Below, in pieces: positions 1 to 64,000 of a DNA stretch of 64,000 nucleotides (the first letter of the stretch is position 1; each line of letters opens with the position of its first letter). The translations under genes and the position numbers were made by a program. Source of the stretch: Acidipropionibacterium thoenii DSM 20276 (lineage in GTDB: Bacteria > Actinomycetota > Actinomycetes > Propionibacteriales > Propionibacteriaceae); the NCBI RefSeq assembly GCF_000423445.1, contig NZ_AUHZ01000010.1, positions 1-64,000 on the forward strand, in the 5' to 3' direction. The notes below the pieces were generated by a model, which did no database searches, was not told the origin of the DNA, and saw nothing but the letters and a program-made list of their open reading frames with translations.

Positions 1-279
1 TCGAAGGAATTCACCGAGCTGCTCGAGTCCTATGATATCAGACTGTCCGTGGGGAGGACGGGACTGTGCTGGGATAATGCGTGGGCGGAGTCGTTCAATG
101 CGACGTTGAAGAACGAGAGGGTGCACCGGGTAATCTATCGGACCAAGGATGAGGCGGTCCGGGATATTGTGCGGTGGATCGAGCTCAGGTATAATCAGAA
201 ACGTCTTCACTCGTCGTTGGGGTATCGGACCCCTAATGAGATTGAGGCGGAGTACAGGGAATCACGTCAGGTGGCCTGA
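1..279 (+). mobile_element. IS3-family transposase, C-terminal end (5' truncated by window)
   Basis: The frame is open from the first base and ends at a TGA at 277-279; the gene begins outside the window. The visible part is the end of an rve/DDE integrase core: a GLCWDNAWAESFNATLKNE block, typical of the third catalytic acidic region of IS3-group OrfB proteins, followed by the usual tail with a YNQKRLHSSLGYRTPNE motif. It would catalyse strand transfer of the element. The right end of the IS probably lies within about 285-325, because recombinase homology of a different gene starts at 322. Whether the upstream part is intact cannot be seen. Confidence 0.85.
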
Positions 280-1310
280 AACCAAGTGTTTGGGCGTGTC
301 CGAGAAACGGCAAGCAGTCCAGTCGACCCCGAGCGTGCGCCGCTGATCCGGTGGGCGTTCGAGCATTATGCCGAGGGTGAGACCTCGGTGACCGGGCTGC
401 TGCGCGACCTCACCGCACGCGGCTTGGTCACGGTGCCGACGCCGAAGCGCCCGAGCAAGCCGCTGGGGAAGAACACGCTCTACAAGCTGCTGACGAACCC
501 GTACTACGCCGGGCTGATCCGGTACAAGGGCGCCCTGTATCCCGGTGCGCACGAGCCCATCGTGGAAGCGGCGCTGTTCGATCAGGTGCAGTCGCTACTG
601 AAAGCGCGGACCGCGAAGCAGACCCGGCATGTGCAGCACGCCCATCACCTCAAAGGCCTGTTGTACTGCGGCACCTGCGGGTCGCGGATGCTCCTCGACT
701 TCGCCACCAACCCGCGCGGCACCACCTACGCCTACTTCGTCTGCTCCGGCCGCGCCGCCAAGAAGACGAGCTGCACGAGGCGGGCGGTTCCGGTCGCGGT
801 CGCGGAACGTCTCGTCGCGGACTCCTACGCCTCCATCACGATCAGCGACGACACCTACCGCGACCTCGCCAAGCGGGTGGACGCGGCGTTCGACAAGCGC
901 ATGGCGGGCCGCGACCAGGAGATCGCCGACCTCATGGCGAACCGGGCCAAGTTGGAGTCGGAGAGCGACAAGCTGCTGGCCGCGCACTTCGCCGACGCGA
1001 TTGACCTGCCGACCTTGAAGCGGCATCAAGACCGCATCCGGGCGGGCCTGTCCGACGTGAACCAGCGCCTTGCCGAGCACGATGAGCACCACACCGGCGG
1101 ACGCGCGTTCCTGCACGACTCGCTGCGGCTGCTCACCGACGCGCACCGTGCCTACGCTCGTTCAGGTGATGCCGACCGGCGGCTGGCGAACCAGGCGTTC
1201 TACACCCGCCTCGACATCACCGATGACGAGCAACTACGTCCGCGCCTGGCCGAGCCGTTCGCCACCATCATCCGCGAGAGCAAGACCCCCAGCGACGAGG
1301 GAGAGGAACC

Positions 1311-1356
1311 CTTACGGGAACACACCACATCTTTCGATGTCGCGTGTTCCCGTAAG
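1311..1356. repeat. Dyad between recombinase remnant and tRNA-Ala
   Basis: Bases 1311-1323 (CTTACGGGAACAC) are perfectly complementary to 1344-1356. Inside is a second short stem CATC-tttc-GATG (1328-1339). It lies at the end of the recombinase homology and only 10 bases from the 3' end of the tRNA gene. It may be a terminator, or part of the attachment site of the lost element. There is no T-run. Confidence 0.6.
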
Positions 1357-1366
1357 ACACTTTGGG

Positions 1367-1439
1367 TGGAGCATAGGGGATTCGAACCCCTGACCTACTG
1401 CTTGCAAAGCAGCCGCGCTACCAACTGCGCCAATGCCCC
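1367..1439 (-). tRNA. tRNA-Ala (anticodon UGC)
   Basis: The minus strand folds as a complete cloverleaf of 73 nt. The acceptor stem is GGGGCAT/ATGCTCC with one G-U pair, the D-loop has GGCGCAGTTGGTAGCGC, the anticodon stem is GCTGC/GCAGT around loop TTTGCAA (anticodon TGC), and the T-arm is GGGGTTCGAATCCCC with the T-loop TTCGAAT. The discriminator base is A. The following bases are CCCA, so the CCA end is not encoded exactly and is presumably added after transcription. A mobile-element remnant abuts its 3' side, the usual integration side of tRNA genes. Confidence 0.95.
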
Positions 1440-1558
1440 TCATAGGCCGAACGGACGTGCTGGCATCTCAGCCGACGAACGAATCGACCATGACAGTGTA
1501 CGCGAACCGGGCCGGCTCAGGGAAAACAGGCCGGTCGGCGGTCCTGCGGGGTCGGCGA

Positions 1559-2929
1559 TCAGCCCAGCAGTTCCGACGGTGAGATGACCTCCACCATGAA
1601 TCCGGCCTCCTCGAGGGCCGGTCCCAGCGTCGCGGCGGGCCCGGCGATCCCCACTCGCCATGCCGAGGCCGGCAGCAGTTCGTGCCATGCCCGGTTCGCC
1701 CGGTCGACGGTCACTGCCGCGGTGTCGGCCATCAACTGGTCGACCCATTCCCCGGTCAGGCCAGCCATCTCCAGGGTGGTCACCTGGCTGGCGACCGCGC
1801 CGGCGGTGTCGTACTGCAACGGTGCCACCCCTACCGCATGGTTGCGGGCATCGCGCGCCTCCGCCTCCTCCAGAGGCGCCGATGCGGGGTCCACCAGGTC
1901 CAGGGCCGTCCGCACGGCCTGTGCCGCGACCTCGGCGCGAAACGCCCCGCCGACCGTCACCAGTCCGCCGTCGCGCAGCGCGCGGGCCGTCGCCGAGACA
2001 CCGTAGGACCAGCCCTTCTGCTCCCGCAGCACCGTGTTGAGACGTGAACCGAAGGTGCCGCCAAGGACCAGGCAGGCCACTTTGAGCGCGGCCCATCTCG
2101 GGTCCTGGCGGCCGGGCACCCGGGTCTGGATCCGGACATCGGCCTGAACCGCGTCCGGCCGGTCGACCAGCAGCACCCCGGTCGGACCGTCGGTGCCGAG
2201 CTGGTCCCACCGCACCTTCCCCGCCTCGCCCGCGCGAGCACCGGTCCACCGCGAGAAGGCGCCGAGATCCACCTGGTCGACGCCGTCACCGGCCAGTACG
2301 ATGACGCCGCCGACGGGCAGCCAGGTGGCGTCACGGAAGGCCCGCACGTCGTCGGGGGTGATGGCGTCCAGGGTGGTGGCGGTGCCGCCGATCGGCCGCG
2401 ACGCGCGGGCACCCAGCGGCCAGACCTCGCGGGAGACCGCCAGTCCCGCCAGGCTCGGACCGTTCTGGGCCGCCTGGGCCAGCTGCGCCCTCGCCTGGGC
2501 CATCTGGCGCAGCACATCGGCATCTGCCAGGGCCGATGAGGTGATGATCTCGGCGAGCAGCTCCAGTGCCTGATCCAGGTGCCGGCGCGGGACCTCGATG
2601 CTGACACTGCTGGAGGTCAGGCCGCAGGCCCCGTCGTAGCTGGCGCCGATGGACTCGATGGCCTCCGCCAGCTCGGCCCCCGGATGCTTTTGGGTGCCCT
2701 CGTCGCTGCTGGTGAGGACCAGACTCGCCACCCCCAGTTGGGTCGGTTCCTCGGCCGTCAGGGGCACATCGAGCCCCAGTTCGACAGTGACCACCTGCTG
2801 GCCGGGGATCGGCACCCGCACCACCCGAAGCCCGGAGTCCAGCTGCTCGTGGTGGGAGTCGGGGAAGGTCCACGGCGAGGCGGCCGAGACCTCCGGGCGC
2901 GGGTTCAACGGCGCAGTCTTCTCACTCAT
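1559..2929 (-). CDS. M16-family zinc peptidase homologue, non-catalytic partner
   Basis: This 456-residue protein has the two-lobed M16 (pitrilysin/mitochondrial processing peptidase-like) fold signatures: the N-terminal LDSGLRVVRVPIPGQQVVTVEL strands and the C-terminal R-x4-Y segment (GWSYGVSATAR). The zinc-binding HxxEH motif is absent; the equivalent position reads SLVLTSSDEGT. It therefore resembles the inactive alpha-type subunit of M16 heterodimers. Its start overlaps the stop of the upstream gene, which carries the intact motif, by the ATGA type. The two are translationally coupled and very likely form an active/inactive pair that cleaves peptides. Substrate unknown. Confidence 0.85.
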   Translation of the reverse strand: MSEKTAPLNPRPEVSAASPWTFPDSHHEQLDSGLRVVRVPIPGQQVVTVELGLDVPLTAEEPTQLGVASLVLTSSDEGTQKHPGAELAEAIESIGASYDGACGLTSSSVSIEVPRRHLDQALELLAEIITSSALADADVLRQMAQARAQLAQAAQNGPSLAGLAVSREVWPLGARASRPIGGTATTLDAITPDDVRAFRDATWLPVGGVIVLAGDGVDQVDLGAFSRWTGARAGEAGKVRWDQLGTDGPTGVLLVDRPDAVQADVRIQTRVPGRQDPRWAALKVACLVLGGTFGSRLNTVLREQKGWSYGVSATARALRDGGLVTVGGAFRAEVAAQAVRTALDLVDPASAPLEEAEARDARNHAVGVAPLQYDTAGAVASQVTTLEMAGLTGEWVDQLMADTAAVTVDRANRAWHELLPASAWRVGIAGPAATLGPALEEAGFMVEVISPSELLG

Positions 2930-4356
2930 CGCGACTCCTTGCTCAGCTCAGCGGCCCCATCGGTGCTCTGGTCGACGTCGATCTCCTGCTCCAGCTCCGC
3001 CCCGGGATCGTTCCCCGGAACCCTGACGACGCCTTGCTCGCCGGATCCCGCGCCGTCCTCGAGCCGTCGGTAGACCAGAACCGAGGCGCTGTCGGGGTCC
3101 AGCCACCTGGCGGCTGCCCGCGTCACCTCGTCGGCCCCCACCCGGGCGATCCGGTCCAGGTAGCTGTTGACCTGGTCCGCCGACCCCATGATCGTCTCGT
3201 AGTAGTTGATCGCGTCCGCCCGGTCGTCGGCGGTGGCCAGCTCCAGCAGCCAGTCGCGTTCGGCCTGGGCGTGGATCCGCGCCATCTCGGTGGCGGTCGG
3301 GCCCTCGGCGGCCAGCTTCCGCAGGGCATCCGAGATCTCCTCGATGACCCGGTCCTCGGAGGCCCCCGGCTTCAGTTGGGCGACCACCGCCCCGGCCGAT
3401 CGCCCCCTCGACAGCCCCAGGTCGTAGCCGGAGACCCCCTCGGTCAGTTCGAGATCGCGCACCAGACGACGGATCAGCCGGGAGGCCATCCCGGTCTGGA
3501 GCACCGACATGGCGTCCTCCAGGCTCAGCTCCTCCGGATCGGTGGCCGCCGGGGTGGGCCAGGTCATCGTGATCGTGGTGCGCGGCACGTCGCGCTCCAG
3601 CACCAGATGTGAGGAGGCCGGAATCCCGAGGTTCGACGGCCTCCGGTCGGTCGGCGGGAGGGGTCCCTCACCGGCCGGAACCGCCCCCAGATACCGGTCG
3701 GCCAGCATCAGCGCCTGATCGGCGTCCACGCATCCGGCGATCACCAGGCAGGCGTTGCCCGGCCGGTACCACTGGCGGTGGAAGGACACGACGTCGTCCA
3801 GGGATGCGGCGTCCAGGTCGGGAACCGACCCGATCGTGGTGTGGGCATAGGGGTGGGCGCCGGGCAGATCCGATGGCCCGAACTGCTGGCTGAGCAGCTG
3901 GGCGAGCATGTCGCCGTAGGGAACGTTGTCGTAGCGCTGACGCTTCTCCTCCTTGACCACCTCGCGCTGGATGTCCAGGTTCTCGGCAGTCACCGCCAGG
4001 TGGGCCAACCTCTCGGACTCCAGCCACAGAGCCAGGTCCAGGGCGCCGGCCGGGACCGTCTCGAAGAAGTTGGTGCGGTCGAAGCTGGTCGTGGCATTGG
4101 CGGTACCGCCCACCGACTCGACGGTGGCCAGGTGCTCGCCGGAGGCGATGCCGCTGGTCGTGCCGGAGAACATCAGGTGCTCGAAGAGGTGGGCGAAGCC
4201 GAAATGGCCCGCCGTCTCGTCGGCCGAGCCGACCCGGAACCAGATGTTGACCGCCACTGCCGGGCAGGTCATGTCGGAGTTGACGACCACCCGCATCCCA
4301 TTGTCGAGGGTCCTCGCTGTCAACGTGATGGGCGCGCTCTCCAGGTCTGCAGGCAT
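2926..4356 (-). CDS. M16-family zinc metallopeptidase, catalytic subunit
   Basis: This 476-residue peptidase carries the inverted zinc motif HLFEH (His56, Glu59, His60) and the downstream acidic zinc ligand region (ALWLESERL), as in M16B enzymes. There is no signal peptide, so it is probably cytoplasmic. The frame is open for 52 codons further upstream, but that stretch crosses a promoter. An ATG at 4354-4356 with a TACCCT box seven bases before it fits a leaderless start and the family's N-terminus (LDNGMRVVVN). It is followed by the inactive M16 homologue with a 4-bp overlap, giving a two-gene operon. Confidence 0.88.
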   Translation of the reverse strand: MPADLESAPITLTARTLDNGMRVVVNSDMTCPAVAVNIWFRVGSADETAGHFGFAHLFEHLMFSGTTSGIASGEHLATVESVGGTANATTSFDRTNFFETVPAGALDLALWLESERLAHLAVTAENLDIQREVVKEEKRQRYDNVPYGDMLAQLLSQQFGPSDLPGAHPYAHTTIGSVPDLDAASLDDVVSFHRQWYRPGNACLVIAGCVDADQALMLADRYLGAVPAGEGPLPPTDRRPSNLGIPASSHLVLERDVPRTTITMTWPTPAATDPEELSLEDAMSVLQTGMASRLIRRLVRDLELTEGVSGYDLGLSRGRSAGAVVAQLKPGASEDRVIEEISDALRKLAAEGPTATEMARIHAQAERDWLLELATADDRADAINYYETIMGSADQVNSYLDRIARVGADEVTRAAARWLDPDSASVLVYRRLEDGAGSGEQGVVRVPGNDPGAELEQEIDVDQSTDGAAELSKESR

Positions 4357-4363
4357 GAGGCCG

Positions 4364-4369
4364 AGGGTA
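4364..4369 (-). promoter_or_regulatory. -10 box of leaderless M16 peptidase gene
   Basis: On the minus strand TACCCT is followed by seven bases and then the ATG at 4356, so transcription should start at or next to the start codon. No Shine-Dalgarno sequence is present. No clear -35 box is seen. Confidence 0.5.
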
Positions 4370-4498
4370 GCGGGTGGGCGCAGGACGGCGCTGGACTGTA
4401 CGGCGGGACTGTTCTGCGGAGCGGCCGGGTGACCCGCAGGGTGGGCTCCGGGGGTCGTCCGCGTCGTCCAGCTGGTGGGTCCAGCCTCCGCTCTTCCC

Positions 4499-4566
4499 AC
4501 GTTCGTCCTCAAATATGGCGTTCGTCCTGGAATTCCAGGACGAACGCCATATTTGAGGACGAACGT
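4499..4566. repeat. GAATTC-centred palindromic repeat, copy 1
   Basis: A perfect 68-bp palindrome centred on GAATTC at 4530-4535. Each arm holds two direct copies of CGTTCGTCCT separated by AAATATGG. The same design occurs at 38971 and 44010 with a different middle block. It lies between the divergent M16 and DUF5318 genes, about 95-140 bp from each start, so it is not a simple terminator. Nothing else is recognised in the rest of the 4357-4672 gap apart from the two leaderless promoters. Confidence 0.9.
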
Positions 4567-4659
4567 CGATGGGGAGGGGGCAAGGGGGCCGGAAGGTGGC
4601 CAGTGGAGGTGTTAAAGGGGGCCGGGGAAGCGTTTCGGGACGCCGTTCGCCGGGCGCCG

Positions 4660-4665
4660 TAGTCT
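4660..4665 (+). promoter_or_regulatory. -10 box of leaderless DUF5318 gene
   Basis: TAGTCT, then seven bases, then the ATG at 4673. This spacing predicts a transcript that begins at the start codon. No ribosome binding site is visible. Confidence 0.5.
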
Positions 4666-4672
4666 GGACGCC

Positions 4673-5092
4673 ATGAAAACGCAGCGAGAAGTGGTCTCCC
4701 ACGCGCTGCAGCGCCGTCGGGCACTGGAGGCGCTGCGCCGTCCGCAGGTCGACCTCAATGCACCGGCCAGTTGCGACGCCGACCCGATGCTGGTGCGTGC
4801 CGCTCTGCACCACGGCGAGGAGATGGACACCCCCTGCCCGGTCTGCGAGTCCCCCCGGCTGACCCTGCTGCGCTACACCTATGGCGGCCAACTGGGCCAG
4901 TTCTCCGGGCGCATCCGCAGCGCCGAGGAGCTCGAGGAGATGGAGAGTCAGTTCGGCGAGTTCCGGGTCTACGAGGTCGAGGTCTGCCCCGACTGCCTGT
5001 GGAATCACATCCTGACCCACTACATTCTGGGGGACGGACGCCGACGCCGGCGGCCGCGCCACCAAGAGACCGTGGAGGACATATATGGCTGA
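4673..5092 (+). CDS. DUF5318 family protein
   Basis: This 139-residue protein matches the actinobacterial DUF5318 family, which usually sits upstream of a class A penicillin-binding protein, as here. Two CPxC knuckles (CPVC near residue 54 and CPDC near residue 105) suggest a zinc ribbon. The C-terminus is Arg-rich (GRRRRRPRHQ). Its last 8 bp overlap the start of ponA, so the two are co-transcribed and probably coupled. The role is unknown; a link to wall synthesis is inferred only from context. The start is chosen from the leaderless -10 box and the family N-terminus. Confidence 0.85.
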   Translation: MKTQREVVSHALQRRRALEALRRPQVDLNAPASCDADPMLVRAALHHGEEMDTPCPVCESPRLTLLRYTYGGQLGQFSGRIRSAEELEEMESQFGEFRVYEVEVCPDCLWNHILTHYILGDGRRRRRPRHQETVEDIYG

Positions 5093-7451
5093 GCCGCACC
5101 GCAAGGGCAAGGCCGGCACACCGCGCCACGCGGCCGCCTCGGAGAGCGGATCGGGGCGCCACGGTTCCGGCCACAGCTCTGGCAGGCACGGCTCATCCAA
5201 GGGTCGCTCGGGAAAGCAGCACTCCCGGGTCAGGACCTTCTTCAAGCGGTTCTTCTTCACCCTGCTGGTGATCTTCCTGGTGCTGGTCCTGGTGGTCGGC
5301 GTGGCCGTCATCATCTTCTACAACAGGACGAGCCTTCCCGATCCCAACAAGGATTTCCAGACCAACACCTCCTTCGTCTACTTCAACGACTCCAAGACGA
5401 AGATGGGCTCCTTCTCGATCCAGAACCGTCAGACGATCTCCTTCAACCAGATGCCCACCTCCATCAAGGACGCCGTCATCTCCGCGGAGAACCGGACCTT
5501 CTGGGAGGACGGCGGGATCTCGGTCCCGGGCATCGCCAGGGCGATCATCTCCATCTCGAACGGCGGTGAGATCCAGGGCGGGTCGACCATCACCCAGCAG
5601 TACATCAAGGTGCTCTACCTCACCCAGGATCGCACCATGCAGCGCAAGTTCCGAGAGCTGGTGCTGGCGGTGAAGATGGGCAAGGAGGTGTCCAAGCAGG
5701 ACATCCTGGCCGGCTATCTCAACACCATCTACTTCGGCCGTGGCGCCTACGGCATCCAGGCCGCGTCGAAGGCGTACTTCAACGTCGACGCCGGGCAGCT
5801 CACCATCCAGCAGTCGGCGGTGCTGGCCTCGGTCATCAACAACCCCAGCCTCTTCGACCCCTCCAATGGGGTTTCCAGCCGGAACCGGCTGCTGGACCGG
5901 TACCGCTACGTGCTGGACGGCATGCTGGAGGCCGGAAACATCACCCAGGCCCAGCACGACGAGTACTCCCGGGCGCTGCCGACCTTCCCCGATGTCCCCA
6001 TCAACAATCGCTGGGGAGGCACCAACGGCTACCTGCTGAAGATGGTCGAGCAGGAGCTGCTGGACCAGGGCTTCACCGAGTCCCAGATCAATGGCGGTGG
6101 ACTGAAGATCACCACCACCTTCGACCCGACCGCCCAGCGGGCCGCCGTCCAGACCGGCCAGCGCTTCCAGATGACCGCCGGAGCCAATGCCGGCCAGACC
6201 AAGGCCAAGCAGCTGCATGCCGCGATCGCCTCGGTCGACGCCACCACCGGCGGTGTCATCGCCTTGTACGGCGGCAACAACGACTACGTCGAGAACACCC
6301 GCAACTGGGCGACGACGGCCCGCCCGGCGGCGTCCACCTTCAAGACCTATGCTGCGATCGCCGGGATGCGCGACGGGTTCAGCCTGCGCTCCAGCCTCGA
6401 CGGCGACACCTTCACCCCCAAGGGTGACAAGGTGCCGATCCACAACGAGTTCAGCGAGGAGTACGGCACCGTCACCCTCCAGAAGGCCATCGAGGACTCC
6501 ATCAACACCGCCTTCGTCGACATGGTCTCCCAGATGGACGACGGCCCCTCCCAGGTGGTCAAGGCTGCCAATGACGCCGGGGTCCCCAAGGGTCAGGGAT
6601 GGGATCTCAACAATCGCATCCCGCTCGGCGTCGCCGAGGTCAGTCCGCTGCAGCAGGCGGCCGGCTACGCCACCCTGGCCAACGAGGGCAAGGAGGCGAG
6701 CCCGCATGTCGTCGCCAAGGTGACCGATCTGTCCGGAAAGACCATCTACACCGCCAAGACGCCGACCAAGCAGGCGATCGAGAAGGACATCTCCCACGAC
6801 GTCACCTACGCCCTGGAGAATGTGGTCACCCAGGGCACCGGCACCGCCGTCTCTGATCTGGGCTTCCCGGTGGCCGGCAAGACCGGTACCAATGGCGTCG
6901 GCGACAACATCACCTCGGCCTGGTTCGTCGCCTTCACCCGGCAGATCTCCACCGCCGTGATGTTCGTGGCCGGGGCTACCGGCAATGAGGACCTCGACCC
7001 CTACGCGGCTGCGGGGGACGCCACCTTCTTCGGCGGCACCTACCCGGCCCAGACCTGGGCGGCGTACATGAGTGTGGCGATGTCGGGCAAGACGGCCCAG
7101 GACTTCCCCGAGCCGGACTGGGTCAACCTGTCGGGCCACCACTACGGCTCCGGCGGGCGCCAGACCGTCTCCCAGCCGACGACGACCTCCAGTTCCTACC
7201 GGCCGCCGGCGACCTCCTCGAGTGCGGCGCCCGCCAGCACCGCGCCGACCCAGCCGACCTCCACCGCGCCGGCGAGTCCCACCACGACCCGTCCGACCAG
7301 CGAGCAGACGACCACCCGCCCCACCAGGACCACCCAACCCGAGCCCACCCGCACCTCCACCGAGGCCGGCAGGGAACAGACCGGCGGCCAGGGTGAGGGC
7401 GAGGGTGGTGCCACCCGCGAGCCGAGCGGCGAGTCCAGCGGCGGCAGGTAG
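5085..7451 (+). CDS. ponA: Bifunctional class A penicillin-binding protein (transglycosylase/transpeptidase)
   Basis: The 788-residue protein polymerises lipid II glycan and cross-links stem peptides. The order is a basic Gly/Ser/His-rich cytoplasmic tail (1-50), one membrane anchor (about 55-80), a GT51 transglycosylase domain with AENRTF (catalytic Glu135) and GGSTITQQ, then the transpeptidase domain with STFK (Ser417), SIN (Ser472) and KTG (Lys599). The last 80 or so residues are a Ser/Thr/Pro-rich tail ending in Gly/Glu-rich sequence, probably wall-spanning and disordered. It overlaps DUF5318 by 8 bp. Its stop codon TAG is also the first half of a -10 box (TAGCCT, 7449-7454) for the next gene. 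Confidence 0.95.
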   Translation: MAEPHRKGKAGTPRHAAASESGSGRHGSGHSSGRHGSSKGRSGKQHSRVRTFFKRFFFTLLVIFLVLVLVVGVAVIIFYNRTSLPDPNKDFQTNTSFVYFNDSKTKMGSFSIQNRQTISFNQMPTSIKDAVISAENRTFWEDGGISVPGIARAIISISNGGEIQGGSTITQQYIKVLYLTQDRTMQRKFRELVLAVKMGKEVSKQDILAGYLNTIYFGRGAYGIQAASKAYFNVDAGQLTIQQSAVLASVINNPSLFDPSNGVSSRNRLLDRYRYVLDGMLEAGNITQAQHDEYSRALPTFPDVPINNRWGGTNGYLLKMVEQELLDQGFTESQINGGGLKITTTFDPTAQRAAVQTGQRFQMTAGANAGQTKAKQLHAAIASVDATTGGVIALYGGNNDYVENTRNWATTARPAASTFKTYAAIAGMRDGFSLRSSLDGDTFTPKGDKVPIHNEFSEEYGTVTLQKAIEDSINTAFVDMVSQMDDGPSQVVKAANDAGVPKGQGWDLNNRIPLGVAEVSPLQQAAGYATLANEGKEASPHVVAKVTDLSGKTIYTAKTPTKQAIEKDISHDVTYALENVVTQGTGTAVSDLGFPVAGKTGTNGVGDNITSAWFVAFTRQISTAVMFVAGATGNEDLDPYAAAGDATFFGGTYPAQTWAAYMSVAMSGKTAQDFPEPDWVNLSGHHYGSGGRQTVSQPTTTSSSYRPPATSSSAAPASTAPTQPTSTAPASPTTTRPTSEQTTTRPTRTTQPEPTRTSTEAGREQTGGQGEGEGGATREPSGESSGGR

Positions 7452-7460
7452 CCTGTGCCC

Positions 7461-9026
7461 GTGAGCCTTCCCCCCCGCGTCGCAGTACCCGAGCGTCACC
7501 GCTCGCTGGTCTCCCGGTGGGGTCTCGACCGCCGGATCGGTGGACCGATGGGACGCCACGCCTGGCCGCGCGGGCGGTTCTTCGACCCCGCTTCCTGGGC
7601 GGTCCTCACCGCCACGGTGGTCTGGCTGCTGGCCATCTACCGGATGACGCCGTGCGTCCAGCACGACGTCACCAAGGCCGTCGACCCCTATCAGCGACTG
7701 TGCTACTCCGACATCCCGGTGATCTTCCAGAGCTCGGGGATGGGCAGAGGGGGGTCCCTGCTGCGAGAGGTCGGGATCGAGCAGAGCCCGCTGGTGATCG
7801 CCGTGATGGCGCTGTGCCGCTGGGTGGTCAGGCTGTTCGGCGCCGATGTCGGGCCGACGGCGTCCCCCCAACAGGTTCTGGACACCGCGAATGCCTATTG
7901 GGGAGTCGCCCAGATCCTGCTCTTCGCGGCCTTCCTGGGGATCGTGGTCGCCACCATGCTGATGGGTCGCGGCTCCGATGCCGGGATCGCGGTGACGGCC
8001 TCGGGACGGCTGGACTCCCCCCAACGGCGCAGCTGGGATGTCTTCTGGGTGGCCGCCAGTCCCGGCATCTACCTGGCCGGTCTGGTCGACTTCACCCTGG
8101 TGCCGGTGTGCCTGGTGATGTTCTCGATGCTGGCCTGGACCAGGCGTCGTCCGGTGCTGGCCGGGGTCCTGATGGGGCTGGCCTGTGCCGGCAGCCTGCA
8201 GTCGGCTCTGGTGGCCTTCGCAGTGGTGGTGCTGTGTCTGCGCGCCACCAAGCTCACCGAGCTCGGACGGTATCTGATGGCGACGATCGGGGTGCTGGTG
8301 GCCTGCCACCTGGTGGTCCTCCTGATCAGCCCCACCAACTGGGGCCGGATGTTCCACACCGCATTCTGGGCCGGCACCGGGCTGGGCACCGTCTGGTACA
8401 TCGTCAAGGACTCCACCGGCTCGATCGTGCCCTGGGTGGGGTGGATCGCCGCCGTGCTCACTGCGGCCGGTCTCATCGCGCTGGCATGGTTCTCGCTGTC
8501 GATCCCGCGGCGTCCCCGGGTCTCGCAGGTGGCCTGCCTGGCGGTGATCGTGTTCTTCCTCACCGCGAAGGTCTATTCCCCGCAGTTCGTGCTGCTGCTC
8601 ATCCCGCTGTGCGTGCTGGCCCGGCCCGACTGGCGCGACTGGACCGTCATCACGGTCACCGAGTCGCTGTACTTCTGTGCGGTGTGGGCCCATCTGGGCG
8701 GCCTGTCGCTGCCCGGCGGATCTGAGGCCGACGTCGTCTACTGGGCGGCGATCGTGCTGCGGCTGGCAGGGCTGGCCTGGTTCGGCTGGGGAGTGATCGA
8801 CGACATGAGACGGCCCTGGGTGGATGCCGTGAGGTCCGGGTTCACCGATGACCCGACCGGTGGGGTGCTCGACCATGCCCCCGACGGCCAGGATGAGGTG
8901 ACGCCGTCGGGGCTGGCCGACGCCGACGATGCCCGGGTCGAGTCCGAGGACGCCGAGACCGAGTCCGAGTCCGACTTCGACGCCGCGGCCGACGACCGCC
9001 AGCCGCATCCCGGGACACCGAGGTGA
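7461..9026 (+). CDS. Multi-pass membrane glycosyltransferase, GT87/DUF2029-like
   Basis: The roughly 521-residue protein has about ten hydrophobic segments and an acidic, Asp/Glu-rich cytoplasmic tail (last 45 residues). The pattern fits polyprenol-phosphate-mannose-dependent GT-C mannosyltransferases of the DUF2029/GT87 type, which add mannose outside the membrane in lipoglycan synthesis. A GTG at 7455 is possible, but TAGCCT (7449-7454) followed by six bases and GTG at 7461 supports the latter, leaderless start. The 3' end overlaps the next GT-C gene by 4 bp (GTGA). The family call is by topology and length and is moderately sure. Confidence 0.65.
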   Translation: MSLPPRVAVPERHRSLVSRWGLDRRIGGPMGRHAWPRGRFFDPASWAVLTATVVWLLAIYRMTPCVQHDVTKAVDPYQRLCYSDIPVIFQSSGMGRGGSLLREVGIEQSPLVIAVMALCRWVVRLFGADVGPTASPQQVLDTANAYWGVAQILLFAAFLGIVVATMLMGRGSDAGIAVTASGRLDSPQRRSWDVFWVAASPGIYLAGLVDFTLVPVCLVMFSMLAWTRRRPVLAGVLMGLACAGSLQSALVAFAVVVLCLRATKLTELGRYLMATIGVLVACHLVVLLISPTNWGRMFHTAFWAGTGLGTVWYIVKDSTGSIVPWVGWIAAVLTAAGLIALAWFSLSIPRRPRVSQVACLAVIVFFLTAKVYSPQFVLLLIPLCVLARPDWRDWTVITVTESLYFCAVWAHLGGLSLPGGSEADVVYWAAIVLRLAGLAWFGWGVIDDMRRPWVDAVRSGFTDDPTGGVLDHAPDGQDEVTPSGLADADDARVESEDAETESESDFDAAADDRQPHPGTPR

Positions 9027-10231
9027 CTGCACGCGGTGCATCCCGCGCTGCCCGCTCGTCCCGCCGTGCGCAGATCCGCCCGACGATGCCGGCCGACGAT
9101 CTTGGGCTGGTCCTCAGGACCTGGCTGGGCAGCCGGGCGCTGCTGGCCGGCGTCCTGGTCGTGGTGGCGCTGACCAGGTACGGGTTCACCGCGGCGATCT
9201 CGAACTGGGACGTCCAGCACTTCATGACCATTACCCGCAACGGCTACGCCGATTCGCTGGAGATGGCCTTCTTCCCGGGACTTCCGTTGGTGATGCGGGC
9301 CGGTGCCCTGGTGGGCATACCGATGCCGGTGACGGGTGCGGTGCTGGCGCTGATCTGCTCCCTGCTGGCGGCCCTGGCGTTGTACCGGATCGGTGGGACG
9401 GTGCCCGCCTGCCTGTGGCTGATCGCCCCGACCGCGGTGTTCACCACTGTCGGGTACACCGAGGCGCCGTTCTGCGCGGCGGCCTTCTGGGCCTGGGAGC
9501 GGGCCCGGGCGGGAAAGTGGTGGCCGGCCGCCGGGCTGGCTGCGTTGGCCTGCACCCTGCGGGTCTCGGGGCTGTTCCTGGTGGGGGCGCTGGCGGTGAT
9601 GGCGGTGCTGGGGGATGGCCAGTGGCGAGACGGTCGGGCCGGAATGGCAACTCGGCCGGTCGACCGCAGGCCGGCGGCGATCGCCGCCCGGCTGGCCACC
9701 CTGGTGCTGCCGCTGGCGGTGCTGGCGGCCTATGTGACCTATCTGCATCGGCTGACCGGCTCGTGGACCGCCTGGTTCCAGGCCCAGGACAGGGGCTGGG
9801 GACGTGGCTTCAGCACCCCGTTGGAGTCCTGGCGCAATACCGTGCCCGCGACCCGGGCCGCCACCTGGCAGTCGGTCTACGGGGCCGACGCCGGCATCGT
9901 GGCGCTGGTCTTCCGGCTGGAGATCCTGGCCATCGCCGCCGGGTGCGCGGTGACGCTGTACTGCCTTGTCAGGAGGCGGTGGGCCTCGGCCTCCTGGGTG
10001 GGGATCCAGGTGCTCGCCTTCTCGATCGGGCACTGGTTCATGAGCGTCAACCGGGCTGTGCTGCTGTGGTTCCCGCTGTTCATCGCGATCGGGGAACTCA
10101 CCCGTGGCCCGTCACGACCGGTGGGGCTCAAGCTCTTCTGGCGGTGGCTGGTGCTGATCGCGGTGGTCATCGACCTGGCTGTAATGGTGTGGTGGGGGTG
10201 GCTGTTCTACGCCGGGAAGTGGTCCAGCTGA
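9023..10231 (+). CDS. PIG-V-like membrane mannosyltransferase
   Basis: This 402-residue multi-pass protein has the SNWDVQHFMTITRNGY loop after its first membrane segment and a following FFPGLPL motif. Both are typical of PIG-V/GT76-like GT-C mannosyltransferases that use polyprenol-phosphate mannose. It starts at a GTG overlapping the stop of the preceding GT-C gene, so the two are coupled and likely act on the same lipoglycan. About nine transmembrane helices are predicted by eye. The exact acceptor cannot be told. Confidence 0.75.
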   Translation: MTARGASRAARSSRRAQIRPTMPADDLGLVLRTWLGSRALLAGVLVVVALTRYGFTAAISNWDVQHFMTITRNGYADSLEMAFFPGLPLVMRAGALVGIPMPVTGAVLALICSLLAALALYRIGGTVPACLWLIAPTAVFTTVGYTEAPFCAAAFWAWERARAGKWWPAAGLAALACTLRVSGLFLVGALAVMAVLGDGQWRDGRAGMATRPVDRRPAAIAARLATLVLPLAVLAAYVTYLHRLTGSWTAWFQAQDRGWGRGFSTPLESWRNTVPATRAATWQSVYGADAGIVALVFRLEILAIAAGCAVTLYCLVRRRWASASWVGIQVLAFSIGHWFMSVNRAVLLWFPLFIAIGELTRGPSRPVGLKLFWRWLVLIAVVIDLAVMVWWGWLFYAGKWSS

Positions 10232-10327
10232 GAGTCGGCTGGCGGTGCAGGCGAGAGGGGCTCGGCCGGTGGTGGACGCCCGTGCGGTGGCATGATCGGG
10301 GTGCCCGAGAAGAGGTGGTGGAGCGAC

Positions 10328-11785
10328 ATGGCGGCAGCAGATTCCGGCGGGGCCCGGGTCGAAGGTGACGAGGTGGATGTCGCCGACGGCCCTGCTGGGC
10401 TCGCTGATGCGGCGCTACCCGGGAGCGGGATCGTGCCCGCCGAGGAGCGTGGCAGAGGCCGACTCCAGCGGATCCGCGACACCGCCGCCGACTGGCGAGG
10501 CTGGCTCCCGGTGGCCGGTCTCACCGTCCTGCTGGTCATCGAGACCTTCTTCGATCTGAGGAGGGCACCCACCTCCAGCCCCTGGCTGTGGAACAGCTAC
10601 CTCTTCGTCTACCTGGCAGGCGCCCTGATCTGCCTGGTGCTGTGGCCGCGTCCGGCCACAAGGCTCTCCAGATCCGGGATCGCCGTCGCCGGGGTCGGTG
10701 CGGCCCTGATGGCCTACGCCCTCATCTCGGCCGCCGTGACCCCCAGGCCCTACGTCTCCTACACCGTCATCCCCCGGGCCTACCTCACCGTCCCGATCCT
10801 CACCGCGATGGCCACGTTGCTGGCCGCCTGGGCCCTCATCCGCGTCCTGCCGCCGGCCCCCCTGCACCGGATCCTGTGGTGGCCGGCCGCCGCCACCATC
10901 GTCTGCAGCTTCCTGCAGTGGCCCCGCTCGGCAGCCGTCCACGAGTCGGCCCGGCTGGCAACCGGGATGGGCGGCTCGGCGGTCATCCATGTCCCCCTTC
11001 TGCTGGCCGCCGGAGTCACCCTGTCGGCTGCGCTGGCCGGCTGGCGGCGCTGGTGGAGTCTCGGACTCACCGCCCTCGGCGCCCTGGCGGTGGTGCTCAC
11101 CGGTTCCCGGGCCGGAGTGATCTGCCTGCTGCTGGCCGGAGTCGTCATCGCCCTTCAGTGGCTGCGCAGCCGCAGGGCCTGGATCGGGGCTGCCGCCGTC
11201 CTCGTCATCGCGGCGATCCTGGTCATTGCCGTGCCGGTTCTGCACCGGCTGTTCAACCCCACCGACGAGTTGCGCGCCAAGAACCTCGACACCGCCCTGA
11301 AGTTCTGGTCGAGCGCCCCCACGCACATCCTCATCGGTGTCGGTTCGGGTCGGCTGTGGCCGTGGTACGCCTTCGACTCCCATCTACTGTGGACGCCGTG
11401 GCGGGGGATGGTGACCAGTCACTGGGGCCCGGCCCTCAACAGCGCCCACTCGACCTTCCTCCAGGTTCTGGTCGAGCTCGGGCTGGCTGGCTGCCTGCTG
11501 CTGGCGCCGGTGGTCATCATCCCGGTGGTGGTGCTGATCCGGCGGCTCGGCGCGGCGCGCCGACAGGCTCAACCCGATCCCGACGATGTCTGCCTCATCG
11601 TCCTGGTCGCCACCATCGGCGCCTTCCTGCTGGACACCTACCTGCTCAAGAACTACGGCGCGAGCCTGTGGTGGTGGCTGGTCGCGCTGGGTGCTCTCAG
11701 ACGTCGGCCCACGTCCTCCGACCGGTCCGAGACTCAGTCCTGCGACTCCTCAGCTCCCAGCACCTCGGCGCAGAACGCCGGGTAG
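10328..11785 (+). CDS. O-antigen ligase/polymerase-like membrane protein (copy 1 of 4)
   Basis: This protein of about 485 residues has a cytoplasmic N-terminus of about 55 residues and then 11-12 hydrophobic segments. The Wzy_C signature region is present: LTGSRAGV in the middle and a large external loop ending NSAHSTFLQVLVELGLAG. Such proteins polymerise or ligate undecaprenyl-linked glycans at the outer membrane face. The frame opens at 10292, but GAGGTGGTGGAG in front of the ATG at 10328 favours that start. The 3' end overlaps the convergent glycosyltransferase gene by 52 bp. Polymerase versus ligase cannot be decided from sequence. Confidence 0.75.
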   Translation: MAAADSGGARVEGDEVDVADGPAGLADAALPGSGIVPAEERGRGRLQRIRDTAADWRGWLPVAGLTVLLVIETFFDLRRAPTSSPWLWNSYLFVYLAGALICLVLWPRPATRLSRSGIAVAGVGAALMAYALISAAVTPRPYVSYTVIPRAYLTVPILTAMATLLAAWALIRVLPPAPLHRILWWPAAATIVCSFLQWPRSAAVHESARLATGMGGSAVIHVPLLLAAGVTLSAALAGWRRWWSLGLTALGALAVVLTGSRAGVICLLLAGVVIALQWLRSRRAWIGAAAVLVIAAILVIAVPVLHRLFNPTDELRAKNLDTALKFWSSAPTHILIGVGSGRLWPWYAFDSHLLWTPWRGMVTSHWGPALNSAHSTFLQVLVELGLAGCLLLAPVVIIPVVVLIRRLGAARRQAQPDPDDVCLIVLVATIGAFLLDTYLLKNYGASLWWWLVALGALRRRPTSSDRSETQSCDSSAPSTSAQNAG

Positions 11786-13005
11786 ACCTTCGCCTGGTCG
11801 AAGCCGGCCGCCCAGACCTGGCGGGACGCCGCGCAGGCGGCCTGGAAGGCATCCGCATCGAGTCCGGCCAGCCAGGCCAGGGCATCGACCGCCTGGGCGT
11901 CGGTGAATTCCGCCGGCAGGAGTTTCCCATTCACGCCGTCGTGGACGATCTCGGCGACCCCACCGACGTCGGTCGCCAGAATCGGGATCCCCAGGGCGGC
12001 AACCTCCATCATTGAGACCGGCAGGCCCTCGGAGCTCGACAGGTTGATGAAGCAGGACGGGTTCAGTGCTCGCTCGACATCGAGCACCTCGGTGTTGGGG
12101 ACATGCCCGCGCAGATCGGTCCACTCCCCGACCCCGGCCCGCTCGACGGCCTCGCGAACCGCGTCCATCTGCGGGCCGTCGCCCAGATGGGTCCACACGA
12201 CGTCGATCCCCCGGCTGCGCAGCCCGGCAAGGATCACCGGCAGTCTGTCCACTCGCTTGACGGGCACCAGATTCGAGCAGCTGACCAGATGGAACGGGCT
12301 CCTCGCGCAGACCGCCTGCTCGCCGGGGTCGACCGTGCCCAGATGGCGGGTGTGGATCTTGTCCGCGAAGGCCGGCCACCGCCGTCTCAGCTCGCGGCTG
12401 CCCTGCTCGGAGACCGGGTAGACGCCGTCCAGGGCCCCCAGCAGGAGCTTGCGCTCGGGGATGTGGCCGTACTTCGTCTCGCCCTCGTAGAGGTCGTACC
12501 GGTGAGCCCGCGACACGATCCGGTCGACGACGACCCCGCGACTGCGCAGGTCGGCGGCCAGCAGCATCGCCAACCGCGCCTGGACGTGAAACCAAAAGGA
12601 GTAGATGACGGCGTGCGATCCGGGTGCCAGGCGCAGCCCAGGGAGCTCCGCGGCCAGTGCGTCGGCGATACGGTGGGCATGATTCTCAAACATCGCATCC
12701 AGAGCGAGTATCCGGGGGTTCCTGGCCGCGTCGCCACTCAACGCCTCGCGCGGCAGCTGCGAGAGGCCGGGAAGAACCTCCTTCAGCGCGGCGAGGCCGG
12801 AAGGAAGAGCACCCCCGGCGGCGATCACCTCGACATTGCTCGGCACTGCTCGGGTTATGACATCCGTCGGACTCGTCTGTGTGGCCACGACGATCACACG
12901 GTCGAATGCGTGGGCGAGGTGTCCGATCTCGTTCTCGATGAACTCCTCGCCTGTCGACAGCGGATAGAAGCTGGTGAGGAGGAACAGACTCGTTGCGCTG
13001 GGCAT
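11734..13005 (-). CDS. Glycosyltransferase family 4 protein
   Basis: A soluble GT-B protein of about 423 residues. The N-terminal domain begins SLFLLTSFYPLSTGEEFIENEI, a GT4 acceptor-side pattern. The C-terminal donor domain has SCSNLVPVKRVDRL and the E-x7-E type motif SSSEGLPVSMMEVAALGIPI. It would transfer a sugar from a nucleotide donor to the envelope glycan at the inner membrane face. The start ATG at 13005 is favoured over GTG at 13011 because TAGTCT ends six bases upstream (leaderless). It is transcribed against its neighbours and overlaps the convergent O-antigen-ligase-like gene by 52 bp. Confidence 0.85.
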   Translation of the reverse strand: MPSATSLFLLTSFYPLSTGEEFIENEIGHLAHAFDRVIVVATQTSPTDVITRAVPSNVEVIAAGGALPSGLAALKEVLPGLSQLPREALSGDAARNPRILALDAMFENHAHRIADALAAELPGLRLAPGSHAVIYSFWFHVQARLAMLLAADLRSRGVVVDRIVSRAHRYDLYEGETKYGHIPERKLLLGALDGVYPVSEQGSRELRRRWPAFADKIHTRHLGTVDPGEQAVCARSPFHLVSCSNLVPVKRVDRLPVILAGLRSRGIDVVWTHLGDGPQMDAVREAVERAGVGEWTDLRGHVPNTEVLDVERALNPSCFINLSSSEGLPVSMMEVAALGIPILATDVGGVAEIVHDGVNGKLLPAEFTDAQAVDALAWLAGLDADAFQAACAASRQVWAAGFDQAKVYPAFCAEVLGAEESQD

Positions 13006-13011
13006 GACCAC

Positions 13012-13017
13012 AGACTA
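13012..13017 (-). promoter_or_regulatory. -10 box of leaderless glycosyltransferase gene
   Basis: On the minus strand TAGTCT, six bases, ATG (13005). This decides the start of the gene. Confidence 0.5.
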
Positions 13018-13210
13018 CTGAGGGCATTGCAGCGAGCTCCCAGGATGTGCCTGTTTACCGATTCGGAGCCGGCCGGACTCGTCCTCAGACGACTGATCAG
13101 GGACACTCATGGAGTGGCCGCCCATCGCGCTGTGTCTTGTGGCAGCCATCGCCGGTGGGCGATGTGAGCCACTACGCTTGGCCTCGGATTCGCGGACTCA
13201 GAGGAGACCC

Positions 13211-14377
13211 ATGCCTACCAGCAGCCCAGATCGCTCGGCCCAGGAGCATGACCGAGGAGGCAGGTGTATCTATCACCTTCCGTACCCGATCGACATGGCC
13301 TCCAAGTTCGGTGGCCAGGTGCGCCCTGCGCGCATGATGGAGGCCCTCAGTCAGTGGGGAGAGGTGTGGTTGGTCGCGGGCACCGCAGCACAGCGGCGTC
13401 GGCAGATGCGCCTCGTCAGCGAGGCCATCCGGAGAGGCACGCACTTCGACTTCTGCTATTCCGAGTCCTCGACGATGCCGACTGCGCTCACCGAGCGGCA
13501 TCACCTACCGACTCATCCTTTCGAGGACTTCGCCTTCCTCGCGCGGGTGCGCAAGGCTGGAATTCCGGTGGGACTGTTCTACCGAGATATTCATTGGAGG
13601 TTCCCGCTCTATGGCAAGGGGCTCTCGCCTCTTCGGCGCAAGGCCGCCATCGCGATGTACCGATATGACGTGATGGCCTATGGCCACTGCTTGGACGTCA
13701 TATTCCTGCCGTCGTTGAAGATGGCGGACTATGTGGATCTGCCCTCCAATGTCCAGCTGGCCGAGTTGCCGCCCGGTCACAACATCGTCGAGGAGCCGAA
13801 AGAGGCTCCCGCTCACCCGCTGTCGCTGTTCTATGTTGGAGGATTCGGTGACATATACCGCCTTGACCGCCTTTTCGAGGCGGTGAACCGGGTTCCCGAG
13901 GTGCACATGACGGTGTGCACCCGACCCGAGGAGTGGGCTGCCGCAGAGCCACGGCTCAGGCAGTGGGTGGGGGAGAATGTTGAGATTGTGCACGCACTGG
14001 GGGCGGAGCAGCTGGCCCCCTATTTTGCTCGATGCAACGTTGCCACTCTTGCCGTCGAGCCGCAGCCGTACTGGACCTTCGCGGCTCCGTTGAAGCTCTA
14101 CGAGTACATCGGAAACGGCAAGCCCATGCTCGCCTCCGAGGGCACCCTTGCCGGGCAGCGAGTGGCTGATGGTGGTCTGGGGTGGACGGTGCCGTGCACC
14201 ACCGATGCCCTGGCAGGGAAACTGAAGGAGCTCTCCGACCATCCGGAAGAGGTGGGTCGAGCCCGGAAGACGGTGATGGAGGTACGGGACTCTCACAGCT
14301 GGAGGGGACGGGTGAGGCAGCTTGCCCAGGTTCTGGCCGATGTTGACCGGCGCCAGGGGTCGCACACTGGGAACTAG
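13211..14377 (+). CDS. GT4-like glycosyltransferase
   Basis: A 388-residue GT-B protein. The N-terminus CIYHLPYPIDMASKFGGQVR, the central LFYVGGFGDIYRLDRLFEAV and the donor-site region LKLYEYIGNGKPMLAS place it among group 1 glycosyltransferases, although the usual E-x7-E is replaced by a shorter YEYI motif as in GlfT/WsaE-like relatives. The start at 13211 is chosen for GAGGAGACCC directly upstream; the frame itself extends to 13109 without homology. Third codon positions are visibly less G/C-biased than in flanking housekeeping genes, a sign of acquisition common in polysaccharide loci. Confidence 0.75.
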   Translation: MPTSSPDRSAQEHDRGGRCIYHLPYPIDMASKFGGQVRPARMMEALSQWGEVWLVAGTAAQRRRQMRLVSEAIRRGTHFDFCYSESSTMPTALTERHHLPTHPFEDFAFLARVRKAGIPVGLFYRDIHWRFPLYGKGLSPLRRKAAIAMYRYDVMAYGHCLDVIFLPSLKMADYVDLPSNVQLAELPPGHNIVEEPKEAPAHPLSLFYVGGFGDIYRLDRLFEAVNRVPEVHMTVCTRPEEWAAAEPRLRQWVGENVEIVHALGAEQLAPYFARCNVATLAVEPQPYWTFAAPLKLYEYIGNGKPMLASEGTLAGQRVADGGLGWTVPCTTDALAGKLKELSDHPEEVGRARKTVMEVRDSHSWRGRVRQLAQVLADVDRRQGSHTGN

Positions 14378-14422
14378 TCTGGGGGCGCGGGACCGCCCGC
14401 GGTTCATGACGACGGGAGTGCA

Positions 14423-15820
14423 ATGGGGACCCTTGCAGGATCCACTGGGCAGAGCACGGCAAAGCGTGCTTCGGCCCCCTCAGCGGTGGGGAGCGGCGTC
14501 CGACCGGTTCCGGATCGAAGCTGGGCACCTGGCATGGTCTTGGCCGTCGTGGCCGCCATGCTGGTGATGCGGTTGCCCCTGAGCTTCATTCTGCTGCTGG
14601 TGGTGCCATGGTTCATGGTGTTCGTGGGCGTGGCCCGGAGCCGTTCAGGGCCAACCTGCCCACCGGTGGTCATTCTCCTGTCGTGGTGCCTGATCGGGTC
14701 CGCGTTGAGCGTGTTGCTCCTGCATCGGGACTCGTTGATCAGCACAAGCAACAATGCCGCCATCACGGTTGCCGTGATCGGCTTTGCCTGGGTGATGTAT
14801 CGGTGTCAACGTCCTGAGCTGGCGGCACGGCGCACCCTGGAAGGGCTGTACTGGGGCGCGTTTGCAGTGTGGCTGATGGGCATCGGAGAGATGGTCACGG
14901 GCATCAAGCTGCTGCCCATCCTGTATCCGGGCGCCAACACGGTCGGCGCCGTCTCCACCAGCCGATTTGTGGTGAGCGCCACCTATCCGAACTACAACGA
15001 CTTCTGTGTGGTCCTCGCCATGCTGTTCACCGGTGTGCTGGCCCGGATCTGGTTCCAGCCGGTGCGGGGGGTGCGCAACGCTGGCCGCTGGTTCGTGCTG
15101 CTCACCACTGCGTTCATGGTGACCTACATGGGATCGCGGGGAGCGCTGCTCGGCTGTGTGGCAGCCTTCGCGCTGCTCGCAATCCTCAATATCCGTCGGC
15201 TGCACCGTGCTGCGTTGGGAGTAAGGGCTGCGGTGCTGGGTGGATCGCTCTGCGTCGTGTCGGTAGTGGCGCTGCTCAGCAGCTCCTACATTCAGGACAA
15301 CTCGACTGCGAAGCGCGGCGTCATCCTCGGGAACGCGCTCGCGATGTTGATGGGAAGTCCCGGGAACGCCCTGCTCGGTTACGGGTCATTGGTCGACTAT
15401 CAAGAAGCGGCAGCCAGCGCCTACGGAGGCATCCTGATGGATCCGCACAACGTGTTGCTCGAGTTCTGGTTGCGGTACGGCATTCTCGCCCTGGTGTTGT
15501 TCATCGCGATGTGGTTGTGGGTGTTGGTCCGCGGCTATCTTCCCCGCTCTCCCATGGTGAACTGGCAGACAGCCTTTGGCTTGGTGGTCGTGGTCCTTGT
15601 ACCTGTTCTGGGGGTGGTTCCGTCATCGACGCTGCGATATCACGTCACTTGGCTTTATCTGTTGGCGGTCGGGCTCCTGGTCGAGGTTGGCCAGCACCGG
15701 AGACGCCAGTCACCACCGTTCAGCTCAACTGGACTGTCGACGGCGGGAGTTCCGCAGCTCGAGGGCGGCCATTGTGAGCAGGCCGACGACGATCCCAGCG
15801 ATCCCGGCGACAGCCGGTGA
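14423..15820 (+). CDS. O-antigen ligase/polymerase-like membrane protein (copy 2 of 4)
   Basis: The 465-residue polytopic protein has about 11-12 hydrophobic segments after a 36-residue cytoplasmic start. The conserved centre MGSRGALLG and the loop with GYGSLVDYQ and DPHNVLLEFWLRYGI match the Wzy_C (O-antigen polymerase/ligase) pattern. It lies 45 bp after the preceding glycosyltransferase and shares that gene's less biased codon use, so both may have arrived together. Its last 96 bp overlap the convergent Wzz-like gene. Confidence 0.75.
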   Translation: MGTLAGSTGQSTAKRASAPSAVGSGVRPVPDRSWAPGMVLAVVAAMLVMRLPLSFILLLVVPWFMVFVGVARSRSGPTCPPVVILLSWCLIGSALSVLLLHRDSLISTSNNAAITVAVIGFAWVMYRCQRPELAARRTLEGLYWGAFAVWLMGIGEMVTGIKLLPILYPGANTVGAVSTSRFVVSATYPNYNDFCVVLAMLFTGVLARIWFQPVRGVRNAGRWFVLLTTAFMVTYMGSRGALLGCVAAFALLAILNIRRLHRAALGVRAAVLGGSLCVVSVVALLSSSYIQDNSTAKRGVILGNALAMLMGSPGNALLGYGSLVDYQEAAASAYGGILMDPHNVLLEFWLRYGILALVLFIAMWLWVLVRGYLPRSPMVNWQTAFGLVVVVLVPVLGVVPSSTLRYHVTWLYLLAVGLLVEVGQHRRRQSPPFSSTGLSTAGVPQLEGGHCEQADDDPSDPGDSR

Positions 15821-16450
15821 CTTCAACAGCTTTCCATCTGTGCTGCGAGCGACTCCGGTGGGCGATGGGTTCGCCGGCGACGGAAATGCGGGCTGGACGA
15901 CTGTGAAGGTGGGCCTGCCGGCGCCGGAGACCACCGGTGGCAGGAGCCGGCCAGAGTCGTTCACGAACGCCGCTGCGTAGGCGTTGGCCCGCTGTTCGGC
16001 CTGCTTCTGATCGGTACCGAGAGCGTAGAAGGCGATGATCTGGCCGCCGCCCCAGTACATCGAGAGCGCGTTGGAAAGCGTCTCGGTGGTGGTTCCGTCG
16101 TTGAGGATCTTTGCTGTGTCGGCCAACAGTGTGGCTGAGCTCTCAACAGCCACGTAGCTGTTGATCAGGCGGTCCGACGAAGCAGCCAGCAACTGCGCCT
16201 GAGCCTCGTTCGTCGGCGCTGGCATGGTGACCATCACATGAGTTCGCGCCCACACCGAGCCCACTGAGTCCGAACCGCTGGCAAGGCCTGCACCGAACAG
16301 GGCACCTGCGACGACGACCGCCGTGATGATGCCCGCCAGCCAGTGATGCGCGAGCCTCTTGAGGTATCCCAGCAGATCAACGGGTTCGGGCTCACCAGAG
16401 ACATCGGTCTGGGCGGTCACAGGGTCTTCGGACGGAGTCGGGTTGCTCAC
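15725..16450 (-). CDS. Wzz/YveK-like polysaccharide chain-length protein
   Basis: The protein of about 241 residues has the layout of a polysaccharide co-polymerase: a short N-terminal tail (EPVDLLGYLKRLAHHW), a membrane helix (about 35-55), an extracytoplasmic domain of about 150 residues and a second membrane helix (about 212-232) followed by a short Arg-rich end. No Walker motifs or Tyr cluster are fused to it and no separate BY-kinase gene is in the window. The GTG at 16450 is preferred, with TAGCAT eight bases upstream; the long N-terminal extension of the frame is low-complexity and not protein-like. It would set glycan length together with a Wzy-type polymerase. Confidence 0.75.
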   Translation of the reverse strand: MSNPTPSEDPVTAQTDVSGEPEPVDLLGYLKRLAHHWLAGIITAVVVAGALFGAGLASGSDSVGSVWARTHVMVTMPAPTNEAQAQLLAASSDRLINSYVAVESSATLLADTAKILNDGTTTETLSNALSMYWGGGQIIAFYALGTDQKQAEQRANAYAAAFVNDSGRLLPPVVSGAGRPTFTVVQPAFPSPANPSPTGVARSTDGKLLKSPAVAGIAGIVVGLLTMAALELRNSRRRQSS

Positions 16451-16820
16451 GATCCTGAATGCTACACAGCGGCGTCGCGGTGGACGCCGCGCGTGGGCTC
16501 GGTTGTCCGCCCGCTCCGAGTGCGCCACATGGTCCCCTCGATGCAGGAGCCTGACGCCGCCGGCGTCGGCGCATCGCCGGGCCACCCGGGGCGGTCCGGT
16601 GCGCACGCGCGGTACCACGTCGCCCGCGGGCCCACACAGCCCCCGGGAACCTCTCGCAACCGGAATGCGGGGGTGTTGTTGGCCTCGGCGTCCGGCCGGG
16701 GACCGCACTGATGGCCTGCCGATGGCCCGCCGAATGACAGACGCGCGCCCTGCTGAGATGAAACGGGGGTCGTAATGAGTAGGCTGAGCACGTGACTCAG
16801 CACTCCAGAAGGGTGGATTC
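16451..16820. other. Divergent intergenic region between Wzz-like and acetyltransferase genes
   Basis: Both start codons face outwards, so this 370-bp gap holds both promoters. TAGCAT at 16459-16464 (minus strand) serves the Wzz-like gene. On the plus strand TAGGCT (16780-16785) followed by AGAAGGG before the ATG at 16821 is a plausible -10 and ribosome site. A short dyad GCTGAG-n7-CTCAGC spans 16783-16801. I see no convincing gene inside. Confidence 0.4.
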
Positions 16821-17432
16821 ATGACGAAACCGCGGATCATTCCCACCGCCGATCTTGACGATGGTGTGACGATCGGCGACGGTTCGTCGATCTGGCACCT
16901 CTCCCAGGTGCGCTCCGGCGCGGTACTCGGCGAGAACGTCGTCGTCGGACGTGGCGCCTACATCGGCGAGGGGGTGCATGTCGGCGACAACTGCAAGATC
17001 CAGAACTACGCGCTGGTCTACGAACCCGCGTACCTGGAGGACGGCGTCTTCATCGGGCCTGCCGTGGTCCTCACCAATGACCACTTCCCGCGGGCCTGCA
17101 ACCCCGACGGCAGCGTCAAGAGTGCCGACGACTGGGAGCCGGTCGGCGTCACCCTCAAGCACGGCTGCTCGGTCGGTGCCCGCAGCGTCTGCGTCGCCCC
17201 GGTGACGATCGGGGAGTGGGCCACGGTGGCGGCCGGTTCGGTGGTCGTCAAGGACGTCCAGCCCTATGCCCTGGTGGCCGGCGTCCCGGCCCGCCGGATC
17301 AAGTGGGTCGGTCGCTCCGGATTCCCGCTGGATCCCGAGGGTGATCACAACTGGGTCGACACCCGCACCGGCGACCATTTCGTCGAGGACCCCGCCACCG
17401 ACACCCTCAGCCTGGTGTCCGAAGGTCGATGA
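16821..17432 (+). CDS. Left-handed beta-helix N-acetyltransferase (WlbB/WbpD type)
   Basis: The 203-residue protein is built of hexapeptide repeats (DDGVTIGDGSSIWHLSQVRSG and following, about residues 10-150), with the NYALVYEP and TNDHFPRA motifs seen in UDP-2-acetamido-3-amino-2,3-dideoxy-glucuronate 3-N-acetyltransferases. It would use acetyl-CoA to make UDP-GlcNAc(3NAc)A. The next two genes encode the matching aminotransferase and dehydrogenase, which supports this specific role rather than a generic acyltransferase. It opens the block running to 19684; the 145-bp gap before the aminotransferase contains that gene's ribosome site. Confidence 0.85.
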   Translation: MTKPRIIPTADLDDGVTIGDGSSIWHLSQVRSGAVLGENVVVGRGAYIGEGVHVGDNCKIQNYALVYEPAYLEDGVFIGPAVVLTNDHFPRACNPDGSVKSADDWEPVGVTLKHGCSVGARSVCVAPVTIGEWATVAAGSVVVKDVQPYALVAGVPARRIKWVGRSGFPLDPEGDHNWVDTRTGDHFVEDPATDTLSLVSEGR

Positions 17433-17577
17433 CCTCACGGGGCCGCCGACGGTTCCTGGTCGACTCAGAGCGACTGCCACCGCTGGCGCAGCACCCCGCA
17501 CAACTCAATCCGAGCGCAGGCCCAGGCCACCGCGCAGGACGTCATTTCACACAGCGTCATTCACACAAGGAGCTCAC

Positions 17578-18690
17578 GTGAGCAACGAATTCATTCCCCC
17601 GGCCAAGCCGATCATCGGCGAGGATGAGCGCAAGGCCGTCGATGCCGTGCTGGCCTCCGGGCAGGTCGCCCAGGGACCGCAGGTGCACGCCTTCGAGGAG
17701 GAGTTCTCCGCCCAGGTCGTCGACGGCGTCCACGCAGTGGCCGTCAACTCCGGCACCTCGGCCCTGCACATCGGGCTGCTGGCCTCCGGCGTCGGCCCCG
17801 GCGACGAGGTCATCGTGCCCTCCTTCACCTTTGCCGCCACCGGCAACTCGGTGGCCCTGGCCAATGCCAGGCCGGTCTTCGCCGACGTCGACCCGGCCAC
17901 CTTCACCCTCGACCCGGCCTCGGTGGAGGCCTCGATCACCGAGCACACCGTCGGCATCCTGCCGGTGCACCTGTACGGTCTGCCGGCCAACATGCCGGCC
18001 CTCAAGAAGATCGCCGACAAGCACGGTCTGGTGCTCTTCGAGGACTGTGCCCAGGCCCACGCCGCCGCCATCGACGGCAAGCACGTCGGCACCTTCGGTA
18101 CTTTCGGCGCCTTCTCCTTCTACCCGACCAAGAACATGACCGCCGGCGAGGGCGGCATGATCACCACCTCGGATCCCGAGGTCGCCCGCAAGGCCGCGAT
18201 GATCCGCAACCAGGGCATGGAGAAGCGCTACGCCAACGAGCTCATCGGGCTCAACAACCGGCTCACCGACATCAACGCGGCCATCGGCCGGGTGCAGCTC
18301 ACCAAGCTGGCCGGCTGGACCAGGACCCGCCAGGCCAACGCGGCCTTCCTGAGCGCCAACATCACCGAGGCCGTCACCCCCTTCGTCCCCGAGGGTTACA
18401 CCCACGTGTACCACCAGTACACGATCCGTCTGGAGGGGGCCACCGGCGAGCAGCGCGACCGCTTCACCCAGGCCCTCAAGGACGAGTACAACGTCGGATC
18501 GGGCGTCTACTACCCGATCCCGAACCACCGCCTGCCCTCGCTGGCGCCCTTCGCCCCCGGCCTCGATCTGCCGAACACCGAGAAGGTCGCCTCCGAGTGC
18601 GTCTCCCTGCCGGTCCACCCCTCGCTGTCCCAGGCCGACCTGGAGCGCATCGTCGAGGCTGTGAACTCCGCGGCGAAGGCCGGGGCCTGA
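17578..18690 (+). CDS. DegT/DnrJ/EryC1 PLP aminotransferase (WlbC/WbpE type)
   Basis: A fold-type I sugar aminotransferase of 370 residues. It shows the PLP phosphate loop NSGTSALHIGL, the FEDCAQAH motif (Asp that contacts the pyridine nitrogen) and the catalytic lysine in FSFYPTKNM. In this context it should convert UDP-3-keto-GlcNAcA to the 3-amino sugar using glutamate. The frame is open from 17266, but the GTG at 17578, preceded by AAGGAG, gives the family N-terminus (IPPAKPIIGEDER). The stop is followed after one base by the ATG of the dehydrogenase gene. Confidence 0.88.
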   Translation: MSNEFIPPAKPIIGEDERKAVDAVLASGQVAQGPQVHAFEEEFSAQVVDGVHAVAVNSGTSALHIGLLASGVGPGDEVIVPSFTFAATGNSVALANARPVFADVDPATFTLDPASVEASITEHTVGILPVHLYGLPANMPALKKIADKHGLVLFEDCAQAHAAAIDGKHVGTFGTFGAFSFYPTKNMTAGEGGMITTSDPEVARKAAMIRNQGMEKRYANELIGLNNRLTDINAAIGRVQLTKLAGWTRTRQANAAFLSANITEAVTPFVPEGYTHVYHQYTIRLEGATGEQRDRFTQALKDEYNVGSGVYYPIPNHRLPSLAPFAPGLDLPNTEKVASECVSLPVHPSLSQADLERIVEAVNSAAKAGA

Positions 18691-18691
18691 G

Positions 18692-19684
18692 ATGGCGAAC
18701 CTGCGCGCCGGCATGGTCGGCATCGGCTCGATGGGCAAGAACCACGTCCGTAACCTGCGGGCCATCGACGGGGTCGACCTGGTCGCGATCGCCGATGCCG
18801 CCGGCAAGGATCCCTACGGCGTCGCCGGAGACCTTCCGGTGCTGCCCGATGTGGAGGACGTCATCAAGGCCGGCGTCGACTACTGTGTGGTCGCCGCCCC
18901 CACCAAGTTCCACGAGGAGATCGGCCTGAAGCTGGCCGAGGCCGGCGTCAGCGCTCTTATTGAGAAGCCCCTGGCATACGACACCGCTGCGGCGAGGCGT
19001 CTGGCCGATGCCTTCAGCAGCCGGGGGCTGGTGGGTGCCGTCGGTCATATCGAGCGTTACAACCCGGCCCTCCAGTCGCTGCGCAAGCGCCTGGAGAACG
19101 GCGACCTGGGAGATCTGTACCAGATCGCCACCCGCCGTCAGGGCCCTTTCCCGGCCCGGATCGCCGACGTCGGTGTGGTGAAGGATCTTGCCAGCCACGA
19201 CATCGACCTCACCAGCTGGGTCACCCAGCGGGACTTCGAATGGGTCGCGGCCCGCACCATGTTCAAGACCGGACGTCAGTACGAGGACATGGTCTCGGCC
19301 ACCTGCTCGCTGTCGGGCGGGCTGATGAGCAACCACCTGGTCAACTGGCTGACGCCGACCAAGGAGCGCCGCACCTACGTCACCGGTGAGAAGGGGATGT
19401 TCGTGGCCGACACCCTGACCGCCGACCTCACCTTCTACGCCAACGCCAATGTGGCCACCGTGTGGGACGACATCGCGAACTTCCGCGGGGTCGCCGAGGG
19501 TGATGTCACCCGGTTCGCGATCCCCAAGCCGGAGCCGCTGCGCACCGAGCACGAGAACTTCCGGGACGCCGTGCTGGGCAAGCCCTCCGACATCGTGACG
19601 ATGGAGCAGGGCGCCAAGGTGGTGCAGGTCTGCGAGGCGATGATCCACTCGGCGGCCACCAACGAGTTCGTCAGGATCGACTGA
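18692..19684 (+). CDS. Gfo/Idh/MocA dehydrogenase (WlbA/WbpB type)
   Basis: The 330-residue protein has an N-terminal Rossmann fold (GMVGIGSMGKNHVRNL) and the EKPLAYD motif with the conserved lysine of the Gfo/Idh family. In WlbA/WbpB enzymes this fold oxidises C3 of UDP-GlcNAcA with NAD+. Tight linkage to the aminotransferase (1 bp) and the acetyltransferase supports that function. A strong hairpin 18 bp after the stop ends the block. Confidence 0.85.
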   Translation: MANLRAGMVGIGSMGKNHVRNLRAIDGVDLVAIADAAGKDPYGVAGDLPVLPDVEDVIKAGVDYCVVAAPTKFHEEIGLKLAEAGVSALIEKPLAYDTAAARRLADAFSSRGLVGAVGHIERYNPALQSLRKRLENGDLGDLYQIATRRQGPFPARIADVGVVKDLASHDIDLTSWVTQRDFEWVAARTMFKTGRQYEDMVSATCSLSGGLMSNHLVNWLTPTKERRTYVTGEKGMFVADTLTADLTFYANANVATVWDDIANFRGVAEGDVTRFAIPKPEPLRTEHENFRDAVLGKPSDIVTMEQGAKVVQVCEAMIHSAATNEFVRID

Positions 19685-19701
19685 GTCCTGAGTCTGTTCC
19701 A

Positions 19702-19743
19702 GTGGTGCTCGGGAGCCACCGTGAGGGGGCTCCCGAGCACCAC
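19702..19743 (+). terminator. Hairpin terminator after the WlbB-WlbC-WlbA genes
   Basis: Arms of 16 bp (19702-19717 and 19728-19743, GTGGTGCTCGGGAGCC and complement) enclose a 10-base loop. No T-run follows, as is common in high-GC actinobacteria. Confidence 0.75.
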
Positions 19744-19824
19744 TGCATGAGGGTGCCGGCGAGTCGGTCCCGCTAGGATGGGGCCATCACGAACTCTCAG
19801 CGATCAGGGCATCCGGAGGCAGTA

Positions 19825-21282
19825 GTGCGCTCTGGGAGCCTCCGGCGACTCGCCACATGGATGTGGGCCGAATTTCTGGGCCACCCGGTCAGCTGGCTGG
19901 CCGAGCTGGTGCTGGCGGTCCTCATCGTCACCTGCACCTTCGTCACCACTGAACGAGGGATGGCCGGGGATCGGCGCTACCCGATCATGCTGGGGCTGCT
20001 GATCGGCGCGGTCGTCGTCTGCCTGATGCTGTGGCTGCTGGACTGGTGGCTGCACCGGCTGCTGCCGGCGCCCGCCCAGCCCGGGGATCCGTCCCGCCCG
20101 GGGACGGGCAGCAGTCCCGATTCGGGCGGCGACCCGGTCGACTCGAGGAGCCGGATGGGTGGCGTCGGCTCCGACCGAGCCGCGCTGCGGGCCGCACTCA
20201 TCGTGGCCGTGCCCTTCCTCGCAATGCTGGTGTGGGCGGCGTGCACGATCGGCTGGCATGAGCACTATGTGCTGGCCGGACGGGTCGCCTCCAGGATGAC
20301 CCGCGTCGACGTGCCCACCCCGGCCCTGGTCGTGCCATTGGTCGAGGCGGCCCTGGCGCTGCTGACCGCCACCTTGCTGGTGCTGCTGATCGGGCGCCCC
20401 AGGTTGGCCGACGCACTGTGGCGCGCGTGTCTGGTGTTCGCCGTCGTCACACCCGTCGACCTGGTTCGAGAGTTCCTGTGGGAACCGAAGGTGGGATGGC
20501 GTCTGGCCACCCGATTCGGGGGCGCGGCGATCTATCACACGGCGCTCATCCTGGGGATCGGGATCGCCGCGGACGGGATCCGCCGGGGATTCCACAAGGT
20601 GCTGTCCTGGTTGATCGTGGCCAGTTGTGTCGTGGCCCTGGTCGTCAGCGGATCACGGGCCGGGTTCATCGACATCGGCCTGCTCTGTGTGGCGCTGCTG
20701 ATCTGGGGCCGGCCGGCCCGGATCGAGACGCGGTTCAGACACCTGCTGAAGGGAGTCATCGGCTTCCTGGTGGCCGCCGTGGCCGTGGTGTGGATGGGCC
20801 AGCTGCGCGGCGTCGGCCTGGTCGATCACGGCAGGACACAGACCTGGCAGGTGGCCTGGCAGAGCATCGCCGACAGCCCGGCCAGCATCCTGTTCGGCAA
20901 GGGCTACGGAGTGATGTGGCCGTGGTTCGCCACCGAGAGCGGCCAGGTGCCGGGGGCCTCGCACGCCCTGCGGGTCACCGGGTACGGGGTGAGCCTGCCG
21001 CATGCCCACAACACTGTGGTGCAGATCGGCGCTGAGCTGGGGCTGGTCGGCACCGTCCTGGCGCTGGCCAGTCTGGTGGCGGTGGTGGTCTACTGCCTGC
21101 ACGGTATCGGCGGAGTTCACGGTGCGATGAGCCTGGCCGTGCTGGTGACCTTCCCCGGCCTGGTGCTGGACACCTATCTGGTCAAGAACTTCCCCACCAG
21201 CCTGATGTGGTGGACGGTGGCGATATCGGTGGCCGTGCTGATGAGCCGGGAGGAGCCTCCCAGCCCTCCGCCCTCGAGTTGA
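19825..21282 (+). CDS. O-antigen ligase/polymerase-like membrane protein (copy 3 of 4)
   Basis: The 485-residue polytopic protein has a GTG start after GGAGGCAGTA. It contains VVSGSRAGFIDIG and a late external loop ending PHAHNTVVQIGAELGLVG, the hallmark of the Wzy_C family. A Pro/Ser/Gly-rich cytoplasmic loop of about 40 residues lies near residues 85-115. Its closing KNFPTSLMWW resembles KNYGASLWWW of copy 1, so copies 1 and 3 look more alike to each other than to copies 2 and 4. It stands alone between a terminator and a large inverted repeat. Confidence 0.75.
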   Translation: MRSGSLRRLATWMWAEFLGHPVSWLAELVLAVLIVTCTFVTTERGMAGDRRYPIMLGLLIGAVVVCLMLWLLDWWLHRLLPAPAQPGDPSRPGTGSSPDSGGDPVDSRSRMGGVGSDRAALRAALIVAVPFLAMLVWAACTIGWHEHYVLAGRVASRMTRVDVPTPALVVPLVEAALALLTATLLVLLIGRPRLADALWRACLVFAVVTPVDLVREFLWEPKVGWRLATRFGGAAIYHTALILGIGIAADGIRRGFHKVLSWLIVASCVVALVVSGSRAGFIDIGLLCVALLIWGRPARIETRFRHLLKGVIGFLVAAVAVVWMGQLRGVGLVDHGRTQTWQVAWQSIADSPASILFGKGYGVMWPWFATESGQVPGASHALRVTGYGVSLPHAHNTVVQIGAELGLVGTVLALASLVAVVVYCLHGIGGVHGAMSLAVLVTFPGLVLDTYLVKNFPTSLMWWTVAISVAVLMSREEPPSPPPSS

Positions 21283-21302
21283 TCCAGTGACTCCTGGTCC
21301 TT

Positions 21303-21378
21303 CCTCGCGTTGATCCAGTAACTCCTCGTTGATCCCGCTACATGAGGATCAACGAGGAGTTACTGGATCAACGCGAGG
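21303..21378. repeat. Inverted repeat with 33-bp perfect arms
   Basis: Arms 21303-21335 and 21346-21378 are exact complements around a 10-base loop CGCTACATGA. Each arm contains GTTGATCC twice. A third, imperfect copy of GTTGATCCAGTAACTCCT begins right at the stop codon of the preceding gene (21279-21296). It lies between two convergent genes and could terminate both, but the arms are AT-richer and more repetitive than the other terminators here. Confidence 0.85.
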
Positions 21379-21441
21379 GGCGGGGACGGGGAAGGTCAGA
21401 CCAGCGGGACCGCGGGAATGTCAGAGGAGCGGGACCGCGGG

Positions 21442-21699
21442 TCAGGCGTCCAGGTCCTTGGCGACCAGGGCGGCGATGGTCTCGACGTCCTCCTCCTTGT
21501 CACCCTCGACGGTGACATAGTCCCCGGAACCGGCGCCCAGGGTCATGATGAGCAGCACGGAGCGGGCATCGACGGGCGTGTTGCCCTCGGTGGCCAGCGT
21601 GACTGTGGAGCCGAGTTTGGCCGCCGCCTGGGAGATGGTGGCGGCAGGGCGGGCATGCAGTCCGACTGAGGAGCCGACTGCGACGATCTTCTTGGCCAT
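21442..21699 (-). CDS. ptsH: Phosphocarrier protein HPr
   Basis: The 85-residue protein relays phosphate from enzyme I to PTS permeases. His15 sits in GSSVGLHARPAA. The DARSVLLIM segment carries Ser47 at the position equivalent to regulatory Ser46 of Gram-positive HPr. The longer open frame upstream is not HPr-like, and AAGAGG precedes the ATG at 21699. No other PTS gene adjoins; only a 1-phosphofructokinase-type gene 4 kb away is thematically linked. Confidence 0.93.
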   Translation of the reverse strand: MAKKIVAVGSSVGLHARPAATISQAAAKLGSTVTLATEGNTPVDARSVLLIMTLGAGSGDYVTVEGDKEEDVETIAALVAKDLDA

Positions 21700-22019
21700 G
21701 GTGAACCTCTTCTGGTGGTGTGTGGAGTCCGTGGCGACGCCCTCGACGATATCCAACCTCAAGAGTTCCTGACAGCGAGATGCGCCGGCCGGACTGCGCG
21801 GCCGCCACACGCCGGCCGGGGGACCGGCACACCGCGCTGTGCACGCCGGCGTCGTGCCCGGGGCAGTCACCTGATGGGCAGAGCCGGCCGGTGGCCGCGG
21901 GCAGAGTGACGGCGGTGCGGTGTTACGGCTGCATGACAATGGTCACAGTTGAGTAAGGATCGGCTCACTTCTCGCTCGTTTTCGCGCATCGGCGGCACCG
22001 CTCCCATTACCCTCCCACC
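21700..22019. other. Divergent gap between ptsH and gluA
   Basis: This 320-bp gap must hold both promoters. On the plus strand TACCCT at 22008-22013 is six bases from the gluA ATG. I find no confident promoter for ptsH and no further gene; the long open frames crossing here are composition artefacts. Confidence 0.4.
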
Positions 22020-22802
22020 ATGGCAGCATTCCCTCGCGAGGACACCGGGCCTCTGGTGCACGACATCGGCGACACCATTCTCGAGCTCTCCCACGTGGAG
22101 AAACACTTCGGAGATCTGCATGTCCTCCAGGACATCAATCTCACCGTCGCCCGGGGCGAGGTGGTGGTGGTGCTGGGCCCCTCCGGATCCGGCAAGTCGA
22201 CCCTGTGCCGCACCATCAACCGGCTCGAGACGATCGACTCGGGCACCATCACCATCGACGGCACCGAGCTTCCCACCGAGGGGAAGGCGCTGGCCAAGCT
22301 GCGCGCCGAGGTGGGCATGGTCTTCCAGTCGTTCAACCTGTTCGCCCACAAGACCATCCTCGAGAACGTCATGCTGGGCCCGGTCAAGGTCCGTCACCGC
22401 CCCAAGGCCGAGGCCGAGAGGAAGGCCCGCGAGTTGCTGGAGCGGGTGGGCGTGGCCAACCAGGCGAGCAAGTACCCGGCACAGCTGTCGGGCGGCCAGC
22501 AGCAACGTGTTGCGATCGCCCGGTCGCTGGCGATGGACCCCCAGATCATGCTCTTCGACGAGCCGACCTCCGCCCTGGACCCCGAGATGGTCCAGGAGGT
22601 GCTCGACGTGATGGTCTCGCTGGCGCGCGGCGGGATGACGATGATCGTCGTCACCCACGAGATGGGATTCGCCCGCAAGGCGGCCAACCGGGTCGTCTTC
22701 ATGTCCGACGGGATGATCGTCGAGAAGTCCGACCCCGAGACCTTCTTCACCAACCCCACCAGTGACCGGGCCAAGGACTTCCTCGGCAAGATCCTGCACT
22801 GA
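22020..22802 (+). CDS. gluA: Amino-acid (glutamate-type) ABC transporter ATPase
   Basis: The 260-residue ATPase powers import of polar amino acids. Walker A is GPSGSGKST, the signature is [15 protein letters not shown], and Walker B is [12 protein letters not shown]. The [21 protein letters not shown] stretch is typical of the GluA/GlnQ family. The start is supported by a -10-like TACCCT six bases upstream; about 17 residues precede the first family strand. It is first in a gluA-gluB-gluC-gluD cluster. Confidence 0.9.
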
Positions 22803-22911
22803 TCCCGTCACCGACGACCCCATGACCTCCGACGATCCCGGGGCGCACAACCACAGACGTGCATCTCGGCCGCCGGACTCCTCAACCGACACGACCAGGA
22901 AGAAGCACACG

Positions 22912-23760
22912 ATGTCAATGAAGCCCACGCGCAAAGCAGCAGCGGTCGTCCTCGCCGCAGCCCTTGGACTCACCGCGCTCTCCGGCTGCGTCGCCGGCTC
23001 AGACAGCGGCTCGTCCACAGGCGACTCCTCAGCCGGAGGCACCGTCAATATCGGCATCAAGTACGACCAGCCCGGCCTGGGCATGAAGGACGGCTCCAGC
23101 TTCAAGGGATTCGACGTCGACGTCGCCAACTATGTCGCCAAGCAGCTCGGCTACGACAAGGTGAACTTCGTCGAGACGCCGTCCGCCCAGCGCGAGACGA
23201 TGATCCAGTCGGGTCAGGTCTCGATGATCTTCGCCACCTACTCGATCACCGATGAGCGCAAGCAGAAGGTCTCCTTCGCCGGACCGTACTTCGTGGCCGG
23301 CCAGGATCTGCTGGTCCAGAACAGCAACACCGACATCACCGGACCGGACTCCCTCAACGGCAAGAAGCTCTGCTCGGTGACCGGATCGACCTCGGCCAAG
23401 AAGATCCAGGACACCTACGCCTCCAAGGTCGACCTGCAGGAGTACGACACCTATTCCAAGTGTGTCGCCGCGCTGTCGGCCGGCACCATCGACGCGGTGA
23501 CCACCGATGACATCATCCTCGCCGGATTCGCCAGCCAGCCGCAGTACAAGGGCAAGCTGAAGGTCGTCGGCAAGCCCTTCACCACCGAGAAGTACGGCGT
23601 CGGCATCAAGAAGGGCGACACCGCCCTGGCCACCAAGATCAACACGGCCATCCAGAAGATGATCGATGACGGCGCCTGGGAGAAGGCCCTCAAGGACAAC
23701 GTTCCTGAGTTCTCCTACAACAAGCAGACCAACCCGCCCAAGCCCACCGAAGGTGCGTGA
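22912..23760 (+). CDS. gluB: Glutamate-type substrate-binding lipoprotein
   Basis: The 282-residue extracellular receptor has a signal peptide with the lipobox LSGC (Cys near residue 25), so it is membrane-anchored by a lipid. The mature part is an SBP_bac_3 fold with GFDVDVANYVAKQLG, MIFATYSITDERKQKVSFAGPY and GVGIKKGD. The ATG at 22912 follows AGGAAGAAG; the frame's upstream extension into the gluA tail is spurious. A hairpin lies between it and gluC, consistent with more receptor than permease. Confidence 0.9.
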   Translation: MSMKPTRKAAAVVLAAALGLTALSGCVAGSDSGSSTGDSSAGGTVNIGIKYDQPGLGMKDGSSFKGFDVDVANYVAKQLGYDKVNFVETPSAQRETMIQSGQVSMIFATYSITDERKQKVSFAGPYFVAGQDLLVQNSNTDITGPDSLNGKKLCSVTGSTSAKKIQDTYASKVDLQEYDTYSKCVAALSAGTIDAVTTDDIILAGFASQPQYKGKLKVVGKPFTTEKYGVGIKKGDTALATKINTAIQKMIDDGAWEKALKDNVPEFSYNKQTNPPKPTEGA

Positions 23761-23807
23761 CGGCGTCTCGCAGACACAGTCGAGCGCCGCTGAAACCGGC
23801 ATAACCC

Positions 23808-23841
23808 GCCCCGCCCGGAGCCATCACGGCCCGGGCGGGGC
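23808..23841 (+). terminator. Intra-operon hairpin between gluB and gluC
   Basis: Arms GCCCCGCCCGG (23808-23818) and its complement (23831-23841) with a 12-base loop, 25 bp before the gluC start. It is probably a partial terminator or an mRNA-stabilising structure that lets gluB be expressed above the permease genes. Confidence 0.6.
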
Positions 23842-23865
23842 CACCCGAACACCTGGAGGTGATTC

Positions 23866-24549
23866 ATGTCAGATCTTGCCCAGTTGATGCGCGACTACGA
23901 CGTGCTGGGCGGCTTCTGGATGACGATCAAACTGACCGTCGTCTCCGCGCTGGGATCCTTGGTCCTCGGCGTGATCGTCGCCATCATGCGCGTCAGCCCC
24001 GTCAAGGCCTTTCAGATCTTCGGCAAGGGGTATGTCAACATCATCCGCAACACCCCGCTGACGGTGATCGTCACCTTCTGCGCCCTGGCCTTCTACAACG
24101 TGCTGGCATGGAAACTGGCCGGGCCCGATGCCCGGTCCTCGGTGCAGCTGTTCTGGTGGGGAGTCGTGGCGCTGTCGGTCTACCACTCGACATTCGTCGC
24201 CGAGGGGATCCGCTCGGGGATCAACACGGTGCCCTCCGGGCAGGCCGAGGCCGCCCGGTCGATCGGGTTGACCTTCGGGCAGACCCTGGGCGAGGTGATC
24301 TTCCCGCAGGCCATCCGCGCGGCCGTCACACCACTGGGCAATACCCTCATCTCGCTGACCAAGAACACCACCGTGGTCTCGGCGATCGGTGTCGCCGAGG
24401 CCTCCTATGTGATGAAGAACATGATCGAGTTCTCGCCACAGTTCATCTACGCGATCTTCATCCTGATGGCGCTCGGATTCGTCATCCTCACGCTGCCCAT
24501 CGGGATGCTGGTCTCCTGGGGCTCGACGAAGTTGGCGGTGCAGCGATGA
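23866..24549 (+). CDS. gluC: Glutamate-type ABC transporter permease
   Basis: The 227-residue inner-membrane permease has about five helices and the EAARSIGL loop (residues about 126-133) that docks on the ATPase. RNTPLTVIVTF is typical of the HisM/GluC family. AACACCTGGAGGTGATTC supplies a good ribosome site. Its stop overlaps the gluD start (ATGA). Confidence 0.9.
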   Translation: MSDLAQLMRDYDVLGGFWMTIKLTVVSALGSLVLGVIVAIMRVSPVKAFQIFGKGYVNIIRNTPLTVIVTFCALAFYNVLAWKLAGPDARSSVQLFWWGVVALSVYHSTFVAEGIRSGINTVPSGQAEAARSIGLTFGQTLGEVIFPQAIRAAVTPLGNTLISLTKNTTVVSAIGVAEASYVMKNMIEFSPQFIYAIFILMALGFVILTLPIGMLVSWGSTKLAVQR

Positions 24550-25496
24550 GCAACTCCACCACCTCCGTGCTCTTCGACATCCCCGGGCCCAGGGCGCTGC
24601 GGCGTCACCGGATCATCGGGGTCGTCGGCGTCATCCTGTTGGCTGTGCTGGCCGCCCTGCTGATCTGGGGGTTGCGCTCCCAGCTGGGGGCCGACGCCTG
24701 GTCGGCGATCTTCACCGGGGAGGCCTGGGCCGACTACCTCATCCCTGGCATCATCAACACCCTTCAGGCTGCTGCCGCCGCGCTGATCCTGGCCTCCATC
24801 CTCGGCTTCCTGCTGGCGATGGGGAGGATGAGTTTCGTCCGGCCGTTGCGCTGGCTGTGCTCGGTGCTCGTCGAGTTCTTCCGGGCCGTGCCGGTGCTGA
24901 TGGCGATGCTGTTCTTCTACTACCTGATGGTCTTCGCGGCCCCCTTCAACACCGTGGTGCCGCCGGGGCTGAAGGGTCTGGTCGGGGTGGTCGCCGGACT
25001 GACCTTCTACAACGGCGCAGTGATGGCCGAGCTGCTGCGTGCCGGGGTCAACTCGCTGCCCCGTGGCCAGACCGAGGCGGGCCTGTCGATCGGGCTGTCG
25101 CTGAGCCAGACCCGCCGCTCGATCCTGCTGCCCCAGGCGGTCACCGCGATGATGCCGGCTCTGGTGAGCCAGCTCGTCATCATCGTCAAGGACACCGCGC
25201 TGGGCTACATCATCACCTATCCGGAGCTGCTGCGCTCGGCGACGAATCTGTCCAGCGGGGGCACCAATATCATCCCGGTCTTCCTGGTCGCCGCAGTGCT
25301 GTTCATCCTCATCAACTACTCGTTGACGAAGTTCGCCGAGAACCTCCGGGAACGGCTGGGGCGCAGCCGGGGTGGCCACGTCGTCACCTTGGAGGAGGCC
25401 CACCAGGAGTCCTTCCTGCATGACGAGGGGGCTCTTGAGGAGGCCGTCGACCAGGCCGGGATCCGGGAGGAGAGACGACCCCCCGATGAGCAGTGA
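24546..25496 (+). CDS. gluD: Glutamate-type ABC transporter permease
   Basis: The 316-residue permease partner of gluC contains EFFRAVPVLMAMLFFYYL and the ATPase-docking loop TEAGLSIGLS. It has a longer cytoplasmic N-terminus than gluC and a hydrophilic C-terminal tail of about 45 residues (after NLRERLG) rich in Glu/Asp/Arg. It is translationally coupled to gluC. The kinase gene begins 30 bp downstream but is unrelated in function. Confidence 0.9.
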   Translation: MSNSTTSVLFDIPGPRALRRHRIIGVVGVILLAVLAALLIWGLRSQLGADAWSAIFTGEAWADYLIPGIINTLQAAAAALILASILGFLLAMGRMSFVRPLRWLCSVLVEFFRAVPVLMAMLFFYYLMVFAAPFNTVVPPGLKGLVGVVAGLTFYNGAVMAELLRAGVNSLPRGQTEAGLSIGLSLSQTRRSILLPQAVTAMMPALVSQLVIIVKDTALGYIITYPELLRSATNLSSGGTNIIPVFLVAAVLFILINYSLTKFAENLRERLGRSRGGHVVTLEEAHQESFLHDEGALEEAVDQAGIREERRPPDEQ

Positions 25497-25526
25497 GGCG
25501 GGCGGCTCAGTGAGATCCTGGACGCC

Positions 25527-26669
25527 GTGATCCTCACTGTCACCATCAATCCCAGCCTGGACCGCACCGTCGGACTGCCCGGGCCGCTGGTCCCCGGCAA
25601 GGTGCACCGGTTGACCGGGGCCTGCACGGTGGCCGCCGGCAAGGGGGTCAACATCTCCGGGGTGCTGATGCTGGCCGGGGCCGACACCCTGGCGGCGGTG
25701 CCGGCCGGCCCCGGCGACCCGCTCGTCACCGGGCTGGAGGTGCTGGGCGTGCCGCACCTGGCGGTGCCGATCGCCTCGCCGGTGCGCACCAATCTGACGG
25801 TGACCGACCCGCACGGGGTCACCACCAAACTCAACGAGCTCGGCGCTCACCTCAGTGCGGCCGAGCAGCGGGATTTCGAGGACGCCGTGATGGCGGCCTG
25901 TCGGCGGGAAGCCGCTGGACAGCCCGGCTGCCGTGACGCCCTGCCATCAGAAGAGGCCACCGGGCCCGGCGACTGGGTGGTGCTCACCGGCTCCCTTCCT
26001 CCCGGGGTGCCGCCCGACTGGTACGCCCGGATGGTGCTCAGGATCCGGGTCGAGCTCGGCCAGAAGGCTCCACGGATCGCCGTCGACACCTCCGATGCAC
26101 CGCTGTCGGCCCTGATGACCGGATTGCCGGAGTCGGCCCCGGATCTCATCGCCCCCAACTCGGTGGAACTCGCTCAGCTGTGTGTGGGGCAGCGGGCCGG
26201 TGGCGCAGCAGGCCGGGGCACCACAGTCGCCGGCAGCACACCTGATGGTCAGGCATCCGATGGCCGAGCCGAGGAGTTGGCTCGTCAGATGGAGTCCAGC
26301 GCCGCCGAGGGGAACCCGGCGGCCGCCATCGGTGCCGCCAGGGTGCTCTTCGACCAAGGTGTGCCGCAGGTGCTTGTCACCCTGGGCGCGGCCGGGGCCG
26401 TGCTGGTGAGCGAGGACGCCGCCAGGCATGCGGTCGCCGATCCGGTGACGGTCCGCTCGACGGTCGGTGCCGGGGACTGCTGCCTGGCCGGGTTCCTGCT
26501 GGCCCGCAGCCGGGGGGCCGATGACTCCGAGGCGCTGGCGACCGGGGTGGCCTACGGATCGGCGGCGGTCTCGATGTCCGGCACCGGATGGCCCACCCCG
26601 GAGCAGGCCGCGTCGATCCCGGTGCGCATGTCACTGACGACGGGGCGGTCCACGGCTCGCGGGACCTGA
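25527..26669 (+). CDS. PfkB-family 1-phosphofructokinase-like kinase
   Basis: The 380-residue sugar-phosphate kinase starts MILTVTINPSLDRT, the FruK/LacC hallmark, and has AAGKGVNIS for substrate binding. The catalytic motif reads GAGDCCLAGFL, with Cys where Ser/Ala is usual after GAGD. It probably phosphorylates fructose-1-phosphate; tagatose-6-phosphate cannot be excluded. At 380 residues it is longer than the usual 300-320, with extra segments near residues 130-155 and 220-265. No fruA permease or fruR regulator is adjacent. Confidence 0.8.
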   Translation: MILTVTINPSLDRTVGLPGPLVPGKVHRLTGACTVAAGKGVNISGVLMLAGADTLAAVPAGPGDPLVTGLEVLGVPHLAVPIASPVRTNLTVTDPHGVTTKLNELGAHLSAAEQRDFEDAVMAACRREAAGQPGCRDALPSEEATGPGDWVVLTGSLPPGVPPDWYARMVLRIRVELGQKAPRIAVDTSDAPLSALMTGLPESAPDLIAPNSVELAQLCVGQRAGGAAGRGTTVAGSTPDGQASDGRAEELARQMESSAAEGNPAAAIGAARVLFDQGVPQVLVTLGAAGAVLVSEDAARHAVADPVTVRSTVGAGDCCLAGFLLARSRGADDSEALATGVAYGSAAVSMSGTGWPTPEQAASIPVRMSLTTGRSTARGT

Positions 26670-26784
26670 GATGTGCCCACAGGCCCCGCGATCCGCGGAT
26701 CTGCCGGGGGTTCGCAGGGGCCGGGCCGCTCTCCTCCACTAGACTGACGGCCGTTACTCAACTGCTGTGTTCGAGGAGTCCTGA

Positions 26785-28083
26785 ATGAAGATCGCCGTCG
26801 TCGCCATGGGCAAGATCGGCCTGCCACTGGCTGTGCAGTTCGCGGAGAAGGGACACGACGTGATCGGCGTCGACGTCCAGCAGAGGGTTGTCGACGAGAT
26901 CAACAAGGGCAACGAGCCCTTCCCGGGCGAGGCCTTCCTCGACGAGAAGCTGAAGAAGCTGGTCCCGGCCGGCAAGCTGCACGCCACCACCGACTACGCC
27001 GAGGCGATCCCCGGCGCCGACGCGATCGTGCTGGTCGTCCCGCTGTTCGTCAACGATGAGACCTGGGAGCCCGACTTCGGCTGGATGGACGACGCCACCA
27101 AGTCGCTGGCCGAGCACCTCACCCCCGACACGATCATCTCCTACGAGACCACCCTGCCGGTGGGCACCACCCGCACCCGCTGGAAGCCGATGATCGAGGA
27201 GATCTCCGGGCTGAAAGAGGGCCAGGACTTCACCCTGGTGTTCTCTCCCGAGCGGGTCCTCACCGGTCGGGTCTTCGCCGATCTGCGTCGCTACCCCAAG
27301 CTGGTCGGCGGGCTGTCACCGGAGGGCACCGCCAAGGGCATCGCCCTCTACCAGCAGCTGCTCGACTTCGACGAGCGCACCGACCTGCCCCGCCCCAACG
27401 GCGTCTGGACGATGGGAACCGCCGAGGCCGCCGAGATGGCCAAGCTCGCCGAGACCACCTACCGCGACGTCAACATCGGGCTGGCCAACCAGTTCGGCAA
27501 GTTCGCCGCCAAGCACGGCATCGACGTCTACAAGGTCATCGATGCCTGCAACTCCCAGCCCTACTCGCACATCCACCGCCCCGGCATCGCCGTCGGCGGC
27601 CACTGCATCCCGGTCTACCCGCGGCTCTACCTGTGGACCGACCCGGACGCCACCATCGTGCGCACCGCCCGCCAGGCCAATATGACGATGCCGCAGTACT
27701 GCGTCGACGAGGCCGCCGCGGTGCTCGGTGATCTCAAGGGCAAGAAGATCGTCGTGCTGGGTGCCTCCTACCGCGGCAAGGTCAAGGAGACCGCCTTCTC
27801 CGGCGTCTTCCCGACCGTCAAGGACCTGGCGGACGCCGGGGCCGAGGTCACCGTCCACGACCCGATGTTCACCGACGCCGAGCTGGCCAAGTTCGGTTTC
27901 ACCGCCTACCACATCGGCGAGCCGGTCGACGGCGCCCTGCTGCAGGCCGACCATCCCGAGTACAAGGACCTCACCCCGGCCGACCTGCCCGGCATCAAGG
28001 TGCTGGTCGACGGTCGTCACGTCGTCGACCCCGCCAACTGGGACGGCGTCAAGGTCATCGTGATCGGCGACGGAGAGGCCTGA
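26785..28083 (+). CDS. UDP-sugar 6-dehydrogenase (WbpA/WecC type)
   Basis: The 432-residue protein is a UDP-glucose/GDP-mannose dehydrogenase family enzyme. It has N-terminal Rossmann GKIGLPLAVQF, the catalytic cysteine in GGHCIPVYP (about residue 273) and a C-terminal Rossmann domain (VVLGASYRGKVKETAFSGV). It should oxidise UDP-GlcNAc (or UDP-ManNAc) at C6 with two NAD+, supplying the uronic acid used by the WlbA/C/B enzymes at 16.8-19.7 kb. It begins a block shared with a Wzy-like protein, a glycosyltransferase, a 2-epimerase and another glycosyltransferase. TAGACT about 45 bp upstream is a possible -10. Confidence 0.88.
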   Translation: MKIAVVAMGKIGLPLAVQFAEKGHDVIGVDVQQRVVDEINKGNEPFPGEAFLDEKLKKLVPAGKLHATTDYAEAIPGADAIVLVVPLFVNDETWEPDFGWMDDATKSLAEHLTPDTIISYETTLPVGTTRTRWKPMIEEISGLKEGQDFTLVFSPERVLTGRVFADLRRYPKLVGGLSPEGTAKGIALYQQLLDFDERTDLPRPNGVWTMGTAEAAEMAKLAETTYRDVNIGLANQFGKFAAKHGIDVYKVIDACNSQPYSHIHRPGIAVGGHCIPVYPRLYLWTDPDATIVRTARQANMTMPQYCVDEAAAVLGDLKGKKIVVLGASYRGKVKETAFSGVFPTVKDLADAGAEVTVHDPMFTDAELAKFGFTAYHIGEPVDGALLQADHPEYKDLTPADLPGIKVLVDGRHVVDPANWDGVKVIVIGDGEA

Positions 28084-28104
28084 TCCGAACTGATTCGGCT
28101 CTCG

Positions 28105-29430
28105 ATGGCTGATCAGGAACCACCGCGGCGGTCGGCTGTCGATGACAGCACGGCCGCCGCGGCGCATCTGTCAGGACGCCGGCGCGGGGCACTGGTCGCC
28201 TGGTGCGTCGGCGCCTTGCCGGTCGCGGCCCTGCTGGGGCCGTCGGCCGGGGCGGGACCGCTGTTCGGCTACCGGGTGCTGGTGGGCATCATCGCCGTCA
28301 TCGCGGTGGTCCTCGGACGCCGCAGCCGGGCCAGCCTGGCGGTCCTGGGACTGGCCGTGCTGTGGCTCGGTATGGTCGCCGCCACGGTGCTGACCGGAGG
28401 GATCGGCCGGCAGTGGAGTGAGCTGGCCGCGATCGCTCTGGGACTGGCCGGCGTCTGGTCGATGACCAGGCTGCGCCGCTTCGACCTGGTGCGCTGGCTG
28501 GCGCGAGGCTGGACGGTGGCGATCGGCATCAGCCTGCCGGTGGCGGCCTGGGAGGTGGCCACCGCACGCCACCTGAGCAGCTATCTCAACGGGGTGTGGC
28601 GCGGCCATCCCGGCGTCTACCGGGCCCCCGCCACCTGGCTGACCAACCCCAATCTGTACGCGGTGCTCACCGCGATCGCCGTTCCCCTGCTGGCCGTCCG
28701 GTGTCGACGGGAGCGCGGTCCGTGGCGGTGGGCGATGGTCGCCGGCGCAGCAGTTTCCGCGGTCCTGCTGGTGCTCACCTCGGGCCGTTCGGCGATGCTC
28801 GCGCTGGCCTGTGCGGCTGCGGTGCGGGTGCTGGCTTCGCGCCGGTGGCGGTGGCTGCTGATTGCCTGCACGGTGGTCGCGATGGGCGTCCTGGTCGCGC
28901 TGCGCGGCGACCCCCTGGCCCGGGCATGGCACCGGGTGGTCGGCGTCGTGATGCACCACTCCAACGAGGGCCCGTCCTCCCTGTCGGTGCGATCCGCCCT
29001 GGTGGCGGTGGGGCTGAGACTGGTGAGACAGCACCCGTGGCTGGGCACCGGGCCCGGCGGATACGAGGCCTCGGTGCGCGCAGGAGGGCTGCCGTGGACC
29101 CTCCACGGCAAGGTGAACCCGCACTGCGGGGTGCTGGAGATCGCCTCCCAGTACGGCCTAGTGGTGATGGCGGCCCTAGTGGCGATGGCGGTGCTGGCGG
29201 CCGTCGTGGTGGTGCGCTGCGGCAGGGGCGGCAGCGAACGGTGGTGGGTCGTCGGCCTGCTGGTTGCCCTGCCGATCCTGTCCTTCGCCAACAGCACTTA
29301 CCTGGTGCAGTCGGTCACCCAGCTGACCTGGCTGCTGGCCGCGGGGGTCATCAGCTGTGAGCCGGAGGAACCCGTCGGCCAGCTGGCGGGGCCAGTGCGT
29401 GTCGGTCAGAGTGACGGCGGATCCCGATAG
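28105..29430 (+). CDS. O-antigen ligase/polymerase-like membrane protein (copy 4 of 4)
   Basis: The 441-residue polytopic protein has about 11 helices. LTSGRSAML and a late external loop with GTGPGGYEAS and HCGVLEIASQYGLVV fit the Wzy_C family. A 30-residue hydrophilic N-terminus precedes the first helix. It follows the dehydrogenase by 21 bp and is probably co-transcribed. Whether it polymerises the repeat unit or ligates it is not decidable here. Confidence 0.72.
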   Translation: MADQEPPRRSAVDDSTAAAAHLSGRRRGALVAWCVGALPVAALLGPSAGAGPLFGYRVLVGIIAVIAVVLGRRSRASLAVLGLAVLWLGMVAATVLTGGIGRQWSELAAIALGLAGVWSMTRLRRFDLVRWLARGWTVAIGISLPVAAWEVATARHLSSYLNGVWRGHPGVYRAPATWLTNPNLYAVLTAIAVPLLAVRCRRERGPWRWAMVAGAAVSAVLLVLTSGRSAMLALACAAAVRVLASRRWRWLLIACTVVAMGVLVALRGDPLARAWHRVVGVVMHHSNEGPSSLSVRSALVAVGLRLVRQHPWLGTGPGGYEASVRAGGLPWTLHGKVNPHCGVLEIASQYGLVVMAALVAMAVLAAVVVVRCGRGGSERWWVVGLLVALPILSFANSTYLVQSVTQLTWLLAAGVISCEPEEPVGQLAGPVRVGQSDGGSR

Positions 29431-29488
29431 GCTGAGACCCCTAATGCAAGCCTTGCCAGACGCGGGCCCTGACAGAAGGTGCGGAACT

Positions 29489-30598
29489 ATGCGAGTTCTC
29501 CTGGTGGGAGCGGCTCCTTCGATTCATATGGTCCGGTGGGCCAATGGGTTGGCTGAGCGCGGACATGATGTGCATCTGGCCACGGCTCACCGGCCCGGTC
29601 GACACGCATTCAGTCGGGACGTTCACCTGCATCTTGCACCGGATCTGTGTGCCGGCCGCTATCTCACTGACGCATGGTGGTTGCGGCGGTTGGCGGACTC
29701 GGTTGACCCGGACATCGTCAACGTGCACTTCGCCACCGGGTACGGACTGATGGCCCGCCTCGCACACATTCGGCAGCCGACCTTGTTGTCGGTGTGGGGG
29801 GCCGACATCTACGACACGCCACGGCGCAACGCGGCGGCCGCCCGAATCGTGAGGGACAACCTCGCTGCGGCCACCCGGCTGGCCTCCACCAGCCTGTGCA
29901 TGGCGGACGTCATCCGTCACTACGCCGGTCGGCGGCCGATATCGATCACCCCATTCGGTGTCGACACCGATGAGTTCGTGCCCAGCCCTCGTCCTGAGGA
30001 TGGTGTGGTGCGTGTCGGGACGGTCAAGGCACTGTTCGCCAAGTACGGCATCGACGACCTCATCAGGGCTTTCGCGGTGGTGCGGGAGCAACGGGCCGAC
30101 CAAGGTCTCGAGTTGCACCTCTATGGCGAAGGACCCGACGAAGGTGCACTGCGTGAGCTCGCGTCCGGTCTGGACCAGTCAGTCATCTTCCACGGCGCAG
30201 TGCCCCATGAGGAGGTGCCGAAGGCGTTGGCCGGACTGGACGTCTTCGCAGCGCTGTCGACTCTCGACTCGGAGAGTTTTGGAGTGGCGATTCTGGAGGC
30301 AGGGGCATGTGGGCTTCCGGTGGTCGTCACCGACACGGACGGACCGGCAGAGGTTGTGGAGCAGGGCCGCACCGGCCTCATCGTCCCCCGGCGGGACGTT
30401 GGTGCTGCAGCAGCGGCGCTCGAGCGCCTCGTGGATTCCTCGGACCTCAGGCGGCGAATGGGCCAGGCCGGACGCCACCACGTTCTCGCCCACTACTCGT
30501 GGAAGTTGAGTCTTGAACTGATGGAACAGGCCTACCGTGACACCATCCAAGATGCCTCACGTTCATCTGAGCGGCGCGGGCGGCACTGCGGCTCGTAG
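29489..30598 (+). CDS. Glycosyltransferase family 4 protein
   Basis: The 369-residue GT-B enzyme has MRVLLVGAAPSIHMVRWANGLAERGH at its start (positions 29489 on), SVWGADIYD, and the donor-site motif ESFGVAILEAGACGLPVV (E-x7-E). The ATG at 29489 is preferred because the frame upstream overlaps the end of the Wzy-like gene and is not conserved-looking. Third positions are less G/C-rich than in the epimerase that follows, suggesting a different ancestry. It likely adds one residue of the repeat unit on the cytoplasmic side. Confidence 0.85.
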   Translation: MRVLLVGAAPSIHMVRWANGLAERGHDVHLATAHRPGRHAFSRDVHLHLAPDLCAGRYLTDAWWLRRLADSVDPDIVNVHFATGYGLMARLAHIRQPTLLSVWGADIYDTPRRNAAAARIVRDNLAAATRLASTSLCMADVIRHYAGRRPISITPFGVDTDEFVPSPRPEDGVVRVGTVKALFAKYGIDDLIRAFAVVREQRADQGLELHLYGEGPDEGALRELASGLDQSVIFHGAVPHEEVPKALAGLDVFAALSTLDSESFGVAILEAGACGLPVVVTDTDGPAEVVEQGRTGLIVPRRDVGAAAAALERLVDSSDLRRRMGQAGRHHVLAHYSWKLSLELMEQAYRDTIQDASRSSERRGRHCGS

Positions 30599-30721
30599 CT
30601 CGGCAGAGTCTAGAGTCTGAGGGGCTTGGTCCGAATGACCTGAGTAAGGCGGAGACTCGGAGCGGGTCCCTGGGGCGGACGTCTGATGGCGATCCCGGTA
30701 GTTCAACTGAGAGGAACAGAT

Positions 30722-31795
30722 TTGCGAGTCGTCAGCATCGTCGGCGCCAGACCGCAGTTCGTGAAGCTGGCCCCGGTGGCCAAGGCCTTCGCGGGGGCCG
30801 GGATCGACCACAAGATCATCCACACCGGACAGCACTATGACGTGAACATGTCGGACTCCTTCTTCATCGAGTTGGGCATCCCGGCCCCTGATCTCCACCT
30901 GGGTGTGGGCGGGGGCTCGCACGGTGTGATGACCGGCCGGATGCTCGAACAGCTCGACCCGGTTCTGGAGGAGATGGATCCGGACTGGGTGCTGGTCTAC
31001 GGGGACACCAACTCCACCATCGCCGGGACCCTGTCCGCGGTGAAGATGCACCTTCCGGTGGCCCACCTGGAGGCCGGCCTGCGCTCCTTCAACCGGCGAA
31101 TGCCCGAGGAGCACAACCGGGTGCTCACCGACCACGCCGCCGATCTGTGTCTGGCTCCCACCCAGGTGGCCATGAAGCACCTGGCCGACGAGGGACTGGC
31201 CTCGCGCTCGGTCCTGGTGGGCGACGTCATGACCGACGTCTGCATGCAGGTGCGCGACTCCGTGCTGGCGAAGCCGCGCCCGGTGCCCGGGGTCGCCGAG
31301 GGTGAGAAGTACATCCTCGCCACCATCCACCGTGCCGACAACACCGACGAGCAGGACCGGCTCGAGCACATCCTCGACGCCCTGGGATCTCTGGACCGCA
31401 AGGTGGTCCTGCCGGTCCACCCCAGGCTCCGGGTGCGGGCGAAGACCGACGGCATCACGATCGCTCGCGGAAATCTGGAGACCATCAACCCGCTGGCCTA
31501 CCCCGACATGGTCAACGCGGTGATGCACGCGGACGGCGTCATCACCGACTCCGGCGGCCTTCAGAAGGAGGCCTTCCTGCTGCGGACGGTGTGCACCACG
31601 GTGCGCACCGAGACCGAGTGGACCGAGACCGTCGACAACGGCTGGAACATCCTCGACCCCGATGCCGAGCACCTGGCCGCCACCGCGGTGCGCCCGGCAC
31701 CGGTGGCAGATCCCGGTCATCCCTACGGCGACGGCCATGCCGCGGCGAAGGTGGCCGAGGTGCTGCTGGCCGCGAAGACCCCCGACCGGGACTGA
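30722..31795 (+). CDS. UDP-N-acetylglucosamine 2-epimerase family (WecB/WbpI type)
   Basis: The protein of about 357 residues shows the family blocks VSIVGARPQFVKLAPV, HTGQHYD, GDTNSTIAG, LEAGLRSFNRRMPEE and DSGGLQKEAFLL. It could be a WecB making UDP-ManNAc, or a WbpI acting on UDP-GlcNAc(3NAc)A. The presence of WlbA/B/C and WbpA homologues favours the second. GAGAGGAAC in front of a TTG at 30722 suggests that start; an ATG at 30686 in frame is the alternative. A GTG-started glycosyltransferase follows without a gap. Confidence 0.85.
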   Translation: MRVVSIVGARPQFVKLAPVAKAFAGAGIDHKIIHTGQHYDVNMSDSFFIELGIPAPDLHLGVGGGSHGVMTGRMLEQLDPVLEEMDPDWVLVYGDTNSTIAGTLSAVKMHLPVAHLEAGLRSFNRRMPEEHNRVLTDHAADLCLAPTQVAMKHLADEGLASRSVLVGDVMTDVCMQVRDSVLAKPRPVPGVAEGEKYILATIHRADNTDEQDRLEHILDALGSLDRKVVLPVHPRLRVRAKTDGITIARGNLETINPLAYPDMVNAVMHADGVITDSGGLQKEAFLLRTVCTTVRTETEWTETVDNGWNILDPDAEHLAATAVRPAPVADPGHPYGDGHAAAKVAEVLLAAKTPDRD

Positions 31796-32923
31796 GTGGC
31801 TGGAGTGAGTCAGGTTTCACCGAGGGTCGTCCACCTGTCGACCGTCCACAACGGCCACGACAATCGCGTCTTCAACAAGGAGGCGCGCGCGGTGGCCGCC
31901 GCTGGCTATGACTTCCACCTGGTCATCAGCGCCGAGCGCGACGGGCTCGACGACGGCGTCCCAGTGGTCGCGCTGCATCGCACCGGGGGGCGGGTGCTGC
32001 GGATGCTGGCGGGCCAGCCGGAGGCCTGGCGGGCGCTGAGCAGGCTGCGTCCCCAGCTGTTGCAGATCCACGACCCGGAGCTCATCCCGATGGCCCTGCT
32101 GTGGGGCCGAAGCCACCGCTGCAAGGTGATCTACGACGCCCATGAGGACCTGGTCGGTCAGGTCGCCACCAAGCCCTACCTCAACCCCCTCACTCGACCT
32201 CTCGTCCGGTGCGCCGCCCGCATCCTGGTCGGACTGGCCGACCGCGGCGCCGACGGCATCGTGGCAGCCACCGAGACGGTCGCCGCCGGGTTCGGTAACA
32301 GCCGCACGGTGGTGGTGCACAACTACCCCTGGCTGGCGAACTTCACCGTCGATCCCGCCCCGGTGGCCGGACGTCTGGTCTACGCCGGGGACCTCAGCCA
32401 GGAGCGCCGGCTCTCCTTCATGATCGACGTCGTCCGGGCCCTGCGCGAGAGGGTCCCGAACGCACACCTGGTGCTGGCCGGACGTACACTAAAGGGCTGC
32501 GAGCCAATGGTCGAGGCAGCGGTGGCCGAGGGTCTGGTGGACCATCTCGGCCTGGTGGCGCCGACCAGGGTGCCCGCCGTGCTCGCCAGTGCCCAGGTGG
32601 GGCTGGTGTTCCTGGAGCCGCTGCCCAACTATGTCCACTCACTGCCCACCAAGCTGTTCGAGTACATGGCTGCCCAGGTGCCGTTCTGCGCCTCCGACTT
32701 CCCGGCCTGGCGACAGATGTTCTCCGGATACCACGCCGGAAGGTTCGCCGACTCGGAGTCGGTGCAGGCCGCCGTTCAGGTGCTCGCCGAGATGCTGGAG
32801 GACCCCCCGGGCTGCGCCCGGATGGGCGCGGCGGGCAGGGCCGCCGTCGACCAGGGCCTCACCTTCGAGGCCCAGGCACAGGTGCTGCTGGACCTCACCA
32901 CTCAGCTGGTGGGGCGGCCCTGA
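31796..32923 (+). CDS. Glycosyltransferase family 4 protein
   Basis: The GT-B protein of 375 residues begins at a GTG that abuts the epimerase stop. RVVHLSTVHNGHDNRVFNKEA and KVIYDAHED are typical of family members acting on aminosugar or uronic acid repeats. The donor half has VYAGDLSQERRLSF and LPTKLFEYMAAQVPF (reduced E-x7-E). The direct fusion of reading units with the epimerase suggests that it transfers the epimerase product, probably ManNAc3NAcA; this is inference. Confidence 0.82.
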   Translation: MAGVSQVSPRVVHLSTVHNGHDNRVFNKEARAVAAAGYDFHLVISAERDGLDDGVPVVALHRTGGRVLRMLAGQPEAWRALSRLRPQLLQIHDPELIPMALLWGRSHRCKVIYDAHEDLVGQVATKPYLNPLTRPLVRCAARILVGLADRGADGIVAATETVAAGFGNSRTVVVHNYPWLANFTVDPAPVAGRLVYAGDLSQERRLSFMIDVVRALRERVPNAHLVLAGRTLKGCEPMVEAAVAEGLVDHLGLVAPTRVPAVLASAQVGLVFLEPLPNYVHSLPTKLFEYMAAQVPFCASDFPAWRQMFSGYHAGRFADSESVQAAVQVLAEMLEDPPGCARMGAAGRAAVDQGLTFEAQAQVLLDLTTQLVGRP

Positions 32924-33046
32924 GGCCCGGGGTGCCGCAGGGAGGGAGAGTACTGGTCTTCGTCGACGAGTTCGGGGGGGGTGACGCCCACGCTGGCCCT
33001 CTCCCCGGCTTCGCGGAGTCGAGGGAGCTGGTCAAGAGACTGCGGA

Positions 33047-34117
33047 TCACCCGAGGACGTTGTACTGGTAGAAGTCGTAGCCGATCATGTGCTTGGGGCC
33101 CCATCGGCCGTTTCCAAGATTCTCGTAGAGGTAGAGCGGCCCGCGGTCAGTTGGGTTCCCGCTGTTTCCCTCCTGCGGGACATACATGTTCGTGGGATGG
33201 TTCAGGTTCTGCAGCCCAACCAGGTCCCACAGCCCATCTCCAGTCATGTCCCCGGGTACAAGAGCGATCTGGAATCCGTTCCATCCTCTTCCACACTGCC
33301 CGGCATTGCTCAGTTTGCCGAGACCGGCTCCGCGGTAGCAGAACAGTCCGCCGTTGTTGTCGATCGCCATGAGGTCGTACTTGTTGTCTCCGACCAACTG
33401 GCCGGGAGCGAGGACGAACCTGACACCGCCCCAGTTCTTCCCGATCTGGCCGACGTTACTCAGTGCCCCGTCGACTCCCATTGTGTAGCCGTACAGGTTC
33501 CCGTCCGACTTGCTCCTGGCCACCACGTACTGCACACCATCCCCGTTGAGCTGGCCAGCAAAGATGATCTGGTCCATGCCACCCCAGTTCTTACCGACCT
33601 GCGGTCCTTTGACGAGGTAGCCACTGCCCTGGTTGTAGTAGGCATACATCTGGCCATCCTGGATCGCCAGGAAGTCGCACCACTTGTCGCCGTTCAGGTC
33701 AACCGTGGGCATGAGGGATGTGACGTTGTGCATGTGGTACCCGATATCACCCGGATACTTCATGATGTCGATGTGGCGCTGCTGATGATACATATACGGA
33801 GGCACGGCAGAGAAGAATGAAGCGATGCCGTTGGCCTTGTTCATCTTTGACCATCGACCGTCCCACTGAATTCCCCAGATATCTGCGTACTTGTCACCTG
33901 TGCTGTCACCGAACACGTTGTTCCCCGTGGACCCAGTCGTGTGGGGCGCGGGGTTCTCAAGTTCCCAGTCCTGACCTGAGGGTGTCCCGGGGACGATCAA
34001 CGGTTGATATGGCGTCGCGTAGTCGGCGTGGGCGACGCTGGCGGTGCACAGCGAGCCCAGCAGGGTCGCTCCGACGGCGATGGCGGTGACGAGACGGCGT
34101 GCAAGGCGTTTTGGCAT
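33047..34117 (-). CDS. Secreted FG-GAP/VCBS-repeat protein
   Basis: The 356-residue protein has a Sec signal peptide (about 31 residues, ending VAHA-DYATP). Five or more beta-propeller-type repeats follow, each with a calcium-loop-like D-x-N/T-x-D-x-W/Y segment (for example DSTGDKYADIWG, DLNGDKWCDFLA, DMTGDGLWDLVG). Repeats of KNWGG spaced by about 60 residues mark the units. It is likely exported or wall-associated; the ligand is unknown. Two Cys pairs may be disulfides. Codon use is noticeably more A/T at third positions than in neighbours. It is convergent with the glycosyltransferase gene across 124 bp in which I see nothing else. Confidence 0.8.
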   Translation of the reverse strand: MPKRLARRLVTAIAVGATLLGSLCTASVAHADYATPYQPLIVPGTPSGQDWELENPAPHTTGSTGNNVFGDSTGDKYADIWGIQWDGRWSKMNKANGIASFFSAVPPYMYHQQRHIDIMKYPGDIGYHMHNVTSLMPTVDLNGDKWCDFLAIQDGQMYAYYNQGSGYLVKGPQVGKNWGGMDQIIFAGQLNGDGVQYVVARSKSDGNLYGYTMGVDGALSNVGQIGKNWGGVRFVLAPGQLVGDNKYDLMAIDNNGGLFCYRGAGLGKLSNAGQCGRGWNGFQIALVPGDMTGDGLWDLVGLQNLNHPTNMYVPQEGNSGNPTDRGPLYLYENLGNGRWGPKHMIGYDFYQYNVLG

Positions 34118-34365
34118 GAGGATGGGCCTTCGACGGAGGGTTCGACCTTTAATCAGGGGACACGATATTCCCCTCGGGCGCGTTTACGCCAGCCGGTTTT
34201 GTCCCGATATTGGGGACGGCAGGGAGTTCGATGGTTTTCCCTTGTGTGCCCTTGTGGCAGCGCACACATCGGGTTCGCGTCGCCGGGCCGGCCTCCATGA
34301 GGCCTCAGGCCAGGGTCAGGCCTGACCGGCCGGACGGGAATGACGTGACTGGGTGCTTCGAAGCG

Positions 34366-35949
34366 CTACTTCGCCCTGGCCGTGCAGTACATCGCCAGAA
34401 TTCCGGTGATCGCGACCGGACGACATTGGGACGGACTTGCCGCGTTGATCATGATCTGGGTGTTGCTGTCGGTGTCGGCCTGCGGGCTCAGATACATCAG
34501 CCACAGGGTGTCGTGGTCGGTGAGTCGGACACCGGAGGGGAATGTCAGTCGGCTGACATAGCGGTCAGGGGTGAGGGCTGCGACGGTGCGCGGGTCATTC
34601 GGGTGCGAGGTCGTCCCCACGGCCCACTGCGGATCGAGATTGCCGGCGATGCGCACCTCTGGATAGGTCTGGCGAGTGGTCATCGCGAGTCGGACGGCCG
34701 CTCTGAAGTCGGTCTTCCACGGACTGCGGTTGGCGGAGACGACGGTGGCCAGACCGGCTGTCAGCACGATCACAAGAGCACTGCTGAGGAGGCTCTGGAC
34801 AGCAGGTCGGCCGGGCACCGAGACGATGACGAGGGCAAGGGCGATCCGGATCACCGGGTCCACGAGGATGAGATTGCGAGGGGTCCACAGCGGAGTGATC
34901 TGGGAGACCAGCCAGCTTGAGGCCATGATCAGCACGGCCAGTAGAGCCAGGCTGGTCGCGGCCGAGACGGCCGGCAGGGAGAGTGTGCCGCGGGACGACG
35001 CCGAGCGTCTCCAGTAGCGGTTCAGCGCCACCGTGAAGACCACGATGACCAGGGCAAGTCCCGCAGGGGTATGCCACACGAACCCGCCATTTGTCATCGA
35101 CGGGACACCCCAACTGAAGACGCTCTGGAGCAGGAGCGTGATTGCCGAGAGGTCGGGTCTGGTGTTCCAGGAGGTGCCGGCGGCGAACCCCGGCACCATG
35201 AGCCGGCCATGGATGATCCAGATGGCTTCGGGGAGGCAGACCACCGCGAGAAAGAAGAGGCCGCGCAGCGGACGTATCCTGCCACGAGCGACCAGCACGA
35301 CGAGGCTGCAGCCGGCGAGTACCAGACCGAACAGGTGGGCGAGGGAGGCCAACACCCCGAGGCCCAGATGGACGGCTTGACGCCGTGCGGTTGGCCTGCC
35401 CGTGCGGGGCTCCAACTCGAGTCGGAGATGACTGACGGTCAGTGCGACCGCCAGTGCCCATAGCAGACCGTAGGGTCGAATCTCCTGCCCATACACGAAT
35501 CCCAGTCCGCTGGTGGCCACCGCGGCGGTGAGCAGCCAGCGGGTCGGCGCGGGTATCGGGGTCCGCCTGAGCATGAGCGGCACACAGGCGATGCCGAGGG
35601 TGGTCACCAGTGCCGAGAATGCCCGGGCGCGCACGGCGCCCACGGACACGATGTGATTCCACAACCACACCAGGGTGGCGAAGAATGGCGTGTGAATCTC
35701 GGTGTGTCCCCGGTCCAGCAGCCGGGTCAGACCGCCGCCGGTCTGACTGAGAGTGAACTGCTCATCGGACCAGACGCTCTGGGCGCCGAGCTGGGTCCAC
35801 CGGGGAATGACGGCCAGAACGATGGCCCCACCGATGAGGACCGCCATGACAACGGTCTGGTGTCGCGCCAGCCAGTCACGAGCCCCAGTCGAGGGAGTCG
35901 GGTGGTCGTCACCTCGCATGGTGCCGATGGAGGGCGACGACATGTGCAT
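34366..35949 (-). CDS. GT39/ArnT-like membrane glycosyltransferase
   Basis: The 527-residue polytopic protein has an acidic motif in its first external loop (SVWSDEQFTLSQ), as in GT-C transferases of the PMT/ArnT type. About 11 helices and a C-terminal extracytoplasmic domain of about 110 residues follow. It would use a polyprenyl-phosphate sugar. TAGGCT six bases before the ATG at 35949 indicates a leaderless start; ATG 35943 is an alternative. The 248 bp separating it from the FG-GAP gene hold no gene I can support. Substrate unknown. Confidence 0.7.
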   Translation of the reverse strand: MHMSSPSIGTMRGDDHPTPSTGARDWLARHQTVVMAVLIGGAIVLAVIPRWTQLGAQSVWSDEQFTLSQTGGGLTRLLDRGHTEIHTPFFATLVWLWNHIVSVGAVRARAFSALVTTLGIACVPLMLRRTPIPAPTRWLLTAAVATSGLGFVYGQEIRPYGLLWALAVALTVSHLRLELEPRTGRPTARRQAVHLGLGVLASLAHLFGLVLAGCSLVVLVARGRIRPLRGLFFLAVVCLPEAIWIIHGRLMVPGFAAGTSWNTRPDLSAITLLLQSVFSWGVPSMTNGGFVWHTPAGLALVIVVFTVALNRYWRRSASSRGTLSLPAVSAATSLALLAVLIMASSWLVSQITPLWTPRNLILVDPVIRIALALVIVSVPGRPAVQSLLSSALVIVLTAGLATVVSANRSPWKTDFRAAVRLAMTTRQTYPEVRIAGNLDPQWAVGTTSHPNDPRTVAALTPDRYVSRLTFPSGVRLTDHDTLWLMYLSPQADTDSNTQIMINAASPSQCRPVAITGILAMYCTARAK

Positions 35950-35955
35950 GGCCGC

Positions 35956-35961
35956 AGCCTA
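35956..35961 (-). promoter_or_regulatory. -10 box of leaderless GT39-like gene
   Basis: Minus-strand TAGGCT, six bases, ATG (35949). Confidence 0.45.
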
Positions 35962-36013
35962 GACTGCGGACCGAGCTGGGGCAGTCGGTGGCGGTGTCGA
36001 CCTTCGACAGCTT

Positions 36014-36268
36014 TCAGGCCTTGAAGTAGGCCGGTGCGGTCCTCACGCGGCCCTGGCCGCCGGCCGGGGTGGCGTGACCGTCGGCCAGCGGGGAGTTCCG
36101 ATGCCCGCGGCCTCGCCGACGGCTGGCCTTCTCCAGGTCGCGCAGCTCGCCGTTGATGCTGCCGGGGGCGAGGTCCTGGGAGTCGTGGCGACCCCGGCGG
36201 CGCAGCGCGACGACGAGGCCACCGACGACGGCAGCACCTGCGATGATGAGGATCGTGTTCCTGTCCAT
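36014..36268 (-). CDS. Small single-span membrane protein, function unknown
   Basis: This 84-residue protein has one N-terminal helix (about residues 6-22), then a basic RRRGRHD stretch and a hydrophilic tail. I do not recognise a family. Expression is made plausible by TAGCCT six bases before its ATG (leaderless). It could be co-transcribed into the GT39-like gene 64 bp downstream. Confidence 0.55.
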   Translation of the reverse strand: MDRNTILIIAGAAVVGGLVVALRRRGRHDSQDLAPGSINGELRDLEKASRRRGRGHRNSPLADGHATPAGGQGRVRTAPAYFKA

Positions 36269-36272
36269 GCGC

Positions 36273-36280
36273 CGAGGCTA
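36273..36280 (-). promoter_or_regulatory. -10 box of leaderless small membrane protein gene
   Basis: Minus-strand TAGCCT at 36280-36275, then CGGCGC and the ATG at 36268. Confidence 0.45.
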
Positions 36281-36351
36281 GTGCGCCCGGGTCCGGGAAT
36301 CACGGGGTCTTCGCCACCAGATGACGCCGACCGGGGTGGGATGATCACTCC

Positions 36352-37185
36352 ATGACCTCGCTGCTGCCCACCCCCGTCGTCACCGTCGAGGAGCTCGCCA
36401 CCGCCCTGGCCGGCCCCGACGCCGGCCGCATCCTTGTCCTCGATGCCTCGATGGGCGCCGCGCCCACCGCCCCGCACATCCCCGGGGCGCTGCGCTTCGA
36501 TCTGGACGGCCCGATGAGCGACCAGACCACCGGCCTGCCCCACACCATGCCCTCAGCCGAGTCCTTCCAGGCCTCGCTGCAGGCCCTGGGCGTGCGGACC
36601 GACTGCCATCTCGTGGTCACCGAGACCGACTTCCTGTTCGTCGCCGCCCGCCCCTGGTGGATGCTGCGCTCGATGGGGATCGACGAGGTCTCGATCCTGG
36701 ACGGCGGCAACCCTGCCTGGGCGCGGGCGGGCCACCGGCTCACCACCTCACCGACGCCGCAACCGCCGGCCGGCGACGTCGTCGTGCATCCGCGCAGCGG
36801 GCTCATCGTCGACGAGCAGGACGTCCTGGCGGCGCTGGCATCCGATCGCCAGACGGTCGTCGACGCCCGATCCCGGGCCCGTTTCACCGGCGAGCAGCAG
36901 GAGCCGCGGCCGGGGCTCCGGGCCGGTCACATGGCCGGCGCGGTCAACCTGCCCTACACCGAGCTGCAGGAGGCCGGTGCGCTCATCCCGGCCGAACGGA
37001 TGGCGGCCCGGGTGGACGACGTCTGCCCGCGTCCTGGAGTGGTCGCCAGCTGCGGCTCGGGGGTCACCGCCTGTGTGGTGGCGCTGGCCGCCGTGCTGGC
37101 CGGCCGCGAGGATGTCAGGGTCTACGACGGATCGTGGAGCGAGTGGGGCCGGCCCGATGGGCCGCAGGTCGTCACCGGGCCCTGA
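36352..37185 (+). CDS. Two-domain thiosulfate/3-mercaptopyruvate sulfurtransferase
   Basis: A 277-residue tandem rhodanese. The N-terminal domain (about 1-135) lacks a catalytic cysteine. The C-terminal domain carries Cys234 in SCGSGVTACV, a loop typical of 3-mercaptopyruvate sulfurtransferases, plus HMAGAVNLPY. It moves sulfane sulfur to thiols or cyanide in the cytoplasm. A GATGAT box six bases before the ATG is a weak leaderless promoter. It converges on ndh with a shared terminator. Confidence 0.88.
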   Translation: MTSLLPTPVVTVEELATALAGPDAGRILVLDASMGAAPTAPHIPGALRFDLDGPMSDQTTGLPHTMPSAESFQASLQALGVRTDCHLVVTETDFLFVAARPWWMLRSMGIDEVSILDGGNPAWARAGHRLTTSPTPQPPAGDVVVHPRSGLIVDEQDVLAALASDRQTVVDARSRARFTGEQQEPRPGLRAGHMAGAVNLPYTELQEAGALIPAERMAARVDDVCPRPGVVASCGSGVTACVVALAAVLAGREDVRVYDGSWSEWGRPDGPQVVTGP

Positions 37186-37286
37186 GGCCGGGGTGTGGGA
37201 TGGCGGCCCGCCGGTGGCTGTCCGGCCCGATCTGACGGGGTTCTCCGGTTCTGAGGGTGACCTGCGCCGGACGGCGTCCCTGAGTA

Positions 37287-37326
37287 CAGCAGCGGCCTGC
37301 CAGGCATCCCTGGCAGGCCGCTGCTG
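37287..37326. terminator. Bidirectional terminator between sulfurtransferase and ndh
   Basis: A 17-bp perfect stem (37287-37303 with 37310-37326) and a six-base loop lie between the convergent stops at 37185 and 37344. Confidence 0.85.
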
Positions 37327-37343
37327 AGCTGAGGGTCGGCGGA

Positions 37344-38723
37344 TCAGGCCTTGTCGGTGTCCTTGTCGGAGGACTCCATCTCCTCGGCGATCGCCTTGCG
37401 GAAGGACTCCGAGTCACCCTTGCCGGGGATGGCATCGGCGGTGAGCACATCGCCGACGATCGCTCCGGCCTCCCGGTTGAAGGTGATGTAGCGCGAGCCC
37501 AGGTTGACCATCGCCTGGATGCGGTTGCGGCCACCCAGCAGGGAGTAGATGTGCACCGTCACCCACACCAGCCAGGCCACGAAGCCGGTGAGCTTGGGGC
37601 CGTTGGCCAGCTGGACGACGGCGGCATTGCGCCCGATGGTGGCCATCGTGCCCTTGTCGACGTACTGGAAGGTCTCCAGCGGCTCGCCCTTCTCCAGATG
37701 GACGACCTGACGGGCCAGCAGCTCGCCGCCCTGAATGGCCGGCTGGGCCAGCTGGGGAAGCGGGTTGTCATCGATGATGGCCCCGTCGCCGACCGCGAAG
37801 ATGTTGTCGTGGCCGTGCACCCGGAGGGTGGAGTCGGTGACGATCCGCCCGCCCCGGCCGGTCTCGAAACCCCAGTCCATGGCGACCTTGTGGGCGCCGA
37901 TACCGGCCGCCCAGATGACCATGTCGGCGGGCAGCTCGTGACCGTCCTTGAGCAGTACCGAGTCCTCGCGGACCTCGGCGATCGCGGTGTCGGTGCGCAC
38001 GTCGACGCCACGCCTCTGCAGCTGGCGGCGGGTGTAGTGGCGCAGGCTGGAGTCGAAGGGCGCCAGCAGGTGGGATCCCATCTCGACCAGGGCGACGTGC
38101 ACCCGGTCGATGGAGACGTCGGGGAAGATCGCCGGGACGCCGATCGACTTCATCTCGGCCAGCGTGCCGGCCATCTCGACGCCGGTCGGGCCGCCGCCGA
38201 CGATGACCACGTCGAAGGTCTTGGACTTGTCGGTGTCCAGGGACTCCAGATTGGAGAAGATGGCGTCGCGGGCGGTCAGCGAGGAGCCACGGGTGTAGAT
38301 CGTGAAGGAGTGCTCGGCGGCCCCCGGCGTCCCGAAGAAGTTGGCGCCGACGCCCTGTGCCAGGACCAGGTAGTCGTACTCGATGGGCTCGCCGTTGTCG
38401 ACGTGGACCAGCTTCTTCTCGGTGTCGATGTTGGTCACCGAGCCCAGTCGGAAGCGGGCGTGGGAACCGAGCTTGGCGGCGAAGCTGCGCAGCCGGTAGG
38501 TGATGTCGCCGGGGTTCAGACCGCCGGTGGCCACCTGGTAGAGCAGCGGCTGGAAGGTCGTGTAGGGATGCCGATCGATGAGGTCGACGTGGCAGCCCTG
38601 GGCCGCCAGGGCTTTCGCGGCGGCCATTCCGCCGAATCCCCCTCCGACCACGGTCACCTTGGGGTGGCGCTTGGTGAACGCCGGCTCCTTGCCGAGTGTG
38701 GGGAACAGTTGAGAGAGCTGCAT
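37344..38723 (-). CDS. ndh: Type II NADH dehydrogenase (NDH-2)
   Basis: The 459-residue single-subunit flavoprotein oxidises NADH and reduces menaquinone without pumping protons. It has an N-terminal FAD motif VVGGGFGGMAAAKAL, a second dinucleotide motif VVIVGGGPTGVEMAG, GDGAIIDDNPLPQLAQPA and a C-terminal amphipathic or membrane region (FVAWLVWVTVHIYSLLG). A TTG directly precedes the ATG at 38723; GGAGG lies five bases before that ATG, which is the better start. An AT-richer stretch at 38760-38825 probably holds its promoter. Confidence 0.92.
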   Translation of the reverse strand: MQLSQLFPTLGKEPAFTKRHPKVTVVGGGFGGMAAAKALAAQGCHVDLIDRHPYTTFQPLLYQVATGGLNPGDITYRLRSFAAKLGSHARFRLGSVTNIDTEKKLVHVDNGEPIEYDYLVLAQGVGANFFGTPGAAEHSFTIYTRGSSLTARDAIFSNLESLDTDKSKTFDVVIVGGGPTGVEMAGTLAEMKSIGVPAIFPDVSIDRVHVALVEMGSHLLAPFDSSLRHYTRRQLQRRGVDVRTDTAIAEVREDSVLLKDGHELPADMVIWAAGIGAHKVAMDWGFETGRGGRIVTDSTLRVHGHDNIFAVGDGAIIDDNPLPQLAQPAIQGGELLARQVVHLEKGEPLETFQYVDKGTMATIGRNAAVVQLANGPKLTGFVAWLVWVTVHIYSLLGGRNRIQAMVNLGSRYITFNREAGAIVGDVLTADAIPGKGDSESFRKAIAEEMESSDKDTDKA

Positions 38724-38970
38724 CAAGACCTCCGGGGTGTTGCGGGCAGGATTCGACGACGCAAAGTGGTTGACACTACGCGCCTCAGATTAGTAGCTGA
38801 TGCTGTCAGAGTGCGATTTTTCACTTTTTGGCGGACGCCGGGAGTGCGGGCCCGGGTTCGGGGGTGTGGTGGTGGTTGGTGCGGGGGCCGATGTCGGGAG
38901 AACCGGCCCCTTCCCCCCACCGCAGCCGGGCCGAGAGCTTCGTCCTGTGGCCCCTTCTTCCCCCCTACCG

Positions 38971-39038
38971 ACGTTCGTCCTCGAATCCGACGTTCGTCCT
39001 GGAATTCCAGGACGAACGCCAGATCTGAGGACGAACGT
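38971..39038. repeat. GAATTC-centred palindromic repeat, copy 2
   Basis: The 68-bp unit has the same outer and inner blocks as copies 1 and 3. Its middle block is mismatched between the arms (GAATCCGA against AGATCTGG), so it is the decayed member. It lies just upstream of the Nudix gene, and its right end is 21 bp from that gene's -10 box. Confidence 0.88.
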
Positions 39039-39059
39039 GGATCGGGACGGCAGCTGGCC

Positions 39060-39065
39060 TACCCT
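39060..39065 (+). promoter_or_regulatory. -10 box of leaderless Nudix gene
   Basis: TACCCT, seven bases, GTG at 39073. Confidence 0.45.
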
Positions 39066-39072
39066 GAGCCAC

Positions 39073-39687
39073 GTGCACCTGAACACCGAGCCCCACGGCC
39101 ACGACATCACCATCAGCGCCTGGATCTTCCGGCAGTTCGACGGGGTCTGGCGGGCACTGGTGCACAAGCACCGCAAGATGGGGATCTGGCTGCAGCCCGG
39201 GGGCCACATCGAGCACACCGAGAACCCCTGGCAGGCGCTGATCCACGAGATGCGCGAGGAGACCGGCTACGAGGTCGACCAGCTCACCGTGCTGCAGCCG
39301 CTGCCCCAGATGCCTGACGGGGTGCACGACGTGATGCATCCGGTTCCGGCCGTGATGAACACCCACTCGCCCTACCGCGGCCACTTCCACTCCGATCTGA
39401 TCATGGTGCTCACCACTGACCAGGACCCGGCCCATGATCCGCGCCCGGGGGAGTCGCGAGAGCTGGCCTGGCTCACCCCGGCCGAGTACTCCGCGCACGT
39501 CGATGCCGAGCCGGACGCGGTGGCGATCATGACGATGCTGGCCGAGAAGGTGGTGGGGTCCTGGTACCAGATCCCGGCCACCAGTTGGAGCCTGCGCGAC
39601 GCCGAGCCGGATCCGCTGACCGACCGGACCGCTGAGCAGGCCAACGCGCCGGATCCGCAGGACGCCAGGGAGACCTCCTTTGGCTGA
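39073..39687 (+). CDS. Nudix hydrolase
   Basis: A 204-residue protein whose Nudix box runs from about residue 45 to 67: GGHIEHTE, then seven residues, then HEMREETGY. The first residue of the REUxEE core is His instead of Arg; the metal-binding glutamates are kept. It should hydrolyse a nucleoside diphosphate derivative, substrate unknown. The GTG at 39073 is preferred from the -10 spacing and from the family N-terminus; the longer frame would run across the palindrome. Its last 8 bp overlap the TTG start of hrpB. Confidence 0.82.
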   Translation: MHLNTEPHGHDITISAWIFRQFDGVWRALVHKHRKMGIWLQPGGHIEHTENPWQALIHEMREETGYEVDQLTVLQPLPQMPDGVHDVMHPVPAVMNTHSPYRGHFHSDLIMVLTTDQDPAHDPRPGESRELAWLTPAEYSAHVDAEPDAVAIMTMLAEKVVGSWYQIPATSWSLRDAEPDPLTDRTAEQANAPDPQDARETSFG

Positions 39688-42631
39688 GCAGGGGTCACGA
39701 CCGCCCCGGGAGCCGCACGGGCCCCGGGCGCCGCAAGGACACCGAGGGACCCGCGGGCTCGACGATCGGCGCGACCGCCAGGGGGCCGGGGACCTGTTGG
39801 CGCGGATCGGTGAGGGGCTGCCGGTCGCGGCCCGTGCCGACGAGCTTCGTGCCGGGCTGGCCACCGGAAGACTGGTGGTCCAGGCGCCGCCGGGCACCGG
39901 GAAGACGACCTTCGTGCCGCCGCTGGCCGCTGCGGTGGTGGCCGAGACGTCCGGCAGCGACCAGGTGGCCGACGCGGCCCGCAGGGCCCACCGGACCGCA
40001 GCCGGCAGGCCGGGCCGAGTCGTCGTCACCCAGCCCCGGCGGATCGCCGCGCGAGCCGCCGCCCGGCGTCTCGCCTCGCTCACCGGGACCCGGCTGGGGG
40101 AGTACGCGGGTCACACGGTGCGAGGGGAGTCCAGCACCACCGGATCCACCCGGGTCGAGTTCGTCACCACCGGGGTGCTGCTGTCGCGACTGCTGCGCGA
40201 TCCCGAGCTGGCCGGCGTCTCCACCGTGATCCTGGACGAGGTGCACGAGCGGCACCTGGATTCCGATCTGGTGCTGGCGATGGTCCACGATCTGGCAGAG
40301 CTGCGCGAAGACCTCACCGTGGTGGCGATGTCGGCGACCCTGGATGCCGACCTCTGGGCCGGCCTGCTGGGATCCGGCTCGCAGGCCGGGTCCGGCCCGG
40401 CGTCCGACGGCCGGGCGGCGGTGGTCGAGATCCCCGCGGTGCTCCATCCCCTGGAGATCCGGTGGGCCCCGGCCGCCGGATCGCCCACCGACGCCCGTGG
40501 GGTGACCAGGGCCTTCCTGGCCCATCTGGTCGATGTCACCGCCACGGCGATGACCGAACTCGCCGCGGCTGGGCGGCCGCCGGCAGATCGACCGACAGCA
40601 TCCGCCGACGCTGCGGATCGGCCTGCCGGAGCTGCCTCGGCTCTGGTCTTCGTCCCCGGGTCCCGCGAGGTGGACGCGGTGGTCAACGGCCTTCGGACCC
40701 GCCCCGACCTGGCCGGCGTCGACGTGATGGGGTTGTCCGGGCAGATGGACTCCCGCGATCAGGATCGCGCCCTGAACCCCTCCGCGGGACCGCGGATCGT
40801 GGTCTCCACCTCGGTGGCCGAGTCCTCCCTCACGGTTCCCGGGGTGCGCCTGGTGGTCGACTCCGGGCTGTCGCGCGAACCGCGTCTGGACCGTGGCCGG
40901 GGGATGACCGGGCTGGTGACCGTCCGCGAGTCGAAGGCCTCGGCCACCCAGCGCGCCGGCCGCGCCGCACGGCTGGGCCCCGGTCTGGCGATCCGCTGCC
41001 TGCGCGCCGCCGACTGGGCCGGGATGGACGACCAGACGCCGCCCGAGGTGCGCCACGCCGATCTTCTCGGGCCGCTGCTGGCGCTGGCCTGCTGGGGATC
41101 GCCGCGGGGGGTGGGAATGGCCCTGCCGGATCCCCTGCCCGCCGATCGGGTCGATGCTGCCGAGGCCGATCTGCGTGACCTCGGGGCACTGGACGAGACC
41201 GGTCGGGCCACCCCCTTCGGACGCCGACTGGCCGCCATCCCGGTCGAGCCACGGCTGGCCCGGGCCCTGTTGGTGGCCGCCGGGACCGTCGGCGGGCGCA
41301 ATGCCGCCGAGGCGGTGGCGATGCTGTCCTCGGATGCTCGGGCCGAGGAGGGTGACCTGGTCGCGCTGCTGAGGTCGTTGCGATCGGGACGCCATCCCGC
41401 CTCGAGATCATGGCGTCATCAGGCCGATCGGCTCCAGGGGATGCTCGGCCGGGCCGATCGTGCAGGCGGATCTGGAGGTTCGCGCAGCAGCGATGCGGAT
41501 CCCCATCGGGGGGAGGGGTCGGCGCAAGGGCGGCATCCGGAGGGTTCCCAGCCCCTGGACGTGATCGTCGGCAGCGTGGTCGCCCTGGCCCACCCCGGCT
41601 GGATCGCACGCCAACGAGGCGAGGGTTCTGCCAGCTACCTGCTGGCATCCGGCACCGGGGTCGACCTTCCTCGGGGTTCCCGACTGCTCGGCTCGAAGTG
41701 GTTGGCGGTGGCCGAGACCACCCGGGTGGCCGGCGGGGTCGGTTCCGGGGGTTCGGGATCGGGGGGTCGGACAGGTTCGCGGCACAGTGCCGGATCCGGG
41801 GCCCTGATCCGCGCCGCGGTGCCGATCGACGAGGGGCTGGCGAGGTCTGCTGCAGCTGCTCTGGAACACGTCGCCGATCATGCGATCTGGGGTGCCGGGA
41901 AGGTCGTCGGGCGTCGCGAGCACCGGCTCGGCGCGATCGTGCTCAGCTCCACCCCGATCAGGCCCGGGCGTCAACAGGCCAGGCAGGCGGTCATCGAGGC
42001 GCTGCGCAGCGAGGCTCCGAACGAGGGCCTGGGGGTCGACCCGAACCGGGGCACCGGCGTCTTCACCTGGAGTCGCAACGCCATGGAGCTGCGCAATCGT
42101 CTGGGTCTGCTGCACCGGGTGATGGGTGACCCCTGGCCGGCGATGGAGGAGCAGAGCCTGGTCGAGAGGGCCGAGGAGTGGCTGGGCCCCGAGATCGATG
42201 CGCTGGCGAGGGGTGGGTCGGCGTCGGGCCAGTCGATGGCCCAGGCGCTGCGGCGTCTGCTGCCCTGGCCGGCCGCCGGGCGACTCGACGAGCTGGCCCC
42301 CGAGACGGTGCCGGTGCCGAGTGGGTCCCACATCCGGCTGGAGTACCCGGAGGTGGGTTCGGACCAGGCCCCGGTGCTGGCGGTCAAACTCCAGGAGTGC
42401 TTCGGCTGGTCGCACGGCCCCAAGGTGTGCGACGGCCGGGTGCCGGTGGTGCTGCACCTGCTGTCCCCGGCCCGCAGGCCGCTGGCGGTCACCGATGACC
42501 TGGCCAGTTTCTGGGTCAACGCCTATCCACAGGTGCGTGCCGAGAATCGCGGCCGCTACATCAAGCACCCCTGGCCCGAGGACCCGCTGACCGCCCCGCC
42601 TCGTCGAGGCACGACCAGATCGGGCCGGTAG
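39680..42631 (+). CDS. hrpB: ATP-dependent helicase HrpB
   Basis: The 983-residue DEAH-type helicase has Walker A PPGTGKTT (near residue 72), DEVH at 186-189, SAT, and the motif VI region ATQRAGRAARLGPG. The HrpB-specific C-terminal domain follows. It is longer than the usual 800-850 residues because of Gly/Ser/Asp-rich inserts near residues 590-620 and 685-715 and a polar N-terminus of about 35 residues. The TTG start overlaps the Nudix stop and is preceded by GAGACCTCC. The cellular role of HrpB is poorly defined. Confidence 0.9.
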   Translation: MAEQGSRPPREPHGPRAPQGHRGTRGLDDRRDRQGAGDLLARIGEGLPVAARADELRAGLATGRLVVQAPPGTGKTTFVPPLAAAVVAETSGSDQVADAARRAHRTAAGRPGRVVVTQPRRIAARAAARRLASLTGTRLGEYAGHTVRGESSTTGSTRVEFVTTGVLLSRLLRDPELAGVSTVILDEVHERHLDSDLVLAMVHDLAELREDLTVVAMSATLDADLWAGLLGSGSQAGSGPASDGRAAVVEIPAVLHPLEIRWAPAAGSPTDARGVTRAFLAHLVDVTATAMTELAAAGRPPADRPTASADAADRPAGAASALVFVPGSREVDAVVNGLRTRPDLAGVDVMGLSGQMDSRDQDRALNPSAGPRIVVSTSVAESSLTVPGVRLVVDSGLSREPRLDRGRGMTGLVTVRESKASATQRAGRAARLGPGLAIRCLRAADWAGMDDQTPPEVRHADLLGPLLALACWGSPRGVGMALPDPLPADRVDAAEADLRDLGALDETGRATPFGRRLAAIPVEPRLARALLVAAGTVGGRNAAEAVAMLSSDARAEEGDLVALLRSLRSGRHPASRSWRHQADRLQGMLGRADRAGGSGGSRSSDADPHRGEGSAQGRHPEGSQPLDVIVGSVVALAHPGWIARQRGEGSASYLLASGTGVDLPRGSRLLGSKWLAVAETTRVAGGVGSGGSGSGGRTGSRHSAGSGALIRAAVPIDEGLARSAAAALEHVADHAIWGAGKVVGRREHRLGAIVLSSTPIRPGRQQARQAVIEALRSEAPNEGLGVDPNRGTGVFTWSRNAMELRNRLGLLHRVMGDPWPAMEEQSLVERAEEWLGPEIDALARGGSASGQSMAQALRRLLPWPAAGRLDELAPETVPVPSGSHIRLEYPEVGSDQAPVLAVKLQECFGWSHGPKVCDGRVPVVLHLLSPARRPLAVTDDLASFWVNAYPQVRAENRGRYIKHPWPEDPLTAPPRRGTTRSGR

Positions 42632-42704
42632 CGTCAGCCCTCCCGAACCCCTGAATCCGCGGCTTTCGTTAGGCTGGGAGCCACGCCGTCATGCAGGAGG
42701 ACAG

Positions 42705-43880
42705 ATGCCCAACCGTCGGGTCACCGTCATCAACCACTACGCCTTTCCCCCGGGCTCCGGCGGCATCACCCGCAACTTCGACATGTTCTCCCGGCTGAGG
42801 AACTGGACCCCGCACTTCTACGCCGCCAACATCAATCACACCTCCGGCCAGAAGATGACGGTCGATGACCCCCGCTACACCCTGGTCCCGATCCCCGAGT
42901 ACTCCGGCAACGGTGCCAAGCGGGTGCTCGGCTGGGTGGCCTTCGCGGTCGGCGCCGGAGCCCGCGCGCTGGTCCGCCCGGCCGACGTGATCTTCGCCTC
43001 CTCCCCGCAGATCCTCGCCCCGGCCGCCGCGATGGTGGTCGCCAAGCTGCGTCGCAAGCCATTCGTGGTGGAGATCCGAGACCTGTGGCCCGACTCCCTG
43101 GTCTCCGGCGGGGCGGTCAAGGAGGGATCCCTGCTGCACAGGGTCCTGGTCGGTCTGGAGCGCACCATCTATGCCAACGCCCGCCAGATCGTCGTGGTCC
43201 CCACGGGCTGGGAGGAGCACTTCGAGGAGCTCGGGATCAACACCGACAAACTCACCGTCGTCCCCAATGGCGCCGACCTGGCCGAGTACGAGGTGGCCGA
43301 GTCCAAGGAGGAGCTGCGCTCCCAGTACGGGATCACCGGGTTCACAGCGGTGTTCTCCGGCACCCATGCCAATTACGTCGGCCTGGACCTCATCGTCGAC
43401 GCCGCCCAGGAACTGCCCGACGTGAACTTCCTGCTGGTCGGCGGCGGAGCCCGCAAGCAGTGGGCGATCGACGAGGTGGCCGCTCGCGGGCTCACCAATG
43501 TCACCTTCCACGACCAGGTCCCCAAGTCCGAGCTGGTGCGGATCCTCAAGGCCTGCGACGTCGGCCTGCACACCGTCACCCCCCAGCAGGTCTTCAACAA
43601 GGGGATGAGCCCCAACAAGCTCTACGACTACATGGCCGCCGGGCTGGCGGTGGTGAGCAATGCCAAGCTGCCGCTGCGCGACGTCATCGTCGATGACGAG
43701 GTCGGCGCGGTCGTCGAGCCCTTCGACCTGGTCGAGGGGATCTCCCGGGTGCGCGACGCCGATCAGGCCACCATGGATCGTTGGCACGCCCGTGGCCACG
43801 AACTGATGGCCGATCGGTTCAGTCTGCAGGCCAGCGTCGACAAGCTCGAGGCAGTGCTGGACAAGTCGCTGTACCGGTAG
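42705..43880 (+). CDS. WbuB-like group 1 glycosyltransferase
   Basis: The 391-residue GT-B protein begins with INHYAFPPGSGGITRNFDMF and has VVEIRDLWPDSLV, the signature of the WbuB (N-acetylfucosamine transferase) group. A hydrophobic stretch near 75-105 may contact the membrane. The donor site contains MSPNKLYDYMAAGLAVV. AGGAGGACAG is a strong ribosome site and TAGGCT about 35 bp upstream is a possible -10. It lies 7 kb from the main glycan block, so it may act on the same polymer or on another. Confidence 0.85.
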   Translation: MPNRRVTVINHYAFPPGSGGITRNFDMFSRLRNWTPHFYAANINHTSGQKMTVDDPRYTLVPIPEYSGNGAKRVLGWVAFAVGAGARALVRPADVIFASSPQILAPAAAMVVAKLRRKPFVVEIRDLWPDSLVSGGAVKEGSLLHRVLVGLERTIYANARQIVVVPTGWEEHFEELGINTDKLTVVPNGADLAEYEVAESKEELRSQYGITGFTAVFSGTHANYVGLDLIVDAAQELPDVNFLLVGGGARKQWAIDEVAARGLTNVTFHDQVPKSELVRILKACDVGLHTVTPQQVFNKGMSPNKLYDYMAAGLAVVSNAKLPLRDVIVDDEVGAVVEPFDLVEGISRVRDADQATMDRWHARGHELMADRFSLQASVDKLEAVLDKSLYR

Positions 43881-43928
43881 CGGCTGCCAGGTGGTGACGG
43901 CGGCTGCCAGGTGGTGACATCGGCTGTC
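43881..43928. repeat. 20-bp tandem direct repeat after the WbuB-like gene
   Basis: CGGCTGCCAGGTGGTGAC is repeated at 43881 and 43901 with a 20-bp period; a third, truncated unit (CGGCTGTCC) follows at 43921. It starts immediately after the stop codon at 43880. Confidence 0.7.
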
Positions 43929-44009
43929 CACGTTCTTCGTCGGAGCTGGTCGGCTTGGCGTTGGTTCCCTGATTCGGCCTGTCCGCAGTGGTTCCGGAGC
44001 TGGCTTGCT

Positions 44010-44083
44010 CCACGTTCGTCCTCAAAACCGACGTTCGTCCTGGAATTCCAGGACGAACGTCGGTTTTGAGGACGAACGTGGAA
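44010..44083. repeat. GAATTC-centred palindromic repeat, copy 3
   Basis: A perfect 74-bp palindrome centred on 44044-44049, with the same CGTTCGTCCT blocks as copy 1. Its middle block is AAAACCGA with exact complement TCGGTTTT on the other arm. It lies between the convergent WbuB-like and glycosylase genes. Confidence 0.9.
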
Positions 44084-44162
44084 ATGGGGGGTGTCCGGGG
44101 GCTTTGCCGGGGCGGATTCGGTGGGGTCGGGGGGGGGTGTGGGGGGGCTTCCTCGGCCTGGA

Positions 44163-44906
44163 TCAGTGGCGTCGGCCGGAGACGGTCGGGTCGCCGGGGA
44201 TGATGAACCGCCAGAGAGCATCGGCGTTCTTCGAGATCCCGATCCGAGTGGTGGTCTGCCAGCGGCCGGCAGTCCCGGCCGGTTCCAGGCACCAGTCCGA
44301 GGGAGCCGCAGGGAGCTGGTGCGCGACCGCATCGCCCGGGTCGGCACTGTGACCGATGGGCTGAGAGAGATCGCCGGGTCGGGCACGCTGGTGTCGAACC
44401 TGACAGCGGTGCTCGCTGAGGTCTTCACGGCCGCGGGCCTCGATCTGGTGTGGTCGAGCCTGTCCGGAGGAGACCGCAGGTCCAGGGCCGAGGGCCAGCA
44501 CCGCGCCGGTGTCGCCCAGCACGGCCGCCAGAGCCTGACCGAGGTTTCCCGGACCGCTGGCCAGCTTGCGGTCCGCGATCCGGGCACCCCGGCGGGTGCG
44601 GGCGAGATCGTGACCTCCGACCACCTCACCGGCTCGCAGCAGCACCGCCGACGCCACCCCATCGGGGGAGCAGACCACATTGACGCAGTGGTGGATTCCG
44701 TAGGACAGGTACACATAGATCCGCCCCGGCGGCCCGAACATCACATCCGCCCGGCCGCCCGGCCCGCGGAAGGCGTGGGAGGCCGGGTCGGCCGGACCGA
44801 GATATGCCTCCACCTCGGTGATCCGCACCCCGACCCCGGCATGCCAGATGACGGCCCCGAGCAGCATCGGCGCCACCTCGGTAGCCGGAAGTGAGAGGTC
44901 GAGCAC
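44163..44906 (-). CDS. DNA-3-methyladenine glycosylase (AAG/MPG family)
   Basis: The 247-residue base-excision enzyme removes alkylated purines. [20 protein letters not shown] contains the catalytic Glu and the substrate pocket; [14 protein letters not shown] and [10 protein letters not shown] follow, and the C-terminus has [14 protein letters not shown]. The middle third (about residues 130-200) is less conserved than usual. The GTG at 44906 fits the family start and has TATCCT six bases upstream (leaderless). The frame's extension further upstream overlaps the divergent cyclic phosphodiesterase gene. Confidence 0.87.
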
Positions 44907-44912
44907 CCCTTG

Positions 44913-44918
44913 AGGATA
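44913..44918 (-). promoter_or_regulatory. -10 box of leaderless glycosylase gene
   Basis: Minus-strand TATCCT, six bases, GTG (44906). Confidence 0.45.
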
Positions 44919-45017
44919 GGGCGCGGGCCGGCGGAGATGATCCGTTCGCACTGCCGGGCTCCGCCGGAACTGGCCGTATCCCTTGAGATCGGGGTCACTA
45001 TCGCCGAGGATCGAGCC

Positions 45018-45611
45018 ATGGGCAGTCGCATGTACCTGGCACTGGTGCCACCGGCCGAGGTCATCGAGGCCGTCGACGACATCATCGATGAGTTCAGCCG
45101 CCGCCAGCACCCCCATGATCCGCGTAAGACGCGGTGGGCCCGCCACGGTGGCGCCCACATCACGTTGGCCTTCATGGCATCGGTGCGCGACCCCGAGGCT
45201 CTGCTCGACGCCGTCAGCGACGAGCTCGCCCGGGTGCCTCCGCTGACCCTCGGGCTGTCGGGGGCAGGGGCCTTCCCCGACCCGGTGTCCGGCCGGCTGC
45301 TGTGGTTGGGGGTCGACGATCCCAGGTCGGTGCTGCCGGATCTGGCCCGCACGATCAGGTCAGCGGCCCGCGACGCCGGCGCCCACCCGGAGGGCGGAAC
45401 CTTCAGCCCCCACGTGACCCTGGCGAGATGTCATCGAGGCGATCTCACCGGTGAGGTGGATGCCCTGTCGACTTTCCGGACCGACACCTGGCTGGCACGC
45501 ACGGTGAGCCTCATCGAGTCGGTGGCGGACAGTACGGGATTCCACGCCCAGGTGGTCGGTGAGGCCGTCCTCAACGGGCTGGACTGGGATCAGATCCGGT
45601 CGCCGAAGTAG
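45018..45611 (+). CDS. thpR: RNA 2',3'-cyclic phosphodiesterase (2H family)
   Basis: The 197-residue protein has both 2H motifs, HITLAF (about residue 52) and HVTLAR (about residue 137), spaced as in the ThpR/LigT family. It would open 2',3'-cyclic phosphates on RNA ends. MYLALVPP near the start is the family's first strand, so the ATG at 45018 is chosen over the longer frame. It is divergent from the glycosylase gene and its 3' end overlaps a convergent membrane-protein gene by 22 bp. Confidence 0.85.
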
Positions 45612-45919
45612 TGCGAGGCTCCGGCTGCGGCGGCGGTGACGACCAGCACCGAGGGCCAGGCCCCGATCCGCTTGGCCAGCGGGTGGGACAGCCCGAAGGC
45701 GGCCAGGTACCCGGCGCTCAAGGCCGCGGTGGCGACCGGCCCCTTGCGGGCCAGCCAGCTCCGCCCGGCCAGTGCCCCGGCGGCTGCCAGCACCACCCCA
45801 CCGATGGGCCGGACGCCGGTTGCCCGGGCGATCTGCCAGCCTCCGATCAGGCCCGCGGCCAGTATCGGGGCGGTGGGCAGTGAGCCGGCATCGGGCAGAT
45901 GGCGCAATGGATTGATCAT
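45590..45919 (-). CDS. Small multi-span membrane protein, function unknown
   Basis: The 109-residue protein has four hydrophobic, Ala/Gly-rich stretches (about residues 18-30, 40-52, 62-77, 86-102). I recognise no family. TAAGCT six bases before the ATG suggests leaderless transcription, although GGAGCC in that gap could also act as a ribosome site. Its 3' end overlaps thpR by 22 bp. Confidence 0.6.
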   Translation of the reverse strand: MINPLRHLPDAGSLPTAPILAAGLIGGWQIARATGVRPIGGVVLAAAGALAGRSWLARKGPVATAALSAGYLAAFGLSHPLAKRIGAWPSVLVVTAAAAGASHYFGDRI

Positions 45920-45962
45920 GGCTCCAGCTTAGGTACGCCGACGACGCCGCCACGAAGCCCTG

Positions 45963-46032
45963 CCAGGCGTCGGCCTCGACGGGGCTCACCAGGCGTCGGC
46001 CTCGACAGTGTTCACCAGGCGTCGGCCTCGAC
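45963..46032. repeat. 26-bp tandem triplication of a gene's 3' end
   Basis: CCAGGCGTCGGCCTCGAC occurs at 45963, 45989 and 46015 with an exact 26-bp period. The copy at 46015 encodes the last residues (VEADAW) of the MDR oxidoreductase and the other two lie just past its stop codon. This looks like slippage or tandem duplication of the gene tail. Confidence 0.85.
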
Positions 46033-47019
46033 GACGACCTTCCCGATCATGTGCCCCGACTCCACCATCTCGGTGGCCTTGCGCAGGGTCGCCGCGTTGA
46101 TCCCCTTGAGCCGCTCGGTCATCGTCGACCGGATCCTGCCGGACTCCACCAGCTCGGCCACCCGGGCCAGGATCCGGCCCTGCTCGGCGATATCGGAGGT
46201 GTGGAACTGGGTGCGGGTGAACATCGACTCGGCGACCACTGCAAGAGACTTCGGTTTGAGCGCGTTGGTGTTGAGATTCGGCATCGCGTCGATCACCACC
46301 AGGGTCCCGAAAGGCGCCATGATCTCGGCGAAATCGCCCTCACGTCCGGCCGAGTAGGCCGACAGGACGCCGTTGAACCCCTCGACGCCGAGCTCCTGAA
46401 CCTGGTCGGCGAGCGGTCGATGGTGGTCGATGGTGGCATCGGCGCCGAGGTTTCGGCACCACTCGTCGGACTCGGGGCGAGAGGCAGTCGCGATCACCGG
46501 ACCGGTGGTCAGCGTCCGGGCGATCTGGATGGCCATCGACCCCACTCCGCCGGCCCCGCCCACCATCAGGAAGGCGTCGTCGTCGGACAGCCCGATGTGC
46601 TCACGGATCGCCTCGGATGCTGTGATCGCGGTCAGCGGAAGAGCAGCAGCCGCGGCTGTCGGCAGTGTTCCGGGACGCCGTGAGGCCACCCGCTGGTCGA
46701 TCAGGGTGTAGCGGGCATAGCAGCCGGGGCGGGTGCGGTCCCCGGCGAACCACACCTCATCGCCGACCTTGAGCTCCTCGACCGCCTCACCGACGGCCCT
46801 CACCTGGCCGGCGCCGTCGAAGCCCAGCACCAGCGGTTCGGCTGGCTTGCCGGCTCCCTGACGGATCTTGACGTCAACGGGATTGACCGAGACCGCCCGC
46901 ACCTCGACGAGCAAGTCATTGGGTCCCGGCGTCGGCACCGGCAGCTTGACATCGACCAGGCTGTGCGGGTTCGTGATGGGCAAGGACTCGGTGACGGCTA
47001 CCGCGGGCATCGTGGGCAT
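46012..47019 (-). CDS. MDR-family oxidoreductase (quinone reductase/zinc-less alcohol dehydrogenase type)
   Basis: A 335-residue protein with a GroES-like N-terminal domain (EVRAVSVNPVDVKIRQG) and a Rossmann domain with GGAGGVGSMAIQIARTL for NADPH. The catalytic zinc Cys/His ligands of true alcohol dehydrogenases are missing, as in quinone oxidoreductases of the ZADH/YhdH-like branch. It probably reduces quinones or enones. TAGCGT six bases before the ATG at 47019 suggests a leaderless start. It is divergent from trxB. Confidence 0.85.
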   Translation of the reverse strand: MPTMPAVAVTESLPITNPHSLVDVKLPVPTPGPNDLLVEVRAVSVNPVDVKIRQGAGKPAEPLVLGFDGAGQVRAVGEAVEELKVGDEVWFAGDRTRPGCYARYTLIDQRVASRRPGTLPTAAAAALPLTAITASEAIREHIGLSDDDAFLMVGGAGGVGSMAIQIARTLTTGPVIATASRPESDEWCRNLGADATIDHHRPLADQVQELGVEGFNGVLSAYSAGREGDFAEIMAPFGTLVVIDAMPNLNTNALKPKSLAVVAESMFTRTQFHTSDIAEQGRILARVAELVESGRIRSTMTERLKGINAATLRKATEMVESGHMIGKVVVEADAW

Positions 47020-47202
47020 GGTTCCACGCTAACCGCTTTCGGCTCGTCGGGGGGGGCACCGATCAGATGGCCGGGTGCCATGGCGCCCAGCGATGGTCCG
47101 TGACGTGATGGCGAGGGCCGGCCTCGGGATGATTCCGGCCCTCGAATGGGTTGACTGAGCAGTGCCGTAATCTGGGGCACCGGCACGCTTCGAAAGGACG
47201 AT

Positions 47203-48279
47203 ATGCGCGACGTCATCATCATCGGGTCCGGCCCGGCCGGGTTCACCGCGGCGATCTACGCCGCCCGGGCGAATCTGAAACCGCTGCTGATCGCCTCCTC
47301 GGTCGAGGTCGGCGGAGAGCTGATGCAGACCACCGAGGTGGAGAACTTCCCAGGATTCCCCGAGGGGATCATGGGCCCCGACCTGATGGATCGGATGCAG
47401 AAGCAGGCCGAGAAGTTCGGCACCGAGGTCGTCTACGACGACGTCACCGCCCTCGACATCACCGGCGAGGCCAAGAGGGTCACCACCGGGGAGGGACAGA
47501 CCTTCGAGGCGCGCAGCCTCATCTACGCCACCGGCTCGGCCTACCGCAAGCTGGGCTGCGACCGGGAGACGGAGCTGTCGGGCCGCGGGATCTCGTGGTG
47601 CGCCACCTGCGACGGCGCCTTCTTCCGCAACCGCCACGTCGCGGTGGTCGGCGGTGGCGACTCGGCGATGGAGGAGGCCACCTTCCTGTCGCGGTTCGCC
47701 TCGAAGGTCACCGTGATCCATCGGCGGGACGCCCTTCGGGCCTCGGCGGCGATGGTCGAGAGGGCCGAGAATGATCCGAAGATCGACTTCCGCTGGAACT
47801 CCACGGTGGTCGGCTTCGAGGGTGACCAGAAGGTCACCGGCATGATCCTGCGCGACACCGTCACCGGAGCCGACTCGCAGATGCCGATCGACGGCGTCTT
47901 CGAGGCCATCGGTTCGGACCCGCGCACCCACCTGGTGCACGGCCTGCTCGACCTCACCGAGGCCGGCACCATCGCGGTCGATGGCCGCAGCTCCCGCACC
48001 TCGGTGCCCGGTGTCTTCGCCGCCGGCGACGTCATCGACCCGATCTACAAGCAGGCCGCCACCGCGGCCGGCTCCGGGGTGGTCGCCGCCCTGGACGCCC
48101 AGGCCTATCTGGCCGAGCTGGATGACGCTGCCACCGCACAGATCGGCGAGGCCGATCAGCCCGACGAGATCGAGAGGACCGGCGAGGTCGGGAACAGTCA
48201 GGACGCCGGCGACGTTGAGACGGCGAATGCCACGGCAACTCAGCTGGACCCGGCCGATGCGGCCGCCGCCCACGTCTGA
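47203..48279 (+). CDS. trxB: Thioredoxin-disulfide reductase
   Basis: The 358-residue flavoenzyme has the FAD motif IIGSGPAGFTAA, the redox pair in SWCATCDGAFF (about residues 135-138), the NADPH motif VVGGGDSAMEEA and the closing GVFAAGDV segment. About 45 acidic, low-complexity residues extend the C-terminus beyond the usual end. AAAGGACGAT is the ribosome site. It passes electrons from NADPH to TrxA, encoded 75 bp downstream. Confidence 0.95.
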   Translation: MRDVIIIGSGPAGFTAAIYAARANLKPLLIASSVEVGGELMQTTEVENFPGFPEGIMGPDLMDRMQKQAEKFGTEVVYDDVTALDITGEAKRVTTGEGQTFEARSLIYATGSAYRKLGCDRETELSGRGISWCATCDGAFFRNRHVAVVGGGDSAMEEATFLSRFASKVTVIHRRDALRASAAMVERAENDPKIDFRWNSTVVGFEGDQKVTGMILRDTVTGADSQMPIDGVFEAIGSDPRTHLVHGLLDLTEAGTIAVDGRSSRTSVPGVFAAGDVIDPIYKQAATAAGSGVVAALDAQAYLAELDDAATAQIGEADQPDEIERTGEVGNSQDAGDVETANATATQLDPADAAAAHV

Positions 48280-48353
48280 CTGCCGACGGCTGCACATCCA
48301 GTGGGACTACCCACGCACAACTTTCAGACAGCACACCTCAGGAGGTAACTGAT

Positions 48354-48674
48354 ATGGCCATCGAGGTCACTGACGCCAGTTTCGATGCTGACGTCCTCAA
48401 GTCCGACAAGCCCGTTCTGGTCGATTTCTGGGCCAGCTGGTGCGGCCCGTGCCGCCAGGTCGGCCCGATTCTCGAGAAGATCGCCGACGAGCACGCCGAG
48501 GCCATCACCTTGGCCAAGGTCGATGTCGACGCCAACCCGGCCACTGCCCAGCAGTACGGCATCACCTCGATCCCGGCGATGTTCGTGTTCAAGAACGGCG
48601 AGGTCGTCAAGAGCTTCGTGGGCGCCCAGCCCAAGCCTGCGCTGGAGCGTGCGCTGGCCGAGTTCATCGGCTGA
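48354..48674 (+). CDS. trxA: Thioredoxin
   Basis: The 106-residue thioredoxin has the WCGPC active site (about residues 29-33), VDFWASWCG and the cis-proline segment GITSIPAMFVF. AGGAGGTAACTGAT gives a strong ribosome site. It follows trxB, so the pair forms a self-contained reducing system. A perfect 44-bp palindrome after the stop terminates the unit. Confidence 0.96.
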   Translation: MAIEVTDASFDADVLKSDKPVLVDFWASWCGPCRQVGPILEKIADEHAEAITLAKVDVDANPATAQQYGITSIPAMFVFKNGEVVKSFVGAQPKPALERALAEFIG

Positions 48675-48689
48675 GCCGACTTCTCACAA

Positions 48690-48733
48690 CGCCGAAGGGC
48701 CCCGGTGGATCGATCCACCGGGGCCCTTCGGCG
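48690..48733 (+). terminator. Palindromic terminator after trxA
   Basis: Bases 48690-48711 and 48712-48733 are exact complements (22 bp each, beginning CGCCGAAGGGCCCCGG), centred on GATCGATC with no loop bases between the arms. The position, 16 bp after the trxA stop, fits a terminator. Confidence 0.8.
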
Positions 48734-48890
48734 TGCTGCGGACCGGCCCCACGCCGTGGCGGCGTCCACCGGGCCGTGTCGTCCACCGGGGCCGTGGTGG
48801 CCGGCGGGCCTGCAGAGAGCTGCTCCCGGTGGGCACACCATCCCCGGTGAGGGGGAGCGGTCGGCGTCCTCGATTCGGGTTCTCAGGCGC

Positions 48891-50723
48891 TCACAGCGCG
48901 GCCCGGACCCGGGCCACCAACTCCATCGAGTGCAACGGGCCGTCCACCCTGGTGCCGTTGAGGTAGATCAGCGTCTTCTCCTCGGTCTCGGCGTTCTCCA
49001 TGTCCAGGTTGTCGTTCTCCACCCGCTCCCAGTCCTCCTGATGGCTGATCCGGGTCTCGAACCTCTCGACGTCCAACCCGATCCGCTCGGCGATCGAGCG
49101 CACGCAGTCGGTGTCCAGGGCGTTTCGCTCGGCGATCAGGGCGTCGTGCATCTCCCAGAACCGGCCCTGCTCGGCAGCGGCCTCCAGAGCCAGCGCACCG
49201 GTGATCTCGGCCCCCTCGACGGCGTGATGACGGAAGACGATCCGAACCGAGTCGCCCATCGCGTTGCGGGTCTGTCGCAGTGCCACCGCGGTCCGACGCC
49301 GGTAGTCGTAGCCGATCGGGGAGTAGACGACCAGGGTGACCGGCGCATCCTCACGACCCCGGATGTGATCGTCCTCGGGGTCGACGGGCCGCTCCAGCTT
49401 CTCCCCGGCCGGGCGCGGCAGCGGCATGAGACGTCGACTCACCCGGAAGATCGCCCAGGACAGCGCCAGGGCCAGCATCGAGGCGGCGATGACGCCGACT
49501 CGTGCCTGGTCGGCGGCCATCGGGTCGTCGATCGCCATCCCGACCACCAGCAGGGAGATCGTGAATCCCATCCCCGACAGGGCTCCGACGCCGGCCAGCC
49601 GGGGTCCGTCCAGGCCGGGCAACCGGGAGCCGGGGGACAGCTTGAGCACCACCATGGAGGCTCCCGCGATGCCGAGCGTCTTGCCGACCACCAGGCCGGC
49701 AATGATGCCCCAGGTCAGAGTGGAGGCGAATGCCGCCGCCAGGGTGCTCCCCGACAGCACCACCCCGGCATTGGCCAGCGCGAACAGTGGCACGACGAGG
49801 TAATTGACATAGGGCGCGATGGCCGTGGACAGTCGCTGGTTCATCGGCACCGAGAAGGTCACCGCCTCGCGGGCCCGCTGGGCCATGTCGGGCTGGGGAG
49901 CCTGGCGGAACTGGTCGAAGATCTGCGAGGCGAACTGAAGATCCTTGCGCCGCGGCGGGTAGACCGGCATCAGCAGGCCGATCAGGACCCCGGCCAGGGT
50001 GGCGTGCACCCCCGAGACGTAGAAGCATCCCCAGGTGTAGATCGCCAGCAGCAGATAGGGCCCCACCCGCCAGACGTTGAGCCTCTCCAGTCCCCACACG
50101 CCGAGCAGCCCGATCCCTGCCAGCAGCAGGGCGATGAGGTTGAGGTTGCTGGTGTAGAACACGGCGATCACCGTCAGCGCTGCGATGTCGTCGATGACGG
50201 CCAGGGCGAGCAGGAAGGAGCGCAGTCGCGGGGCGTTGCGCGGTGCCACCACGGCCAGCATCCCGACCGCGAAGGCGGTGTCGGTGGAGATCACGGTGCC
50301 CCAGGCCGCAGCATGCTCGGAGCCCCCGGCGATCGCCAGGAAGAGCACTGCCGGCAGCACCAGCCCGCCCAGGGCGGCGGCCACCGGGAGGATGGCGCGG
50401 CGTCTCGACCTCAGCTCCCCCAGGGTGAGGTCGCGACGGACATCCAGGCCGACCATGAAGAAGAACAGCGCCATCACGCCCTCGTCGACCCAGTGGTAGA
50501 TGCTGAGCTCGAAGTCGGCGCCACCGAGGATGAAGCCGAGGTGCACGTCCCAGAAGGACTGGTAGCTGTGGCCGATATTGGCCCACACCAGAGCGGCGAT
50601 GGTGGCCGCCGCCAGCGCGATCGCGGCATAGGTGTCGTTGTTGAGCCACCGATGGAATCTCATCGAGGGGCGCATGGTCGGCAGGGTTCCGGTGGTCATC
50701 GCGTCTTCTGGGTGATGGTCCAT
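48891..50723 (-). CDS. nhaA: NhaA Na+/H+ antiporter fused to a thioredoxin-like domain
   Basis: The 610-residue protein has an NhaA antiporter (about 1-430) with FFFMVGLDVRRDL, STDTAFAVGML and the ion-binding aspartate pair in LAVIDDIAAL. A C-terminal DsbA/thioredoxin-4-like domain follows (about 440-610). That domain starts GREDAPVTLVVYSPIGYDYRRR; the CxxC expected after the first strand is absent. GAAGGAGAG precedes the ATG at 50723. It exchanges Na+ for H+ at the membrane; the fused domain is cytoplasmic by topology. NhaA-thioredoxin fusions are known in actinobacteria, but loss of the cysteines is notable beside trxB-trxA. Confidence 0.88.
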   Translation of the reverse strand: MDHHPEDAMTTGTLPTMRPSMRFHRWLNNDTYAAIALAAATIAALVWANIGHSYQSFWDVHLGFILGGADFELSIYHWVDEGVMALFFFMVGLDVRRDLTLGELRSRRRAILPVAAALGGLVLPAVLFLAIAGGSEHAAAWGTVISTDTAFAVGMLAVVAPRNAPRLRSFLLALAVIDDIAALTVIAVFYTSNLNLIALLLAGIGLLGVWGLERLNVWRVGPYLLLAIYTWGCFYVSGVHATLAGVLIGLLMPVYPPRRKDLQFASQIFDQFRQAPQPDMAQRAREAVTFSVPMNQRLSTAIAPYVNYLVVPLFALANAGVVLSGSTLAAAFASTLTWGIIAGLVVGKTLGIAGASMVVLKLSPGSRLPGLDGPRLAGVGALSGMGFTISLLVVGMAIDDPMAADQARVGVIAASMLALALSWAIFRVSRRLMPLPRPAGEKLERPVDPEDDHIRGREDAPVTLVVYSPIGYDYRRRTAVALRQTRNAMGDSVRIVFRHHAVEGAEITGALALEAAAEQGRFWEMHDALIAERNALDTDCVRSIAERIGLDVERFETRISHQEDWERVENDNLDMENAETEEKTLIYLNGTRVDGPLHSMELVARVRAAL

Positions 50724-50812
50724 CTACTCTCCTTCATGGTGGCGGCCTCAGGTCCGGATCCCGTCGACCCGGGTCGGACGGCGTCACCCCCCATGATCGG
50801 GTATCCGCAAAT

Positions 50813-52255
50813 TCACTTGTGCAGGTCGACGAATCGCGAGTAATGGCCCTGGAAGACCGTCTGGATGGTGGCTGTCGGGCCGTTGCGGTGCTTGGCGACG
50901 ATGAAGTCGGCCTCCCCGGCGCGCTTGGACTCGCGGTCGTAGACGTCCTCGCGGTGCAACAGGATGACGATATCGGCGTCCTGCTCCAGGGAGCCGGACT
51001 CGCGCAGGTCGCTGACCATCGGGCGCTTGTCGGTGCGCTGCTCGGGGCCGCGGTTGAGCTGGGACAGCGCGATCACCGGGATGGCGAGCTCCTTGGCCAG
51101 CAGCTTGATCTGGCGGGAGAACTCGGAGACCTCGATCTGGCGGGACTCGACCTTCTTGCCAGAGGTCATCAGCTGCATGTAGTCGATCACCACCAGCTTC
51201 AGATCATGCTGCTCCTTGAGACGCCGGGCCTTGGCCCGGATCTCCATCATGGTGAGGTTGGGGGAGTCGTCGATGAACAGCGGGGCCGAGGAGATCTGGG
51301 TGGTCTTGGCGACCAGCTTCTGCCAGTCCTCCTCGTTGAGCTTGCCGCCGCGGATCCGCGACAGCTCGACCCCCGCCTCGGCCGACAGCAGCTTCATGAC
51401 GATCTCGGAGTGGCCCATCTCCAAGGAGAAGATCGCCGTGGTGAGGCCGTGCTTGATGGCCGCCGCGCGGGCGAAGTCCAGCGCCAGGGTGGACTTTCCC
51501 ATGGCCGGGCGGGCCGCCACGATGATCATCTGGCCGGCCTGGAAGCCGTTGGTGAGGTCGTCCAGATCGGCGAAACCGGTCGGGATGCCCGACATCGAGT
51601 CTCCCCGGGCCTCGATGGCCTCCATCTCGTCGAAGGTGGACTCGAAGAGTTCCGAGAGCGGGTGGTAGTCCTCGGCGATCTTGCCGTCGGTGACCTCGTA
51701 GAGGGTCTGCTGGGCGGCGTCGACGATGTCGGGGACATCCCCCTGGGCCTGATATCCCATCTGTGAGATCTTCAGGGAGGCCTCCACCAGGCGCCGGAGC
51801 ACCGCCTTGTCACGCACGATCGCCGCGTAGTAGGAGGCATTGGCCGCCACCGAGACACTGGAGAGCAGGTCGGCGAGGTAGACGTGGCCGCCCGCCTGCT
51901 CCAGCTGGCCGTGTCGCGACAGCTCGTCGGCGACGGTGACCGGATCGGCCGGTTCGCCGCGTCCGTAGAGGTCCAGGATGGCGTTGAACACCAGCTCATT
52001 GGCGGGACGGTAGAAGTCGCGCGGTTTGAGGGCCTCGACGGCGTCGGCGATGGCCTCCTTGCTCATCAGCATCGCGCCCAGCACGCTCTGCTCGGCCTCC
52101 AGATCCTGGGGAGGGGTGCGGTCGAGACTGGGGCCCGGGTTGGCGGGTCCGGAGTATCCCTGGCCGGGATAGCCACGATCGACAGGGCCCCGATCGGCGC
52201 GGTCCGGGCGTGCGGCGCTGCCGGATGTCGGGCCTGGGCCGGTGGTCTGGGACAT
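50813..52255 (-). CDS. dnaB: Replicative DNA helicase DnaB
   Basis: The 480-residue hexameric helicase unwinds the replication fork. It has a DnaB N-terminal primase-binding domain (PPQDLEAEQSVLGAML, about 50-150) and a RecA-like C-terminal domain with Walker A ARPAMGKSTLAL and Walker B LKLVVIDYMQLM. The first 45 residues are Gly/Pro/Arg-rich and disordered. The length leaves no room for an intein, which many actinobacterial DnaB genes carry. GGGAGAGGAG is the ribosome site. The usual rplI-ssb-rpsR neighbours are not seen upstream. Confidence 0.96.
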   Translation of the reverse strand: MSQTTGPGPTSGSAARPDRADRGPVDRGYPGQGYSGPANPGPSLDRTPPQDLEAEQSVLGAMLMSKEAIADAVEALKPRDFYRPANELVFNAILDLYGRGEPADPVTVADELSRHGQLEQAGGHVYLADLLSSVSVAANASYYAAIVRDKAVLRRLVEASLKISQMGYQAQGDVPDIVDAAQQTLYEVTDGKIAEDYHPLSELFESTFDEMEAIEARGDSMSGIPTGFADLDDLTNGFQAGQMIIVAARPAMGKSTLALDFARAAAIKHGLTTAIFSLEMGHSEIVMKLLSAEAGVELSRIRGGKLNEEDWQKLVAKTTQISSAPLFIDDSPNLTMMEIRAKARRLKEQHDLKLVVIDYMQLMTSGKKVESRQIEVSEFSRQIKLLAKELAIPVIALSQLNRGPEQRTDKRPMVSDLRESGSLEQDADIVILLHREDVYDRESKRAGEADFIVAKHRNGPTATIQTVFQGHYSRFVDLHK

Positions 52256-52717
52256 CCGGGCTCCTCTCCCTGGGCATCACGTCGTACCGGAAGATGCACA
52301 CGATACAGCCGCCAATTGTCGCACGCCCACCGTCCTACGGCATCTCGAGCGCCCGGCGCCTTGACGCAGTGGTCGCTGCTGGGATACGGCGGACCCGGGT
52401 GCTCTGACGGGGGAGTTATCCACAGGCCCTGTGGATTGCCGGTGGACATCTGCCATCAGCCTGGGGATGGCGGGCCGACAGCGGGGCACAACTCACCTGT
52501 CGCTGCCCGGCCGCAGCTGTCGCCATTGCTCTGACAAGGGGAGATGTAGAGGTGTGGGGGAGTCGGCGAGGTACTCCGCCGTCCCCGCAACTGGGACGTC
52601 GAGCGGGTTTCATGATGCCCCTCGGGGTGGTATGGTCCCGCCTCTCCCGCGGACACCGGAGCGTTGTCCACAGCTGTGGGACGCCCTTGACGGGCTTCGG
52701 ATGGCCATCTGGCCGCC
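52256..52717. other. Intergenic region upstream of dnaB with DnaA-box-like sites
   Basis: This gap between divergent dnaB and csoR contains no gene I can support. TTATCCACA (52416-52424) is an exact DnaA-box consensus and is part of an inverted repeat, ATCCACAGG-c-CCTGTGGAT (52418-52436). TTGTCCACA (52664-52672) is a one-mismatch box within CCACAGCTGTGG. Either could also be an operator. Confidence 0.5.
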
Positions 52718-52746
52718 TTGAAGGAGATACCCCCTGCGGGTATAGT
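52718..52746 (+). promoter_or_regulatory. csoR promoter with CsoR-type operator in the spacer
   Basis: TTGAAG (52718-52723) and TATAGT (52741-52746) are separated by exactly 17 bp. The inverted repeat ATACCC-n5-GGGTAT (52727-52743) fills the spacer and runs into the -10 box. This G/C-tract inverted repeat matches operators of CsoR copper sensors, so bound apo-CsoR would block RNA polymerase. Autoregulation is inferred. Confidence 0.8.
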
Positions 52747-52764
52747 TCAGCGTGGAGGTGGGCG

Positions 52765-53211
52765 ATGAACGAGACTGTCAAGGACACCGACAGCTGCTGC
52801 GCAGCCGATGCGGCGGGTCAACGGCGCACGGATGTGATTCATGCGGCGGAGGGCCAGGCCGTGGTGGAGCACCTCGCGGCCGGTCATGCCGACGATGCCT
52901 GCGGGTCCGGGGATGACTGCGGGCATCCGCAGCACGGCTACCTGGAGCACAAGGCGGCGCACCTGAGACGGTTGCACCGGATCGAGGGGCAGGTTCGCGG
53001 CCTGGAGCGGATGGTCGATGAGGAGAAGTACTGCATCGACATCCTCACCCAGATCGCGGCGGTCAACTCCGCCCTCAAGTCGGTCTCCCTGGAGCTTCTG
53101 TCCGAGCACATGGACCACTGCGTGGTCCGGGCTGCGCGGGCCGGCGGCAAGGAGTCCGAGGCCAAGATCGCCGAGGCCAACCACGCCATCGCGCGGCTGG
53201 TCAGATCCTGA
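52765..53211 (+). CDS. csoR: CsoR-family copper-sensing repressor
   Basis: The 148-residue all-helical repressor has the Cu(I) ligand triad: Cys in EKYCIDILTQ, then His 25 residues later and Cys 29 residues later in SEHMDHC, exactly the CsoR spacing. It has an N-terminal extension of about 50 residues with extra CC, C, C and HxxHG elements that could bind metal. GGAGGTGGGCG precedes the ATG at 52765. It is first in csoR-copZ-copA and probably represses all three; copper binding releases DNA. Confidence 0.92.
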   Translation: MNETVKDTDSCCAADAAGQRRTDVIHAAEGQAVVEHLAAGHADDACGSGDDCGHPQHGYLEHKAAHLRRLHRIEGQVRGLERMVDEEKYCIDILTQIAAVNSALKSVSLELLSEHMDHCVVRAARAGGKESEAKIAEANHAIARLVRS

Positions 53212-53281
53212 GCCGGCCGACCCGCACCCACCGGACATCCTCACCTCTCACAGCTTGAGACAACACCCCAGGAGGGCACCC

Positions 53282-53971
53282 ATGCAGAAGACGTACACCA
53301 TCAACGGAATGACCTGTGAGCACTGTGTCAAGGCCATCACCGAGGAGGTCTCGGCCATCGACGGCGTCAGCGATGTGCAGGTCTCGCTGGCCTCGGGCTC
53401 GATGGACGTCAGCTCCGAGTCGCCGATCGAGTTCGCCAGAATCGAGGCGGCCGTCGACGAGGCCGGCGACTACACAGTGGGTCAGGCCACCAGCCTGGAC
53501 ACCGCCGGGCATCCTGGTGGTGAGTGCGGCTGCGGGGGCCACGGACACCATGGCGAGAGCCAGGACGCCGCCGAGTCCGGTTGCGGATGCGGCTGCGGGG
53601 GCCATCAGGAGACGGCCGACGCCGCCGGGGCCGAGTCCGGTTGTGGGTGCGGAGGTCATGAGGGTCACCACCACAGCGGCGAGGCCGCTGAGAAGCATGC
53701 CTCCCACGCCGAGGGCGAGTCCTGCGGTTGCGGGAGCCACCAGGCCGAGTCCGGTTGTGGGTGCGGAGACCATGAGGGTCACCACCACAGCGGCGAGGCC
53801 GCTGAGAAGCATGCCTCCCACGCCGAGGGCGAGTCCTGCGGTTGCGGTGGGCATCACCACCACCAGACGGGCGAGGCGAACTCCCACGTCTTCGCCGCCG
53901 ACGGCACCCAGGACGCCGACGCCGAGCATGTCGAGCACAAGGGCTTCCTGGGTCGGCTGCTGCACCACTGA
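53282..53971 (+). CDS. copZ: CopZ-like copper chaperone with Cys/His-rich repeated tail
   Basis: Residues 1-68 are a heavy-metal-associated domain with GMTCEHC (Cys12, Cys15), as in CopZ. The remaining roughly 160 residues, unlike the 65-70-residue norm, are rich in Cys, His, Gly and Glu. Clusters such as CGCGCGG, CGCGGHEGHHH and CGCGGHHHH alternate with EAAEKHASHAEGES. A 38-residue unit is present twice, encoded by near-identical 114-bp DNA repeats at about 53631 and 53745. The tail could store or buffer copper like a metallothionein. It lies between csoR and copA. CAGGAGGGCACCC supplies the ribosome site. Confidence 0.85.
   Translation: MQKTYTINGMTCEHCVKAITEEVSAIDGVSDVQVSLASGSMDVSSESPIEFARIEAAVDEAGDYTVGQATSLDTAGHPGGECGCGGHGHHGESQDAAESGCGCGCGGHQETADAAGAESGCGCGGHEGHHHSGEAAEKHASHAEGESCGCGSHQAESGCGCGDHEGHHHSGEAAEKHASHAEGESCGCGGHHHHQTGEANSHVFAADGTQDADAEHVEHKGFLGRLLHH
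53630..53858 (+). repeat. 114-bp direct repeat within copZ
   Basis: Two consecutive 114-bp copies begin at 53631 and 53745, differing at only a few bases, and encode the duplicated 38-residue Cys/His unit. Near-identity points to a recent duplication or ongoing homogenisation. Confidence 0.85.
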
Positions 53972-54163
53972 GTCCGATCCGCACGGGTCCTCAGGCGGCG
54001 GCGCCGTCGCCCGACGACGCAGCGATGCCGCCGGGCCCGTCCCGGCGGGCACCGCTGAATCGCCCCCTACGGCGTCATCCCCACATCTGAACACCTATCT
54101 CCCGCACGCCCCCGGCGCGAGCCGAGCGGGCAGGCGCCGGGAGGGATTCCGGAAGGAATCGAC

Positions 54164-56458
54164 ATGACCGTCACGAGCACTGACGGGCGGACCGCTGACC
54201 AGCACTCCTCCCGCCGGTCCATCGACCTCGACATCCAGGGCATGAGCTGCGCCTCCTGCGCCGCCCGCATCACCAAGAAGCTCAACAAGATCGACGGGGT
54301 CGATGCCACCGTCAACTACGCCACCTCCAGGGCTCACGCGCTGGTGCCGGCCGGCACCACCGAGCAGGACCTCATCGATGTCGTGGAGCGCACCGGCTAC
54401 GGCGCGAGCATCCCGACCCCCGACTCCCAGGCCCCCGACCGGGCAGCCGACCTGCGTCGGCGTCTGATCATCGCGGTGATCCTGTCGGTGCCGGTGATGG
54501 TGATCTCGATGGTCCCGGCCCTCCAGTTCGACGCCTGGCAGTGGGTCTGCCTGGCCCTCACCCTGCCGGTGGTGATCTGGTGCGCGCTGCCCTTCCACCG
54601 GGCCACCTGGGCCAACCTCAGACACGGCGCCACCAGCATGGACACCCTCATCTCGATGGGCTCGCTGGCCGCTCTGGGGTGGTCGCTGTGGGCGATGGTC
54701 CTCGGGCATGCCGGGATGATCGGTATGAAACACACCGCCAGTCTCACCTTGACCCGCGGTGGCGCCGGAGGGGCGATCTACCTGGAGGCCGCCTGCGGGC
54801 TGGTCACCTTCATCCTGGCCGGTCGCTACATCGAGGCGCGCAGTCGCCGGGAGGCGGGCTCCGCCCTCGCGGCGCTGATGGCGATGGGGGCCAAATCGGT
54901 GCGGGTGCTGGGTGACGACGGCGTCGAGTCCGAGGTGCCGATCTCCGCCCTGACGGTCGGCCGGCGGTTCGTGGTGCGCCCCGGTGAGAAGGTCGCCGCC
55001 GATGGCGTCGTCGTCTCGGGATCCTCGGCCGTCGACGCCTCCCTGGTGACCGGCGAGTCGATGCCGATGGAGGTCGGCCCCGGGGACCGGGTGATCGGGG
55101 CCACCGTCAACGCCAACGGGCACCTGGTGGTGCAGGCCACCGCGGTCGGCTCGGACACCCAGCTGTCCCAGATCGCGCGGCTGGTCGAGCAGGCCCAGGT
55201 CGGCCGTTCGGCCACCCAGGATCTGGCCGACAGGATCTCGGCGGTCTTCGTTCCGACCGTCATCGGCCTGGCTGTCGTCGTGCTGGCGATCTGGCTGCTG
55301 GTCGGCGAGGGGCCGACCGCCGCCTTCGGGGCCGCGGTGGCGGTGCTGATCATCGCCTGCCCGTGCGCCCTCGGACTGGCGACGCCGACCGCGCTGCTGG
55401 CCGGTACCGGGCGGGGGGCACGGATGGGGATCGTGATCCGCGGCCCGGAGGCCCTGGAGCGAGCCCACCGGATCGACACCGTGGTGATGGACAAGACCGG
55501 CACGGTCACCAGCGGGACGATGAGTGTCGTGGGGCTGCTGGGGCCGGATGGCGCTGCTCTGGCTGCCGACCGCCCCGATGCCGCACCGACCGGGCCCGCG
55601 GCCCGGCTGCGTGCCGTCGCTGCGGCCCTGGAGTCGGGCTCGGAGCATCCGATCGCCCGTGCCGTGGTGGCCGAGGCGGGGCGCGACCAGGCCGGCTCCG
55701 GCCCCTCGGTGAGCCAGTTCACCGCCCTGTCCGGCTCCGGGGTGCGCGCCCTCGTCGATGGACAGGTCGCTCTGGCCGGACGGCCCGGGCTGCTGCGCGA
55801 GGCGGGTGTCGCGCTGCCGGACGGGCTCGTCAGCGCCGTCGATGAGGCGGCCTGCCAGGGACGGACAGTGGTCGTGGTGTCCCAGGGCGGTGACCTGCTC
55901 GGCGCCATCCTGGTCGCCGACACCATCCGCGAGACCTCTGCGGCGGCGATCGCGCGACTGCACCGCGACGGGGTGCGCACCGTGCTGCTGACCGGTGACA
56001 ACGCGGGGGCGGCCGGCTATGTGGCCGATCAGGTGGGCATCGATGAGGTGCGCGCCGACGTCACACCAGCCGGAAAGCTGGACGCCGTCGAGGAGCTGCG
56101 CGGCCAGGGGCGCAAGGTCGCCATGATCGGCGACGGCGTCAACGACGCCGCGGCGCTGGCCGGAGCCGATCTGGGGATCTCGATGGGCACCGGCACCGAT
56201 GTCGCCATCGCTGCCAGCGACATCACCTTGACCCGAGGGGACCTGGGCCTGGCGGTCGACTCCCTCAAGCTGTCGAGGGCGACCCTGCGGACCATCCACC
56301 AGAACCTGTTCTGGGCCTTCGCCTACAACGTCATCGCCATCCCGGTGGCCGCACTGGGGTATCTCAACCCGATGGTGGCCGCCGCGGCGATGGCCTTCTC
56401 CTCGGTCTTCGTGGTGACCAACAGCCTGCGGCTCACCAGGTTCCGGATCCGGCACTGA
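54164..56458 (+). CDS. copA: Copper-exporting P1B-type ATPase
   Basis: The 764-residue pump exports Cu(I). It has an N-terminal HMA domain with GMSCASC (Cys29, Cys32), CPC at 399-401 in the sixth membrane segment, the phosphorylated Asp443 in DKTGT, the [10 protein letters not shown] hinge, and YN and MAFSS motifs in the last two helices, which together mark the copper subclass. CCGGAAGGAATCGAC precedes the ATG. The 190 bp after copZ contain no obvious terminator, so read-through from the csoR promoter is likely. It would receive copper from the CopZ-like protein. Confidence 0.95.
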
Positions 56459-56635
56459 GTCCACGAGCGACCTGGCATCCACCAGCTCGGCGCGCCGTTT
56501 ACTTAACTTTCTCAGCGAATATTTGGGTTTCTTCGGGTTCTCCTATAGTCTGAGGCAGTCGGTGGCCGAGAGGCCGTCGTACAAGTTCCCAGATAGCGCG
56601 GGCGGATCACCGTCCCACCGAATCGAAGAAGTTGC

Positions 56636-57841
56636 ATGTCAAAAGTTGTTGCCGCTGCCGTTGCAGGAGCCATCACGCTCACCACAGCTGGTGGTCTGAC
56701 CGTCGCCAAGGTCCTCGACCGTGAAGACGTCACCATCTCCTTGGACGGGGTGTCCCAGCAGGTCAAGGTCAAGCCCGGCACCGTCGGGCAGGCCCTGGCA
56801 GCCCAGGGGATCACGATCGGATCCCACGACTCGGTCCAGCCCGGGGTCTCCACCATGGTCACCGACGGCACCCTGATCGCCGTCAACTACGGCCGCAAGG
56901 TCAACCTCGACATCGACGGAAAGCCCACCACCCGGTGGACCACTGCCCGGACGGTCGCCGATGTGCTCCAGCAGCTGGATCTCGACAACCCCAAGAACAT
57001 CGTCTCGATGAGCCGCTCGGCCGGGATCTCCCGCCAGGGCCTGAATCTGGACGTCGCCACCGCCAAGAACGTCACCGTCAAGGCTCAGGGCAAGACCTAC
57101 AAGGTCACCACCCCCGGGACCGTGGCGGAGGCCCTCAAGGCGGCCGGCATCGACTACGACTCCAACGACATCTCCAGCCCGGGGCTGGGCAGCGCGCTCA
57201 CCGACGGGATGGCGATCGACTGGACCAAGGTCGACTCCAAGAGCACCGTCAAGAAGGTTGCGGTCGGCTTCGACAAGAAGTCGGTCAAGACCAACAGCCT
57301 CACCAAGGGCGACACCAAGGTCACCACCAAGGGCGTCAACGGCGTCAAGGAGGAGACCTGGGTGATGACCTACCACGACAGCAAGCTGGTCTCCAGCAAG
57401 ATGACCGCCAGCAAGCAGGTCAAGGCCCCGGTGACCGAGGTGACCCAGGTCGGCACCAAGGCTCCTGCCGTCACCAGCTCCAGCAGCTCCAAGAGCTCGA
57501 GCAGCTCGTCCAGCAGCTCCAGCTCGGGCAGCGCCTCCAGCTCCAACCCGGTCAGCGGGGGCACCACCTGCCAGGCCTCGACCTACGGCGCCGGTGACGG
57601 CACCGCCGGTGGCCCCACCGCCTCCGGAGAGACCTTCGACCCCTCGAGGATGACCGCGGCCTCCAAGACCCTGCCGCTCGGCTCGACCATCCGGGTCACC
57701 AATGTCTCCAACGGCCGCACCGTCACGGTGCGGATCAATGACCGCGGCCCCTACGTGGGCGGCCGCTGCCTGGACCTGTCCACCGCTGCGATGAATGCCA
57801 TCGCCCCGGGTGAGGGTCTCATCATGGTCCGCTACGCCTGA
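56636..57841 (+). CDS. Cell-wall protein with DUF348 repeats, G5 domain and RlpA-like double-psi beta-barrel
   Basis: A 401-residue exported protein. A signal/anchor helix (about 3-23) is followed by three DUF348 units (about 30-70, 85-130, 140-185), a G5 domain (about 205-280), a Ser-rich linker (about 282-305) and a C-terminal RlpA-like barrel (CQASTYGAGDG ... INDRGPYVGGRCLDLS). The layout is that of RpfB, but the lysozyme-like Rpf domain is replaced by the barrel. It probably binds or cleaves peptidoglycan during growth or division. TATAGT about 85 bp upstream is a likely -10 in an AT-rich stretch. Confidence 0.88.
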   Translation: MSKVVAAAVAGAITLTTAGGLTVAKVLDREDVTISLDGVSQQVKVKPGTVGQALAAQGITIGSHDSVQPGVSTMVTDGTLIAVNYGRKVNLDIDGKPTTRWTTARTVADVLQQLDLDNPKNIVSMSRSAGISRQGLNLDVATAKNVTVKAQGKTYKVTTPGTVAEALKAAGIDYDSNDISSPGLGSALTDGMAIDWTKVDSKSTVKKVAVGFDKKSVKTNSLTKGDTKVTTKGVNGVKEETWVMTYHDSKLVSSKMTASKQVKAPVTEVTQVGTKAPAVTSSSSSKSSSSSSSSSSSGSASSSNPVSGGTTCQASTYGAGDGTAGGPTASGETFDPSRMTAASKTLPLGSTIRVTNVSNGRTVTVRINDRGPYVGGRCLDLSTAAMNAIAPGEGLIMVRYA

Positions 57842-57895
57842 GCCCTGCGCCTGAGCCTGCCAGTCGTAGGTTCCCAGCATCGCGCACAGCGCCCA

Positions 57896-57931
57896 CAACG
57901 GCGTCCCACGGAGATCCGTGGGACGCCGTTG
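57896..57931 (+). terminator. Terminator of the DUF348/G5 gene
   Basis: A 15-bp perfect stem (57896-57910 with 57917-57931) and a six-base loop GAGATC, 54 bp after the stop. Confidence 0.85.
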
Positions 57932-57953
57932 ACGTGTGCGGCCGACCTGCCGG

Positions 57954-58036
57954 GCTGACCAGGTGGGCACGCCGCTGACCGGGTGGGTCATGGATGAAGG
58001 GTGGCCCACACCGCTGAACGAGTGGCACCGCTGACC
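57954..58036. repeat. Degenerate GCTGACC-GGTGG repeats between terminators
   Basis: GCTGACC or GCTGAAC begins at 57954, 57974, 58013 and 58030, the first three followed by a GGTGG- or AGTGG-like block. It fills the space between the two terminators in the 57842-58146 gap. No gene is visible. Confidence 0.45.
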
Positions 58037-58076
58037 GCCTCGCGCACCGCCCGCGTCGATGGCTGCGGGCAGGCAC

Positions 58077-58108
58077 AGGGGGCGTGGGCCCAGCGGCCCA
58101 CGCCCCCT
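58077..58108 (-). terminator. Terminator of the PFOR operon
   Basis: Arms AGGGGGCGTGGGCC (58077-58090) and its complement (58095-58108) around a four-base loop, 38 bp beyond the stop of the minus-strand dihydroorotate-dehydrogenase-like gene. Confidence 0.8.
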
Positions 58109-58146
58109 CGTCCGACCCTCAGGCCGACACCCTCAGGCCCAGATCC

Positions 58147-59163
58147 TCAGGCCCCGTAGGTGGCCTTGGCCTTCTCCAGGGCGGCCACATAACCATTGCG
58201 CTCGTACTCGGAGCTGGAGGCATCGGAGGGCACCGCGAGCAGGCCGCGGGCCTGCTCCAAGGTCAACCCCTTGCGTTCCAGCCACTCGGAGACCCCCGAG
58301 AGCAACGACGCCGCATAGGAGGCACCATGACGCACCAACGCGGAGGTCGTCATCACGACATCGGCGCCGGCCAGCAGGTACTTCAGGACGTCATCGGCGG
58401 TCTCCACACCGGAGGTCGCGGCCAGTGAGGCCTTGACCCGGCCCGACAGGGTCGCGATCCAGGTCAGCGGAACGCGGGCATCGGTGGGAGTGCTCAGCCA
58501 CACCCCGGGAACCACCTCGAGCTTCTCGGGGTCGATGTCGGGCTGCAGGAAGCGGTTGAACAGCACCAGGCCGTCCGCCCCGGCAGAATCCAGCCGGGCG
58601 ATCATATTGCCCGGCGCCGAGAAGAACGGTGAGAGCTTCACCGAGACCGGGATGTCCACGGCCTCGCGCATCGCACTGACGATCTCGACGTGGCGCTCCT
58701 CCACCTCGGCGCCGGTGGTGGCCAGGTCACCGGGGACCATGTAGATATTGCACTCGATACCGGCGGCGCCGGCGTCCTGCATGCGATGGGCGGTCTCCAC
58801 CCAGCCGCCGTTGGTCGCCCCGTTCAGTGAGGCGATCACCGGGATGTCGACGGCCTTGACGGAGGCCTCCAGATGGGCGAGGTACTCGGCGGTGATGCCA
58901 CCCTCGTTGGACTGGACGGTCGGGAAGAAGGACAGCGACTCGGCGAAGGAGTCCATGTACTCCAGCTCGAGCTCGGCCTGGCGGGCCTCCTCGTGACGCA
59001 CCTGCTCCTCGAACAAGGAGTACATCACGATGGCCCCCACGCCCGAGTCGGCCAGCGCGCGGACGCCGTCGAGGTTCTGCTGGATCGGGCCGGCCGAGGC
59101 GACCAGCGGTGACCGCAGGTCGAGGCCGAGGTACTTCGTCGACAGATCGACGCTCATTGACAT
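58147..59163 (-). CDS. Dihydroorotate dehydrogenase-like flavoprotein
   Basis: The 338-residue TIM-barrel protein is related to class 1 dihydroorotate dehydrogenases: DLRSPLVASAGPIQQN for FMN binding, ASLNGATNGGW, and the FMN phosphate site ATSGVETADDVLKYLLAGAD. No Fe-S cluster motif is fused. It is last in the operon with PFOR, which suggests a role in ferredoxin- or NAD(P)H-linked redox rather than pyrimidine synthesis; the true substrate is unknown. Two ATGs are possible, 59163 and 59157; GAGAGG is better placed for the latter. Confidence 0.82.
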   Translation of the reverse strand: MSMSVDLSTKYLGLDLRSPLVASAGPIQQNLDGVRALADSGVGAIVMYSLFEEQVRHEEARQAELELEYMDSFAESLSFFPTVQSNEGGITAEYLAHLEASVKAVDIPVIASLNGATNGGWVETAHRMQDAGAAGIECNIYMVPGDLATTGAEVEERHVEIVSAMREAVDIPVSVKLSPFFSAPGNMIARLDSAGADGLVLFNRFLQPDIDPEKLEVVPGVWLSTPTDARVPLTWIATLSGRVKASLAATSGVETADDVLKYLLAGADVVMTTSALVRHGASYAASLLSGVSEWLERKGLTLEQARGLLAVPSDASSSEYERNGYVAALEKAKATYGA

Positions 59164-59200
59164 GCCTCTCGTAGTTCAGGAAATGGGTACCGGCAGGGAC

Positions 59201-62200
59201 TCAGGAGCGCGAAGACCCGGCGGCGAACTCGGAGGTCCGGGCATCGAAGGTGAACCGGTCGGCCGACCGGGTCGCCATCTCCTCATACTCGGTCCAGCGG
59301 CGTTCCACGGTCCGCTGATCCAGGTCGAGGAACTTCTCGGCGGCCTCCGGGTTGGACTTGGCCAGCATCTTGTAGCGCAGCTCGAGCTTGGTGTACTCGC
59401 GCCAGCTGATGTCGGGGCGCGGGGAGTCGAGCAGGAAGGGGTTGAGCCCCTCCTCGGCCAGCACCGGATTGAACCGCATCAGCGGCCAGTGCCCGCAGTG
59501 CACCGCCTTGTACTGCTGGTCCAGGCCGTTCTTGAGGTCGTAGCCGTGGGCGATGCAGTGGCTGTAGGCGATGATGATCGAGGGGCCGGGGTAGGCCTCG
59601 GCCTCCCGGAAGGCCCGCAGGGTCTGCTGGGGATCGGCGCCGAAGGCCACCCGGGCCACGTACACCGAGCCGTAGGCGATGGCCTGCATGGCCAGATCCT
59701 TCTTGGCGGTCGGCTTTCCGGAGGTGGCGAACTTGGCCACCGCCCCCATCGGGGTCGACTTGGAGGCCTGGCCGCCGGTGTTGGAGTACACCTCGGTGTC
59801 CAGCACCAGGACGTTGACATCGCGTCCGGAGGCCAGCACATGGTCGACGCCGCCCGAGCCGATGTCGTAGGCCCAACCGTCGCCGCCGATGATCCACACC
59901 GAACGGCGCAGCAGGTGATCGGCCACACTGGCCAGATCCCGGACCTGCGGCGTCTGCTCCATATCGGCGAGGATCGCCTGGAGGGTGTGCACCCGCTCCT
60001 GCTGGGACTGCAGGTCGTGCTCGGTGAGCTGGGGGGCGTTGAGCAGGCCGTCGACCAGTTCCGGATTGAGACCCTCCGACAGCTGTCCCAGCCGGACCTT
60101 CGCCAGCTTGGTCTGGACATCGGCGGCGAGCCGCATCCCCAGTCCGAACTCGGCATTGTCCTCGAACAGCGAGTTGGACCAGGCCGGGCCGCGGCCATCG
60201 GCGTTCTTGCCCCAGGGGGTGGTCGGCAGGTTGCCGCCGTAGATCGAGGAGCAGCCGGTGGCGTTGGCCACCTCGGCGCGGTCGCCGAACAGCTGGCTGA
60301 CCAGCTTGACGTAGGGCGTCTCACCGCAGCCGGCGCAGGCACCGGAGAACTCGAACAGCGGCTGGAGGAACTGGGTGCCGCGCACCGAGGCGAAGTCCAC
60401 CCGGGAGCGGTCGTTGACCGGCAGGGTCTCGAAGAAGGCCTCGTTCCTGCGCTGGGCGGTCTTGTCGAGATGCTCGACCAGGTTGATCGCCTTGCGGTCG
60501 GGGTGGGCGGTGGGCCGCACCGGGCAGGTCTCCACGCACAGCCCGCAACCGGTGCACTGATCGGGCACCACCTGCAGGGTGTAGTTGGACTCCGGCAGGC
60601 CGGCGGCATTGAGGGTGGCGGTCGGGAACCCGGCAGGCGCCCCCTCCAGGGCCGACTGCGGGTAGTACTTCGCCCGGATGACGCCGTGCGGGCAGACGAA
60701 CGCGCAGTTGCCGCACTGGATGCACTCGCTGGGATCCCACTCGGCGATGAGGTCCGACAGCGTCCGCTGCTCGAACTTGGTGGTGCCGGCCGGGTAGGTG
60801 CCGTCGTCGGGAACCGCCGAGACCGGCAGGGTGTTGCCCAGTCCCTCGATCATCTTGGAGGTGACGTCGCGCACGAACTGCGGGGCGTCGGCGGTGACCG
60901 GCGGGATCAGCCCGTGGGTCGAGGTGACCTGGTCGGGGACGGTGACCTGCTGGAGGTGCTCCAGGGAGGCGTCGACCGCGGCATGGTTCATCTCCACGAT
61001 CTTCTGGGACTTCTTGCCATAGGTCTTCTGGATCGAGTCCTTGATCCGCTTGATCGCCTCGTCACGCGGCAGCACCCCGGAGATCGCGAAGAAGCAGGTC
61101 TGCAGAATGGTGTTGGTGCGGTTGCGCAGCCCCACCTTGCGGGCCACCGGCAGGGCGTCGATGGTCCACAGGTTGATCTTCTTGTCGATGATCTGACGCT
61201 GCATGGAGTCGGGCAGGTGATCCCACAGCTCGGTGGCGTCATAGGGGGCGTTGATGAGGACGGTGGTGCCCTCGTGGGCCATCGTCAGGACGTCGATCGA
61301 CTCCAGGATGTTGAAGTTGTGGACGCCGATGAACTCGGCCTGGCTGACCAGGTAGGGGGACTCGATGGGGTGCGGCCCGAACCTCAGGTGGGAGGTGGTC
61401 CGCGACCCGGACTTGCGCGAGTCGTACTCGAAGTAGCCCTGGGCGTAGGTGCCGGGATCGGATCCGAGGATCTTGATGGTGTTCTTGTTGGCGCCCACGG
61501 TGCCGTCCGAACCCATTCCGAAGAAGACTGCGCGCAGCGTCTCGGGATCCTCGATGTCCAGATCGGAGAAGGGCAGCGACAGGTGGGTGACGTCGTCGTC
61601 GATTCCGATGGTGAAGTGCGGACGCGGCTGGTCCAGCTCCAGCTCGGCGACGATGCCGGCCACCATCCCGGCGGTGAACTCCTTGGAGGAGATGCCGTAA
61701 CGGCCACCGGAGATGATCGGCATCCGACTGCGGGTGCCACGGGAGACCGCCTGGGAGAGTGCGCTCATCACATCGAGGAAGAGCGGCTCGCCCTCCGAAC
61801 CGGGCTCCTTGGTGCGGTCCAGGACAGCCACCGTGCGGGCAGTCTCGGGAATCGCCGCCACGATCTCGGCGGCCGGGAAGGGACGGTACAGCCGGACGAT
61901 GACGACGCCGAGCTTGTGACCCTGCTTGTTGAGGTGGTCGATGGTGTGCTGGACGGTCTTGGCGCCCGAACCCATGCAGACGATCACCGACTCGGCCTGC
62001 GGATCGCCGTAGTAGTCGACCAGGTGGTACTGGCGTCCGGTCAGTTCGGCGAACTGGTCGAACAGCGACTGGACGACGCCGGGCACCTTCTCGTAGTACT
62101 GGTTGGCGGCCTCGCGGGCCTGGAAGTGGATGTCGGGGTTCTGCGCGGTGCCGCGGATGAACGGGTGGGCCGGCGACAGGGCGCGCTCGCGGTGGGCGTG

Positions 62201-62800
62201 CACCAGGTCGTCGGTGATGAACTGGCGGATGTCGTCATCGGAGACGGTCTCCAGCACGTTGAGTTCATGGGAGGTGCGGAAGCCCTCGAAGAAGTGCATG
62301 AAGGGGACCCGTGACTGCAGGGTCGCCGCGTGGGAGACCAGAGCCAGGTCGTGGCACTCCTGGACGGTGGCCGAGCACAGCATCGCGAACCCGGTCTGGC
62401 GACAGGCCATCACGTCCTGGTGATCACCGAAGATCGACAGACCCTGGGCGGCCAGCGACCGGGCCGCCACGTGGAAGACCGTGCTGGTGAGCTCACCGGC
62501 GATCTTGTACATATTCGGAATCATCAGCAGCAGGCCCTGGGAGGCCGTGAAGGTGGTCGTCAGCGCGCCACCCTGGAGGGCGCCGTGGAGGGCCCCGGCG
62601 GCACCTCCCTCGGACTGCATCTCGATGACGGTGGGGATGTCTCCCCAGATGTTGTGGCGCTTGGCGGTGGCCCACTCGTCGGCCGTCTCGGCCATCGGGG
62701 AGGACGGCGTGATCGGGTAGATCGAGCAGAGCTCGCTGCAGCGGTAGGCGACGGAGGCGGCGGCCGTGTTGCCGTCAGCGATGATCCTGGTGCGTTCCAT
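59201..62800 (-). CDS. nifJ: Pyruvate:ferredoxin (flavodoxin) oxidoreductase
   Basis: The 1199-residue single-chain enzyme converts pyruvate and CoA to acetyl-CoA, CO2 and reduced ferredoxin. The N-terminal thiamine/pyruvate domain (YRCSELCSIYPITPSSPM) and gamma domain come first. A two-cluster ferredoxin domain follows with CIQCGNCAFVCP (about 690) and CTGCGLCVETCP (about 748). The C-terminal TPP domain has the third cluster's CAGCGE (about 820) and the GDGWAYDIG magnesium site. GGAGAAG precedes the ATG. It sits 17 bp after a GltD-like flavoprotein gene and 37 bp before the dihydroorotate-dehydrogenase-like gene. Confidence 0.97.
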   Translation of the reverse strand: MERTRIIADGNTAAASVAYRCSELCSIYPITPSSPMAETADEWATAKRHNIWGDIPTVIEMQSEGGAAGALHGALQGGALTTTFTASQGLLLMIPNMYKIAGELTSTVFHVAARSLAAQGLSIFGDHQDVMACRQTGFAMLCSATVQECHDLALVSHAATLQSRVPFMHFFEGFRTSHELNVLETVSDDDIRQFITDDLVHAHRERALSPAHPFIRGTAQNPDIHFQAREAANQYYEKVPGVVQSLFDQFAELTGRQYHLVDYYGDPQAESVIVCMGSGAKTVQHTIDHLNKQGHKLGVVIVRLYRPFPAAEIVAAIPETARTVAVLDRTKEPGSEGEPLFLDVMSALSQAVSRGTRSRMPIISGGRYGISSKEFTAGMVAGIVAELELDQPRPHFTIGIDDDVTHLSLPFSDLDIEDPETLRAVFFGMGSDGTVGANKNTIKILGSDPGTYAQGYFEYDSRKSGSRTTSHLRFGPHPIESPYLVSQAEFIGVHNFNILESIDVLTMAHEGTTVLINAPYDATELWDHLPDSMQRQIIDKKINLWTIDALPVARKVGLRNRTNTILQTCFFAISGVLPRDEAIKRIKDSIQKTYGKKSQKIVEMNHAAVDASLEHLQQVTVPDQVTSTHGLIPPVTADAPQFVRDVTSKMIEGLGNTLPVSAVPDDGTYPAGTTKFEQRTLSDLIAEWDPSECIQCGNCAFVCPHGVIRAKYYPQSALEGAPAGFPTATLNAAGLPESNYTLQVVPDQCTGCGLCVETCPVRPTAHPDRKAINLVEHLDKTAQRRNEAFFETLPVNDRSRVDFASVRGTQFLQPLFEFSGACAGCGETPYVKLVSQLFGDRAEVANATGCSSIYGGNLPTTPWGKNADGRGPAWSNSLFEDNAEFGLGMRLAADVQTKLAKVRLGQLSEGLNPELVDGLLNAPQLTEHDLQSQQERVHTLQAILADMEQTPQVRDLASVADHLLRRSVWIIGGDGWAYDIGSGGVDHVLASGRDVNVLVLDTEVYSNTGGQASKSTPMGAVAKFATSGKPTAKKDLAMQAIAYGSVYVARVAFGADPQQTLRAFREAEAYPGPSIIIAYSHCIAHGYDLKNGLDQQYKAVHCGHWPLMRFNPVLAEEGLNPFLLDSPRPDISWREYTKLELRYKMLAKSNPEAAEKFLDLDQRTVERRWTEYEEMATRSADRFTFDARTSEFAAGSSRS

Positions 62801-62817
62801 GACTTTCTCTTCTCCGC

Positions 62818-64000
62818 TCAGTTCTCAGGGGTGACGGTCGGCGCGGATCCGGCGGTTGCGGCGTCCAACTTGGCAGGGACGACGCCGGTGCGGGCCTCCG
62901 GTCCGAAGACCGCCGGGCTCGGTTCGGGGCGGACCGCCCAGCCGGGAGTCGGGTTGCCGGCTCCGGGGATGGACTCGATCGGGGTGGCCTCGGGGACCAT
63001 CTCGATGGCGTGCACCGGGCACTGGTCGAAGCAGGTGGCGCAGCCGGTGCACTTGTCGTAGTCGAACTCATAACGGTGCCCGGGGCCGAGCTTGATGATG
63101 GCGTCCTCGGGGCAGGCCCCGTAGCAGCCGTCGCACTCGAAGCAGTTGCCGCAGGACAGGCAACGGCCGGCCTCGAAATGGGCCTGACGCTCGTCCAGGC
63201 CGCCGACCACCTCGTCGAAGTTGACGCGCTGGGTCGGGTCGAGCTCGGGCTGGTGGCGGCGCAGGTGGTCGCCGAAGTACCAGACGTGCAGGTCATTGAA
63301 CTCGGCGATGCCCTCCCGGGGGGTGGCCTGGGGCTCGTCGCGGCGCAGCCACCGGTCGATCTGGCGGGCGGCCCGCTTGCCGTGGCCGGTGCCCACCGTG
63401 ACGGTGCGCTCGGAGGGCACCGTGTCGCCACCGGCGAAGACGCCGGGGACATCGGTCATCAGGGTGGCGGGGTTGACGTCGACGACGTCGTTCTTGAACC
63501 GCATTCCGGGCAGCTTGTGCAGGAAGCCGGTGTCGGCCTCCTGTCCGACGGCCAGGATGACGGTGTCGGCCTCCAGCTTCTCGAACCGGCCGGTGCCGTG
63601 CGGCTTGCCGTTCTCGTCGAGCTCCATCACCTCGACGGTGAGGTCGTCGGAGACGTCGGTGATGGTGCGCAGCCAGTTCATCTGGACGCCCTCGCGCTCG
63701 GCCTCCTCGCGCTCCTCGGCGTGCGCCGGCATCTGGTCGGCGGTGCGCCGGTAGACCACGATGGACTCCTCGGCGCCCAGTCGCTTGGCGACCCGGGCAG
63801 CGTCCATCGCGGTGTTGCCGCCGCCGTAGACGGCCACCCGGCGTCCGATCATCGGCTTCTCGCCGGAGCCGACCTGGTGCAGGAAACTCACCGCGTCCAG
63901 CATCCGGGAGGCGTCGGTGGTGGGGATGTCGACCCGCTTGGACAGGTGCGCGCCGATCGCCACGAAGACGGCGTCGAAGCGGCCCTGGGCCTTCTCCTCG
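62818..64000 (-). CDS. GltD-like NAD(P)-binding flavoprotein with C-terminal 4Fe-4S ferredoxin domain (5' end outside window)
   Basis: The visible 394 codons run off the right edge; the frame is open through base 64000, and the GTG at 63963 is internal. VAVYGGGNTAMDAARVAKRLG binds NAD(P)H and VFAGGDTV closes the FAD site, as in GltD/PreT-type oxidoreductases. The C-terminus has clustered cysteines CLSCGNCFECDGCYGACP and CTGCATCFDQCP for two 4Fe-4S clusters. It is first in the PFOR operon and is a good candidate for moving electrons between PFOR-reduced ferredoxin and NAD(P)H. Confidence 0.88.
   Translation of the reverse strand, partial: EEKAQGRFDAVFVAIGAHLSKRVDIPTTDASRMLDAVSFLHQVGSGEKPMIGRRVAVYGGGNTAMDAARVAKRLGAEESIVVYRRTADQMPAHAEEREEAEREGVQMNWLRTITDVSDDLTVEVMELDENGKPHGTGRFEKLEADTVILAVGQEADTGFLHKLPGMRFKNDVVDVNPATLMTDVPGVFAGGDTVPSERTVTVGTGHGKRAARQIDRWLRRDEPQATPREGIAEFNDLHVWYFGDHLRRHQPELDPTQRVNFDEVVGGLDERQAHFEAGRCLSCGNCFECDGCYGACPEDAIIKLGPGHRYEFDYDKCTGCATCFDQCPVHAIEMVPEATPIESIPGAGNPTPGWAVRPEPSPAVFGPEARTGVVPAKLDAATAGSAPTVTPEN

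Follow-up and report, generated by a model that had tools for sequence, protein, structure and literature searches.

Why does a short palindrome recur at dispersed sites of a bacterial genome with a middle block that varies between copies and yet pairs within a copy? The question arises from a 64,000-nucleotide stretch of Acidipropionibacterium thoenii DSM 20276 (contig NZ_AUHZ01000010.1, positions 1 to 64,000; hereafter the window), in which a first-pass annotation had picked out three such elements. All three proved real, with the extents given below, and a palindrome of a second type (type B) lies among them. Gap orientations were taken from simple codon-usage gene calling.

Palindromes of types A and B

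4497-4568, unstranded: type-A solo palindrome 1, in a divergent gap; middle block AAATATGG matched in both arms; half-sites 4500-4509 (+), 4519-4528 (+), 4537-4546 (-) and 4556-4565 (-)
21278-21295, + strand: degenerate half-arm GTTGATCCAGTGACTCCT, which matches the type-B arm at 17/18 positions and lies immediately upstream of the palindrome at 21303-21378
21303-21378, unstranded: type-B solo palindrome with 33-bp arms and a 10-nt loop; half-sites CGTTGATCC at 21308-21316 and 21327-21335, mirrored at 21346-21354 and 21365-21373
38969-39040, unstranded: type-A solo palindrome 2, in a divergent gap; chimeric, with left block CGAATCCGA and right block CAGATCTGG; half-sites 38972-38981 (+), 38991-39000 (+), 39009-39018 (-) and 39028-39037 (-)
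44010-44081, unstranded: type-A solo palindrome 3, in a convergent gap; block AAAACCGA matched in both arms; half-sites 44013-44022 (+), 44032-44041 (+), 44050-44059 (-) and 44069-44078 (-)

The type-A plan spans 72 bp and consists of CCACGTTCGTCCTC-block-CGTTCGTCCTGGAA followed by its own reverse complement, each window copy carrying four CGTTCGTCCT half-sites, two of them direct and 19 bp apart and then two inverted. Exact matches to CGTTCGTCCT in the window were only those of the three type-A palindromes; when up to one mismatch was allowed there were 16, three times as many as in shuffled sequence (5.2 +/- 2.0, with 0/100 shuffles reaching 16). Folded as RNA, palindrome 1 gave -62.8 kcal/mol (z = -16.5). 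As the annotation had described, copies 1 and 3 are perfect palindromes, variable block included, and copy 2 is imperfect. The loss of matching in copy 2 is not, however, simple decay: both of its blocks recur in perfect palindromes elsewhere in the genome (loci L049 and L051), which identifies this copy as a chimera of two types. The gaps named for copies 1 and 3 stand, whereas copy 2, previously assigned to a leading gap, lies in a divergent one. An Rfam search of the window returned tRNA only, with no curated-family match for the palindromes. Elsewhere in the window, 48689-48734 is a perfect palindrome with 23-bp arms (ACGCCGAAGGGCCCCGGTGGATCGATCC...) whose sequence is unrelated to types A and B, and the gap of genome G003 that is equivalent to that of copy 1 (L178) holds an inverted repeat, GGTGCGCTTTTCACTCGCGTAA ... 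TTACGCGAGTGAAAAGTGCACC, possibly another element.

Across the window's own genome (G000; 2.94 Mb in 45 contigs, 99.9% complete) there are 19 type-A copies, 18 of them complete and one (L052) without one outer arm. Their 28-bp core is nearly invariant and the middle block is of at least nine types. Among the 18 complete copies, 13 have 34-bp arms without a mismatch; the imperfect ones look like recombinants of known block types or like single changes between them. Mismatches between a copy's own arms totalled 9 over the 18 complete copies, a total that averaged 40 and never fell below 23 once the right arms had been shuffled among copies, and 10 base pairs had changed on both sides versus 4.5 after shuffling (0/500 reached 10). 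The covariation that the annotation had proposed is thus present, in a dispersed REP/MITE-like family that is genuine and extends well beyond three copies. Nearly all palindrome copies in this genome and in G145, a genome of another genus, are intergenic by the same simple gene calls, convergent gaps being over-represented. Neighbours of the solo copies are unrelated, ordinary genes, with none common to them, and imperfect tandem duplications of 20-40 bp occur in the DNA flanking several palindromes (L053, L055 and other G000 gaps).

Half-sites did not occur alone: all 37 genome-wide matches to CCACGTTCGTCCTC (<=1 mismatch) fell inside elements, on which ground paired DNA-uptake sequences acting as terminators were rejected. 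A scan of 84,980 species genomes with the type-A half found elsewhere only simple direct repeats. Phage and plasmid records searched with the palindrome gave no matches, and a phage or plasmid origin of the palindrome was rejected for this reason; matches to the half pattern in viral contigs were not palindromic, and no relative of the partner protein described below was found encoded there.

Type B follows the same plan as type A, with two 9-10-bp half-sites 19 bp apart and then the mirror image. It is present in G000 and in the congener G004, and its middle block shows paired changes (own-arm mismatches 3 versus 21 shuffled). The half-arm at 21278-21295 is possibly a relic of a second end. 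At L235 (G004), too, one lone type-B arm (near 3108-3145) stands about 50 bp beyond a full type-B palindrome (2998-3068). In 147 genomes of the same family, searching with a covariance model yielded a third, diverged family in G145, GTTCGCTCCCGAAAGGGACGTTCGCTCCCG plus its mirror, with about 35 copies, in which changes are again matched in both arms (own-arm mismatches 51 versus 76 shuffled). One G145 palindrome (L120, 1598-1668) falls within a short frame resembling L-rhamnose mutarotase, or at its 3' end, and extends that frame.

Genes bracketed by palindrome pairs

In each of the three families, a pair of palindromes was found to enclose a gene of one kind; this partner lies outside the window and becomes apparent only from full elements, in this genome and in relatives. 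On contig C4, an AbiEi/DUF559-like gene stands between two type-A copies that are 1.4 kb apart; it is split by a frameshift in the assembly and is the sole type-A gene found in G000. Type-B copies 1.2 kb apart in the same genome bracket an intact homologue of 317 aa (L211), and in G145 two diverged palindromes bracket a decayed one. Under one fixed criterion, matched palindromes stood on both flanks of 11/13 AbiEi/DUF559-like genes, the other two having no matched partner palindrome, versus 0/163 non-DUF559 genes; the two positives among the controls, L291 and L273, were themselves DUF559 genes. Ten of the 13 genes had been found by gene similarity alone, with the palindromes not consulted, and 8 of these 10 were bracketed. 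In each pair one palindrome precedes the gene and the other follows it, and the full elements contain a single gene between them. Matched palindromes also enclose distant homologues on two Arthrobacter plasmids and in a Collinsella record.

Among the homologues inspected in four congeners, nearly every gene carries a palindrome pair, with a sequence peculiar to that gene (for example CGAATGCAGGGAAACTTGGCGAATGCAGTGGAATTCC at L275 and ACGATGCTCGCGAAGTTCGACGATGCTCGCG at L277), and at L282 (ACGCAGCGCC[A/G]GAGTCTGAACGGAGCGCCA) the two ends differ by a paired change. By inspection, the 19-bp half-site repeat is found in the palindromes of 12/13 loci, the exception being L283, whose arms are shortened. 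Divergence of the motif correlated with that of the protein (Mantel r=0.44, p=0.003), and more strongly with that of its middle region (alignment residues 60-170; r=0.62, p=0.0007), in a test limited to ten elements, whose motifs were aligned by eye. Of the more distant DUF559 genes, those at L257/L291, L262, L267 and L273 are bracketed and those at about twenty other loci are not. The palindromes at these four places are without a clear 19-bp half-site repeat, and the association is in this respect broader than the core family.

The encoded product is roughly 310 aa long. Its N-terminal and middle portion is AbiEi-like, and its C-terminal portion is apparently related to DUF559/MTES_1575 (Vsr/PD-(D/E)XK-type nucleases); the core proteins share 51-56% identity with the type-B protein. 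Pfam scores of the core protein lie below the curated cut-offs (AbiEi_1, E=0.002; AbiEi_4/AbiEi_3_N, about 0.05-0.08; DUF559, 0.12), and the homologue L265 matches AbiEi_4 at 0.0019. Four relatives (L265, L293, L291 and L262) score above threshold for PF04480 or PF18741, core members scoring below. Two of them, L265 and L293, are full-length homologues that match the core profile at about 1e-25 and also exceed the PF04480 cut-off, and it is through these intermediates that the core protein is linked to DUF559. Invariant residues include D232, E243-x-D245-G246 and K268, an arrangement that would suit a PD-(D/E)XK-type site in a predicted nuclease. A PDB sequence search with the core protein gave no match.

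These pairs bear on a rival account of the solo copies, namely that they are hairpin terminators or stabilisers of mRNA 3' ends, multiplied by ordinary duplication, whose covariation reflects selection on an RNA stem. Convergent gaps, which make up about 12% of sampled gaps, hold 11/19 type-A copies in G000, the G145 copies in tandem gaps mostly follow the preceding gene's stop codon at a short distance (median about 22 bp), and folding is very stable, all as a terminator would have it. Against this, 3/19 type-A copies lie in divergent gaps, no U-tract follows the palindromes, the half-site sequence is invariant though pairing alone would suffice, and matched, gene-specific pairs around AbiEi/DUF559-like genes, with one end upstream, go unexplained. 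We therefore regard this account as unlikely, and agree with the annotation that termination alone is insufficient.

Differences between species and alternative readings

Several observations suggest mobility. The type-A gene locus L056 is a 1.7-kb stretch in G000, where the same neighbours are 17-236 bp apart in four congeners. Type A has 19 copies in G000 and a few relatives in G001 and G002, versus none in G003 and G004. An identical copy (72/72) of the L277 palindrome lies at another place in G004. In three gaps, one species has a full element and another a solo palindrome: L275 (G003) occupies the gap of the solo type-A palindrome L060 in G000, L276 (G002) that of the solo type-A palindrome L059, and L283 (G002) that of the window type-B palindrome at 21303, where G004 also has a type-B palindrome (L238). 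By rough estimate, about 0.1-0.4 such coincidences would be expected for random gaps. The palindrome types of occupant and solo copy differ in all three cases, and these shared gaps could reflect either preferred gaps that received insertions more than once or long-standing occupancy in which the types have turned over. One further gap is common to L280 (G004) and L281 (G003), with the gene in opposite orientations. At three assumed ends, whose boundaries are uncertain, there was no excess of matching 2-8 bp flanks of the kind that target-site duplication leaves. Exact empty sites were not found in the four congeners, whose intergenic DNA is too diverged to align at the insertion boundaries.

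Shared gaps could also arise if a homing endonuclease gene invaded an existing solo palindrome, its target, which thereby became duplicated on both sides. Homing endonucleases of the Vsr type (EDxHD) are known, the family being named in PMC6083498 and PMC3943268, and congener elements sit in G000 solo-palindrome gaps more often than the random estimate allows. Such an enzyme should, however, keep cutting the two intact palindromes of an occupied site, and the type difference between occupied and supposedly empty sites at every one of the three loci also speaks against it. We consider homing no more probable than the terminator account.

Regulation without mobility is less probable still. Here the palindromes would be operators, bound by the AbiEi-like protein to repress its own expression and that of a regulon, much as AbiEi-family antitoxins autoregulate by binding inverted repeats (PMC7319586), and one palindrome of each pair is indeed upstream of the gene. 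This reading is difficult to reconcile with the second palindrome downstream, with the position of most solo copies in convergent gaps or behind genes rather than at promoters, or with copy number and sites that vary between congeners.

Finally, movement by a Y1 (RAYT) transposase, as in REP/REPIN elements, shares the logic of conserved blocks, a compensatory spacer and a type-specific partner gene (PMC3116915), but it can be set aside almost entirely, as a Y1_Tnp (PF01797) profile search that detected its positive controls found no such gene in the 99.9% complete G000, and the partner that was found is a different, AbiEi/DUF559-like protein rather than the RAYT-like one that the annotation had suggested.

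A candidate mobile element

The reading that we favour is that the window palindromes are probably the end sequences of a mobile element built as palindrome-gene-palindrome, in copies that lack the gene ('solo', presumably non-autonomous). Its basis, namely the copies, their covariation, the matched pairs around genes and presence or absence between species, can be read directly in the genomes, whereas binding, cleavage and transposition are inferred from it. Solo copies may have originated by mobilisation in trans or by recombination between the two ends of an element. 'Protein-binding site' and 'mobile element', both put forward by the annotation, may hold for the same palindrome.

The complete element would be a single gene between two palindromes, about 1.2-1.7 kb in all, each lineage having its own palindrome, almost always of two half-sites 19 bp apart and their mirror image. 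Because the half-sites are fixed, recognition by a protein is suggested, and four of them would be a natural target for the AbiEi-like part, since the sites bound by AbiEi-family antitoxins, which autoregulate in this way, are two pairs of 23-bp inverted repeats (PMC7319586). The nuclease-like part may then nick or cut at the palindrome, possibly extruded as a hairpin or cruciform, and repair or re-insertion would carry the palindrome to new intergenic sites, either together with the gene or alone; gene-less palindromes would spread in trans or be left behind. On this model the half-sites stay constant because the protein reads them. As the middle block is free yet self-complementary, either a folded (hairpin or cruciform) state or the copying of one arm from the other is implied: the block need only pair, and its symmetry could be kept by hairpin-templated arm copying during repair or by selection on the stem.

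Among known systems, REPIN/RAYT elements of Pseudomonas fluorescens and others are closest in logic, with dispersed extragenic inverted repeats, conserved blocks, a compensatory pairing spacer, several types per genome that each adjoin their own single-copy partner gene, and solo copies that far outnumber that gene (PMC3116915). They differ in that the partner here is AbiEi/DUF559-like and not a Y1 HUH transposase, and that a complete palindrome with four half-sites 19 bp apart stands on each side of the gene. Since the Y1 transposase is absent, the defining feature of REPIN/RAYT systems is missing. Nor was an unpaired GTAG or CGTC seen at the hairpin foot of the type-A copies inspected, whose arms pair to their outer ends with nothing conserved beyond CCACG. 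The AbiE type IV toxin-antitoxin system (AbiEi, Rv2827c; PMC7319586) resembles the element in its AbiEi-like region and in having members that bind multiple inverted repeats near their own gene, and differs from it in that here the C-terminal part resembles DUF559/Vsr-type nucleases, no second gene lies between the palindromes and the sites are dispersed genome-wide. MITEs and palindromic selfish repeats, including organellar double-hairpin elements, are likewise short, intergenic, non-autonomous inverted-repeat units, and the type-A and type-B pairs around AbiEi/DUF559-like genes parallel the gene-bearing relative with the same ends that MITEs have among DNA transposons; here, however, no target duplication was seen, and the gene-bearing form ends in complete palindromes rather than single inverted ends. 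Vsr-like (EDxHD) homing endonucleases appear, by sequence, to share the nuclease superfamily, and demonstrate that it can drive mobility of its own gene. Unlike these enzymes, the protein described here is not in introns or inteins, is joined to an AbiEi-like part and is bracketed by palindromes.

Whether Actinomycetota harbour a mobile element of an undescribed class, whose AbiEi-like plus Vsr/DUF559-type protein moves itself and gene-less palindromes by recognising a four-half-site palindrome that co-evolves with it and owes its symmetry to hairpin-templated copying, is to us an even call. Its novelty would lie in a partner protein apparently unrelated to the tested transposase families and in the association, not in proven transposition. 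A literature search that covered little of the subscription literature found no papers linking DUF559 or AbiEi with dispersed palindromes or mobility.

If mobility were disproved, the finding would become a new REP-like repeat family with an associated regulator. The AbiEi/DUF559-like protein family recurs in actinobacteria, mostly labelled hypothetical. The three families, with many independent paired changes inside fixed half-sites, offer a natural test of how palindrome symmetry is maintained. If the proposal is true, these genomes would give biochemists proteins matched to their sites in a wide range of sequences, and would represent a second, independently evolved route to palindrome-filled bacterial genomes.
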